From: Druceiella hillmani
Lineage: Eukaryota; Arthropoda; Insecta; Lepidoptera; Hepialidae
Length of the DNA: 64,000 nucleotides
NCBI GenBank assembly: GCA_039881145.1
Contig: JAYKKI010000037.1
Location: 14,953,501 to 15,017,500 of the forward strand
Direction of reading: 5' to 3'
The translations under genes were made by a program, and so were the position numbers. The notes below the pieces were generated by a model. It ran no database searches and was not told where the DNA came from. It saw only the letters and a list, made by a program, of their open reading frames with translations. Every line of letters starts with the position of its first letter. Within the stretch, counting starts at the first letter, position 1. This document shows positions 1 through 64,000 of this stretch, in pieces.

Positions 1-2292
1 ATATCAATTTAAAGGATCCCCAGATGTAGGGATCGTTTAAAGTTAAGTCTAAACGGAACCTTCGTAAAGCGAGTTTCTTTGTACCGTTTTTCAACAGATT
101 TTCCTAGAGAAAATATGTAATTAATTTTTTTTTTTCTATGTCAATGTTACATATTTATATATCGTATAGAAATATAAATATATTAGATAATTTAAAATAT
201 TAGCTCGATTCGATTAATTTAAATAAAATTATAAAATATTATTTCGATCATGTGAATAGTTTTTAAAACCTTGTCATCACTGAAATCATCTTGCGCTGTA
301 TGCGTTACTGAAAAAAGAATACAAACTGCTGCGTCGTCTACCCAACTTTGGTGCTTTCGCTTCGTTAGAGTTTTACGCGGCAAACACAAAGTTATTTCAC
401 CAACTTTTAGATGCTGGTATGGTGTTTGCGTTCTTCGTTTCAAATCGGTCTGTATATTTGAGTAGGTGGATAAATATTTTATTTCTTGATTTACAAATTC
501 CATGAATAACAAAACAAAATACAAATGAAACAAATATACACATTGCAATAATACATAATTTATAAATACGATAACAATATTTTTTGGACATGTAAGCTTT
601 GAACAATACCAACATGTTTTTAAGCGGGCTAAATAAAATTTTCGAGAGAAATATTTAGTTTTTAAAATATGGAATCTAGTTTTTAATAGAAGTTTGAAAT
701 GAAATTATTTTGAAATTTAATTTTTTATTCGCACCTTCTGGGTTTTTTTAAAATAACAAGGTAAAAGAAGCAAAATCAGATGATAAAACAATCAGCTTAA
801 GAATGTTTTTCGTATGATTGTTATCCACAAGTACGAGGAAGGAAACAGTCTATGCGATGACTACGTTTACTATAAAAGGTGCTTTTTAAATTTTAGAAAA
901 CTTCGTTTAATTTTCATCTATAATTTAGTAAATGTCTTTGTACTAGAATGCGATATCTATTTGTTAATTGATATTCTTTATTGTACAAATGCGTAAGGTA
1001 AACTTATTGCTATAAGAAAAATGTCTTCCAATGAACCAAATCACTAAGTAATCAAATATATTACGTGCTGAGGTGCTATCCAGCCCTGGTCCGAGAGTCG
1101 GTTTAGATCACAGAATATGAAACAAATAGAAGTGACATATTCGCCGAACTGTGAAAACACGTGTCGCCAGATAGAAATATTTGAATTTTGAATGTGCCAA
1201 CTTAGAAATTACCCGCCAATTACAACAAGACGCACTCCCCCACCAGTGTTCATAGCCATCATCGATGTATTAAATTCGTTCTCGTTTCGGCACGCTTTGT
1301 CGCATATTTTTATCCTGCTCCCGGCAAAAATTCTAAAATGTTAGTGTTGTTCACACATTTAACGACCGCTCACCACGATATCGACAAAGAGCAACAGTAC
1401 AAATTAGCCGCAATATTTAAAATTGTTTTAAGAATACTTAAATTTTACGAAATTGTGACGTTTAGATATGTCCTAAAATATTTATCAAATTATTATCTAT
1501 ATGCGATGCACCTAACTGACTAATGGAAACACAATAATTAGCTAATAAGGTTTCGTCAGTTTTAGAGCATTACAATTAAAACTTATTCTATTTAGTTAAC
1601 AATATGTTGGCGTTTTTTTAAATTTTGGACTGATCTACATTTCCATAATGTACAAACAACTACATATGAATTTTATTAATGGAAATGAAACGAGAAAACG
1701 CACCATAGTTCTAGTAAACAATGAAGCCATTCAGCTTAATGAAATGATAAGGATGATCTAAAGAGACATGCCGCATGATCTAAACCGAGAATATAGCAAC
1801 AAAAATAAAAATAAATGACATAACAGTTTACTAACATAATTTATCACAACTGCCAAATGTCTAAATTAAAAAAAAGTGTTATGATAATTTCAATATCTGA
1901 AATGTAAGAAACAAATTTATTACGATAAATTAAATTTATAATGACTGTAAATTATCCGTTTCGAAAAAGATTAACAAAGTAATTTTGTATAAATCTCCTT
2001 TTTTCAAAATACCAGGACATGTTTATATATCAAAATTATTCTTGGATCGTTTCCTAAATTATGATTCGTAATAAACATAAAATTTTACATTATTTGTAAA
2101 CATTGAGTATCCATTATACAAACATTCATTTATTATTTTTCAGTAAACGACTTCTTTGTATATTCAAAAGTTTTCCATTTTATTTAGTTCTAAATACTTA
2201 ATTGAATTTATTTAAACAGAATATAATAACTATATAAAGGAAACAAGAAAAGTATTATTTAACGATCCGGTGTTGTGTAAATAATGCAAAAA
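1..2292. other. Unassigned A+T-rich stretch
   Basis: No gene, transposon end or tandem array was recognised. The only compositional change is a slightly G+C-richer patch around 1070-1330, which contains no open frame of note on either strand. The short open frames here lack codon bias, domain motifs and plausible splice context. Confidence 0.5.
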
Positions 2293-2400
2293 CTTACATT
2301 TTGTCAGTATAATATAAAATAAAAGTGACTGGTACCCGGAAATGTACCAGTTTCCGGTACCAGTTACTTCTGTTTTATATTATACTCACAAAATATAAGA
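2293..2400. repeat. Long imperfect foldback (MITE-like hairpin)
   Basis: The left arm (about 2293-2342) and right arm (about 2351-2400) are near-perfect reverse complements over roughly 50 bp. They share CAGTATAATATAAAA-type sequence and meet at paired GGTACC/CCGGAAA blocks around an ATGTACCAG centre. The arms differ by a few substitutions and one single-base indel. The shape fits a miniature foldback element, but no clear target-site duplication was found and no second copy occurs in this window, so its origin is open. Confidence 0.6.
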
Positions 2401-2401
2401 A

Positions 2402-2443
2402 CATACACACGCATGCACGCGCACGCACGCGCTCGCGCGCGAG
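2402..2443. repeat. Alternating purine-pyrimidine tract (CA/CG rich)
   Basis: A run made almost entirely of CA, CG and GC dinucleotides, ending in CGCGCGCGAG, sits immediately beside the foldback at 2293-2400. Such alternating purine-pyrimidine sequence is the classic type that can adopt left-handed Z-DNA. It is striking because its surroundings are strongly A+T rich. No function can be assigned from sequence alone. Confidence 0.6.
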
Positions 2444-4062
2444 TTCTCGAGGTGGGGTTACTATTTGAGCCACTATGTGAACGTATGTTACAAAATAACA
2501 ATTCAAGGTGATCTTGACTGCATTTGTAAAATGGCAAATATATAAGTAATTTACTTGCAATAAATTGTAAATAAAAATGTTTCAGTACATGAATACAACC
2601 TCTAAAACCCAAAAACCCCATTTTTCTAGGACTTTCAATTATAAGTTTCCAGTCACCATACTTCAGTGAGTTTAAATATTCAGTACTTTCTTCCAAGAAA
2701 GGCAGTATGATATTATAATTTTCGTCAAATAGCGGTTTCTTAAAACCAAATCCACACATACTCTTTAAATTAAATATGTCAAAAATATTATTAATTATCC
2801 GCAAATATTGGCAGTGGCTTGACTAGCCTAAAATTGAAAGAAAATTTTATTCATTTTTGCAAAATAAAAGTGCGTCAGCTACAGTATTGCTGAATAATTT
2901 ACCAGCTAGCTTAACTTTAATTTTTTGGATCTTGAAAGTCAATGTTTATTCAACGAAGTTTATTGGCTAAGTGAAACTTTTTTGTTCCTTGAATACTATT
3001 CAATTTCTCTAAATATTTCCAGTTAACCTGATTTTCATAATTATTTACGAATTTTTGATACACATGAATTGCATTTCTTTTAAGTTTGAGCATATGTGAA
3101 GGATCCAATATTGCTGCAACGGGGTTGGAAAAAATCATTTTCGATTTTTCCGTAGATATTCAGTTGAATCGCCCGTTCAATTTTTTTTTGAATCGCCTAT
3201 TTTGTGCTTGAAGTTTTTTTATTTGAAGCCTCTGTCTTTTATTTATTCTCCATTTATTATTTATCACCGCATGTAATTTTTTTTACGTGGTAGTAACGAA
3301 TCTTGAAATCTTTTGAAAATCTAAAAAGAAATATTTTATGAAATAAAAAAAATATTCTTTAAGTTTTATGAACACAATTAAATTATTACTAATATAAGAT
3401 AAGAAAAGTGACAAGATCTCATCTAAATAATTTATAGCACAGCGCATAAATTTCGAAATTGGTAAACATTTATAATTTTAACATTACATAGTGATAATCT
3501 CTAGGAAATATACAAAATTTTTACATCGATAAACATTAATATAATGGCATAAATATCGATAATCACATCTAATATGATGTGGTGCAGCCCTACAATACTT
3601 CGTTATTGAACATCGACCGCATCAAAATAAATGTCAGGTTAATTTTCGCACATCGAAATAAATTTGAAAATCGTCATATCTGTGATGAAAAATACCTCCT
3701 TTAGTAAGGTTTTGGTTTTGCTTTCATTTTTACACGATGCAATTGCACAGTAAGGCATATCTTTATTTCTTTGCGCAGAAATAACGGAGCACTTTCTGAC
3801 GTCATGGCAAACAACAAACTAATGTAGGGCGAGATGCACTTTTTTCGAAATAAGCGGAGCGCTGTCCATGTGTGGCGCGCTCCTCATGCCCACATGCCAT
3901 TTCTATTTACTTTCTGTTCTGTGGTTTAGATACAGCGTCTAATATTTACGTTCCGACATTTGTGTTCTTCTTTCATTAGGCTTATTCCTCAGTATAAAGA
4001 ATATATTACAGTTATAGCTTTGGGACTTTTAATTTACTATAGTCACAGGTTAATTGTGAGCA
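2444..4062. other. Unassigned stretch with a G+C-richer patch at 3770-3910
   Basis: Mostly A+T-rich sequence. Around 3770-3910 the base composition rises and two related phrases occur: AGAAATAACGGAGCAC and CGAAATAAGCGGAGCG. One TATCGATA octamer lies at 3554-3561. No open frame, splice-site pair or known repeat was recognised. Confidence 0.4.
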
Positions 4063-4072
4063 TTTATTATAC

Positions 4073-4125
<53 letters not shown>

Positions 4126-4145
4126 CAGTTTATTATACAGGACAG
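4063..4145. repeat. (TA)n microsatellite inside a short direct repeat
   Basis: A pure TA run occupies about 4078-4124. It is bracketed by two copies of TTATTATACAGGACA (about 4064-4078 and 4129-4143), so the dinucleotide run lies between identical flanks. The open frame passing through it is a by-product of the repeat. Confidence 0.85.
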
Positions 4146-6760
4146 GAGGTAAAACTTATACAATGTTCGTATTACAATGATGTGTGCTGTATATTCGTTT
4201 GACGTTCTCGGAAAAAACATGATTCTTAAGGCGATATATTATTATAATTTACGAAAAGAGGTAAAGTAGAATTAGATCTCGAATCAAGATTTATTCATTT
4301 TATTGTGCTGGACACAATAAAGAGCTCAGTTATGTTATTTATATTTAAGAACAATTGGTTTAGTTGAACAAAAAGGACACGTGTTGAGGTAGTAGAAACA
4401 TTGTGAAATATTACATTTCTTGGTCTAATTATGTTTCGACTAGTAAATTTTCGAACGAAGATATCATTTACCAAAACTATCTATTTTTTCGAGGTTAAAA
4501 ATAGAAGCCAAAAAACTTTACAGATTTTGTTCAGATCTAGCTAAGTTAAATAATATCCTTTTTTACTGCCGTGTTTGTCCATTTATCAGTCCATCACAGT
4601 GTTTTACTTTGGAATAATTTTACGGGGAAATTTGAAATACGGTTAAACTGGCACATGTAATTATTTCAGTATTTAAATTGGAAATTGGAAATTTTAAAGG
4701 AGATAAATAAAGTACTCGCTTTTTTTTAACCTCTTGCGTCGTGAGACATGAAAGAGCTTGGTAGACCATTTAAAAGAGTAGAAGTTATGATACTTCCAAA
4801 AATATTTAATTCAAAATTTACTGTAGGATGGTTCTATAGTTATTGCCAATAAGAACCACTAATTTTTTTAAGTAAATCTTTGATATAGAAGTTTTAAATT
4901 AAGCATGGCCCTCGTAAATACTGACAGACAATTTTAGAGGGGCATGTGAAGCATTCGAATATTTTTTACATTTAAAGTATTCTGTGAAATCACTTGAAAG
5001 AGTAAGATACTGTTGAAAACATCCACAAAAATTTGCTCCACCCCCCCTTCCCTACCTTCGGAAGTATTAATTATGAAGAAATCGTGTTATCAACTTTACC
5101 AAGAAATTAGCGCGACAATTCTAAATTGCATGGTATTCGAGATATACATAATGATTTTATACGCACGAAGAAGACATGACCGGTGGAAAATTATTTATAA
5201 CAGATTAACAGAAACACTATTTATCCTTAAATATTTATGTATAACTAGACATGTGTGGAACCTTCGTAGTACGACTTCTATTCATACTAAATTAGCCTGT
5301 CAATATGGTTCTAATAGGTTCATTATAATATATAATATCTTGTTAATATTAATACCACTTATTGATATCAATATAAACAAAGTATCTATGAATGTGTTCG
5401 ATTTAAAACAGCCATTACAGATAAATTGATATAGTTTGGTTATAGTTAAATTGTATAAAGACCATTCACTCTTCTCCCTTAAATGGTTCTTCACGTAGAA
5501 TAAATGGAACGGATCGTGGGAGACACGGAGTTTCAATATGAGTAATTATAGATTTTAAACGACTTAGTTCTTAAAATTTTGTAACCTCAGTGATCGAATA
5601 TTAGTAAAAATCCACATTAAATTTATTTATTTATTATGTATTTATGCCATATAATTTTAATCGTTTGTGGACCACAATCAAACATCAATAATTGACATTA
5701 ATCATCGTAAAAGCGTATAGAAAATGCCCTCTATGTAAGAAAGTCAAATCAATATAAATATTTATTGATTTTGATAAAAAAGGAAGAAAATATTAAATAA
5801 TTTTTGACAAACCGAGACAAATCGTCTCATTTTCAAGTTTTGAATCATTGACATTGGCCAAACGTATCATCGCGATATCGTCGTGTGTCTCTTTCTTGTA
5901 GTAGTTATAAATTACGTTTTATTCATATATTCAATATATGTTTCGTTCAGTTTTTATTTTCAATTACTTACCTTGTGCTATTTGTGATTATATTAATAGA
6001 AAGACAAAATTTGGAAGAAAATTTTAATTATACATATCGAATTCTATTCTGGATAGATTCAAAGATTCACACAGTAAGAGTCATAAGAAATAGTGTCCGA
6101 AGAAATTTGAGATGAATTAGTTAAATCCATATTGTGTGTAATAGAGGAATTTAGGGGTCCATTATTTATATTGAGCGTATCTATGTGAAATACACTATTG
6201 CATTTATGGCACATTGTATTTACGAAATTAATTCTGATACTGATTCAATGAGTTACAGACTTTTTCTTCATAAAACGAGCATTATTTTGTAGTCAAAAGA
6301 TAAAAAGCTAATATCGTAGGTAATCAATTGTAAAAATAGAAACAAAAGGAATAAAATCTGAAAATAGTGTAAAGTAAAGTTTATCACAATATGCAATTTT
6401 CTAAGTAAATTCATATTTATTATTTTAAAGTTAGAGAATATTACAATTTTGCTGTTATTTTGAATTTGAGTATAAATAGTAATAAACGTTAGAATGTTAA
6501 TGAAAAAATAAGTGTAGCATGTTGAAGCACCCCGTCTGTTGGAAGTTAAGGATTTCTTTTTAATTAAAATTTGTGGTTAAACATTTTCTTTACGAAATCG
6601 ATGAATTTTCGCTTATGAATATAATATACTATTTAACTAACATGCAGTAAATTATTTTTTTACTTGGAACTACGTTTTGTTATTAATGACAAACAAAATT
6701 AAAAATATTGATTTTTTGGACAATATCAAATTTTATGACAATAGTCAGAGAGTATACAAT
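4146..6760. other. Unassigned A+T-rich stretch
   Basis: No recognisable gene or mobile element. The open frame at 5013-5429 (138 codons) shows no domain, no signal peptide and no codon bias distinguishable from its surroundings. I regard it as a chance frame in A+T-rich DNA. Confidence 0.45.
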
Positions 6761-7085
6761 TTGATTTACTATTGTCCTATAAGGAATTCCATTGTTCATC
6801 TCCAGAATGCATGATCAGACTCTGACATGGTCGATGTGCAGTTATTTTGCAAAGTAACATTTTCAATAGCAAATATTTTAAATCTCGTTTAATTTGCTAC
6901 TATCCATTAAGGAGTTATATTATTTACGTCCAGACCTCATCATCAGACTCTGACTTGGTAAGTGGTGTAGTTATTTTTCAAAATAACAACTACCCGAAGC
7001 AAATATCTTGAATCATAGTTGATTTACTGCTATTCGTTATGAAGTTCCATCGTTCATTTCATCACCTCATCATCATATCATAATC
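6761..7085. repeat. Degenerate tandem repeat, period about 128-130 bp
   Basis: Three successive units begin at about 6761, 6889 and 7019, each with TTGATTTACTATTGTCC-like sequence. Each then has a GGAGTTCCAT-TGTTCATCTC-like phrase. The first two full units continue with CATCATCAGACTCTGAC-like sequence and a TAGTTATTTTNCAAAATAAC block; the third is partial. Identity between units is moderate, so the array is old. No coding potential. Confidence 0.65.
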
Positions 7086-8464
7086 ATATTTATATGGGAC
7101 CACTTCTAAAGTACCTTTTTTAAAATTAAAAAAAATCATCGAAATCTATTTACTATATAACCTTTACAAACCGCAGAAACCTGTACATATGAACCTACCC
7201 ACTATTTGCTATGACATAGTAGATCTAAAGTTAGCATTACTATCGCTCCTAGATCCATCATAATGTAATTTTGGTGGTCGCCATAATTTACGCTCATTCT
7301 TACGCAATTAATCTTAAGAAATAATAGTAAGAGTACTGTCAAATACATACAAAGATAATTAAAGTAAAAAAACTCGACTAAGCGAAACAGAAATAAAATA
7401 AGAAATTACGGGACGAGCGTTGATTTGCACTAATTAGAGGACGAAATTTTGTAACATGTGTAAATTACGAAACGTTGTACAGACAAAATGTTGTAACGTT
7501 AATATAGGAAACAAAATGAAGGAATATATGCAGTAGTAGAAATATACACAGATAAATTTCACCATCCCTTTTTACCCGAGCTCTTAGCAGGTAAAAATCA
7601 AAGTGATGCGATTCCAACGCGGACATTTGATGTTAAAACGATTTATTGGAAGGGTGCCAGTGTCATTCCACAGCACAAACTATCTATTACACTTACCAGT
7701 GTAATCAGTGTCACAGAGAAACGTCAAACATAATCATAATGAGGATAATGTTAAAAAAGGAACACGTTTAAAAATGAAACATATGAAGTGAAGTGACTTT
7801 ATTTCTCATTACTAATATGGACTTTCAACTGTCAATAAATATTTAATTATGCCTAATACAATCAGACAGCGGGCATATATATTATCGTGAACATCTCAAA
7901 AACTATGACATCTAGAATCCTCGTAATTTAGTTCTTCTAAAACCTATGCGCAAGGCTTCTTAAAATCATGGTTTTGAAGTGAAAACTTCTTACAGTTCAT
8001 CTTGTCCAAATTCTTTTGTTGGGAAAGATTAGAAATTTCGGTACGGATATCGGAAATATTAGATTAGAAATCGCTAGTGCAACCGAACAAGAGGACCGAG
8101 TTACTAAGTACATTTATTTTTCGTAACTTTGCCGAGTGAGTCATTGATACAGCGCTAAACAACTGATTTACGTTCATAATACGAAGGAAGTCTCCATTCA
8201 AACCTAGACGTTTAATTTTTTTCTTCTTTAATTTCATTTTAGAAAGTAATATTTATTTATTGTATTAAAATAAAAGAAAAACACTTTTGTGTCATAAAGT
8301 TGTTAAACGATTATTTAATTTTAGATCTATCGTTATATGCTTTAATTTATATCTAGATATGGTTTATTGGCAAAAAAAATCATAGTATCGGTCTTTGTTC
8401 GAATTCCAATGCTCACGTTTCCTTTTTTTATTTTTTATGATAAAATATTGCCAACAGAATTTAA
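7086..8464. other. Unassigned A+T-rich stretch
   Basis: Nothing recognised on either strand. A slightly G+C-richer segment at 7560-7700 holds no open frame or known repeat. Confidence 0.45.
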
Positions 8465-8815
8465 ATAAACCGCCTTGCTGGCTTGCTGGTCATATTTGGG
8501 GCGCTGGCAAGCATACAGCCCTCGGTACATGTTGCTGCGTTTCATTTAAAAATTCTAACTAACTTCAAAAAATACTAAACTCAGGCGGATCCAAGAAATG
8601 TTTACAACCCATCCTATATCACATCAAATATAAAAAGTAATAGCAGTGGCTGCAGAGGAATAACTCTATCTAAATATAAAAAAGTAACCCAAGGATGCAC
8701 GGAAAACAATTGTTGTCAAGTACTACATTCTGAAGCGCACGGGTAAGCTGCAGCTAAGTATCAGCAATGCATTCCGAAGAACACAGGGTGGCTCAATGTC
8801 GATAAAATATACACG
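8465..8815 (+). pseudogene. Interrupted open frame upstream of the Helitron relic, unknown product
   Basis: A single reading frame runs from 8465 to 8815 interrupted by only two stops, TAA at 8576 and TAA at 8744, giving segments of about 36, 55 and 23 codons. The first segment is hydrophobic near its start (LAGLLVIFGALASI). The second is hydrophilic with a cysteine cluster (GCRG, then QGCTENNCCQ). There is no ATG at the head of the frame. The block is richer in G+C than its neighbours and lies directly upstream of sequence that matches Helitron proteins. It may be the eroded N-terminal part of that element or a captured host fragment. I do not recognise a family. Confidence 0.3.
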
Positions 8816-8897
8816 TAGCGCTTCGGCCAGGGAAAACTAAGCACATTTTAGGAATTTTACACAATTCTGATGTAGCATACAAAATAGTCATACACGT

Positions 8898-9540
8898 TCT
8901 ATTGGCGATATAAGTTATAAGTATCAGGGGTGTAAAGTACTTAAGTGGAAGGGTGAAACTCTCGGAATGCGTTATGATAATGAAGAAATTTAAATCGAAG
9001 CAATTCCTATTGAAACCTTGTGCAGTTTGTTGATGAATTTGCATCCTGACTGTAAGTTTTTTATGGGTAATATTCGTAAATATAATAATTTATTCCAAAT
9101 GAAGATCACTTATTGCTAAGAAAATGAGAGAAGATCAATTCATGCCGACCTTCAAAATTCAGGATCCATACATCAAATGGTCGGAAGTTTGTTAAGAAAA
9201 CATGGAGAGAAAGGTAAGTTCCAGCAGATTTAATTCGTCGATCAAAATGAAAGAGAAGCAAATTTAAGATATTCTAATTATCCAAACTTAAAAATGGGCC
9301 TGATCAAAAAATTATAGAATAGTCCACACGACGTCAATCCCTACATAAAAGACTTAAAGAGTCATATTGATAAAATTCTTTCCCATGGCCTTTACCCATG
9401 CAGAAAAAAAACCTGAAAATCATAAGGGTTCTTTAACACTGTAACTAAAAACAAAATTGCTATAGTGACTGCAAGTTAGCAATTTGAACGTTTGAGAGAT
9501 ATTATATTAGAAAGCCGAAGTGGCATTTTAAATTAAATAA
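8898..9540 (+). pseudogene. Helitron RepHel N-terminal region, frameshifted
   Basis: The frame from 8898 reads GCKVLKWKGETLGM, matching the 'C..C.ALKW.DE.PGMCC' phrase that precedes the Rep domain in animal Helitrons. It stops at 8991, then continues in frame with IPIETLCSLLMNLHPDCKFF and NIRKYNNLFQM to a stop at 9117. A frameshift leads to REDQFMPTFKIQ at 9127-9162. Another frame then carries GSLLRKHGEKGKFQQI, NEREANLRYSNYPNLKMGL and DVNPYIKDLKSHIDKI. A last phrase, QFERLRDIILESRSG, lies near 9480-9525. These phrases and their order are characteristic of RepHel proteins. At least two frameshifts and several stops show that it is dead. Confidence 0.72.
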
Positions 9541-10838
9541 TTAAAATTTATCAATTTTACGATGATTTGAAACGTCCCTTAATGTATTGTTACGAAGTAC
9601 CACAACGTGATCCCGGTACCAAGTTGCCTGTGAAAAAAAAGTTTCTATAGCAAGCTTTTGTAATTACCTCATTATGATTATAAGAGGGAAGAAAACCGCT
9701 TAGTATATTTGTATATTTTAAGAAGGTCACTGGTATGCAAGACGCTGACGCTGTTCAGTTGGGTAAATTATAGTACTGCCATTTTCATTCACCAGTGAAT
9801 CGAGATGTATATTTCGTGGAATCATGGGTTCGCTCATACTCAGGACTTCATGAAACATATTCATCGACACGGTCATCATTATATGACTTTTTTTTCATTT
9901 TTGCATCTAAACCTTGATGAGAAAATATTACAAAAAAATTATTTTAAGTCAGAAATCACAAAATTACACTGGTTTAATGGATAGGGTGTTTCATGGTAAA
10001 TTAAAAAAATGATAGATCAGTATGGCGGATTCTTGGTTTTACGATTAGTGAGTCCTTCCTCTCCTTGTTTTGTCTTACAGCTTACTTACAAAATTACCAA
10101 AGGGTCTATTTCAATTAGAAAAACTTCACCAAAAACCAGTTCATCAAAAACCAGGATTCTTTATTTTTTCCAACTATATCAAAACAATAATTATGCTAAA
10201 ACTTTGCCGTCTTTGCATGTTTGGAAAAATTATTGATTCGAAATGAGAAAAGAGAAAGATATTGAAAGCTTACCAGGTGTAAAATAACATGCACTGAGTA
10301 GAGTACCCACGGTAAATTCAAACAATACGCACTGCAATTATCTTCTCCGTATACTTCTTTACGAAGTCCGGTGTCCAACATTATTTAAAGGAGATAATTT
10401 TATGTTGGTGTTTTGTCATATATGAAATTTACTAAACTTGTGGGATAAATAAGTAGCAACCAGTTTCTTAACAGATGAGAAGAAGTTAGTCCACAATAAA
10501 ATACTTACAAGTATATACTATGAAAGACGATTCTTTTTTAGACGCCCGAGATAGTATCGGTAAAGTAAAAAATACTTGTGACATCGCCTTAACGGTCATA
10601 TATTTTGGGATTGTCGTCAAGCTGTTATAAGGAGGTCAGACCAACAAAAACTTAATGGGCAGTATCATAGGCTGGAAATATTTGCCAAATTTTAATAATA
10701 TTACCTAGAGGAACGTGTACAGATGAAATCAAAGTCTCTTTAAAATATCATTTTTATGCCCTTCGGTAAAGGTATAAGTAAATCTTATTAAAAACATGAG
10801 AGTTTGTCTGAAGGGTGATGACCTCCCGGTAAATTTTC
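9541..10838 (+). pseudogene. Probable interior of the Helitron relic, poorly recognisable
   Basis: Between the clear N-terminal and C-terminal Helitron phrases the sequence stays slightly richer in G+C than the flanks. It keeps short protein-like phrases (KRPLMYCYEVPQRDPGTKLP near 9570-9625; a RHGHHYMTFFSF phrase near 9865-9900 that could correspond to the 'HGRPDLFITF' segment). The open frame at 10009-10236 has no match to Helitron motifs that I recognise. Stops are frequent. Assignment rests mainly on position between two recognised parts of the same protein. Confidence 0.4.
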
Positions 10839-11165
10839 AGATCTTCAACTCAGAGTAGGATAGCGTGATTATCTGTGAACAGACGGCATGGTGGAAATTC
10901 CGCGCGAATCGAATTAAAAAACCAAATAATATAGTAACTATGGTTCAAAAGCTGATAGCAAAAATTTATCCAGATGTTGATCATATACAGGACAAGTCGC
11001 AGAAGCAATTATTCAAATTCGCAAAAGTTAACTTATGGCCAGACTGTTTTTTCCTACGGTCACTTTTACGTGTCCAACTCGTGCATAAGTTTATTTCACA
11101 GCCTATTTTCCTCGGTGCCACCATTTCAAATAGTAAAGAAAATTATTTATAGAGTAAAACCATAA
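10839..11165 (+). pseudogene. Helitron helicase C-terminal fragment
   Basis: The frame at 10865-11152 contains VQKLIAKIYPDVDHIQDKS, which corresponds to the Pif1-type helicase segment just before the 'ERAILTPKN' motif of Helitron proteins. A second frame then reads VFSYGHFYVSNS at about 11045-11080, matching the 'FSHGQLYVACSR' motif VI region. It ends with KKIIYRVKP and a stop at 11163-11165, matching the usual 'KNIVY' C-terminus. The piece between the two phrases, several hundred codons in intact elements, is missing, so an internal deletion has joined them in different frames. Confidence 0.68.
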
Positions 11166-11176
11166 AAAATTCAAGA

Positions 11177-11246
11177 AATAATAGAGAATTACCATAAATA
11201 ATATAATATATGGTAATTCTCTATTATTATATGAATTCTCTATTAT
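11177..11246. repeat. Short A+T-rich inverted repeat with a third arm
   Basis: A perfect 20-bp inverted repeat pairs 11177-11196 (AATAATAGAGAATTACCATA) with 11209-11228 across a 12-nt loop. A further copy of one arm (GAATTCTCTATTATT) follows at 11232-11246, so alternative hairpins are possible. It lies about 12 bp past the end of the Helitron coding relic, but it lacks the G+C-rich stem and CTRR end expected of a Helitron terminus. Confidence 0.75.
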
Positions 11247-11249
11247 TAA

Positions 11250-14032
11250 TAACCATAAATAGTTTAATAATTCATATTTATCGAGAAAGATATAATTGAC
11301 GGCAATTTGCATAAATATTTTAATATACGGTGTGTTTTAGCGAGACAAATGAAACTTCGTGTACTGAAATATTGAATACAGTATATATAGACTGACAAAT
11401 AAGACATACAAATAAATTTATATCCTTAAGTTATGTTGCCTTCAAGTTGTTCCATATGAGGGAATAAAAAAACTCACATAGTTACATACATGAATCCTGA
11501 ACACATAACTCTCCTTTTGCGTAATAACTTTACTTTGATTTCATATAATTAAGGAAATGTAATTTATTAAATTAATGATTCTTATAAAATCTTTTCAAGG
11601 CAAAAGTTTTTAGCATTTTATCGAACTTTTCAAATTTCTAGGAAATATTAATGAATGCTTAGCTTTAAGGAAAAAAATAAAGATATCTAGTCAAGGCTCC
11701 CGTCTGTCGCAATTCCGCAATTTGCGCTTTTAATAAAGAAAAAGTGAGGGGAGAGAATTTCTTTATTCAAATCGGATGAAGCTTCAGTCACATGGTAGAT
11801 TGATAAAATTTACATTTTTACAATTTTTGCTTTGATTATTGCCAATAATCAACGTGGCGCATCATGAATAATAAACTTAAAAATCAATCCAATCCAGAAG
11901 TAAACATTTTATAGAATTCTATGGTTATAGATAGCTGTGTCCGATTAAAAAAGAAGTTCACATTGTAAATTCTATGAACGTTGAGAGTTTACATTTTAAA
12001 TCCTCATCTTAGTGGCGCCATAATTCATTACCACAACTGACTGTTTGTAACTAAATATTGGTAAAAATTGCATTATCCAATAAAAGTATAAATTATGAAG
12101 AGAACATTTTACGATTTGAGTTTGAAAAATAATGTTTTGACAATCGATTGAAAATGATTTGACTCAATCGACTATATTTATATGGCATAGATTTGGACAT
12201 ACAATATATATTTGAAATAAATCTTAATTTGTTAAAATTATTTTTATATTTTTATATTAATTATCAATTTATTTATGGATATTATTGGACAGGTGCTTCT
12301 GAGTGATAGGAAAAGAGACACATAAATGGTTCTTCACAATGGTAGAGCTATGATATTCATAAAAATAACATTTAAATTGATGGATAAGTTTAACGAGGAT
12401 TATTGCCATTTTAGCTTATTGGAGAACTGTACGGAGAATGCTATAACGGTTCGCAGATGTTATAGAGAGCTTCGAAATAATTGCTTGTCACTTGGTATAA
12501 ATATAAACAATCCAATTTAAATATATAGAGGGAATTTCCGTAAATCAAATTTAAAAAGTGTTCTATTGATGGTACAAAACCAGAAATATCGCAATATGGA
12601 TAAATGGTACATATTTATCTTATAAATTTCTGCTTTTTATTCCATAATCAGCTTTATACGTTTTTAGTCAAAGACATAGGTTTTAAATCGAAACCCAAAT
12701 ACAAATGGGATAATTAGGATCTTATTCGCAAACAGAAAGAGGGCGCATAAAGTTAAATCAACAAATGTGTCCGGAGAATCTCGGCCGTGGATTAGCGGGA
12801 AGGACTTTACAAACATTTGCATAGTCGTACAGCTATTTCATTTATACGATTAGAAGACACGGGCTATAAAGCGTTTTTGTATTACATTCATGATTATATG
12901 ATTTTTGTGAATTACATTTGGGATAAAATAATATTAAATTTTATGAGCGGTCTCTGTTGCTCCTTTTTTAGTAACTTTAAACCTTATCTGTACTTAAATA
13001 TTACAAATTTTTTTGTAAAATAATAATGTGAAATATGTTTTTGGAAAAATATTTTTTTCGAGCCCTACATGTATAAAGTTTTGTGACTTAGCAATTACAG
13101 CTTTTCAGATCAATGTTACATCAAATACAGCGTCTCTATCAGCTGGGTATACTGAAGTAGGTTCTAAATTCCCTCCAAGCTCTTTTACCCCGATTTACGT
13201 TTTAATTTTAATTATGTGATAATGCGTATCCTTACTCTATTGTTTACATGAATATATAAGTGAAAATTTAAAAAGTTTTTAAGTCACCTTGGCGTGTAGA
13301 TATTACAGAGCGCATATCGTATTGGCTACGATTGCTTCATTTCATTTTAATCTGCCGTAAAAATTTAATACTTATTCTAAAGGAATCTCCTTAGTTTTTT
13401 TAAATCATTTGACAAACAAAATTTAAAATAGGGGACAATTTTGAGGGACGAAAGAAAGTGAAAATATGTTTTTGAAATTACGTGCTAGGTGACAAATTAA
13501 ATCTTAGTAAAATAAATATATTTACTATAACAGAACCATCGTTTTTACATTATTATTCTAACATAATTCCCTTCCTTGATTATGAAATAAAGTAAATTTA
13601 TTAATCAAACTTTATGGATCCAAAACTTCCAAAATAAAATGCTTTTAAAGGATGTTGGTATGGAGAACTAATGTATAAATAGGTATAAATTAGATAGATA
13701 TCGTAAATTCTGTATTTACTAAAGTAAATACTGAACTTAATTTTGAAAGACTAAACTGAATTGACTTTAAAGGCAAAATATTGGTAGAAACGCTATAAGA
13801 GTCTAAAATTTTACTATGTCATAATTAACTTTATGTATTTCCTATTTAACTAATGATCAAGGAAATTCTTTCAGATTGCTAACAGCATAATCTGCTTCTG
13901 AACTGTCGTTCTGAAGTACGAAATTCATGATTTGTTTTTTTCTCTTCTATTGCTTGTATTGAAATTTAATTTAATATTAATGGTATATATAAAATATAAT
14001 AGTATTTACTGTACAAGGATGTAGTGCATAAA

Positions 14033-14040
<8 letters not shown>
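11250..14040. other. Unassigned A+T-rich stretch
   Basis: No gene or repeat family was recognised. The small open frames at 12326-12520, 12817-13023 and 13028-13219 show no domain or codon-use signal. Confidence 0.45.

Positions 14041-14041
<1 letters not shown>

Positions 14042-14065
<24 letters not shown>
14042..14065. repeat. (TA)n microsatellite, short
   Basis: Twelve TA units in an A+T-rich background. Confidence 0.9.
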
Positions 14066-15640
14066 CTCTATAAATGTACTGTGGACATCGCCATTTACCA
14101 TTGATCGCCAAGCCATTTATTCATGTCTAGTTTCATGTAATTATATCATATGGCTTGATATAGGTACAATTTAATAAGTTTAGGCCAAACGGTAGTTTAT
14201 TAATAATTTTTTTTTCAAAACTTGGTGAAAATTAACTAGACGAATCTAGCAAGCATCTAAGGATGCGCACCAAAAATCGTCTGTTACTTTTAGACATGGC
14301 TAGATTATGGAATCTATAAGTACAAGGATTATCTTCAGTTTGAAAAAGGCGTATTTGTTTCTTAAACGAATTAAAAATGAAATAAAACGTTATTTAATTT
14401 TTATTTCGGTGCAAAAATGTTTTTTTTCTTATTTTTAAAAGCAAATAAAAATAAAAAGTGATATCTACTTACAATTTAAATACAATACAGGATAGATATC
14501 GTGTGTTTAATTAAACGTATATAGTAATGGCTGTCAATTTCATGTACTTAGCAATAATGGTTGTCAATTTCAGTTATGATACCGGTCGCTTCAAAAATTA
14601 TTCTCTATAGCATGTAGTTTTATTTTTGAAATGTTTATTATCGTTCATTGACATTATCGTATTTACAGAAAAACATGTTCTCTTGATTAATAATAAAATG
14701 TTATGACTTTACCTAGATTATATATTTATCATTACCAAATGAAAATTTTGATGAAAAATTTAAGAGGATAAACGATATCACATGTAGTACAAAATTACGG
14801 TAGAGGAAAAATTTAGCTTGAAGTACTTTGTTATTTAGATGGATTTAATATATTATTAAAAGGTACAACTTGTTTAAATGATACCTAATCGCATTTTCCA
14901 ATTTATTTATTTTGATGATAAATTGTAGGTTGTCAGCGGCTTGGCGGTTTAAAGTATAAAAAGCAGAATCATTCGTTATATCTAATTAATACTGGTTTTA
15001 ATTCTAATGAAATAGTTAAGAAAAATGGTTATGTAGGACAAAAGTAGGTACATCTTAGATCAATATAGAGTAAATTTAAATTCGTAGTTTAAACTTGTAC
15101 TTTTTAATTAAGTATTTCAAAAGTTTTCCTTGTAGTTCAAGTATTTTAAAAGTTTTCTGCGGATATGTAAATATAAATGCGGCATGTTTTTGGGTATATT
15201 CTGCTCAGTGAATGTAATATTAGGACGGTTTATCAAAGTAAAAAGGAGATATTAATAAAATACCATAATTTTAAAATACCATAATCGAAGAGGGAAATCT
15301 AAAAACCACAATAAAAAATAGTAGCACGTCTCAAAACCCTGTAAACCATTTGTTACCTGCCATTTCTTTCTAAGCACTAATTTTTTTTTTATTTAATTTC
15401 TCGTCATTTTTTACACCCCACTGATATGCCATCTGTCTCAAATCTAGGAAAAGAAGCCTATATTATACCTTCATCTTTTCTTTTTCTTTATTATTGAAAA
15501 CGGATTAAAGATCTAATGGCTCTTGGACCGTTACTGATCCTCTTTTTAATTGTTTAAAAATGTCGCTCTAAAGCTGTTTGTGGTATACCATGTTCAGTAT
15601 GTATAGTTGTTCATATGGATGCGTGACCCGTTATCCTCCG
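14066..15640. other. Unassigned A+T-rich stretch
   Basis: Only a small local duplication is visible: AATGGCTGTCAATTTCA and AATGGTTGTCAATTTCA at about 14526 and 14557. Nothing else was recognised. Confidence 0.45.
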
Positions 15641-15677
<37 letters not shown>

Positions 15678-15706
15678 ACATATATAAATATATATATATG
15701 TAAATA

Positions 15707-15804
<98 letters not shown>

Positions 15805-15816
15805 TATATATATATT
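15641..15816. repeat. Compound (TA)n / (AC)n microsatellite
   Basis: A long compound array: TA units at 15641-15665, a GTATGTATGTATAC interruption, a long pure TA run of about 75 bp ending near 15792, a short (AC)n block, then TA again. Four open frames on both strands across it are repeat artefacts of Tyr-Ile periodicity. Confidence 0.9.
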
Positions 15817-17590
15817 TTTTTCTGAAATCGCACTCGTTTCAAAAATTTTACCCAGAAGCGTCTATTTAGTGACGACTTTTGTAAATTACTTTTGGTATAC
15901 TAACTATAGATAGATATTTACAAAAATATCTTAAAATTATCGACAAATTATCCGTGCGTTTTTTGCGATTACATATCAAACGAATTTTAAAAATGCACAT
16001 GTTTGTTAATGCTTATACATGCATGTGTAGGATGTTTTCATTAATAATTTATAAATTAATTTTTAGAAGATTATAAAGTAAACTATTCCATAAGTCTACC
16101 CTGTGAAAAAGTTTGTGATCAAGTTTACAGCCCTACTTGGTTTTCTCAAATATTACAGCATCGTATAACAATTTAATTTTCCTTAAAATTCTCAAAGGTA
16201 AACAGTTTATTTACCGGGTCGCCGAAAAATGCAACGCTTTCCTTTTTGGATATGATAAATGGTGTGCCGTGATGGAAGCGCTGTTGTGAAGATTTATTGC
16301 ATAATCCGCCTCCACGTGAGGTCGTGACATTATCGCCATTTCATGAATAAAATAGACGTGAGTAAATTTTTTATTCGAGTTGATATAGACGAGAATGAAA
16401 TTTTATTAAAGATGTGGATGTTTTTTTTAAAGTTTCGTTTGTTTTTCATTTCAACAAAGAATTACCCCGTAAGTTATAAAGTATTGTTGGAAAATATGTC
16501 TGGTTTCACTAAAATTTAATCTGTTCTTTTATTTTGTTATAATAATACCTACTAGAAAATATCCCATACTATTCATGTAATCTAAATTAGAATGGTTTCT
16601 CTTATTTATTGGTTAATAGTTAATTCTTAAATTGCCAGATCGTTGATATGATTCTGTAAATAAAGCATGAGAAAAAACAATTTTTGATATTAGAATATTT
16701 GGAACGTTTTCAAAATATTTCGTTCTTTTCAGTGTTATATGTAATTTTTTTCTTCAAAATGTTAAGATCCAAAATCTAAAAAAGTTAGGCACATAAAGGG
16801 ACTAAAAATACAGTAAACATATACTAAAATTGTAATAATGATTAAATTACATAATTTTTAATTACGATTAATAACTTACACGATTTATAACAGCGTGGTT
16901 TTGGTCATTAATACTTTCGTTTCGTTGAATTTTAGTCTCCATTTAATTATTATATTCAGAAATTCAGTTATAAATTAATATCAACATAGACACCAACTGG
17001 CACTGAAATTTATACTTAGGTGTATTGTATTGAAATTGGAATGCCTATACAGTTAACGAAGAAATAAAATAAAAATAAAATGAATAAATATTTACATATA
17101 AAAGTGTAAATAGGTACATACATGTATGCATTCGCAGATGAACGTACATATGCCTTTATATTTAAGTACGTATTATAGATACACCTACGGCATATCCAAC
17201 CAGATGACACAGAATATAATTAAATGTATGTTTCTTCATTAACGTACTATTAGGAGAGTTCAAATAAAATTCTTTCAAAAAGTTATTTTGAGACGACAAA
17301 AAAAGAGTTTTTGGTCGTTTATTTGTTAAATTTCTTATGACGATTAAAGAAATGATAAGAAATTAAATTACTAGTAGTACCTCAAAATACACAAAATTTC
17401 TGGAAATGTTTTATGTACTAGATTTATTATTCGATTTCATTCAATCAACCAGAAAAATGTGCGTGGATAAGATAAAACAATTGTGAATAAGATAAAAAAA
17501 TAAAAAATAAATAAAAAGAAAACTTTAAAATTTTAAAAAGAGATAAGGAATAAGTGCGATAAAAAATTGATAAGAATGTCAAATTATCAT
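15817..17590. other. Unassigned A+T-rich stretch
   Basis: A slightly G+C-richer segment at 16210-16340 carries no open frame or known repeat. Nothing else was recognised. Confidence 0.45.
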
Positions 17591-17643
17591 ACAAATAAAG
17601 TGATTAAAGAACTGCTTCTTAGTTCTTTAATAACTTTATTTGT
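17591..17643. repeat. Short inverted repeat, 23-bp arms
   Basis: Arm 17591-17613 (containing AAATAAAGTGATTAAAGAAC) and arm 17621-17643 are reverse complements with one mismatch, around a 7-nt GCTTCTT loop. Confidence 0.8.
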
Positions 17644-17988
17644 TTAGATTCATCAAGATAAGCTTTCAACACATTTGTTGAGAATAACATTTCTGTGACA
17701 AGTTTGAACTAAAGTGAGAATTTTATAAATTGGGCAACGCATTATATTCTGCGGAAGGCAATAGTATATTTCAAAAGAAAGAAAAAAGTGATACTTAAAA
17801 ATTTAAGCCAATATGTCAAACTTGTAACTTTTTATAGAATGTGTAATAATACGTGGCGAAACTTGTAAAAAAACGAAGATATAAAAAACTAAAACCCTAC
17901 TGCGTTTAAGAAAAAAATTGAAAAGTAATCAACAAGTAAAGTAATCATAACTTGCTTGAGAGATAATCGTCACTAAATTGTAAAGCTG

Positions 17989-18060
17989 TAGGCGGCATTC
18001 AGTTTCAAGATATCAACATTTTTATTCAGTAGAATTTGTGTCAAAACTGAACGCCACCTA
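17989..18060. repeat. Imperfect hairpin, about 19-bp arms
   Basis: TAGGCGGCATTCAGTTTCA near 17989 and its imperfect complement TGTCAAAACTGAACGCCACCTA ending at 18060 face each other across about 35 nt. Two mismatches are visible. Confidence 0.55.
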
Positions 18061-18884
18061 TTCACTATTCAGTAAGAATTCTCTTTCTTTTTATTTTTGA
18101 ATTTTTAATATTTGTATCAAATTTGGCTATTTTTTTAAATTTATGAAAAAGAAATTTGAGAAATCGTATAATTATGTTTACAGACTTATCGAACGATATC
18201 CTCTTCGATAAGAACGCGATTTTTTTCCAAATCTGTTTTTTTTATCGCAAGGTCGCCAAAATGTTTTTTTTGTCTTTAAAAACCTATAATACTGTTACAT
18301 TAAATATAAATCGCTTGATACCTAACTTACAGATACATACATAAACTTCTAAATACATTACCCTACCTTTGCTGCGCCGCAAAAAACAGGAATGTCGGTA
18401 AAAACCGGCATTGACCTAGATTATTAATAAATTCCATTCTATGAATACTGAGTTTATACATTAACCGTGCGATTTTAATTGTTGTAGATAACACATTTTC
18501 TCCAACCCTTTTGCAATGATTTGATATTTAAATAATATAGAATATATACATAATACAGAATAATATGTAACGATGCCAAATCATAGAGACGAAAGAGATA
18601 AAAAATCGGCAAATTTATATTAAAACCTTATTGCTTGTTGTTTCTAAATTTAAGTACTTATACTTATTTTGGTGCGACTTACATATTTATGAAGTTCATT
18701 TTAACACATCTTTTTATTTTACAAGACGTTTTAGAATATTGTCGTTTCATTTAAAAATAAACACGAACGAAACCAAAAATTCAGTTCAATCTGTGTAATA
18801 GCTTTCAAGAAATATTGTGTGTGTATAGGCGGCCACAGATATTTTACTAATATGACACCATTTTCTATAAAATCATTTAAAATT

Positions 18885-18995
18885 TTAATTATTCAGTAGG
18901 TAACGTTTGTAATTATTCAGTAGATAAGATTTTAATTATTCGGTACGAACGTAAGGTTATCTTAAAGGTTTACTCTTTAAAATAACCTTACGTTC
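18885..18995. repeat. Short direct repeats followed by a 21-bp inverted repeat
   Basis: Three copies of TTNTAATTATTCAGTAGNTAA-like sequence (the third reads TTCGGTACG) occupy about 18885-18946. They lead into an inverted repeat pairing 18947-18967 (GAACGTAAGGTTATCTTAAAG) with 18975-18995, one mismatch, 7-nt loop. This cluster ends about 54 bp before the repeat that begins at 19049. Confidence 0.7.
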
Positions 18996-19048
18996 ACTTT
19001 AAATATCATTTATTGTACTCGTATTACATGACTTTCCGATTTGACTCC

Positions 19049-19490
19049 TTTTTAGGGTTCCGTAACCAAATGATAAAAACAGTAGCCTTATAATTTCGTT
19101 CTGTCTGTCTGTCTGTCTGTTAATTAGTTCGTTTATTCGGAGGTTATTAGTACTATATAGAGGAAATTTGGATAGTAGGACGTCTTCTATTAACCGCTAT
19201 ACAATGAAATATTTGAATTCCGAAAACAAATAATATTTGGGGTGGCACTCAATACATGTAACTACATATAATATGTAAAAATTGTACATTTAACATGCAA
19301 AATCAAGTACACATAGGCGTGTGGGGTATTTTTATACAAGTCTTAAAAATGATAAAGAGGATTCCAATTTTTTTTTCTTTAAACCATACAGTCGGTGAGA
19401 CACCCCTTAAATTTTCAAGAGTTAGAAGGATTGAAAAGACTCTTGTAGACGTAACTTCCCCTCACCAGATGGCGGATTCTAATATCGAGT
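19049..19490 (+). repeat. Interspersed repeat of the lepidopteran 'TTTTTAGGGTTCCGT' type
   Basis: The block opens with TTTTTAGGGTTCCGTAACC, then a purine-rich phrase, CCTTATAATTTCG and a (CTGT)n run at about 19102-19122. From memory of moth and butterfly genomes, this order matches a very common interspersed repeat. Downstream similarity decays quickly, so the end is approximate. The + strand frame at 19295-19501 has no domain signature. Confidence 0.55.
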
Positions 19491-19863
19491 GTTTTAATTA
19501 AAAATAGGAGTTGTTTCCAGATTAAGAGCTAATTTGATTAGTGAATTATGTGATATAAATATAATAATTTTGAAAAAAAAAACATATTTATAAAACATCT
19601 TAGCCTCGAATATATCATAAAGTCTGTCTCAATTATACATATACCATATTAAATATAAACCATATTTCTGGAAAAATTCCCTTTGTATGAAGACTACCAC
19701 AATGCGTATCGCGTATGCTACTAAGCAGTGTAATAAATTAAATCAGGATATCAAAAACACGTCGTCAATACATAGTCAATAGTAATTTTTTTCCTTTTAT
19801 TTTTGCTATGCGATATCATTATTTCATTCTTTCGCTTTATATATCAACATATCATCCACTATA

Positions 19864-19880
19864 TGCACGCACACGGACAC

Positions 19881-19959
<79 letters not shown>

Positions 19960-19984
19960 TGTTTGATATATATGTGTGTGTGTG
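19864..19984. repeat. (AC)n-(GT)n palindromic microsatellite
   Basis: A CA/AC tract (about 19868-19921) is followed directly by a TG/GT tract (about 19922-19984), with CACACGTGTG at the junction. The two halves are reverse complements, so the array is a large potential cruciform and also an alternating purine-pyrimidine tract. Long frames on both strands (Thr-His and Val-Cys periodicity) are artefacts. Confidence 0.9.
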
Positions 19985-20048
19985 CAATTGAACATGTTAT
20001 CATTACGATATATGTCATATAGTTTTATCAACGTCTAAACGATTTAAT

Positions 20049-20461
20049 CTTAATTAATATTGTAAATGTGAATGTGTATTTGTTGATGCTTCTTTCATGT
20101 CGCAATAGCAGCAAGAGACCGACGCGATTTTTTTCCATAGAGATGGTTGGTAAACCAGAAAATAACACAGGCTACTTTTTATCGCAGGAAATTCATCCCG
20201 GAAAATCTCACCCTAATCATAACTAATGTTATAAATGCAAAAGTGTATTTGTAGGTCCTATTTTCCCTTCGTAACGAAGCTTTGGATATATATTCGGAAG
20301 AAAATATTTTTGTTCACCTTATTTCATTTGCATAATAAAATCACGAAAATAAACACTTAGTATTTATCCCTTAGCCATTCTAGATGGCGCTATATGTTTT
20401 AATTTTTTCCTAAATGTTTGTAATTATAACCATGCGAGCGAAGCAGTGGTTAAAAGCTAGT
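20049..20461 (+). repeat. Interspersed repeat resembling a lepidopteran RTE-like 3' end
   Basis: Two heads of the type 'TAATATTNTAAATGNNAAWGTGTATTTG' occur at about 20055 and 20225. The first is followed by ACACAGGCTACTTTTTATCGCAGG-like sequence, and the block ends with GCGAGCGAAGCAGTGGTTAAAAGCTAGTA. The phrases 'AGGCTACTTTTTATC', 'GCGAAGC' and 'AAAAGCTAGT' are typical of an abundant repeat in moth and butterfly genomes, often labelled a non-LTR (RTE-type) 3' end or a derived SINE. The two heads suggest nested or duplicated copies. No reverse transcriptase coding sequence is present here. Confidence 0.55.
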
Positions 20462-23400
20462 AGTGTATAAATAAATATACTAAGTTATAATTTCTGAATT
20501 AAGTCACGCTTCATAAACAGGCATCACGTGATAATGTTTCAAATTATTATCTAGTAAATATTAAATTATTGTGTTCTCAAAAATATATATTTTTCGTATT
20601 ATTTCGTGCTATATTCAAATCATTAGTTTCTTAAGAAAATTTGTTATCTTTTTTTTTATTTCATTTATCCTTTTGGGGGTTTCATCGTATTCAATATTTT
20701 TTTCAAGGCTTTTATTAGTATTTACATATTTCGTTAATTGGATATATTATATCTCTTTTTATTTAACTGATTTAAAATATAGCTCTTCTCATATTTTCCT
20801 ATATCACTTATACTTAACTATATATTATTGTTACCCCATTGAATAGTATTTATCAGATTTTTTATATTTATTTATTTCTATCTTAATATCGATTGGTTTT
20901 TGTTCAATTACATATACAAAATTCGTCTTATTTTAACGTATTTTTTCGTTGACAATGTGAAAATTATAAATAAAGAATTCCTTACTTTAATCACTATGAT
21001 ATCTACAAGAGTATCTGTAAATACACTGCTTCACGACATATATTGCTTTATATTTCTTCTATTAGCTATATAAATATGAACAAAACAAATTCTTCTTTAC
21101 AGTTTTACTTGTCAAAAGGATGAATCCATAATAAATTTTTCGATACTTTTTGGAAATAAATTTGTTTTCTTAAATATTTTTGTACTCTTCATAAATGAAT
21201 TTCTTTTCCTAAATATATTTAACACATACAACACCGTCGAAATTCTCTTACAGTTGCGGAAAGTAATAAGAGATGTTTTTTTTAATTTAAAATACTTGCT
21301 ATGTCACTGAAATTGATAAAACCTTGGATCAGAAATTGAAAATTACAAAAATTCTCTACTATGATATACTAAACAACGTAACAACGTAGCTTTAATAGAG
21401 CGAAGCATCTTATATTTAAATCTGAAAATGTAAGTACGAAGAACGAAACACAATATATGTGATGATAATATTTAAGGAATATTTCATTCGACTAGTAAAA
21501 ACTTCACATTTTCCCTAATTTTACCTAAATACATATAACAAAATATATTATCAATTTAAAATACTCCACGATTTATTATTACAGTTAGGTTAGTACTTTC
21601 ATTATTATACAAAAGGCCTTTTTACACTACGTCTCGTCTGTAAGTTTAAATTATGCATCTCGTCTATTTCAAGTAACTGGCGCTCTCACCGTTGCCGCTG
21701 TGAAATTGTGTTATTTGAATAAATTGACGATCTGAGCATGAAACGAGGTAGCGCCGCAAGGACATTTTACACTCAGAATTCTAATGGAAGGCTGACATGC
21801 ACCGACTAGCTTCTTGCCAATTTAAACTAGCATACTCCTTAGGCCTCATCCTCTTAGATAGATAGATAGGCATAATGTATTTGCAAAGAAATTAAAATAC
21901 TCTTAATTATTAATTACGCACTAATTATTTTTTTGAATTAATATCAAATAAAGTAATTTCCTTTAGCTTTAATAAAACCTTATATCTACATCAAGTAAAG
22001 CTAAGCAAAAATAATCATAATTAAAGCTCAAAAAAATTGTTATATACGTTTTTTGGATGAAGTGATAATTTTGGTTACTACCTTTTAAATATCTACGCAG
22101 CAATGCTCTCCTGTTGTTAGCAAACAAATCGAACCAAGAGAAAAAAATTGTACGATGTAAAATAATAGAAATACGTAGGCTAATACACAAACCAGATTTA
22201 TGCTCAAAATTGCACGCTATCATACAAACGTGCTCGCATCAAAATATTTTCCCAAGCATTTGCTTCATCACCTCCAAATAAAAATCACCGATGATGTTGC
22301 AACCATAGGAAACGAGTTCTCTTAGATTTGAGAAAAAAAATTAAAACTATCTTTTTCACAGAAGATATTTTTCAGAATTTCCGTAACTTTGCGATCCACT
22401 CAATCCTTTAGCGTTTTGGTTTGGGCTCGTATTCAAATCGCGTTCGCGCACAGTAAAATTAATTTTAAGAAATTTTGAAGCTAATTATGATTGATGAGAT
22501 CCTTGGATTGTTCAAGCCGATAAATTTTATGACTCAGTAAATCTGCCAATTTGTGAGATTCGCTATAATTATGCTAAACTATTTCATGCGTACCGATAAA
22601 TGTTTTGCCAATTTTAATACAAGCGTCAAAAAAACTTTAAACTCCTAAAACTCATTTATCAACCCCCAATTAAAACCTAGCACATTAAACCTGACTCTAT
22701 AATTTGTTCTAAAAGAGAAATATTTTGACTAGATATGTAAAAAAATCTTGAGCGCAAATATAACAATATGAAGAAAATAAATCCATTCAAAAGAGTGATT
22801 GAACAAGATTGAATGAAGCATATGCGCTTTTAGAGAACAAAGTAGAGCATGCAAGTTTAAATAGTTTTAGGAAATTTCAGGAATTTTATTTTAATACTCT
22901 ACTGGTATGAGTATAGCTACGTACCAGGTATAACACTGTATTTATAAATCAAGCCAAAAATATATCAGGTAGTCCATATAATATTTTAAAATGATGACAA
23001 AAATACTTGATCCTCTTTGGGTAACAACTTTAGACGATTACGAGTCTACTGTTCACAAAATTTTAAGACGTATTCCCGTTTACGTAATTTTGTACGGTTT
23101 TCTTTATTATAGAAAATGGGTGGAAAGATTTTAATGACAATCGTTTTTTTGTGTGTTTTAATTCATACGTTTCAATTCATACATGACCAAGGTAAGACCA
23201 ATGATGAAAATCGTAATGCGTAAAACAAACAAACAAAAAGATAGAGCGACTTCTAATTTATTTTTTATGCATCCGTTTTTTAAACTTTTCTTTCTACTTC
23301 TATTAAATTCTGTGGGCTCCTTCCATCTAAAAAAATAAATTCTGATATTTTCTAAATTAAAAAAATATTTTCTATCGAAACTTTTAAATTTGAACAGGTG

Positions 23401-23479
23401 AAACATAACACCAGGAAAACTTTTTGTGAAAAATTATGAAATTGTACTAAATTATATTTACATAGCATAAATTATTTGC
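20462..23479. other. Unassigned A+T-rich stretch
   Basis: Nothing identified. A G+C-richer segment at 21630-21850 holds no open frame. (GATA)n is limited to a few units near 21857. The frames at 20571-20846 and 21969-22223 are hydrophobic or low complexity, as expected of A+T-rich chance frames. Confidence 0.45.
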
Positions 23480-23786
23480 TTTATGTGGTGCAGTATTTGG
23501 TATTGAGTTTTACATTGTGACCGATGATTAATTTCGACATATTTTTTTTCTTTTCGACACTTTTCCATTTTTTTTGTAACGGCTATTTTATGCTTATAAA
23601 CATGCGTCATGCGGTGCAGTATTTGGTATTGAGTTTTACATTGTGACCGATGATTTATGTGGTGCAGTATTTGTATTGAGTTTTACATTGTGACCGATGA
23701 TTAATTTCGACATATTTTTTTTCTTTTCGACACTTTTCCATTTTTTTTGTAAAGGCTATTTTATGCTTATAAACATGCGTCATGCG
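23480..23786. repeat. Recent local tandem duplication (A-B-A'-A''-B')
   Basis: Unit A (TTTATGTGGTGCAGTATTTG... to ...GTGACCGATGA) occurs at 23480-23527, again as a slightly shortened copy at about 23611-23653, and at 23654-23700. Unit B (from TTAATTTCGACATA to CATGCGTCATGCG) occurs at 23528-23613 and 23701-23786. The copies differ at only a couple of positions (for example GTAACGGC versus GTAAAGGC), so the duplication is recent compared with the decayed repeats around it, or it reflects an assembly join. Confidence 0.85.
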
Positions 23787-23929
23787 TGAGAGTAATTGAA
23801 TCTGGCACCCGTTTTCAAGCGTTAACCTTAAGGCACAACGTTTATAATATGAGGTAGGAAGATATCAGTAAAATAAAAATAAAAAAAGGATATTTGCAGG
23901 ATTTTCCTTTCAGAGTATTCCTTGCTTTA

Positions 23930-24450
23930 ACGAAGCCAAAAGATGGTAACAGGAACTGGCGAGTAGTAGATTATATTTGTTTTCGCTCGAATTTCTATAT
24001 AAATCTTTTGGTCACAAATAATGGCTAAAGTCGGATGATGGAGTTGAAATTTGATGATGATACTCCTTAATCGTGAGAAGTAAAGAGTATCGGTTTTGGG
24101 TTCATTTGATTTAGCTTGACAAGTCCTTTAGTCGTAGATAGTAGCCAAGATCTGATAATGAAACAAACTTCAAAAGGCGAGGAGTTTAATAATCGTATTT
24201 GGGCTGGTTGATTTTTATTTATAAGTATCTTGGTCATAAGTAGTAACTAAGATCTGTTCCTAGAGTCGGCATAACTAAGATCTGTTCCTAGATCTGTTCC
24301 TAGAGTAATAACAAAAATTTCTTGATTGTGAAGAATGCAGTCGTCAAATTTGGATTCGTTTGACTTTTATGATGAGTCTTTTATTCAAAAGTGTTGGCCA
24401 GAATATGAGAATAGAGCCAAAAACGGTGGTAGATACGGAACAAAATCATG
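23930..24450. repeat. Degenerate minisatellite, period near 120 bp
   Basis: Phrases of the form 'GTAGCCAAGATCTGATNATG' recur at about 24020, 24140, 24245 and 24393. Between them come 'GAGTTTAATAATCGT' and 'TTTGGGTTNATTTGATTTTTAT' phrases. One unit contains a smaller internal duplication of CTAAGATCTGTTCCTAGA (24247-24306). Units are diverged, so this is an old array. Confidence 0.6.
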
Positions 24451-25487
24451 GAGTTTAAACTTCTTTTACTTATGTTAATATAGACAAGAAAGGAATAAAG
24501 TAAATAGGGAGCTATGTGCGTGGAAATATACATAATGATATGAAGCAATTGTGATAATAAAAGGTAGGAAGGCAGAAATATCAGTACTAGTAGATATAAA
24601 GTCCTAAAATATTTAGGATATTAAGTAAGAAAGTACTTAAAGAACAAATTGACCAAGGTCGTAAGTATTATGATGCTTAGATACTATTGCTCCCCCCCTA
24701 TCTTACTTTCGGATACATGCGAACTCATACGCAGACACATAAATGCCACAGTAAATGTAATACTGACTCGGAACACCTTTAACCGTAGCAATATTTTTGA
24801 ATTTTTTCTTGTTTGGAAACTATATTCTACCGCAAAATATCCAATTAATACCGGTATTTCCATTATTTTTTACTTTTCCGTGCGTTTTATTCAGTGATTA
24901 TTTAAAGTCGTGGACGATGCGTGGAATTGTCAATATAAACTACAAACGTTATTAAATTTATGCAAAAACAATACATATAGACAGATTTGAATCATGACAC
25001 TATAGTAAACAGATACGTTACACTTTTAATCTATATAAAGAACCTATAAACCTATAAAATCTATAACAAATAAGCTAGCCCAAACTAATAAACTTACACT
25101 GAACTGTTTAATTTTTTTAAAATAGAATATCTTGGTATTTTAATCGTAATCTTGTAATTTCGCTGTGTTTAATGACGCTTTCATAAATGTCTCTTGCAGG
25201 TTACCCATTTATTGTATATAAGAACGTATGTCAAAACTTTGCAATTCGTAAACTGATATTCAACCCCCAAGAGGGAAAATATTTATGTATTCTCTTCTAA
25301 GAATACCGTCAAAACACTTATAGTTGTGACTTGTAACAAATAAAATAAAAGATAAATTATTTGTTATTCAAAATGTCAAGTTCGTAAGAAAGTTAATACA
25401 TCAGAAATATCGCATTGTCGATGTAATACACATGAAAGATATCTTATATTTATTTCTAATATGTCTTATTCTATAACCTTTCAATTT

Positions 25488-25490
<3 letters not shown>
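24451..25490. other. Unassigned A+T-rich stretch
   Basis: The frame at 24649-24897 has no recognisable domain. Nothing else noted. Confidence 0.45.

Positions 25491-25530
<40 letters not shown>
25491..25530. repeat. (AT)n microsatellite
   Basis: Twenty AT units followed by a T10 run. Confidence 0.92.
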
Positions 25531-25539
<9 letters not shown>

Positions 25540-28472
25540 CTTTTTGTTTTTACTTTACCATCTCTCCATCTCGTTTGACAAGTTGCCTTGAATAATTTTG
25601 CGATTATTTCTATTTAATATACCATTTAAATTAAAATTTGCTCGTTAATCAAACAGTCATTTATTATGAGATTTTTTCTTCATTGGCTTCTCAACTAAGA
25701 TTTAATCAATTTTCTTTTTATAGCATATTCTAACAATTTTTGTTACTTAAAAAACATTCAAAAACCATTCAAAACGTGACTTATTACCGAAAACATTATG
25801 TTACGAAGAAATAATCCAAAAATATTTAATCCTTAAATTAATTAGACTGTTTAGTGTTGGGAGTTGTGCAAATATTCCATTAAACTCTTATTGCGTATTA
25901 TGATAATATGAATTAACTAACCAGACTAACTTTGTGTTGGAAAGAAATTATACAAATCTTGTTTATTATGTATAAAGTAACGTATCATAAATGTAATATT
26001 TATTAAATAATCGTACATTTATTGATACTACACATTTATGACATAGCAATTTAACATATATCTTTTTCAATATTTTATGTATTTGTTTCTTTAATTCATT
26101 TCCACTGGGATCCCAAAAAGTTACGTTTATTTTATCAACCCACGGAAAGATTATGCGATACGGTAAGATTGCAAAGTTTTTGAAATATCTTCTTTTCAAT
26201 TTTAAATTTGTTGACATTAATGTATATGCCATTCATATGAAAATTTACATATTTTGTGTCCCAAGGAGATTATATTCATAAACGTAGTCTGGATAAAGGC
26301 ACATTTTTAGGTGTTGCATTAATACAAAATACTAAAAATGGCCCATGTCAGATTCACTTCCATTCTCCTGTCGTTATATGCAACGTCCTAAGCATTACTA
26401 TAGCTTATTTATACAATATTTTAGGACACAGTTGTTTACCGGAAAGATAAAGCTGACCATATTACCTTATTTATGCAGAGCATAGATTTGTAATTAAAAA
26501 ATTTAGAATGTTTTACCCTTGTTTTACGTTACTCCCTCTCGTCTATTTCCACGTTATTTTGTTCATATGACTTTATTCTTGTAGAAGTTGCAAATTCAAG
26601 ATACTGTCGTCTCGCAGAATGGTACGTCTTTCGAAGTTCTTCTGGATTCCACCCAAAGCCATGTACGATCCACGGATTCCACAAAATGTAAAGCGCGATT
26701 ACATTTGTTCGTAGGTGTGGAAGTTGCAATCCCGAAGTTCCAAAATATGAATATGTTGTTCAAACAGGTATGTAAATATACATAAAAAAGAAGTGATAGT
26801 AAAAAGACTTTTTAAAATTATTAGTGGACACTCAGTAGTCCAAATTCGAACGTCATTCATTAAATTTTCAAGTTTGGACTTTATTTAGTTTCAAAACTCA
26901 TAGATAGGCGAGATGAAATCAATTTATATTGCTACTGTAAAATTTTCTTTTGCAATAGGTGTATATTAAGTAAGCTGACAGATTTTTTCTTCCATGACAG
27001 ATGTAAACTAAGCAAAATGTATTTCACTCATATATAAAACACAGATATCCATTACACAAAAATAAAATAAATGTTTTTTTGCATTGACATACACTCCATA
27101 GACTATTTAAAAAGGAACATTTGAAATCACACATCAGTCCTTCTCCACATAAACTTTAACTATGCCAAATCTCACATGCCTTCGTGCGCGCAATAACGCT
27201 TAAAAGTTTTCTTCGTATATTAATATATAGATATTGTAAAAGCAGATATTTGTGTAAACGTGAAGTCTTAATTATGAATATCTTTATTTTTACCTATATA
27301 TAAAGAGAGAGTGAATGATCCACAAAAGATCTAAAGGTCTATTTAAAAACTGAATATTATGTAGAATTATATTTAAAATATGCACATCTATCAGAATTAT
27401 TGCAAACCAAGCCATCAAAATTAAAATACGATTTAGCTGAAATAAATTATTAAACAAATTACGGTGAAATAACGATTAAAATGGACCGAAATAAGAGATT
27501 GTTTTGTAAATGAATGATTAAAGAAGAAAATTATACCTACCCACATGGTGGCTAAAGATGAACTTTTAGATTTTTATGCATTTCTCATAATTTAAAATAT
27601 TTTGTTTTTCGAATGACTATTTTCACCTCCCGTCATATGGGTATAATATGAAAAATAGGTTAATCTCACTTTACAGCTATTTGGGCTTATAGAAATAAAG
27701 GTTTAAAAAACTATATTGAAATATTCTATACTTATAATCAAATACACAATTTTTCAATTTATGTTATAAAAGTTAGATTAGCAACAGGATGTTCAGAACA
27801 CAAAGTACGCTACCTCTTTTTGTGATAGGTTAAAAGTAACATATTTTTGTACTGATTTAATGTAAATATTAGACATGAATAGGAATAAAAAAGTGTTAGT
27901 GAGTTATTAAAAGTTACAACACATATAATGAAACTAACAATATTTAAAATTCTACGATTGTACAGACTGATTAACACTGGAATAATTAGAAGCAAAAACA
28001 CCGACAATAAGCGATTGAGTAGGTACCAGATTATGATAAGTTATAGACAAAATGAGTTTTTATGAAATTGTTGGAATAAAAAATGATGGTTATGAATGCA
28101 AGTAATAATAATCTTATTTTTAATTTATTTTCTTAATTTCAACCTACCTTAATTAATTTAGTAACTTTTTGTAATTTAAATTAGAACCATTAACGATAAT
28201 AACGTCGATAATGGTCCAAAAATAAATTACTAGAAACATATGAGATTTGATCGGGTTATAGAAATATTCAGACTGTAGTTATCAATATTTAGTTGAATAG
28301 TTACTTTCTTCGATATTTATTGAATTGTTTTTAATAAAATAATTAGCAGTTATAAAAATAATAGAACAGAAGTAACTGTTATAATATTATGCGTAATATT
28401 CATGTAGCTTTACGTAATATTTTCTCAATATAAACAATACGATCTAATATGCATCTTTTGATAGCAATACGG
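25531..28472. other. Unassigned stretch; unidentified coding-like block at 26530-26735
   Basis: Mostly A+T-rich. Within it, 26530-26735 is richer in G+C and open in both orientations. The minus frame reads NPWIVHGFGWNPEELRKTY and SARRQYLEF. The plus frame reads SQNGTSFEVLLDSTQSHV. I do not recognise a family for either, and there are no flanking inverted repeats. Confidence 0.35.
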
Positions 28473-28697
28473 TCAAACACCTTCAGGTTGGCTACTAGCA
28501 AATATATTGTTGATATTCAATCCATCGTAAGTTCGTGTTATTTTGACAGTTCATAATATATACACTAGAGAAAATATTCTCTAAAATGTCGTCAGGAATT
28601 AATTATTTAATCGATTTTTTTCTTTCTAATATCTTTGCTAATAGCCCACCTGAAGATGTTGTAATACAATGAAATCTAGGTCGTGGTTTCATTTAAT
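28473..28697 (+). mobile_element. Hammerhead-bearing foldback element, copy A (partial)
   Basis: The right side carries an almost intact hammerhead ribozyme (28646-28686) preceded by ATCTTTGCTAATAGCC. The left side at 28473-28507 is the reverse complement of the same region (CACCTTCAGGTTGGCTACTAGCAAATAT), so remnants of two facing arms are present. After the ribozyme, about 55 bp of arm seen in copies B and C is deleted, and the sequence jumps to the terminal TTTCATTTAAT. The central 115 bp does not match the other copies. No target-site duplication could be identified. This looks like an older, rearranged member of the same family. Confidence 0.6.
28646..28686 (+). ncRNA. Hammerhead ribozyme motif, copy A (best preserved core)
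   Basis: Order of elements: stem I 5' strand CCAC (28646-28649); core CTGAAGA (C3-A9, 28650-28656); one extra T; stem II G-T-T-G-T / A-C-A-A-T closed by an AAT loop (28658-28670); GAAA (G12-A15.1, 28671-28674); a minimal stem III/loop TCTAGG; then TC (U16.1, C17; 28681-28682) and stem I 3' strand GTGG (28683-28686). Cleavage would fall after C28682. Every invariant core residue is present. Minimal stem III and an extra nucleotide after A9 are features I associate with hammerheads of Penelope-like elements. The stem II closing pair is a G-T wobble. Confidence 0.72.
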
Positions 28698-30240
28698 AGC
28701 GTATATTTCAGCAATAACTCAAGAATTATTTTACATTAAATTCGAAAACTAAGTGCGAAAAATATTCAAGTTTTACTGAAAATAAACTATATTTATTCAA
28801 AAATTTCAAGGAAAAACTTATGCGTAATCATGTTAATTTGCAAAAATATATTTTTTTCGGTTTTTTTTCTTTTGGTGGATAATTTCTTGCAAAGATATAT
28901 TCGTAGACATTACTACTCGTAGCCTTCGGCTGTTCTTTTTATAATATCCACAATTCTGCGTACTGAGAGATGCGAGAACTTCAATTATGACTATTTGCCC
29001 TAGGGAGATAGAAATTCAAATTGTGTCTAAGCTTACAACATCAAAATATAGTGGAATAACTTTTTGTATAGGCTAAGTAACATCATATGTTTCACAAATA
29101 TTACTCGGTTATTTCTTTTAGTTGCTCGGTGTTTTTTTTTTCAATATATGAATATAATTATTAAAGATAAAATTTCATTAGCTCTAATCAAAACTGAAGC
29201 TCAGTTTTAAAAAAAATTATTAGTTAAAGCATACATACGTAGCAATGAACTATTAGGGAATAAACTTATCCGATTAAATAATTAATTCTTGACGACAATT
29301 GACAGAATATTTTCTCTGGTGTATATATTACGAACTGTTAAAAGAGCACGAACTTACGATGGATTCAATATCAATAATATCTCTTTTATTGAAATCAAAA
29401 TATGCGTTCCCGGCATTTAATGAACATAAATATATTCGTATTTTTGTACATACATAAATGTATGTGTATACACACACATACATATATACATACGTCATAC
29501 TTACGGACATGAATTACGTCCCCTTTTTGGGCTTCACTGCAGTAAGTGTTTCAATCCTGTATATACCTATACATACTATGTATCTCCTTATTAACATCCT
29601 ACTTACTTCATGCTTTTATGTAGATCTACATATGGCAATTAATATTTTAGGTTCTATATGTCCTTGTGTATACTTTTACATACCTAGTTATGTGTCTACT
29701 TACATACTAATGTTTAGTCATTTCATGCTGCATTAGTTATCTACTTACTTACTAATATTAAAGATAACCAGTACGGATTTCTTTTTTAATTTGTAGTTAT
29801 GTACTGTAAACTGACGGAACGAATATCGGTACATTCCTTATGGGCTTTAAAAACTAACGTGTTTTTCGCTCTTATCGAGTTTTATACGGCATTTTCCTAT
29901 GAAATATTTCCCGTACAAAAGTTGCCGTACGGAACAAGTTTTTCTTTGTTATAATTTTTTCCACTTTAGTATTGCTATTCTTAGTAACACTAAACAATGA
30001 ATATTCAATTACAAATACGGATTGATATTAAAAACAAACCCAAAGTAAGAAAATACGATTGCGTAAAGGGTGGAGAGTAAATTTAAGTTTTGACAAACAA
30101 TTAACAGCCATTTCTTCATAGTAAAAGCTTTTTTGAGTCGATTAAAAAATTCGCGATCGGAAATTTTTTTTAATAAACACTTTGTTGTTTATGTGTATTC
30201 CCTAATATAAAATTGTATCATACATACACACATAAATAAA
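28698..30240. other. Unassigned A+T-rich stretch
   Basis: Only small TA/AC-rich phrases (for example 29455-29490) are visible. No gene or transposon was recognised. Confidence 0.45.
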
Positions 30241-30242
30241 TA

Positions 30243-30243
30243 A

Positions 30244-30275
<32 letters not shown>

Positions 30276-30291
30276 TGTAATATATAGGTAT

Positions 30292-30338
<47 letters not shown>

Positions 30339-30356
30339 CATATATATATACATACA
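30243..30356. repeat. Interrupted (TA)n microsatellite
   Basis: TA runs interrupted by GTAATATATAGG, GTATATGTA and ACACATACA phrases. Confidence 0.88.
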
Positions 30357-32652
30357 AAATTACAACATTCGTCAATTAAAAAATAAAATATTTAGGCTTA
30401 TGTTATTTTTCTAGGAGATTAAGGAAAAAAATGTTTCAAGGATAACGATTATATATAAAAATCAAAGTGATTGCTAACTGAACTCGAGGGGGTGTTCAGG
30501 CCGTGAGAACATATGGGACCTGCCACACATTTTATGATATTCAGACTGTGCTGACAACCCATAATTTATTTATCTCGTCGCTGTGCAAGCCATGTCAAAA
30601 AAAAAGAACTTTTTAATGTGTCAAAAGCGACGACATGACTGGCACTAATCTGTTTTATCGCTATGCCGCAAAATATTGCATGGGACGAACTAAAATTGTT
30701 TGCTTTCTAAGCACTTCATAAACTGTCAAGAGATGATTATTTAAAGTATGATTATAGTAAAACAATTTAAGGTCACGTATAATTGAGATTGAGATAGAAA
30801 TAAGAACGCACTATATGAATTTTTGTTTGACTAAAACAAGGATTTTACCTAACAGCATATGACTTGATTAATAGAGGTCACATGATGCGTGCGATAGCAG
30901 CAACCTTCGCCTTTTCTCTAATGACATCAAATTGAAAAGTTGCTTGGTGGAACGAATACAAGAAGAGAAAAGTGAAAAAAGGGTATAATCTCCATTTTAT
31001 CTAAGATAAAATGGAAATATATATTAATAGTAAAAATGTCTTGTCATAATCAATTTTTTGCATAAATTTAGTAAGTTTACATATTGTTTCATAACATTCG
31101 TAATTAAGACTTATAAAAAAATTATTATTGTAATTATTTTCGACTCTCTGTGAAGATGAATTAAAATTTTTAATATGCGAATATTTGGAGAAATCTACGA
31201 GTAGGCATGCACCATAAATTAAAAATTAGTCACAGCGACAACAAAGTCAAATATTTTCATGTTAGAGTAGTATTTGCTGCCTAACTCATTGCTATAAGAT
31301 AAAAATAATTAACTTTGATAAGTATTCGATGGAATAGATTAAAACTAATCTTAGTGATATTCTTATTTTGCTTTTAGTAGCTACGAAAAAACGGATAACA
31401 GTTATGGGTGACTATATCTCTTATCTCTTTCTAATATCCTAAGAGACTACCTGTCTATATATTTTTTTATTTATCTGTTTGTGTGTTTGTTTTGAGCGTC
31501 ATGTAAAAATACTACACCGATCCTACACAAGCTTTCTTTGAGATTTATTTTAAGTACCTATTTCGTTCAAAGGCTTCCTAAGGAATTTGAAGTTCAATTA
31601 TTATTACTTAAGCAGTAAAGATTTATAAAGTATGGTTAGAAATTATCGAAACCATTTAGCTTAAAGTTCAAAATAAGTTATAGCTAAATTTGAAATATGA
31701 CTACGAAATTGAAATATGACTATGAGTTACGAAATAAGTTATATTTATTCAGATCGACGATAACTTTGACGTGAAAAAAATATTACTGGAGAAATATTTT
31801 GCAGCAAAATTGAAAAACCAAAGTGCAAAAAAAAACTGTGTGTGGCAAAACTAGATATAAATATATACATTGTCATGTACTTTTAAGCAGACAAGTTAGA
31901 TTTATTTTTACCTTATTCGAAAATAAGGAAATTTTCTCAGACATTTACCGCAAAATGTTTGCAATTTGTTTTTTTTTTCCATTGGACAATAAAAAATAGT
32001 CAATAAAATATTCACCAAAATGTTTGACATCATATCGGAAAATTTCCTGATTATACATTACTAACTGTCAACAGAGATATTTTTCCAATTCCTCCACCAC
32101 TGAACCCGCTCAGTTTCGTTTAATTATGCCAGAGTAGGACTAAGATTTAACAATATCTGTCTCTCATTAGAAATAAATTTAGAAAGTTGTTATTATTTTC
32201 GGAAAATGAGGGTTGTTCTTTAGAGACATAATCATTTAAAAATTTGGTTCAATAGAAAATGTGGATTCAGAAGTTTCTAATGTATTAATATAAACGTTTA
32301 ATATAAAAAACACAACCATCTAATGAAGACTTAATACTTAAGATGAACTAAAGAAAGCTATATATTTATAACGGTGGTCTAAATTTGACTTAATAAAGGT
32401 GGTCCTAATTTGATTTAAGAAAACTATACATTTATGATGGTTGTTTATAAGGGAAACATATATCGCAATCAGTTAATTAAAAATATTAATTTATTACTTA
32501 AGTAAAATGTAGCAGAGTTGAATAATAGTCATAGTGGCCATTAATGCAGATGTTGGCCAAGTCCACAAAGTCCTTGTAAAATTTCATTCATATCAGTTCA
32601 GCGATCTTTGCGTGATGAGAGCCCAGATATGGCTTCGTTAACATTACGTTAC

Positions 32653-32653
<1 letters not shown>
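30357..32653. other. Unassigned stretch with a G+C-richer block at 30480-30690
   Basis: The block at 30480-30690 includes GGGACCTGCCACACA, CTGACAACCCA and facing TCGTCGCT / AGCGACGA phrases, and looks like an interspersed repeat. A 12-bp hairpin (TCCATTTTATCT / reverse complement) lies at about 30992-31016. No coding sequence was recognised. Confidence 0.4.
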
Positions 32654-32724
<71 letters not shown>

Positions 32725-32731
32725 GTATATA
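32654..32731. repeat. (TA)n microsatellite
   Basis: Pure TA run of about 65 bp with a short GTATATGTA tail. The overlapping frame at 32608-32874 is an artefact. Confidence 0.92.
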
Positions 32732-32902
32732 TATCTATACACACACCCCAATTTTATATATGGATGCGTGTGTATGTAATATGTACATATAATGAGTGCA
32801 AGCATTATTTGTCACAAAATATAATTTTACGTAGTAAAAATAGACGAGACCCAACATATCTCCATAGCCGATAGATTATAAGCAATAGTTGTTTATTCAA
32901 AT

Positions 32903-33015
32903 ATGGCCCAATGTCCAATATTCATCGATAGACGACAAAGACAAAAAATTTTTCGCGAATCCCCTTTGCTTTCCGCAATTATTGTTTTATTTATTATATC
33001 GTGTTTTGTGTCGGG
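32903..33015 (+). CDS. Candidate host first coding exon with membrane/signal segment (weak)
   Basis: An ATG at 32903, in context AAATATGGC, opens a frame reading MAQCPIFIDRRQRQKIF, a basic head. It is followed by a hydrophobic stretch SPLLSAIIVLFIISCFVSG typical of a signal peptide or signal anchor. Immediately after the glycine region the DNA reads TCGG|GTGAGC, a good splice-donor match, so an exon boundary near 33014-33015 would be sensible. Without splicing, the frame continues only to a stop at 33097. No second exon, promoter or homology could be identified, and a chance frame remains quite possible. Confidence 0.22.
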
Positions 33016-33099
33016 TGAGCTTCTTTCATTATTTTCATATCAACATCAGTTTAACATCAACACGCATGGAGCGAATGGTACTTTGACGTGTAAATAAGA

Positions 33100-33966
33100 T
33101 TGGACTCTCCGGTGGGAAAACTTTTCTAAGGCCTTTCTAATATATCTATGACATAAAAGCAAAGAAACAAATGATGCTAAACAGAATAAATTGGATTTTT
33201 TAGTGAAAGAAACTTCAACTAGCTTGATATAGAGTGAATCGACGGCCATTATGAAATGGCATTGTTCACGAGTAAAAACTATAAAATGGAGGTCGTAACT
33301 TACATTTTACGAATAACTTACATTTTGCAAATTTATAGAGTATTCAAAAAAAAATATATCTATGTAATACTGAAAATAAGATGAACCATAAAATTTATGC
33401 AAAATATTCTTTGCTTGTGTACCTTCCATATAAGTATCACAGTAGTATTATAAGCTGATTGAGTGGAAATAGGTTTATTATTATTTTTATTGACAATATA
33501 TGTTAATAAATACATCTAATTATTTCACTTAAATGAGTATTGTTTTCATTATTGTATGTACAAAATATATACTGCATTTCTGTTCGTTTGCAGCCTAGCG
33601 ATTATTCATAATATTCTAAAGAATTTTCAATGTAAACAGAGTAATAGAATGATAAAAATATTAATGAAAAAACGGTATAAATAATTAAAATATTTGCAAT
33701 TTTGTATATTGTTACCTAAATAAATAAAGAGTTTGCTCCAAAAACTCATAGCTTACGTGGAAATTTTGTTTATTAACGTTGCGAAAGAGAAAAATTTGCA
33801 TATTATTTTGCCGATTAGGCATATGTTCTTGTTTAGATATCGGAAAGGTTATTAATCTCGATAAAAACAATATTTATACTACCTGCGAAGCAGGCTCGTA
33901 CGGTTTGTGGATGAATATTTATGTAATTCTTTCAGCAATAAAAACGAATGGAACAGATACAAAAGT
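33100..33966. other. Unassigned A+T-rich stretch
   Basis: No recognisable element. Two copies of ATAACTTACATTTT-like sequence near 33296 and 33313 are the only internal repetition. Confidence 0.45.
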
Positions 33967-34187
33967 ATTTTCATTGAAGTGAAGTTTCTGTTTCATATCG
34001 TTTTTATAAATATTCTATATTACGCAGTGTAACTCAATAATATGAAGTCGATTTCACGTATTTAACTATCGATCAATATTTTTATTGAAGTATTCTTGTT
34101 TCTGTTTCATATCGTTTTTATAAATCTTCTATATTACGCAGTGTAACTCAATAATACGAAGGCGATTTCACGAATTTAACTATCGAT
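33967..34187. repeat. Tandem duplication, unit about 111-114 bp
   Basis: Unit 1 (about 33967-34077) and unit 2 (about 34078-34187) share GTTTCTGTTTCATATCG, ATATTACGCAGTGTAACTCA, CGATTTCACG and TTTAACTATCGAT in the same order. Differences are few (for example ATATGAAGTCG versus ATACGAAGGCG and a small indel near the start), so the duplication is moderately recent. Confidence 0.85.
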
Positions 34188-34382
34188 GTACAGCATGTAA
34201 CAGTAAATAATCAAAACATAAGAACTACAAATTATAAACATAATACATAATACAATATTATAGTTTGAAATTGTAGTTTGTACAATTTTTGAACCATACA
34301 TCTAAAAACTTACTCTCACTCGCCATCAACAATTATAATTTTTCATTCTTACTTTTCCACTTATTGAAAATGAAACGTAATA

Positions 34383-34624
34383 TTGAATATATTTGGCGTT
34401 AATTTTATAGAAATTCATTATTCACAATTAAATAAAACTACGTGATGTAGTATTATTTCTACTTTCTTTAAGTTCTTTACAACGACCAAAGTTTCGTTTA
34501 GCAAAGAAAATCTTTGCTAATATAGTCCACCTGAAGATATTGTAATACAACAAAACCTAGGTCGTGGTAAAGAACTTAAAGAAAGTAGAAATAATACTAC
34601 ATCACGTAGTTTCATTTAATTGTG
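34383..34624 (+). mobile_element. Hammerhead-bearing foldback element, copy B
   Basis: The element starts TTGAATATATTTGGCGTTAA, a tail of about 40 bp outside the foldback. Its left arm at 34423-34480 (CACAATTAAATAAAACTACG ... TTCTTTAC) pairs with its right arm at 34567-34624 over 58 bp with few mismatches. Between the arms lie a truncated antisense hammerhead half (about 34481-34496), a small hairpin TTAGCAAAGA/TCTTTGCTAA, and a complete-length sense hammerhead at 34527-34567. Layout and sequence match copy C at 47877-48164. No protein is encoded, so mobility would depend on another element, plausibly a Penelope-like retroelement, or on RNA-level processing. Confidence 0.72.
34527..34567 (+). 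ncRNA. Hammerhead ribozyme motif, copy B (core mutated)
   Basis: Stem I CCAC (34527-34530) pairs with GTGG (34564-34567). The core CTGAAGA is at 34531-34537, followed by an extra T and a stem II ATTGT/ACAAC with AAT loop whose closing pair is broken (A39-C51). The expected GAAA reads AAAA at 34552-34555, so invariant G12 is replaced by A. Then come CCTAGG and TC at 34562-34563. G12 is required for catalysis in known hammerheads, so this copy should be inactive or very weak. Confidence 0.68.
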
Positions 34625-34634
34625 AAACGTAATA

Positions 34635-36187
34635 AAATAATTTTTATTTGAATGGTTTTTTACTTAAAAATATTTCTATTTTCGAAGAAAAGCAATCTGT
34701 GATTGTTATAGTAAAAGAGATTGTATTTTTAAACCCAAAACCTTCTTATTTTAATGCAACCCGAATTAAAACAGTATCGTTTAAAATATCATCGATTTTA
34801 AGTTTACACAAGCTTGTAAACACGCTATTTACTCTGTCTAATAATAAATATCGAGAGCGAATAAAAGTCCACCGCAAGGGCAAAGTTGCATTAGAAAGTT
34901 GAATCGGTAAAGAATCTTCATTAAATGGTGCATAGAGTAATCGTATTGTATAACGAAGTCATTCAAATATCAAAGTTGAACATCATTTGTTAGTGGAAAG
35001 TAATATAATAAAGAAAAAATGAGCAGGAAAGTTTTATTTAAACTTACGCAATCTAAAATTTAAAGCATCTTCGGCAAATGTCCCTATGTGATTTCTATGC
35101 CCTAACCTCTTGAATTTAATAAAAAACAAAACTATTATAATTTGATGTTTACTATAATGAGAATTTGCATCACTATCAGTCATACCTTTATAAATTTAGA
35201 TTACTCTATTTTACGCGGCTAAATAGAAATCAGACTACAAATGTTTCTCTTACTTTATGATTGAACAAAATTCCAACTTACGTCAATCTAAAACGACCAT
35301 ATAAACTACATGGGGATACTACAATCACAACTATATATCACAAAGAAAAAAAAACAAGTCAATCGTAGATCTTATAATAGTTAATTTTTTTCTATTTCCA
35401 CCCTTTCTTTTGTCTGGACTTACAGTCAGTTAGGTTATATTTTCTATATTCTCTCAAAACTGTTTCATTAGTCCCAAATTTATAGCCAGAGGAATAATTA
35501 ATTCTCCAATGCACATTTTCGGTGATTCGGGTATATAATTTTGGACTGGATAAAGGTAATTTCCAAAAGAATTCCACATACACATTACACTTGAGACGAC
35601 GCTCGTAAAATGGTACGAAAATTGATTATCCTCATTGAGATGAAGTTTCAAAGCGGTATGTGTGATGTTTGAGTAAATAATATATGTGATGGCTTACATA
35701 AAATAACTTCCACAGAATTGTGATATTCGGACTTTGTTTAAACTATTTTAACTACATTTTGGTTTCTTATACATAAATAGTAGAAGCTAATATGTTAATT
35801 TTCATTTAAATGAAGATGAACCAGTTGATTTGACATACAGAATATAAAGAAAAAGAAAATCGTCTTTGCTACTATTATTTCCTAATTATTTCAACTGAAT
35901 AAAAATTTAGTTAAATTTGCACGAGGAAAAAATTAAGGTATTATGTAAACTAATAACAATTACAATCGTAAGATATTATTTTGATATTGTCTAAGATTTA
36001 AAGCAAATGTTATTACTTTCCTATCCTAAATGTCAATTACACGTACGCCACAATATTATGTATATCATGTTGTTATTATGTCATTTAAAAAAATTTCTTA
36101 TAGCAAATTTAAAAATTAATTCATTCAATAATTATGAATGTAACATTCGGACTGTATAATATAACGTTCCTAAATGATTCATTATAA
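34635..36187. other. Unassigned A+T-rich stretch
   Basis: Open frames at 34648-34902 and 35392-35651 show no domain. Nothing else recognised. Confidence 0.45.
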
Positions 36188-36340
36188 ACAGCTTGTCTCA
36201 GTCCACAGCAGGATATGTGCCTCCCTAATGAGCATGTAACTGGAGGTAAAATGCAAAATTGCCACTCTAGGCAAGCGAGTTGGTGATCGCTGTACATAGT
36301 TCCTTGTAATAGTGGCTTTGCTGCACATCGCTTGTCTGTG
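36188..36340 (+). repeat. Interspersed repeat of the 'CAGTCCACTGCWGGACATAGGCCTCC' type, decayed
   Basis: CTTGTCTCAGTCCACAGCAG, GATATGTGCCTCCCTAATGAG, then GCAAGCGAGTTGGTGATCGC appear in the order typical of an abundant lepidopteran repeat (related to the 3' part of non-LTR elements in many insects). The copy is diverged, with no coding sequence left. Its borders are approximate. Confidence 0.5.
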
Positions 36341-37924
36341 AGATTTTAGCTATCTATTTAAGAAAAAGACCACAAGCCTGAAGATCAATGTAACACAACA
36401 CGGCGGTAACTTCTTAAATTATTGCAGTTAATATTATATTTCTACAGAAAGTCCAATGAATTTGGTGATACCTTAACTTTATATGACTAAGTTTAACATA
36501 ATATATAGCAGACTGTATCTATTTACATATGAAATGCAACTATTTTTTGCCTTTAAAATTGAACGGTAAACTATAGTATATTTTTAAACAGTATTAATAC
36601 ATGTGTATTTATATACACAATTTAAATTAAAAAATGTGCTTCCGAAAATTCTTCAACACTCTCGTTTCTTGACAAGACTCGTAAAAATCCATAAAATACC
36701 TACTATCGACATATTCCCGATTCTTAATAATTTCACTATTAATAATTTTTAATCATTACCAAAATAAAGTAATTTTACATTTTATCTATCAATAGGATTG
36801 AAATTATTTTCATCCAGTGCTGGAAATCGGACCTATGCGCGTATAATTGCAAGTAATGACCGTACTCACCACTTTGGGCATGCGCCATGGCGATCGCATC
36901 ACGTAGCTTCTTATACTATTGCAATACTACCTATCGATGGTTTATGGTATTTTAGATACACAATTATAAACATCACTCTAACCCCGTTTGACGAGCAGCC
37001 GGGAATTGAATCTTGGACGTCGCGATGTTTAGTGCCGTCAAAGTTGTTGGTCAATCAAACATTCCAAGTTGGCGATCTATTTAAAAACCTATTAAATGCA
37101 TTTGAGTGTAGCATAGTATTATAATTGTCCAACTTAAATTCACAACGGTACACAACGGACCATAAAAGGATACACAAATACACGAATCTTATAAATCTCT
37201 AATTCAGTATTTTTTCAGTTCTGTGTACTTTACATAAATGTTATGTGTTATTCCGTATTCTGTAATATTCTATTTAAATGTTTAATGTTACTCGATGTCA
37301 CTATAAGTCACTAAATATTAAGTTACTAATGTATGATTAATCGTATCGATAGACATAAACAAAATTTTAATAACGATTATTGTAAATTGGTTGGCTTAGC
37401 AAATCTGTGTAACTCAACGAGAAAATTTTTCGCTGCTATGAAGAGTTCCACAATGGAAGAGTTCCACAATGATATCTCAGGTTTTTAGAAACCTATTATT
37501 TCTTTATGATTAAAGACTAATATATTTCAATAAATGATTTAATTTTGATATAATCAGTTGGTTTAATTAATTACATTTTCTGAATTTAAAAATCAATTAC
37601 ATTCAACTTTAAACCATATTGAAATCTTTATTTTAATAGGTTTTTTTTTATATTAAAAAAGCGTTACTAACTTTTTCAAATTAAAAAATTATTACTTATC
37701 AATGTAAAATAATGAATAGTTTGAATTTAAAAGTACTTATAAAAATGTGTAAAATATTTTTCCCGAATGAAAAGTCTGTGTAACTTGATGTTTTAAAAAT
37801 TACCTTCTTCCTTTTCTCCACTCCAACAACATTTGGATTCATGGTAAGAATTTTTTTAATGGTGAATTTATAATGGAAGAAAGAAAGTAATAAACATTTT
37901 ATTAGTCAACAAAGGAATGATACG
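36341..37924. other. Unassigned stretch; odd 108-codon frame at 36798-37124
   Basis: The plus frame at 36798-37124 reads SSSAGNRTYARIIASNDRT and DEQPGIESWTSRCLVPS. Phrases of this kind often arise from translation of repeat tails rather than real proteins, and the segment (about 36815-37080) is G+C-richer than its flanks. A 16-bp tandem duplication, GAAGAGTTCCACAATG, lies at about 37439-37470. Confidence 0.35.
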
Positions 37925-38135
37925 CTACTTTATTAACCGACTTGAAAAAGAAGGAAGTTATCAATTCAACCCATATGTATGTAATATTGTTGAAACTACG
38001 AGATATTTAAATATGGTAATTCTACCAGATATAAACAAATGTTCAAAATTGCATAAGTGTATTTTTGTCCGCGTGTCCGAGCTAAGACGTAACAAACGTA
38101 CAAAACAAAAAACTTGTCTCGGCTGGCACTAATCT
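37925..38135 (+). repeat. Interspersed repeat of the 'TTAACCGACTTCAAAAAAGG' type, decayed
   Basis: TTTATTAACCGACTTGAAAA, AGAAGGAAGTTATCAATTCA and CCCATATGTATGTAATATTG follow the order of a widespread insect (especially lepidopteran) repeat. The reading frame at 37917-38132 runs through it and is not a gene. Confidence 0.5.
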
Positions 38136-40386
38136 CTAAAAAAATTTATCAACAATTTGTCAACATGTACATAACTTGGGTTAGTATCTACTTTTGATTA
38201 GGATTTTGGACTGATTTTATGGATATTATAATACTTATCTTTTCTTTCTTTTTACTTAACTTTATTTTTATTTTATTTATTATTTATTGTGTTATTTTAA
38301 GTGGGTTAGGTACCGACGTTTGACGTTGGTTTAATTTTTGAATCTGACATATTTAAACTTACATAATTGTTACTCTTAAATATTGCACATAGATATTGCT
38401 TACTAAGGTATAAAGGGTATCAAATACGTATAGGAAAATAAATTATGTCTGAAAATAAATCTGTCCCATGAGATAAAAATTAGAGGTTATAATAAATATG
38501 ATTAACCGCCCATTATTACTCAGTATTTATTATTATTAATGCATTGGAATTATTTTTATTATTATTATTAACACATATGTTGAAGAGACAGTGACCGCTG
38601 TACTCAATGGTGAGCAGTGTCAAACGAATGGCTATGGAAATAAAACGTTGCGTGTAGGCGAATCATCAAAAATTCAAATCTTTCTAATTTGATGATGCAA
38701 ATTACAATTTTGGGAGGAGTTATTTGAATCCAGATGTCAACGAAAAACAAGCGCTGCCATCCTTTTCACACTGGGATGTTCTCATTGAGCTAATTTTTTA
38801 ATGCTAGATATAAATAAATTCTGTTAGATATTTTTAGGTACCAATAAATTAAGATCTTTATATCTACATATAATGTTATCTAAATTATAAGACAGTGCCA
38901 TCGTTTACATCATAGGCCAATATTTTTCAAGTAATCCAATCAGTACCTTGTATGGATTAGATTACCAGAAAAATATAGAATTTGTCATTGTCTTCACGGA
39001 TTTAGGACCATGTGTGTTACTAAAGCATCGAAGGTTTTCCGTTCTTTCACAACAATCGAGACAGAAACCGTTAATCTGATTGTAAAGTTAGAGGTAAATT
39101 AAATTTTACCTAACAAAATCTGAAAATTATGGCAAAGTAAGGCAAAACAAAATCTAAAAATTATGGCAAAGAAAGTTCATATAAATACACTACTTTGAAT
39201 AAAATAAAGGCCTAAACAACGAGTAAAGAACTAGATTTATGGAGAGCTAACGACACACACGGTAGCGAGAATCGATCCTTTTCTCGCAATACAATTTGAA
39301 AAATTATTCCGCAGAATTTTTACTAAGGAAATTTGGAATGGAATACTACCCCTATTAAATCTAGAAAAGAAGGATGTTGATAGACAGAAGGCTAAAAATA
39401 ATGGAAACCAACATTATAACAAAATTGTTATTTTATTATTCATTAATTTAATCAGAAAAAGTGGGGAATATAAAATTTTACTACTATGAAAGAACAATTC
39501 TTTTCTCAGAATGAAAAAACTTCCTGTTTTCAAATACAATATCTATTTGAGACCAATGATTAAAAATTAAAGGGTAAAAATTAGTACCCTATGGTATTAT
39601 CTACTCCATGTATTTATCTACATTACGTCTACGCTGTGAATTGCACTATTACTGCAAATACAACATTATTTCTTTTTTGAACAAGGCATTAATTCAGATA
39701 TTTATCCAACGATAAATTCATAAAAAGAAAGTAACATTTAAATATCTGAGATTTTGTGTAGTCAACAATGTAATAAAATTTTATATTCAAGTAACAAAGT
39801 TAATTCTGAGATATTAAAAATGTCAAAATATGTCGCTCAATGTTAGCTAACGGTACCTCGTGCCGTTTATACCGCATATGTCCTGTCTTCAGCTAAATTA
39901 CTACTAATTTTAATTATATTGGAATAAGTGTATATCACAATATATTAACAAAATCAAACAAAATATAAAAGAATAGTAAACAAATAAAAAGCGATTAATT
40001 AACAATCTAGATATTGTCGGGATCAGGGAAAGAGGAACAAAATGGAAGGGTAGGATAAGAGATTATGAGAGGATGGAATTTTTCAGATGGTCTTCGATTA
40101 CATTTATAGAGGGCGAGTTCCTAGTGTCCGGTTTTAGTTGATTCCAAAGTCTTATATCTATTTTAAAATTATTAGACAAAATAAAAAAATATTAAAACCA
40201 TGTTTTTCCATTCCGTCAAATTACGTCGCTTGTATGCAAAATATGATGCCCGAGTCACATGTTTTGTGTTCTCCAGCGGATATAAAATAATTGGTAGACA
40301 TATTTAAAATTGTAAGTGACATAGAGCGAATGAACCCTTCTTCATAATAAATTCCTTTTCTTTTTTTAAAAAACACTATTAAAATA
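38136..40386. other. Unassigned A+T-rich stretch
   Basis: A small tandem pair, ACAAAATCTGAAAATTATGG then ACAAAATCTAAAAATTATGG, lies at about 39113-39176. A slightly G+C-richer patch at 38580-38770 was not identified. Confidence 0.45.
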
Positions 40387-40449
40387 TTTCACTAAACGCA
40401 TTGTAATTATAATGCCGCCAATATTATAATTACAATGCGTTTTGTGAAA
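40387..40449. repeat. Short inverted repeat, 26-bp arms
   Basis: Arm 40388-40413 (beginning TTCACTAAACGCATTGTAAT) pairs with arm 40423-40448, with one mismatch, around a 9-nt GCCGCCAAT loop. Confidence 0.85.
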
Positions 40450-42642
40450 AAAAATTAGTAACAGGATTGAATGAAAGAAAAATAACAAATGGAATGGTAA
40501 TCGAGGAATAATTGTAGTATATATCGTGTGTAAAATATACGAAAGCAAAGAATAATTAAAGACTTAAATAACTCTTGAGACTGTTTAGACATGTAAAAAG
40601 AATTCACTATTAAAAATTAGCAAAGATAACTTTCAAAAGCTTATTCCAAGATATTTGGAACACAATAAGATTTATGCCTTAAACTGCTTTAGATTAAGAT
40701 TTACCAAATGGATGTCAGAACAAGAGTTCTTATTTAAAAGTAAACTTTTAATAATACGAACATATTTATTGATGAAGAATGGACTTACAATTTTAGTGAA
40801 CTGCCCTAAATTGAAAAAGAAGGCTTCCATCAACAATTTCTGATCATTTATAATTAATTGTTCACGTTACTCTAAAATTTCAATTTTCAAATATTTTTAA
40901 ATTAGCTTCAATTATCTAATGGAACGGTTAACATTCGTTATTTTGGAATATTTTTCCTAATAAGGTGAGTGTTTTCTCCACTCGAGGATAATCTGTAAAT
41001 ATTTCTTCGTTCAAAATTCGTGTATTCATATAAATTTCTATGTGAAAATAATAGCATAATTTATATGAAACTCGCACAAAAAGCGCCCATTTTCATACAC
41101 AGGAGCAATAACCCTCTCTGATAACGCAGCATTTTTTCGCATTCCTACAGACTCATAAAAAGTATATTTCCTCTTAAAGTCAACGTTACGATATATGTTA
41201 CCCAAGTACCTCGTACAATGCGAAAATATGTATGCGAGTTACTTTATCTTTCCTCACAACGCGGTCTCTTACTTTGCTCATAGCAGCGTTCTTGTTGTTA
41301 CAAAAATTGTCAGATAATTTTTATGAAAAGGTTCGGTTAATAAAGAAATAAAAATTTATTTCCTTTTAATAATTTGTTGAAAAGCTGGGAATATTTTCGT
41401 ACTTTCTTTAAAAATTAACTATGTTTATAAATTGCAATTATAGCTCATATTTATATTTTTCTACAAAAAGTAAGATAGTAATATGCGTGGTCAAGATATT
41501 AATATACAGATTGCGCATTTTATTCAGCTTTCGAGCAAAGTTTAACGTATACACCCGTAGTATATGTATCTATTATCTGTATGTCTTTTATAAAATAGAT
41601 ATGCATCTGTATCTATTTTTTGTACTAAACATTGCTCCTCTGAAGAGTATTTAATATTCTTTGTGAAAAAATCTAATGAAGGAGAAAATGGGCACTTACC
41701 TAATTATAAAATCGAATATATTGCAAAATTATTGTATCAAATTTCGACAACCCCTATTAAATATTGCGATTGTTATTTTTATTTTTCTCAAAAAAACTTT
41801 GTTTTATTAAGAGATTAAAAAAATATAAAAATCTAAATTAACATGTAAATCTAAATTCCAAAATTGCAAACCATTCTTAATAAAATTTTCGTTAGCATTA
41901 TTAAAGTGTGGCAGTCTAATAAGATCTTTCAAAACAGCTACATCAAATTAGAAAGAAAATACTTAAACCGCAATGTAAATATACGTTTCCTTTTATACAA
42001 TTCTCTATTACAGTTTTTTTTCAACTTATACTCAACTTTCTCATTTATATCTCATTCTATTTTCAAGCCATCGGGTGGCAAAAATAACTACGGTCTTATC
42101 GTAAAAAACACCTATTTAGTCTTAAAAATAACGCCTTCACCAAGACTTTGATTTCTTTGTTATTACCTTTACAAATTTTAATTGTTTAGACTTAGGAATA
42201 TTAATCTAGGTAGTGGTGGAAATTAGGACAAATAATGTTAAATGAATACAATAAAACTGATGAATTCAAAAAATGTAAAAACAATTGTAAATTTCTAGTT
42301 TTAATACAGTATCTAAGGTGTGCTAAAATAAAATTAAGTGCAAAATTATACTAATTTTTAAAATAATAAAATGTTAGTTTTGAAATAATCTTTCGACTGC
42401 GACTAAAACACTTTTTATAGTGTTTTATTACTTTTAAGAATCAGAAAGAAATATGTTAGAGGTGAAATAAAGTAAATGTTTGTACTTCCATAAAGATTTT
42501 AATATAGAACTATTACAACCAAATACAATTTGAAGTCAATTAATATTAAAATAGTTTTTTGTTTTGTTATGAAACATCTTTATAAATGTTGCTTACACAG
42601 CGGTTTGATTTTATTTTTATTATTATTTTGTATATTTTATAG
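40450..42642. other. Unassigned A+T-rich stretch
   Basis: No gene, repeat family or inverted repeat of note. Frames at 41421-41654 and 41864-42151 are low-complexity hydrophobic or lysine-rich, as expected by chance. Confidence 0.45.
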
Positions 42643-42710
42643 AGTAGGTTTTGCCCGCGATTACCTTTGATTGTCATTCGCGGATTACGGGAATGGACAA
42701 AAGAATTTAT
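42643..42710 (-). repeat. Possible minus-strand terminus of the RTE-like lepidopteran repeat
   Basis: GAGTAGGTTTTGCCCGCGAT followed by CGCGGATTACGGG resembles the reverse complement of the '...GCGGGCAAAAGCTAGTA' terminus that ends the repeat at 20049-20461. Only about 65 bp is recognisable. Confidence 0.35.
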
Positions 42711-44683
42711 ATTTGATACTTTTGCCTTTCTTCTACTTTTATAGTGTTACTTTATATAATTTAAATACACTTTCATATTCTCTACGCTTTACTTACAGTT
42801 TGATTTCCTTGCGAGAGCAAATGATATATTCACTTCAACCATTTAAAAACGAATGTTATATTATTAGGGACCATCGGAATACGCGGATTATGTCCATCGA
42901 CAACGGCTTCCAAGCTGTCTTCAGTCACAAAAGCGATCAACGGCGATGGTAGGAAAAGAAAGCAAACAACTGAACCTCTCGGGTCCACTTTTAGTTCATA
43001 TAACTGAGGGATCATTTTCGTCTATACAATAGAAAGTTTATTCTTTGAGACACTCCGCACTTAAAATTATACCGTAAGTAGCTTTTTGAGATATTCTACC
43101 TTCCCTCCTACCATCACTTCCAAATTTGGAAAAAGTTTTAATGTTTAATTTATTCAATGCCTGTGAAGTGATTATAAAAACTTCGACTTACTATGTCGCA
43201 TAGTGCAGAAATCTTCTTCTAACCCATAGTCATTTTTTCCTACTTTTATAATTCCAACCCATTTTTCAGAAATTCCATTTTATACAATGAAATATATTTG
43301 GTTTTATAAACAAGCGTATCATATATCCAGCGATGAAAGATGTTTCTTTAAATTGGTTATTTATTGTTTGATAGTGCCAAATTCGAAGCTTTACTAATTG
43401 TCATTGTATAGACTAGTACATATTTCTTAATTTGAAGAATTTTTTTTTATTTATAAACGGGTTATAAAATTTTATTTACATATGTTATGAATATAACCTT
43501 CAGCACATTATATTTATAGTTTATTCAAAGAGATTTCAAACGAAGGTAATAAAATAGAAACTTAATATTTCTGCCAAAATAAAATAAAGTTTTTAAGTGA
43601 TTATAAGCTTTATTTGCTTATTGATAATTTAAATTATGTAAGATTAAAACAATATTTGTTTGTTATGTCGTCCCTATTTAAAGTCAACAAAATAATGTCG
43701 CCTAATTTGCTTTAATGCCTGTGTTGAGAAATTTTAGTTAAACGAAATATGAGAGCTTTATGGAATCTTAAATAGCTTAATCGGCTTAGGCATTTAATAA
43801 TTTAAGTTTAGTTCCGAGAAGCAAGCAGGAAAATTTTCTCTACCGCAAGTAAAATTGGCTTACGGTATTAAATATTTACTAGTTCGGTAATTGGTATTAC
43901 TAGTACATACTCACATGGGTTTAAATCTATTTTTTCGGAATAGAAAATGGTCTCCATTTTTTACCAGCCTCGTTGTCTGATTTTCATATACTTGTAATAA
44001 TAAATAAACTCAGTAGAAATTTCATTGACGTAATTTGTTACCGAATTAAAATGTTTAATTATCAATAGGGAATAAATTCGGCAAAATTAAAAATGAATGG
44101 AATAACGTTTTACATAAATATTTGACATTTAAATTATTTTTATGTTTTGAAATCTATATATATTCCACTCAGGTATTATAAAATAAATTGAAATATCTTC
44201 TCAATCCAATTTTATGTTGGGCTAATTGAGAAAATATTGAAACTCTTCTGTTACATGATTAACATTAGACCCATCCAGTTTTCCATTTTACTTCAAGAGT
44301 CTATCAGCGCCAAGGGATTAGAAGCGGGACCTCTTGTGATTAGAATAGGAATGTTCGACAATACATTTTTTAACTCAGTGGCCGCCAGTCTTTGTTCTGC
44401 AAATTGCACTTCATTTATTTTTAATGTCAATATTTTGTCTGCATTTTTACTTCAATAGTTTATGAATGGATCATTTTCTATACAATTGTTATTAAATTAT
44501 CAGATAATTTAATTTTATTATTTATGTATAAATATATTTTTGTATAAAGTTTTACTTGTTATATATACATATGTGATTCATGTGTACATCTCTGAATATT
44601 TTTTAACATTAGTATGGAAGGTTTTATTGCTAGTAAATGAGCTAGAAATTTTTTGTACATGTTCTGTTTAATTTAAAGAATAC
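42711..44683. other. Unassigned stretch
   Basis: A modestly G+C-richer block at 42860-43020 is open on both strands but matches nothing I know. The rest is A+T-rich. Confidence 0.45.
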
Positions 44684-44775
44684 GATCCCGGGATCCCGGT
44701 TACGATCCTGGCCCTATTCCAGCTCCGAAAATTTTGGGATTATTATTTTCCAATATCGGGATTTTTGGGATTGAA
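44684..44775 (+). repeat. CCCGGGATCCCGG-type cluster, probable 5' subterminal part of the hAT relic
   Basis: Repeated GGGATT/ATCCCGG phrases (CGATCCCGGGATCCCGG, then TTTTGGGATTATT, ATCGGGATTTTTGGGATTG) sit about 500 bp upstream of hAT transposase fragments. Clusters of this type occur near the ends of some insect hAT elements. No terminal inverted repeat or 8-bp duplication was located, so the left border is unknown. Confidence 0.4.
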
Positions 44776-45199
44776 AAAAATATTTAAAATGTGAAAAATT
44801 AAACCCATCATCTAATTCATATTTTTTAGAAATGAATAAGTTCTAAATGTACCTTTCTTCGTAAACGCAATCTTACAATATCAGCCATCTTGTTTTGACA
44901 GCTGATTACAGTTCGTTTTGCCGGTGAACTGAGAGGATTGTGTGCGGTGTGGATGTGCGCTTTTTTATTAAATAAGTAGTATTTTTTGTATATTATTAAT
45001 AAGTAATTATTAGCTGTTTTACTTGTATATTTTCATAATTTATATAAACTAATGGTTACATCATAACATTTGAAACTCAATTTACGGTTGCTTATAGAAA
45101 TAAAGACACATTATCGGGAGTTATATTTTTATTATGGTAATGCAGATTATTTTTCTCTTTTAAAGATATTAATGGTAAAAAAGTTTTAAAAATCACCGT

Positions 45200-46480
45200 A
45201 ATGTCGCTTTGAAAGCTTATATTTTAAATGCTAAAATTGCTAAAGAAAGCTTATATTTTAAATATAAGAAAGATGGAGATTTATTATCAATATGGGGACA
45301 TTTTCTTGCCAAAGATATTGCATTGACCGGGCATTGTTTGCATTACAGCGTAATGCAAACAATGCCCGGTTATACTGAAGATTTTATTAAGATCAACCAA
45401 AGGATTGGACACACATAGATCATCAAAATATAATATGAAAATAACAAGCCTATCTTCCTCTTCCGGCTAATGCCATGAAGAACCTCCATCAAAACATAAA
45501 TATAGTTCTGTAGCGGACTTTTTCGTTAAAACTGATACTTTGGATGAGGTTTTAGCTAGAATGCCAGCCTTTGTTTCAGCATATTTGTAACTTCAAAAGA
45601 TTTGAGGGCATTGTTTTTGCCGAAAGGCCGTACAGATTTTCCAAAATCTAAAAAAAAAAAGATATCAAGGCTAAAATTAAGGCTTTAAAAATGAAAGCCA
45701 AGAATGAAGTTTGTATTCAGATCTTAAAATAATGCCTTTCGCAGTTTGACATTTGTCTTGATACTGATATTGTAGCAATCGTGGCCGATGGGCCTAATAT
45801 CATGCTAAAGATTGGAAAGGTTGTGAATGCAGAACACCATGTTTGCTTTGCTCACCATATTTGCTTGGCATTCATTTGGCTGTGTGCGGTTTACTGCATA
45901 AAAAATGGATCAGAGACTTTGCCAAATAGGCCCATCGATTCTGATTCAGATGAAGACATGAAGATGAAGATTTTGAAATAATTAAGTCAAAACGACTCAG
46001 AGTTAGCTCCTAAATTAAAAATACATTTAAAAGAGCGCATTAAAGGTAGTCGACGAAATCAGTTATCTGGCATTTTATGCTATCTCCAAAATCATCAAAG
46101 TGAAAACGTAAACCTGGTTGTGGATCCTTATTGATAGTCTTAGCAAAATCTTGATAAAAAAATTAATTGTTTCGTCAATTGATAGGGTGTGCAATATTGA
46201 CGGAAATTAAGGAGACCAAAACTGCATTGAAATTGAAGCAAAAATTACTAGTAAACCTGACCTTAATCTTATGCTCAAAGAAAAAACTGCAGCAGAAAAT
46301 AAAAAACCGCATAAAGTTACTCTCACCTGCTGAATCACATAAAGAAACTGCAGAGATTTCTAAATTGTCGAGCTCGAAAGAGCTTTCTCAGTATTTTTTT
46401 TTAAACTTAAGGTTATTTTTATATAAAATTATTGAGCCACCAGATTCACATAACGCACTATTGAATGAAATAACTATTAA
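45200..46480 (+). pseudogene. hAT-superfamily transposase relic
   Basis: Fragments in all three frames keep the order of a hAT transposase. At 45504-45590 the frame reads SSVADFFVKTDTLDEVLARM, matching the 'S..FF.K..SLEEVLARM' linker before the catalytic core. At 45781-45981 it reads DGPNIMLKIGKVVNAEHHV then CFAHHICLAF and an acidic SDSDEDM tract, matching the 'TDGA.VM.K.G......H..C.AH..HLAV' core with its catalytic Asp (the usual TDG is ADG here). LAPKLKIHLKERIKG follows near 46005-46050. VELERAFS at 46368-46391 matches the C-terminal hATC dimerisation motif. Numerous stops and frameshifts interrupt it, and the BED finger was not recognised. hAT elements move by cut-and-paste, making 8-bp duplications, none of which is visible here. 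Confidence 0.72.
45326..45370. repeat. Perfect 21-bp palindrome inside the hAT relic
   Basis: ACCGGGCATTGTTTGCATTAC (in two halves, 45326-45346) is followed by a 3-nt AGC loop and its exact reverse complement at 45350-45370. Perfect identity inside an otherwise heavily mutated pseudogene shows that the inverted copy arose much later than the insertion. Confidence 0.85.
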
Positions 46481-47530
46481 AAAATTGCCTATATTAAAAT
46501 ACATATTATCGATTTTTAGCCATGTTACAAGCAAACATAATATGCTAGCAACGAATTTTCCAATAAATAATTCAATATCTGGGATATTGCGAGAGAAGCT
46601 ATTTATGTTTTGATGAGTATATATCAAACTATTACAATACTTCTCAATGTCTTATTTAATAGTTTAAATCATTAGCTGGAATGTTTTCCTGTTAAATATT
46701 TTTACAGTATTTATGATTGAACCGGTACAATAAGCAAGATTATTTGACTAAATATATTTTAGATGTATATAGAGTATCAATGGATTATTTAAAATTAATA
46801 ACAAAATTATTGTTTTAAAAAAAGTGGAAATTGGTTTCCACAGCGATAGGTTGAATTATTCATAATGATATACATACATATAGTTAACATCGTTTTTTTA
46901 TTTTCTCGAAAGAGAAACTGAATAACGAAGCGCGTAAAAAGGTTAGTGCCCAAGTTCTAAGAAATGTCTCGTTTCTAAAAAAAACATAAATGATTAACAA
47001 AATTAGATTAGCACTAGAATTAATTTAAAACTGTTTAATTTAAATTTAATTATTAGCCTATAAGTTGCTCCAAGCATACAATAGTTGGTAATCAAGCTAT
47101 GTCTCATGTTACCGCTCACTAAAAACCTAAGGGTTCCAATTTTTTCGGATAAATTATAATGTTTATTTCGTTAATTGGGACACTGTCATCCAATCGATAG
47201 TGTTTCAGGCTGAATTTCAATACTGTTGGAATAGCCGATGCATTTACAAATTACGATTATTAGCTCATTACTATTATTAGCTCAGGAATCAAAGGTATTA
47301 TATTTAGACAATTCAATTAATTTGCTTGTATTTTGAATGTGCTCCTCCATGTCTTTTTGAGCAATATTATATTTTTAGACAAATAATTTTTTATACTTTC
47401 TAACCTTAATATGTCCGACTATAATCTTTGAGTGTCAATCTCGTATCTATAGACATAATAAAATTGCAACAAAATGAATTCTATATACGGAAAATACTTT
47501 AAAAAAAAATTATGGGTTTAGCATATGAAA
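46481..47530. other. Unassigned A+T-rich stretch
   Basis: The 3' border of the hAT element should lie at the start of this interval, but no terminal repeat was recognised. Nothing else noted. Confidence 0.4.
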
Positions 47531-47642
47531 TGAAAGTAAAAGCCAAAAAACTTGCTTTTAGAATTTTGTAATGATAGAATTGATAGTAAAAGCTTGGAAT
47601 GACAGTAAAACCCAGAAAACCCGCTTTTAGAATTTGTATATA
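47531..47642. repeat. Degenerate short tandem repeat
   Basis: AGTAAAAGCCAAAAAACTTG, CTTTTAGAATTTTGTAATGA and their variants (AGTAAAACCCAGAAAACCCG, CTTTTAGAATTTGTA) recur with a period near 70 bp, with a partial copy between. Confidence 0.6.
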
Positions 47643-47972
47643 TGTTAATTTGTTCTTCAATTACGTGATTACGTTCAATACACAGATTTAACAACAGTTT
47701 ATACTCTTATATGTAGGGAATTTTTTATCTAGATATTTTAGATTTAAAAACACTGACGTGGTGAATATTACGATATTGGTACTGCTAACCCTATCTATTA
47801 GCGTTTTTAAAAGAGTTTATTTTTATAGAGTTCGGAGAAAAAATAATTAAAAAAAATTCCCAACAACTTTCTTTATCGAATATATTTAGCGTTAATTTTG
47901 TAGAAATTCATTATTCACAATTAAATGAAACTACATGATGTAGTATTATTTTAACTTTCTTTAATTTCTTTA

Positions 47973-48013
47973 CCACGACCTAGGTTTTGTTGTATTACAA
48001 CATCTTCAGGTGG
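47973..48013 (-). ncRNA. Hammerhead ribozyme motif, copy C left arm
   Basis: On the minus strand: stem I CCAC (48013-48010), core CTGAAGA (48009-48003), an extra T, a perfect 5-bp stem II GTTGT/ACAAC with AAT loop, AAAA in place of GAAA, then CCTAGG, TC (47978-47977) and GTGG (47976-47973). The geometry is complete except for G12 changed to A. Confidence 0.7.
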
Positions 48014-48066
48014 GATATTAACAAAGATCTTCAGGTGGTATATTAGAGAAAATCATTGCTAATATC

Positions 48067-48107
48067 CTACCTGAAGATGTTGTAATACAACAAAACCTAG
48101 GTCGTGG
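48067..48107 (+). ncRNA. Hammerhead ribozyme motif, copy C right arm
   Basis: Stem I CTAC (48067-48070) pairs with GTGG (48104-48107) through one T-G wobble. The core CTGAAGA is at 48071-48077, followed by an extra T and a perfect stem II GTTGT/ACAAC (48079-48091). AAAA replaces GAAA at 48092-48095, followed by CCTAGG and TC at 48102-48103. As on the other arm, loss of G12 predicts loss of activity. Confidence 0.7.
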
Positions 48108-48176
48108 TAAAGAAATTAAAGAATGTAGAAATAATACTACATCACCTTGTTTCATTTAGTTGTGAACTTTTTTTAT

Positions 48177-48654
48177 ATTAAATTCCAGGCGACCGAATTT
48201 ACGTCCGCACAGCCAGAAATTTCCCATGGTCTTTCATTTTTGATTCACATTTCTTAAAATACTGTATAAATTAAATTATTTTTTTTTCTTAAATAAACTT
48301 TTTTATAAAAATACTTTGACTTTTAATTAATGTTTGCCTGATTAAATATATGTCTTAATATTTTTAAATTTTTAAATGTTTTTGTTCACAACACATTTAA
48401 CCTTTCCCGCACTACTCTCTTTTTCCTACATAAGTTGTTTATCCAAATCTTTAGATTCCTTAAGCTCTTTTCATGTGACTCGGACCCTTTATTCCACCTC
48501 TAGAATTGTTGCTTTACCTGTCATCATGATGATTATTAGAAGGATAAGCATCAAAACTATGGACTAATAAAGAGTTCTGACAATTACATCTAAACAAACC
48601 TGTGATCTCCAATAATATATTTAATCAGTGGAAGCTAATAACAAGAAACAACAG
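48177..48654. other. Unassigned A+T-rich stretch
   Basis: The frame at 48376-48567 has no recognised domain. Nothing else noted. Confidence 0.45.
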
Positions 48655-48850
48655 GTCAACTTGTAAAGGAAGTGGGACGCGAACCCGTATAGTCGCACCG
48701 AGGCAGCGAGTGACTCCGCATGGACCGCTGTGCCAAGGACAGCTGCTGTGTGAACGACGAAAAGCTCAGTCGGTATAGGTGCGATGAATCAGTGCTGTTG
48801 GTGTTGTCGCTGTGGCGTCGCTTGTTTACAAATAGTCCTTCGTTCACTCA
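48655..48850 (-). other. G+C-richer island with tRNA-like Pol III boxes (SINE or tRNA-derived candidate)
   Basis: On the minus strand TGGCACAGCGG (48735-48725) matches the A-box consensus TRGCNNAGYGG. GGTTCGCGTCC (48685-48675) matches the B-box consensus. They are spaced by about 39 nt, as in tRNA genes. Folding by eye gives a partial anticodon-like stem and only three of five T-stem pairs, so this is not a functional tRNA. The island is about 200 bp of much higher G+C than its surroundings. A tRNA-headed SINE is the likeliest reading. The 63-codon minus frame here ends in RCDYTGSRPTSFTS, which is translation of the boxes. Confidence 0.45.
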
Positions 48851-50487
48851 CCGACATCAATTAGATACTGATTGAATTTCGTTCCTCCAATTTTTCTTTA
48901 TTTATCACAAATTAACCTTCGACTTTGAGAGATTGTTTTCTTAATTTTATTTCTGTTTTTCTAAACAGAAGTGTTTCTAACCAGAATTTTTTAAAATTAT
49001 TCTTCCACTACTTCACTTTGTAAGAACAACATTAATCATATTTCAAAGTGAAATCAGTATTCATACTTTTCTTGCTCTTTTCTCTTATATTAAACAAAAG
49101 GAAATCTTCTAGAGAATAAACGGTTCTGATTTTATCTTTTGCCTTAAACTTGCCTGCGTCCCAATAATAAGTCTAATCAAAATCGCGTCGTTTGACCGTA
49201 ATGGTAACGACTCCTTTATCTTCATTGATATAATGTTTAACGGACAACATCAACTACTGAGTGGAATTTAACCTGTAAAAAAATTATGTCATTCACAACA
49301 TGCAAATTATTTCCTGAAATGTTTAATTAATATTGGATAATACGCACTTAATCGAATAGTTTTGTTATTAAGAATAATAAGTAAATTCCAGTTTGAAAAA
49401 TAAACGATAGCAGCAATTCATTTAAATAGGTTTGATAATTGATTTTATTTATAATCTAATTTTAAAAAAAATTCTTAAATATTTTTAAGGTTAGGTAATT
49501 TATTACAATAATATTACATTGAATACACATAATTATTAAAATTATTACAATTCATGCAGCTACTTAAATTTTACTATTTATAATAGTACGTATTTGAATA
49601 CCGGCTAAACCTTTGACTTCAGATAACATTAAGTAATACACTCTTAAGGGAATAACGTCATTTTTGAAAATAATTTTTTTGGTAGTCTACTTGAAGTAAT
49701 ATTTTCCTATATGATTTTTTTACTATTTAATGAGTTACATTAGGCATCGAAGCGTTTTTGAAATATTTGCTTTATGTTTCCTTTGAGGTAAACTAACGAC
49801 AGTATTATAACCAGGCATTTTGATGACATGTTTAATGTTGAACAATTAATAAGATGGCAGATTGTAAAATTAGGGCAGCGGTTGAGAAAAGGTAAATTTT
49901 AGAAGATAGATATTTTTAAATTATTTTTACTAAAGCATTTTGCGAAAGCTTTATTAGAAAATAGATAACTCATCAAGTAACTGATATGAGAGGACTTTCA
50001 CAGCATTCCTAATTAACTAACATTACCAAGTGGAGATGTCAAATCATTTTGCAACATGCTATTAGAGAGATATCAAAATATATCAAATTTTTAATAACCT
50101 GGCGCAACTATTTTTTCGCACGTTCATTCTAATTATATTTTTGCACTATCATTGAAAACTTTATTAAAAGTTTAATTCGACAAATATTCTTTTCATAATT
50201 TATAATATAAAATTCATATAATTATAAAAGAAATTCAATAATTCGTAAAAGAATCACTATAATTTATTGCACAAGATGGCTGTAGTATACTGAAAACACC
50301 TTTTGACATTTCGGCTTATGAATAACGTTTCTAAAATTGTATTGTTCCGATAGGATTGACTTAATTAAAAAGTGTAATCGGATGTTTGTATGAACCGATA
50401 CGACTTATTTAACAATATGTTCTGTCCAATGAAGCATGTCATCAAAAAATGAACCAAAAATAATATAACGTTAGTATTGAAAATAGC
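48851..50487. other. Unassigned A+T-rich stretch
   Basis: Nothing recognised. Confidence 0.45.
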
Positions 50488-50549
50488 ATATCTAATAACT
50501 ACTGAGTTATTAGATATGTATATCTAATAACTACTGAGTTATTAGATAT
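50488..50549. repeat. Tandemly duplicated 30-bp hairpin
   Basis: The 30-bp unit ATATCTAATAACT-ACTG-AGTTATTAGATAT is itself an inverted repeat of 13-bp arms. It occurs twice, at 50488-50517 and 50520-50549, with GT between. The two copies are identical, so either arm can pair with two partners. Confidence 0.88.
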
Positions 50550-53500
50550 TATTTTAACTTATAAATAAAATAACGTTTTGGTATAGGTTATGTGTGTTTA
50601 TTTTTATTACTCACAAAAATATTACTCACAGACCAATTTGAGCAAACGTACCAGAATCGTATACGTTGTTCAATATTTTGTATGCCTTGTAGTCATTATT
50701 CAGTAAAGTTGATACATTCCATAACGTCGATGTTAGAGATTTTAATTATTACATTACACAATATTTCAAAGAGTATTGAAAAATATAATGATCAAGTATT
50801 AATGAATTTGTAGTACTTTTATAATCAATAGTTAGTTCTGACCAAGATTGACAATAAGATTTTTTTTCATTTCAATAGTTCGAAAAATGCGACAAAAAAG
50901 TAAGTTACACTGAGATCCAATTACTTTTGATACGATATTTTGTTTCCCGTGGGGTGGACCGTTTCTTTTAAATATATTTACTTAATTATTTTTATTTAAA
51001 ATTTTGTAGTACGTTTAAACTTTCAGGCGGTAGTATTTTTTTGTTACAATCGTTAATTTTACTTGCATATTAATAACACTAAAAATAAACACGACTGAAG
51101 TTTTTATAGCATCGAAGGGAACAATAAGGAATATAAATTTTATTGTGAATTAATTGTACTTAAAAGCCTTTGTCAACCATAAAGTGAATCCATCGACTTC
51201 AAGTGCTAATTATGTTAACATTGATTACAAACGATTCACCGAGGACTACAATTAAAGTCCGTACGGCAAAACAACGGAAACACTGAGTTAATCCCTATGA
51301 TTTATTGCTTTGAGTGTACGCGTCGAAAGACCAGCAGAAACAATATATTTCAAACGCTTCAGTCATTTATCATCTTCATTTATTTCGATGAAAACTAGGT
51401 TGTGAACACACTGAGAAAGGGATATTGAAATATTAATAGACGTAAGCTTGGCTTTGATCAATAAATTTATTTGTATTGTTGAAATGATTAAACGTTTACG
51501 ATAAAGCAGGACACTTCACCCCCAATTCACATTCAAAACAATTAAAACATTCAATATAATTAAGTAAAATAAATTAAGTCTTCCGTCCTTGTAAGATATT
51601 AAAATTACGACAAGTTTGTTAAGCAAAAATTTAATTTGTTATTAACTGTCTCGTAACTGCCCATATTTAATCCTCCGTGAAATAAAATAAATTTAATAAA
51701 AAAGAATATAATTAAAATAAATTGTAAATTCATACGGTTGTTAAAATCAATTTTTAATTTTCTCCTTTTCATTACTCATTTCCATCATTGTGGTGTAAAG
51801 TTGCTCCGTAGTATTGAATATTATTAAATTAACGAATTGTTAATTAACGAAATCACTTATTGGTTAACGTCGAGTTTACTTAACGGGATTATAAAGATAA
51901 TTTCTACGGTCATTGAAGGCAGAAATACAAATTTAGTTTTTAATATCTTGCATAAGTATATAACGAAACATGAACATTAAATTAATAGTAAGTCTATTAT
52001 AATAGCATTTTATATAATAAAAACCGAAATTCTTTCAAATTTCTTCTATTCAATTCTTCTTTGTTTGTTTTGTTTACCGTTTATGAGATTATTTTCGGTT
52101 TAGTTTCTTTTGCCTTTTGTTGGAATAAAGGGTAAAAGAAACTAAAATAAACACCTTAACTAAGAACAGAGATCATTTTCTGGAACAGTAAATAATTTTG
52201 TTCACAACATGAAGTCTGAGAGTCTAACCTTCGCCCTTTTATGAATTGAGCGTTGTATTTATGGCGAATACAAGTACTAAATGAAACTTCTCATTATAAG
52301 CGATGTTTAAGAGAAAGGATTCTAATAATTTTCTTTATATTCATTTGTATGTGTGTTAAATCAGATAACAATGAAAAATATATGTTTAAAAGCAATAAAT
52401 TTCAATATATGTATCCATAGCAGCATCTACACTTCTTTATTTGGCTGCTCTAATTACAATTTATCTTAAATACTTTCCTTTATGTCGCTTTGAAATTTCA
52501 GCAAACTACTATCTGACACGATTTTCAGCAAAGTAGCTATTATTTTGCTATTTCGTTTAAAAATAAAATCAAGACATTTTAATTAACTTATTGACGCATT
52601 CATTCATATTTTATTATCGCGTTTTTTTACAATTTATCTATTTATCTTGTTTTAGTAACTATACATCGTTATGCACAATCGATTTTTTTCATTGATTCTG
52701 TCTTCAACTCTTCCATTTTTTATAATTAATTCGATTATTTAAAAAGAAAATTAAATCTTCATGAAACGTCTAGAATATGGCAGAAGTTATGATACATTCA
52801 AATCAATGCAAAGAAATAATTGCCAAAATCATCGACATTTCTAATAACAAGAGGATATGCTAAACAAAACTAAATCGTTCCATTAAATCGTGAAACATAT
52901 TTTTCGTAGTACATGTACTCTATCGTTTTCTTGACGCTGGTGAAATTTTCTCTTAATGAAGTAAAATTAATGTTTCACGTGTTCTCAACGGAACGCTGTC
53001 GTTGAGTGATGGAGTGAGGCAATGAACATGCAAACTACGTAATAACATTTTTTCACTCGCTTCATAATTTCACCATAATAACCTTTATTCCTTCTTCGTA
53101 ACAATATACTCGTACTTTCATTTAGCATGAGATGGTTTAGTGAATGGTGATAAAACAAGAATATATTTTACAATATGTTGCATGTTGCCATACTATTTAA
53201 TTTATTATTATACCTTATTCCTCATTTTATCTATACGAGTATCATGAAAGTTTTTGGATCATTCAGTCGATTTACTCTTAATTAAAATGATATTTAACTA
53301 AACACGTGAATTGTTATAAATACTTATATTACGAAATAAAATAAAAAAATATGTGCTATGATTAATTATTTGTTGTTTTCGCCTGTTCGTTTATTCGAGT
53401 AAAATGTAAAGGCTACTAAGCCGATTTTAGTAGTAATAAATTTCACTGCAATGTTTCTAAGGGTTCAAATTAAGACCCAAGTTACATTTCTTCTTTTTTA

Positions 53501-56140
53501 GATTTTCTAAGGCACGTTATCTATCTACTGATTTTTCATTCACATTTGTGTTTATTTCAGCAATACGTAAGATACTAAACCGATTCAAATTAAATTTTAG
53601 CTTCGGATATTGCTTAAGTTATAAGTAACAATCCAAACAAATTCTTGGATCTAATGTTCGCTAATACACTTGGAACATAAATAAAAGCACTGAGGTAATA
53701 AGATTGAATACACAGGCTTAAGTCAATCTTTAATTTTCTCTTTTTCATTACCAATTTCAAATTTACCATTTTCATATAAACGTAAAAAACGAATAAATGG
53801 TGATGTAATATCACTTTGCATATTGAATACTAGTAAATTGACGATAATATTTCAGGCTTTCAGAATTTTATTTGTATTTCTATTTTCAATAACCGTAGAA
53901 ATTGTCATCATAATCCCTTTATGCAAAGGTGCTTAAAACTTATGGTAAGAAATTGCCATGACCATTAAGACGATTCACCTCAAAGTTCAAGCTAAGTTAT
54001 AGGATACCTTTATTCTAGACAAGGGTACTCGTGAGATGCAAATTTCATTCAAACAAAGATTTCATTGGTCGTATTTAGAAATATGATATTTGAATTCTAG
54101 GGAAGCAGGATAAACCCTCGTATCGGACTTACTTAGAATAAAATTAGAGTTATTTTTAAAATAGTTTCACCTAGAATAGCAATAGTAGATGCGCTGTAAT
54201 AAAAGGTATTGATGTACGAATAGATGAAAACCAAAGCCTCAGCATAAGAGTTCCATTTTTACGTTTTAGGTAGGGAATCCAAAAAGCAAATTGTTTCCAA
54301 ATGTTTTAAACAAAAAGGGTATTATAATAATTATGTTTTGCCTATAAATATATTTGTGAAATGTTTGGCAAGCGGTTGACCATATTTATGTAAATAAATT
54401 TGAAGTCAAGTTATGATTTGTAACGCAATGTATTATATACACAATTTTAGAAAATAGCGTTTGGGGTAATATGAATTTATTATTTTCAAATAATTCTCTC
54501 GAAAAAATTTATTCTTGTCTAGTTTGCTGCTAGTTTGATCTCCTTATACCGCTCATCAGACTTTTTTTCGCTGCGGATATTTACCAACATATTTTTATAT
54601 TTTATTTACTTGTACCGCTTCAATAGGGTATGTTTCGTTTGTTTCTTGTACGTAATGAGTTATTAAATGGACAAGGATATTGATATCGTTATAATTTTGT
54701 TTAGTCATATACCTCCATAATTGCAAGATTCAGTAATTTTCTGAAGCAAAATCTTACATTTTTCTCATTTCACCACGTCACCGAAGGTGCGAAAATCCCT
54801 AACTGTGTTTTATAATTATGTTCTAATTTGTGTTGTACTGCAAAAATTCCAACTAGTTAAATATTCGCACTTAATAACAGTAATACTTCATACTTTCATT
54901 GTTTTTTTATTTTTCGTTAGAAGATAATATTGTCAGTTGCAACTAGCATCACTGTGTGGAATTTGGAATTATTTCGTATACTGAGGCTGGAGAAGAATAT
55001 AATAAGATAAGCTTTTTATTATTGTCAGCTCAATGAATTATGTGTGAATTGTGCCATCTAATAATCTGTGTCATCTAATGAATAGTGGAATGCATGACAA
55101 CACTCAATTACATTTTATAAGACACACACGCAGAAATACACACCCATGTGTCACTAAGGGGTTGCATAAAATTATCCAAGTATATATTTTTTCGATAACA
55201 TGAAATAGATCAACGTAGTAAAAGTTCAAAATAGGAGGAAACCAAACTGTCGTGGTCAATAATTTAAAAAAAATTTCAATGTTCTACCCTTGCAGCATTA
55301 TATTATATTTTACGTGGTAAAATAACTTATAGAAGTTGCAATAAATTACATACACTTGCCATGAAAAAAATTAATTTCTTACTTCCATGCCTCTAGAAAT
55401 AATGGACTCTATGATTAAGATCCAATATTACATGAATAATTTAATCAACACCTCTAATTCAGAGCAAAAATAATATGAGGAGGTGGTATGTCTCCAGATT
55501 TGGCAAAAATATCATTGATGTATCCCATGCGAAGTAGGCAAATATTTATAATAATGTGAACAGAAGTTTAGCAGCCGCATTAATATTTTTATAAAGCTCG
55601 CAGACAGTGTAAGTCACAAGTGAGCACATGTGAACCGGCTTTGAACAAAATTGGTATCGCTTTTGTCAACACTCAGTTTTCAAATTATCACTAATCCAAA
55701 GCTAATCACTAATCAAATACAATTATCAATAATCAAATAATATTAAATTCTCGCAAAGCAAGTTGAGGAAGTGATTACATTTGTAAATAGTTATATTGAC
55801 AGGGTTATTTTAAAACGATACCTTCATCAATAGAAACTTTCAAAACGAAGCCATTTTATGAAAAAAGTAATTATATTAACGAGCTCCTCGTCTCGCGTCA
55901 TTTTAGACTATGATAAGTTTATTAATCAGAATTATTGGTACGGAAAAAATTCAAAGAAAGATCTCTCCCAAGCGAAAGAAGAGAAGCGTGGATAAGTAGA
56001 TATACTTACATATGAGCTTTTATTTATTGTGATATAAATAAATTCACAACATGACTTCTCTTCTGCAAAAGAATGCGGGAGATGGAAATATATAATTACT
56101 GTGGTTCCTCCCATAAATGATTCAATATATGAAACCTTAA

Positions 56141-56142
<2 letters not shown>
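50550..56142. other. Unassigned A+T-rich stretch
   Basis: The longest featureless interval in the window. The frames at 50592-50813, 53614-53814 and 55932-56114 show no recognisable domain. Slightly G+C-richer spots at 51230-51330 and 55600-55650 hold nothing identifiable. No inverted repeat longer than about 15 bp was noticed. Confidence 0.4.
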
Positions 56143-56186
<44 letters not shown>

Positions 56187-56187
56187 G
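56143..56187. repeat. (AT)n microsatellite
   Basis: AT run of about 30 bp followed by TTATATATATAG. Confidence 0.9.
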
Positions 56188-58870
56188 ATTGGGTGTGTTC
56201 TTGCGGCAGCAGATGATGCGGCAACTCTTTATAATTTTTTTAATTTTTATCGTAACAATACCTACAGATTCAAAAATTATCATTGTATTGATTCCATTCT
56301 TAATTATGAGATGTGTATCAAGGGATAAACGCCAAAGAAATTGAATATAAAGAAAATCCATATTTTTGGATTTCAAGCGTTTGTTGGTCCGTCGACCCAT
56401 CTCTCCGTCTATACTATCTCTTCTCTTCGTCTGTCAAAGCCGTCTTATGTCCGAGACTGTTTGCATTAGAAATTTGGAAGTTTACATAAAAGTAAAGCAT
56501 ATTGCCTTGCATATTCAGTAGCTGATGAACAATGATATTCGTAGAGAAATATTCCACGTTGTGTGTAGTGAACTCGCAATTGTTTTCTCTCAGTTATATT
56601 TTTGGATGTCATTTTTAAGAACAAACCATCACTATTTGTTCTGAAATTTTTTGTAAGCTATTTTCAAGGATATTACTGAAAATATCTTCAAAAATTTTCT
56701 CGGAAGCCGTTTGAGGTGAACGGCTTAACTTAAAAATGGCATAAAACTTAAAAAATGGCATAGATTAAAAATATCCATAATATACCTAAATTTTATTTTA
56801 TATTTTTGATGTAGATTATTTGAAAGAGCAAGTAATAAAGATGTCAATATTATTTTTAAGAATTTTGTGTGTAATTATTCTAGAGACATTGCTGAAAATG
56901 TCAAAAAATATATCCTCCCCCTTCTATATCTTCGAACTCTTTAATTTAAAACCGTCAGAAACAGTGTTGCTGGAACATTACCTTAGTAAAAAAATATAAA
57001 TATTTCTAAAAAGTTTAATAAGGATATAACATTCTTAAAAAAAGAATCCAATTGTTTTATCATTTCCTCCTCATTTGTCAAACCAGGTGTTGGAATCAAA
57101 ACCAAACCGTTTTAAGATGAGTCCTATTCGTTGTCAATAGTTTTTTTCTAAATTATTTTCGATCTTCAACTAGTAAAATCAAATGTATTCTTTTTCCGTT
57201 GTATTGTCTCAAGAAATATTTGTAAATTATGATTTAACCTTAATATATCACAAAAATGTTAAAATACATGATAGTTATACATTTACTTCCTAAAAATTTA
57301 ATCAGTCTGGCGAGTCAGAGGCTTCTAATTTCTACGTGAAATAAGAAAGATATTACAAGGGGTTCCCGAATATGGAGAACTGAGAAAAATGTATGCTGAA
57401 ATTAGTAGAAAACAATTTTTTGCCTGCAAATAGGTTTTGTTTATATTTTATAATAATCATTATCGTATTCAGTATTCCATTCATGCATATATTTAGCAGT
57501 TATTTGTGGCAGTCGTTATTATTACATTATATTATTTCCACGGCTCTTTATCACGTGAGATATTCTATATGTAAATTCTATATGTAATTGTTTCTATAAA
57601 AAGTCTTCTTAAATAAATTATATCATTTAATATCTCTATTTTTATCTCGTCTCAAATTTATTCAAATTATTATTCTCAGAATATTTAGATTGTTCTAAGT
57701 TTATTAATATTGAAAATATTTATGAACTTTAGCCTTTCTACTGTAGGTAAATTACAGTAGCATTTATATATTTATGTGTTGTTCACAAATATCTTTATTA
57801 ATGAAAATGATTTCCTACTGCTTTGTTTTCAACGAAACAGTTACGAAGAAAGACTTAATCGTCAACTATAAGTCTCTAATACATTTTATGTTATCAGGCA
57901 ACTTAGTAGAAAATATTAAATTCCTAATATTTTCGTGAAATATTTAATAAAGGAATATCTTTAAATACAACACTCCATACTGTAATGCTATAATGTTGCT
58001 CTTGAGCTTTAACGTTGGGAGCTAAATCTAATGCTTTGATCTAGTTTGCCTAATAAAACATTATCGATTTAGTCGCTTTGTAGGATTTTTGAACGAGCAT
58101 TTACACCTGACTATTTAATTTTAGCTTTTTCTTTGTCGTTATTTCGTAAACGCCTATGAAAATATGTATTTACTTATTGACAAATTCTACTCATGTCACA
58201 AAGATATTGATGTAAAAGAGAGAAATACATGACTTAAAATAACGAGAGAAAAGTTCACGGGAGCACATATCGATACTTTAAGGATAAGCCACAATGTATA
58301 TTTCATTATTTATTATTCATAAAAAATTGAAATATCGAAAAAAATTAATGTGAAGTTCTAATCGATAATGTAATCCTTATCAAAATAAAAGTAACAATAA
58401 TTTAATTATTTTCTGTAGACAAAGACTATACATTTTACATTTTACAATTAAAAAAGGATACACCTTTGGTGACGTCACCCAAATCGATCCGAAAAGTGAT
58501 GCATAAATTATATGCGTGACACGAAGTCTACGTTCATTTATTATATTTGAATAATCTATTACCCACATTATATATTCGTATAGCGTAATTGTATATAACT
58601 TACCATTTAATCTTGGATAAATAATATCTAAATGGAAAATTTTAAGCAATCCATTAAGCCTTTTAAGCACGAAATACAAATAAACAAATAAGCAGATAAT
58701 GATACGCTTTTATTAATTAAGTATAATTATAGATCAATATTTTAACCTAGAATACATGTTATCTATATAAAAATATCTATTGAAACCTGTTTAATTGTTT
58801 AAGCGCAAAAGAGAGGCAAACAAACAAATAAACAGACAATTTTCACTTTTAATACATTAGTCCAAATAAT
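56188..58870. other. Unassigned A+T-rich stretch
   Basis: A small hairpin AAGCCGTT-TGAGGTG-AACGGCTT lies at about 56705-56727, and a tandem pair of CTTAAAAAATGGCATA-like phrases follows at about 56728-56762. No gene recognised. Confidence 0.45.
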
Positions 58871-58875
58871 GTGGT

Positions 58876-58990
58876 ACTATTTACAATGCAGTGGACTGAA
58901 AAAGGGTCCCTCCTGGGTTCGATTTCTGATAAGGTATTTGAACATTCATAAACTATTGTATCTTGTTATGAATGATTACGACTCTTTTGT
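58876..58990 (+). repeat. Possible tRNA-derived SINE fragment
   Basis: A partial A-box (ATGCAGTGGACTG, 58886-58898) is followed after about 20 nt by CCTGGGTTCGATTTC, whose GGTTCGATTTC is a near-consensus B-box. Lepidopteran SINE heads often read '...GCAGTGG...GGGTTCGATTCCC...'. The spacing is short and the A-box weak, so this is tentative. Confidence 0.33.
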
Positions 58991-61342
58991 TTTATCTGAG
59001 ATGCTAAGTTAAGCAGATGGTGGAAAGTTCGCAATTCACCATGTTTAGGCTAACGAAAATAGTGTGCTTGTGAGAGTGATGCCTGTTATATTATGCACTC
59101 TTGATTTAATTGACATTCTTCGTAGGTTACTCTGAATAGCGAGAAGCTGCTGGAAGCCAGAAGGCAGCCGGAACCGTATATTTATTTCTTAATAATATTT
59201 TAAGGAGGGAAAGAAATCTGCAATTAGAATTAGAAAGTTTTTTTTATATTTATAGGGATAATTTTCAGAATAAGTAATTGTAAAATGTCGAATGTTTTGA
59301 ACCATTTGGAATGTTTTGAACTGGTAATTATATAAGAGAAAATCTGCACTCATAATGCTTAGCATTTAAATAACCCTCTCTGGCTAATGTAGATGGTTTT
59401 AAATGATAATAAATATATATTTTACGTGAATATTATTTAAATAATACCGTTTAAGAGCAACTTGTAGAAAATTATGTTTTCATGAAGAGAAGACATAATT
59501 TTATATTCTGGAACATAATTTTTTTCCACAATGTTGAAATGAGCGCAATGAGACGCCTGCTTCTTCTTTATCATTGAGACAGATTGTTCACGCAACATAA
59601 TGATTTCGATTTAATAATAATTCTGCTTTGGTAGCAAATACTTTAATAATTTTATGATCAACAGTACTATATATTATATAATTAAGAGTATATCTCTAAA
59701 AACTTTATAGAAACATATGCTCATAATTTTCAGCAACGGTTTTTTGGATATTTATTTGTTATCGATAGAAGGTAAATGTTACAATTTATTTATTATAAAA
59801 ATACACCTTTTAAGTGAATGTAAAACGATGAACTGTATCCAAATATTATTAAATAATAGCAGAGCTTATAGAGAATTGTTTTCGAACCACTTTGAACAAA
59901 GAAATAATAGGCAAGTAATATATAAGAAAGGAAATGAAATGGAAACAAACGTTCAAAAAAATTAGGGGAAAATAACAAATATGTTCAATTCATCACTGTA
60001 CATTGCCCACATGCGGTGCGCAGTGGGAATAATCTCCACAGCACAAGGCAGGGTGCGAGCGACTATAAGTCACTTTGGAAGCAAAATCGTTACAACATTA
60101 TGAGCCGGAAGTGAAGAGAAAAACGTAACTTGAGCCTTCTATCTCAGTTTATCCTTTTGAGATAGACGTTTTAGTAAATTTTACCTATTTATCTTCTTGA
60201 CACATACATGTAGTGTTTTTTGTAAGGAGTTCCACTTAATACTAATTTCAGACTAATGCACGATTTGCTACCATTGTCTGCTTGTCTTGCCAATAATTCA
60301 TATTACAAGAATGTTACTAGATTATTTGATATATTTAAATGTAATCGCATTAAATATGTGCATACTTAACGATATCCAATTAATTTTTAGAAACCGTAAT
60401 GACGGTTATGAATCGTTTTATGAAGACTACAGTGGCTTTGTTTATTATAGACTCAAATAATCCAAGAACTATAAATTATAATAATCGAGTTTTCATCCTG
60501 TATATCTAAGGAGAGACAATAACTTTAATATTAATCCCCTTATATATAAAATATTCAATATTACTTCTAACTTCATCAGCCATCGCCAAAATGTTTCTAC
60601 TACTAATACTCAATTATTTGGAAGTACCAATGAGACTTTCAGCTTTTAAAATTTGTCGATCTAACTTTGAATCTTTATTATTTTTTAATTCTAAAATCAG
60701 ACATAGTTTATTAAAAGAGATCACCGTGCATACGTTGAATTAAAAGTATATAAGCTGTTGTACTATAATAGTGTTGATATTATAATAAAAAATATTAAAA
60801 CCTTTTTTTAAGTATACTATTTTTCTTCCATTCGCTTAGTTTTCTTTCCAAATATCGAATACAACTAAGAAATAGTAAAGTTTTCGTATTCTTTACTATT
60901 CTATACAATTATACAAAAGCAATAGCAATAGTATCTTACACAAAATTGATATGAAATAAATATTCACGTACAGATATTGAGTAGTTAGTGTAGTCTGTGA
61001 ATATTTTAGAGTTTATAAGTACTGGATAATTATTCGTAGAAAGCGGATATTATTGTAACAAATAAGAAAATTAATGGATGGCAAGTTAAGAATCGATTCT
61101 GCCAGTTGCTATATAATTAATCTATTTAAATCTTACTAATCGTCACGTATTGTAGTAATGTTATTACTGTAATACACAAATGTTTGACGACATTATTTAA
61201 GCAGAATGTCATTTGAAAAGCAAAGGACTATCAAATGTTTACTGGTACTTTAAAAATTTCACCAAAAGTCGAACTAAAGTAAAAATTAAATATATGACGT
61301 AAGTGAAAATGAGTAAATTAATGATGCTATATTTGCCATATA
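58991..61342. other. Unassigned A+T-rich stretch
   Basis: A G+C-richer patch at 60000-60110 was not identified. The frame at 59717-59965 has no domain. Ordinary sequence up to the TA that borders the mariner-like element. Confidence 0.45.
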
Positions 61343-61455
61343 GGAAAAAGATGTCCCGTAACGTGTGCACCAACGAAATGTTGGTAATGGAGGGGGTTAT
61401 CACACATACGAAACAACAATTTTATTATCCTAAGCCTAATAGTTTTAGAAATATG
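61343..61455 (+). repeat. Left terminal inverted repeat of the mariner-like element
   Basis: Similar to the reverse complement of 63110-63223 over about 100 bp, with scattered substitutions. The conserved core is ACCAACGAAATG and TACGAAACAA. This end lies 3' of the transposase gene. Confidence 0.78.
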
Positions 61456-61844
61456 ATTGTTTAAATTTTTTTTTAACTTTTTAACTTTTTATTAGTATTT
61501 CTGCTTTCTATTGTTCAAGATCTTTGAGGAAACATTCATCTTCCGAATTAAAATATTATTCACTCGTTATTATTGGCAACATAAAAATTAAACGCTGAAA
61601 TATATGCATTTCTTTAGAACTTTGTGGAAGTTTATTTAAAAAATATTTACCACTCACACAGATTCCAAAAATTTCCCCGTTTTCCGGTACTAAGTCATTT
61701 CATAACATGTTTTTTAATCTTAAACTCATACCATTGATTATTCCCCATCATCATTGGTATGGGTTTAGGAATAAAAAAAATGTTATGGTAAAGTAAACCA
61801 AGTGTAGTATTTATAACCATACCGCATTTATTGTGTTTTTTATT

Positions 61845-62812
61845 ACGGTAAATGCTCAAAATGCTTTTCCCTGGCTCGTATGTATAACCAGCATTTTCAA
61901 TTCATTTAGTTGTTTCTTACCACTTCAGACACATGGTGTAAATTTTATCTTAATTGTTCTTCATTATCTCATAAACCGCCTTCTTGAAATGTTCCAACAG
62001 AAAATTGTCCAATGGGTTGGGTCTGGTGGACGTCATGGCCATACAATTGTACTGTCACTTCTTATTCATCGATTTGGTTAAGTTGCATTTAGATATTCAG
62101 TTATTTGTTGCGAAAAGTGGGCCGGAGCACCATCATGCTATAACCACATCCTGTCACGTACATCTTGTGATATTTCATTCACCAAATTTCCAAGTTCGTC
62201 TCTTAAAAATAGTAGACAACGAACTCAATTAAGCCTCGATGAGAATTCGAATGGACCGATAATTTTGCCATCCAGGATTCCAGCCCACAAATTGAAGTTG
62301 AAATCTATCTTGTGTTACTATGCGGGGATTGTCGAAGGCCCATTGGTGTAAATTGTGTACATCGAACACTCCCATTTTTTTAAAACATAATTCATTGTTC
62401 CATAAGATTGAATTTAAAAAAATCGTATCTTGCTTGCATCGACGCAGCATCTCCCGACAGAAATCTATTCGTCGTTGATAGTCAATAGGTAACAGTGCTT
62501 GCACTCGTTATGCATGGTGCGGATACAAATTATTTCTTCTTAAAATTCAGTGTACTGTACTTGTTGCGATACCAGTACATCGAGAAATCCGCCGAACAAT
62601 CTGGAAGGAACTTCTTCTACTTCGGCCGGCACGTGACGCTCATCGATATTTCTAGGTCTTCCTTCAGGAACTACATTCCCAGAAATTTGACAATCTAAAT
62701 ATGCGTTATTTACACGAACAAAGTCTCGTAATACGTACGCTCGCGTAGCGTTCGCGATACGTACGTACGGCTTGCCGAGCATTCCCATCACAGAGCCGTA
62801 AATGAAATACAT
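61845..62812 (-). pseudogene. Mariner-like transposase pseudogene
   Basis: The start ATG is at 62812 with MYFIYGSVMGMLGKPYVRIA, the usual N-terminal 'M..VYG...' head of this family. A frameshift near 62580 moves to ISRCTGIATSTV, a stop, then NNLYPHHA and RVQALLPIDYQRRIDFCREM (about 62510-62440). The first catalytic block reads ILWNNE at about 62408-62391 where SDE or TDE is expected, so the first Asp is lost. HDGAPAHFS at about 62136-62110 keeps the second Asp. RPPDPTHW near 62035-62010 is a broken form of the 'PPRSPDLTPLDF..WG' block holding the third acidic residue. At least two frameshifts and several stops are present. The product was a DDE/D cut-and-paste transposase, and this copy cannot encode one. 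Confidence 0.78.
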
Positions 62813-63109
62813 TTCAAGCGTAAGTCAACAAATAAAAACAGTGGTAGGGAAAAAACAGCAAAAACCCGTTGTTAGTTCCGAGTGATAAGCAAGTCACTAA
62901 AGAAGCGAAGTTGTTGAGAAAAAGAGTAGAGGGGGTCGCTTGACAGCAGAGAACAATAAAATGTCCATACGAGTGGGAAAGAGCCAATGAATAACGTTGT
63001 AATTAGGAAGAAGAATGTTCTCTTATAGAACTTGGACAATAAAAAAGCAGAAATAGCAATAATACCTAATATTTTGATATGCCCAGTAACAAAATTTTTT
63101 AAAATATTT

Positions 63110-63221
63110 AAAAAATCATATCTCTACAACCGTTAGGCCTAGGATAATAAAATTTATTGTTTCGTATGTATAATAACCCCTTCTATCACCGACATTTCGT
63201 TGGTCCACTCCTTACTGAACA

Positions 63222-63223
<2 letters not shown>
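63110..63223 (-). repeat. Right terminal inverted repeat of the mariner-like element
   Basis: Reverse complement of the left end, and the end upstream of the transposase start. The outermost bases read GGTGTTCAGTAAGGAGTGG on the minus strand, next to the TA target. Confidence 0.76.
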
Positions 63224-63284
<61 letters not shown>

Positions 63285-63298
63285 ATATATATATATAC
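63224..63298. repeat. (TA)n microsatellite at the transposon border
   Basis: TA run of about 55 bp, then GTGTG, then TA again. Its first TA is the inferred target site of the adjacent element. Confidence 0.9.
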
Positions 63299-64000
63299 AA
63301 ACACAAACGTACTACCTTACACACGGTTAACATTGAACTGAGACCTGCTCAAAAACATTCTTAGTTCGAACCCTTCCCCGCCTAAGGCCCCGTGTGCCGA
63401 AATTTTCAGGAAATACATTTGAGATCTTGAATCGATCTATCGAATTACAATTTAATTGCATATGTTATCCTGTAGAGTACGCAACATGTATCACCCGTGT
63501 GCGTTTTAGTACCATATGCCGAAACCGTGTCGTTGTCACTGTCATGCCGGTGCTATTACCGTGATGTTGCCCGCCAGTATAAAAATGCCTTATTACTTCT
63601 AAATTCACTGCAGTTTTTTTTGTTATAATACGCAGGCTTTAATTGTTATAATGATGTATAATTTTCCCTTAGTTTGCTTGCTCTATTAACAATCCGCAAC
63701 ATAGATGTTTGCCAGCAGTATTCTTCTTGTATTCCAGAAAATAACAAAACAAAATAAAAAATGAACAGATGATTTAACGGAGCCTCTCGAACTTATACAC
63801 ATTTGCCATTATTTATGTAAAGTGAATGTCAAAATAAGTTAAATTAAATTTAATATAATCATTTTTATAAATTTAATATATTAATTTATGAAACCTGTTT
63901 TCTGTTGCAATTTTTAAATGAAATTTTACGAAAACACAACGCTACTAAGTAGCGTTCGGAAATTTTTTTTTTCAGAATCATAAAAGAGAATTTTGCAGAA
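63299..64000. other. Unassigned stretch
   Basis: A G+C-richer segment at 63340-63570 contains TTCGAACCC (a B-box on the minus strand) but no credible A-box at tRNA spacing. Nothing identified to the end of the window. Confidence 0.4.

What the first reader, a model, noticed from the sequence alone, without database searches (positions are those of the whole stretch)
47877..48164. Foldback element with two opposed hammerhead ribozymes
Copy C carries a complete-length hammerhead motif in each arm, one per strand, within a palindrome of nearly 100 bp per arm. The order in each arm is stem I CCAC or CTAC, CTGAAGA, GTTGT-AAT-ACAAC, xAAA, CCTAGG, TC, GTGG. Known biology: minimal type I hammerheads occur in Penelope-like retroelements and in small non-autonomous retrozymes of animals. 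Inference: this is a short non-autonomous element derived from such a system, in which either strand's transcript could in principle self-cleave.
Basis: partly seen in the sequence, partly recalled or inferred. Interest (0 to 1): 0.85.

Follow-up and report, generated by a model that had tools for sequence, protein, structure and literature searches.

The report
Hammerhead foldback retroelement, inserted in pairs
A tiny non-coding mobile element that carries a hammerhead-type RNA motif has copied itself tens of thousands of times in this large eukaryotic genome, mostly as back-to-back pairs that look as if both cut DNA strands were used to copy it in.

Summary
47877-48164 is a 288-bp foldback with the hammerhead-like motif once per strand, flanked by a 12-bp target duplication (11 of 12 match). 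In this copy both motifs have A instead of the catalytic G12, and no model tried scores it convincingly as a hammerhead. From the window copies I inferred that G12 had been lost by CpG decay; the genome bears this out: the GAAA motif occurs 48,025 times exactly in the 2.59-Gb assembly (reversed-pattern control 0), and 22 of 37 fetched full-length copies have the core intact on both strands. The foldback is two copies of one ~155-nt unit joined 5'-to-5'. In 55 of 68 such pairs one unit ends near 155 ('tail'), the other near 100-135 (shuffled mean 29; 0 of 10,000 reach 55). Duplications are mostly 12 bp, in TTAA-like symmetric targets. This resembles what was published in vitro for a Penelope-like protein: both strands cut and extended, two RT start sites 30-40 nt apart. 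Best reading: a hammerhead-bearing, Penelope-mobilised non-autonomous unit whose foldbacks are dual-primed insertions. Not shown: self-cleavage, stem covariation, an autonomous partner, transcription. New variant of a known kind.

The parts
47877..48164 (+). Copy C: foldback insertion made of two head-to-head units
   Evidence: Inverted arms; unit matches on both strands; 40 places scored in the genome, this one included
47865..47876 (.). Left target-site duplication AACTTTCTTTAT
   Evidence: Matches 48165-48176 at 11 of 12
48165..48176 (.). Right target-site duplication AACTTTTTTTAT
   Evidence: As above
47877..48028 (-). Unit with tail (unit positions 1-155)
   Evidence: blastn of the unit: 48028-47874, 94%
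48052..48164 (+). Unit without tail (unit positions 1 to about 113)
   Evidence: blastn of the unit: 48052-48166, 1-115, 92%
48067..48107 (+). Hammerhead-like motif of the right unit; G12 (48092) is A; predicted cut 48103|48104
   Evidence: numbering and position of the cut are recalled from the hammerhead rule (after H17)
47973..48013 (-). Hammerhead-like motif of the left unit; G12 (47988) is A; predicted cut 47977|47976
   Evidence: as above
47877..47914 (-). 3' 'tail' of the left unit, absent from the right unit
   Evidence: Two 3' ends about 38-40 nt apart across the family
34383..34622 (+). Copy B: same kind of insertion; left unit 5'-truncated (38-155), right unit 1-115
   Evidence: exact 12-bp duplication TGAAACGTAATA at 34371-34382 and 34623-34634
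34527..34567 (+). Hammerhead-like motif of copy B (AAAA in place of GAAA)
28631..28687 (+). Copy A: unit positions 1-57, motif with GAAA; followed by TTTCATTTAAT as if 58 to about 100 were deleted
28476..28505 (-). Copy A partner: unit positions 1-30, opposite strand
   Evidence: E 5e-5; nhmmer E 0.0025

Best explanation
The foldback is one insertion of a very abundant, non-coding ~155-nt retroelement unit that carries a minimal type I hammerhead motif at its 5' end. An RNA of the unit is used by a Penelope-type protein. The protein cuts both strands of an AT-rich, roughly symmetric target with a 12-bp stagger. Each freed 3' end primes reverse transcription of a unit RNA: one from the 3' site near 155 (with tail), the other from the internal site near 112-125 (without tail). 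The two cDNAs meet at their 5' ends, giving a head-to-head inverted pair between 12-bp duplications. Shown here: unit, copy number, head-to-head pairing, tail/no-tail alternation, duplications, target bias, intact core in many copies. Inferred: that the protein is Penelope-like, that the motif is a working hammerhead, that cleavage plays any part in the cycle. Copy C itself is a decayed copy without G12.
For: Exact motif with GAAA 24,002 + 24,023 times genome-wide, control 0; 3' half of the unit 31,884 + 31,849 times, control 0. 82 of 103 anchored units have a head-to-head partner (both units of one insertion can be counted). 55 of 68 pairs tail/no-tail, permutation mean 28.9, 0 of 10,000 reach it. 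Duplications: 34 of 39 copies against 4 of 400 mismatched flank pairs; 38 of 66 pairs against 0 of 300 with a stricter score, 18 of the 38 exactly 12 bp. Downstream of 155 the DNA is unrelated in 126 tail ends, two pairs aside. Target bias TTAA-like on both sides, 30 copies. Intact core on both strands in 22, one strand in 12, none in 3 of 37 copies. The only Rfam match listed up to E 10 for an intact copy is Hammerhead_HH9, 14.6 bits, E 0.23. Published Penelope-like protein PAc cuts and extends both strands, has two RT start sites bounding an optional 30-40-bp tail, prefers ATT (PMC11167929, main text). A GIY-YIG relic exists in the genome.
Against: No autonomous Penelope element with a matching end was found; the GIY-YIG search scored 150 of 1,572 candidates and gave 2 hits, one of them SLX1-like. 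No clear covariation. Rfam score far below gathering. Own model R1: no match over the window with default filters; with filters off the best were 4.1 bits near copy A and 5.7 bits (E 0.11) at copy C's left motif; R1 is biased to one stem II and to U7. An extra base between A9 and stem II in nearly all units (3 gaps there). In the nearest-neighbour model the hammerhead fold of an intact monomer holds about 6e-7 of the ensemble. cDNA ends give no good sign of cleavage: 6 of 49 truncated starts are at the predicted site 53 (binomial 1.2e-4), but counted by insertion and without the one that suggested the test it is 3 of 35 insertions (p 0.03), and 5 insertions start at 38. PAc showed no difference in start site between strands, unlike the alternation here. 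21 of 103 units had no partner found.
Confidence: 0.72

Rival explanations
1. A metazoan retrozyme: hammerhead processing makes unit-length circular RNA, which is reverse transcribed and inserted; the foldback is a secondary rearrangement.
For: Unit size, low GC, type I hammerhead motif, duplications longer than 4 bp fit the published description (PMC7229834, passages and one section; PMC7761336 passages).
Against: Units usually begin at 1 and end near 117 or 155, not at the predicted cut; head-to-head pairing is the rule, and of 156 distinct units in the sample only one locus (L225) shows a true direct tandem, the other 3 adjacencies being units split by an internal deletion (reading of its list); alternation of the two 3' ends is not expected from a circle.
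Confidence: 0.12
2. A non-autonomous DNA transposon of foldback/MULE type with long terminal inverted repeats; the hammerhead likeness is accidental.
For: Near-perfect inverted arms and duplications with a mode at 12 bp look transposase-like.
Against: The two ends differ by the tail, so there is no terminal inverted repeat; one or both units are 5'-truncated at many points and filler often lies between them; units without a partner occur. These are marks of incomplete reverse transcription.
Confidence: 0.06
3. The unit is a reverse-transcribed element as described, but the motif is not a ribozyme: the conserved feature is the long hairpin with ACCU:AGGU and UGUUGU:ACAACG pairs, e.g. an RNA-binding structure.
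For: Minimum-energy fold -14.6 against -4.8 kcal/mol for the hammerhead; no clear covariation; extra U in the core; no clear cDNA peak at the cut when counted by insertion.
Against: All core positions (CUGANGA, GAAA, A15.1-U16.1, UC) with three closing stems are in the family sequence; G12 was inferred from decay in the window before other copies were read; a hammerhead is the only Rfam hit listed; Penelope elements carry such motifs as a rule (PMC6155905 passages).
Confidence: 0.22
4. A DNA copy of a viroid-like RNA with opposed hammerheads in both polarities.
For: Rod-like fold of about 290 nt with motifs facing each other.
Against: The palindrome is made of two insertable units; unpaired units and unequal truncations are common; tens of thousands of copies of the motif, with target duplications.
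Confidence: 0.02

Closest known systems
Penelope-like elements and their pseudo-LTR hammerheads (Cervera and de la Pena 2014: not held, known from citing papers; PAc in PMC11167929, main text read)
   Same: Minimal type I hammerhead, optional ~30-40-nt 3' tail, AT-rich target, cutting and priming on both strands
   Different: No ORF; unit only ~155 nt; the head-to-head pair with one tailed and one untailed end as the usual insertion form is not described in the main text of PMC11167929
Metazoan non-LTR retrozymes (PMC7229834, abstract, passages and one section)
   Same: Small, non-coding, AT-rich, type I hammerhead; large copy number (axolotl 126,247 motifs)
   Different: Usually inverted head-to-head rather than direct tandem; insertion ends not at the cut site; circular RNA not tested
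Axolotl Amex1/Amex2 hammerheads (PMC7229834)
   Same: Very short helix III with a tetraloop, palindromic in Amex1 (here A-U, C-G and CUAG), disturbed base of helix II in Amex2
   Different: Here an unpaired extra U rather than a U-U mismatch; no tandem array
LINE twin priming (recalled)
   Same: A second priming event at the other nick inverts part of the copy
   Different: Here both cDNAs begin at a 3' start site of the unit and both can be full length

Membership tests
Hammerhead ribozyme, type I | Conserved core CUGANGA / GAAA / A15.1-U16.1 / H17 | tested here: met
   Met on at least one strand by 34 of 37 full-length copies and by 27 of 60 regions picked by the 3' half; not met by copy C itself, G12 is A in both arms
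Hammerhead ribozyme, type I | Three helices, open at helix I | tested here: inconclusive
   4 + 5 + 3 pairs can form, 97.9% of cells paired in the 4 window motifs, but not the favoured monomer fold
Hammerhead ribozyme, type I | Covariance-model score above curated threshold | tested here: not met
   14.6 bits for HH9 against 52; no hammerhead match for copies A and C up to E 10. Control: 1 of 12 phage loci with a hammerhead-like pattern reached gathering for a hammerhead; L050 matched below it
Hammerhead ribozyme, type I | Compensatory changes in stems | tested here: inconclusive
   0 among 4 window motifs; 8 double changes, 4 paired, about 4 expected (sum over pairs) among 265 units
Hammerhead ribozyme, type I | Self-cleavage after H17 | not testable with these tools
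   Indirect count of cDNA starts at 53 is weak
Penelope-like element (mobilised by) | Two 3' ends bounding a 30-40-nt tail | tested here: met
   Ends cluster at 112-125 and 152-155
Penelope-like element (mobilised by) | Priming on both target strands | tested here: met
   Inferred from head-to-head pairs, 82 of 103 units, and a symmetric target
Penelope-like element (member of) | ORF with RT and GIY-YIG endonuclease | tested here: not met
   Unit is 155 nt; 126 tail ends run into unrelated DNA. No autonomous relative found; one GIY-YIG relic, L293
Metazoan retrozyme | Direct tandem repeats with hammerheads | tested here: not met
   4 same-strand adjacencies among 156 units in 81 loci, one of them a true tandem by my reading; short arrays of unit fragments exist elsewhere
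Metazoan retrozyme | Circular RNA made by self-cleavage and ligation | not testable with these tools
   No RNA data

The most novel reading that the evidence does not exclude
Coordinated double target-primed reverse transcription is the normal insertion route of this element class: a dimeric Penelope-type complex makes a symmetric 12-bp staggered break and reverse transcribes two RNAs at once, one from each of two start sites, so that the second strand of the insertion is supplied by a second first-strand synthesis. The head-to-head pairs, probably many thousand, are its record.
Probability: 0.45. Interest if true: 0.85.

Novelty: new variant of a known kind. Interest (0 to 1): 0.68.

Why it matters
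How Penelope-like elements complete insertion, and why they keep hammerheads, are open: PMC11167929 speaks of additional steps yet to be validated experimentally and PMC7761336 of an unknown role for the Penelope hammerheads. PMC7761336 also says that most of the minimal hammerheads in animal genomes were found dispersed in non-coding DNA. This family offers a concrete answer for one genome: they sit in a mobile 155-nt unit. Its copies form a large natural data set in which start sites, stagger and truncation points can be counted.

Tried and rejected
Viral and prokaryote contig scans with family patterns: 6 hits to a short pattern were unrelated to the element by reading, the rest empty. Own covariance model R1 from 27 phage hammerheads: no convincing match, while all 6 phage loci given matched, some of them its training members; rejected as a test because the collecting pattern fixed stem II and U7. 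'B left arm has a deletion' was my first reading; rejected when unit mapping showed a 5'-truncated unit starting at 38. Micro-RNA model hits are below gathering and fit any long hairpin. Host identity: not resolved; a P-element-like relic and two protein searches did not name it. cDNA starts at the predicted cut: first looked like support, but one of the four insertions (L213) is the one seen in L180 that suggested the test, and by insertion the rest is 3 of 35, p 0.03, with position 38 reached by 5; the genome-wide counts were never matched (544 for position 53 over both subfamilies, 203 for position 54 in one).

Full report
WHAT IS THERE. The window is eukaryotic: 27-32% GC in 4-kb steps, two stop-to-stop frames of at least 150 codons in 64 kb, one with a P-element-type transposase relic (Pfam PF21789, E 1.7e-13; the P-element name is recalled). 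It is contig C37:14953501-15017500 of a 2.586-Gb assembly in 181 contigs. At 47877-48164 there is a foldback with 119-nt arms, 91% complementary, and a motif CTGAAGA T GTTGT AAT ACAAC AAAA CCTAGG TC GTGG on each strand. A 12-bp duplication, 11 of 12 identical, flanks it. Copy B (34383-34622) has an exact 12-bp duplication. Copy A (28631-28687) is partial.

IS THE MOTIF A HAMMERHEAD. In the window alone the case was weak. Rfam gave nothing at its thresholds and no hammerhead even at E 10 for copies A and C; as a control, 1 of 12 phage loci with a hammerhead-like pattern reached gathering and L050 matched below it. Simulations give a relaxed GAAA descriptor 0.009 times per window. Copies B and C have AAAA, i.e. 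no G12, which is named as the general base in PMC6155905 (passages). But copy A reads ACAATGAAAT and the left part of copy B reads ACGAAAC, which pointed to an ancestral ACAACGAAAC lost through CpG decay. The genome then answered: of 37 full-length relatives, 22 have the core intact on both strands, 12 on one, 3 on none, and the GAAA motif occurs 48,025 times exactly, reversed control 0. These 37 come from the best matches to copy C, so are no random sample; in 60 regions picked by the 3' half of the unit, 3 had it on both strands, 24 on one, 33 on none. For an intact copy the only Rfam match listed up to E 10 is Hammerhead_HH9, 14.6 bits, E 0.23, gathering 52, with one lower match of the same clan left out. 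Against: an extra base after A9 in nearly all units, no clear covariation (0 two-sided changes in 4 window motifs; 8 double changes, 4 paired, about 4 expected in 265 units), and a nearest-neighbour fold that strongly prefers other pairings. The helix III sequence ACCUAGGU is self-complementary, so a dimer could form an 8-bp helix III (-11.4 kcal/mol); dimer action is reported for amphibian hammerheads and thought possible for Penelope ones (PMC7229834; PMC7761336). I hold the hammerhead identity at about 0.75-0.8 and its activity as open. Copy C itself is expected to be inactive.

THE UNIT AND THE PAIRS. Reading many copies showed that the foldback is composite. The unit in the sense of the motif begins ATCTTTGCTAATA(G/T)CCCAC, carries the motif at 20-52 and ends either near 112-125 (TTTAATTGTG) or near 155 after a further ~40 nt. 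In a sample not chosen for the motif (pattern from the 3' half, 63,733 exact genome-wide; 30 loci and 60 regions, all from the first 3 Mb of one contig), 82 of 103 distinct anchored units have a partner on the other strand joined 5' to 5' (both units of one insertion can be counted). Among 68 pairs, 55 combine a long and a short 3' end, 1 long/long, 1 short/short, 11 include an end outside both classes; permutation mean 28.9, none of 10,000 reach 55. The class limits were set after seeing the distribution, and three units (in L225, L235, L272) enter two pairs each. Beyond position 155, 126 tail ends run into unrelated DNA, two pairs aside, one of them a duplicated locus.

INSERTION. Duplications score high in 34 of 39 copies, copies B and C included (4 of 400 mismatched flank pairs; L139 and L143 share one duplication) and, with a stricter score, in 38 of 66 pairs (0 of 300), 18 of the 38 exactly 12 bp and 9 of 13 bp. 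Thirty copies with clean duplications show TTAA-like bases left of the duplication and ATTAA-like bases right of it, A 23 of 30 at one position, in an AT-rich genome. A symmetric target, a nearly constant stagger and head-to-head cDNAs say that both strands were cut and both 3' ends were extended on unit RNA. This is what PMC11167929 (main text read) reports in vitro for the Penelope-like protein PAc: it cuts and extends both strands, starts reverse transcription at two internal sites, and the optional 30-40-bp tail of genomic copies is the stretch between them. The difference is that PAc showed no difference in start site between strands, whereas here the two ends of one insertion mostly use different sites. 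The genome holds at least one GIY-YIG relic (L293; Pfam E 2.5e-8); calling it Penelope-type is my recall. No autonomous source was found.

DOES CLEAVAGE MATTER. If RNA cut at 52|53 were reverse transcribed, units should start at 53. In the sample 6 of 49 starts between 8 and 70 do (binomial 1.2e-4). But these are 4 insertions, one of which had suggested the test (L180 is the L213 insertion); without it 5 of 46 units (8e-4) or, by insertion, 3 of 35 (p 0.03), while 5 insertions have a start at 38. Genome-wide, a pattern for starts at 53 gives 544 matches over both subfamilies (17 of the first 100 listed are a small deletion instead), and for 54 in one subfamily 203; these are not matched counts. 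In sum: no good evidence either way.

NOVELTY. Searches of the held library for hammerheads with retrozyme, Penelope, foldback, palindrome, both polarities, head-to-head and dispersed minimal motifs (only the best 3-20 of each were listed) showed no paper whose title or abstract start describes paired head-to-head hammerhead units; key papers (Cervera 2014; Lunse 2017) were not held, so they may. The parts are known kinds; the combination and its abundance are a new variant.

Noticed in passing
window 2367-2822 (-): Relic of a P-element-like (TNP) transposase, Pfam PF21789 E 1.7e-13.
   Followed up: no
G000 C11:10909555-10909727 and C2:14725653-14725857: Unit fragments repeated at 51-bp and 92-bp spacing: the element seems to seed short tandem arrays.
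   Followed up: no
unit positions 14 and 64: Two common alternatives (G/T and C/A) mark at least two subfamilies; units starting at 53 in the small sample were of the A type.
   Followed up: partly
unit position 38 (for example L224, L225, L248, L273, L277; window copy B): Several cDNAs stop at about position 38, just before GAAA, more often than at most other points. Not explained.
   Followed up: no
L139 and L143: Two copies with the same flanks and the same 15-bp duplication: a segmental duplication of the locus.
   Followed up: no
L068 585-608: A hammerhead-like motif inside a cluster of 11 tRNA genes on a phage contig.
   Followed up: no
Viral contigs, e.g. L094, L108, L114: The pattern CTGATGAGTC..GACGAAAC is common in viral contigs (at least 120 stretches, scan stopped); some loci carry two three-stem motifs.
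   Followed up: no
L292 1489-1698 (-): SLX1-like GIY-YIG exon in the host genome (name by recall; Pfam E 1.2e-8).
   Followed up: no
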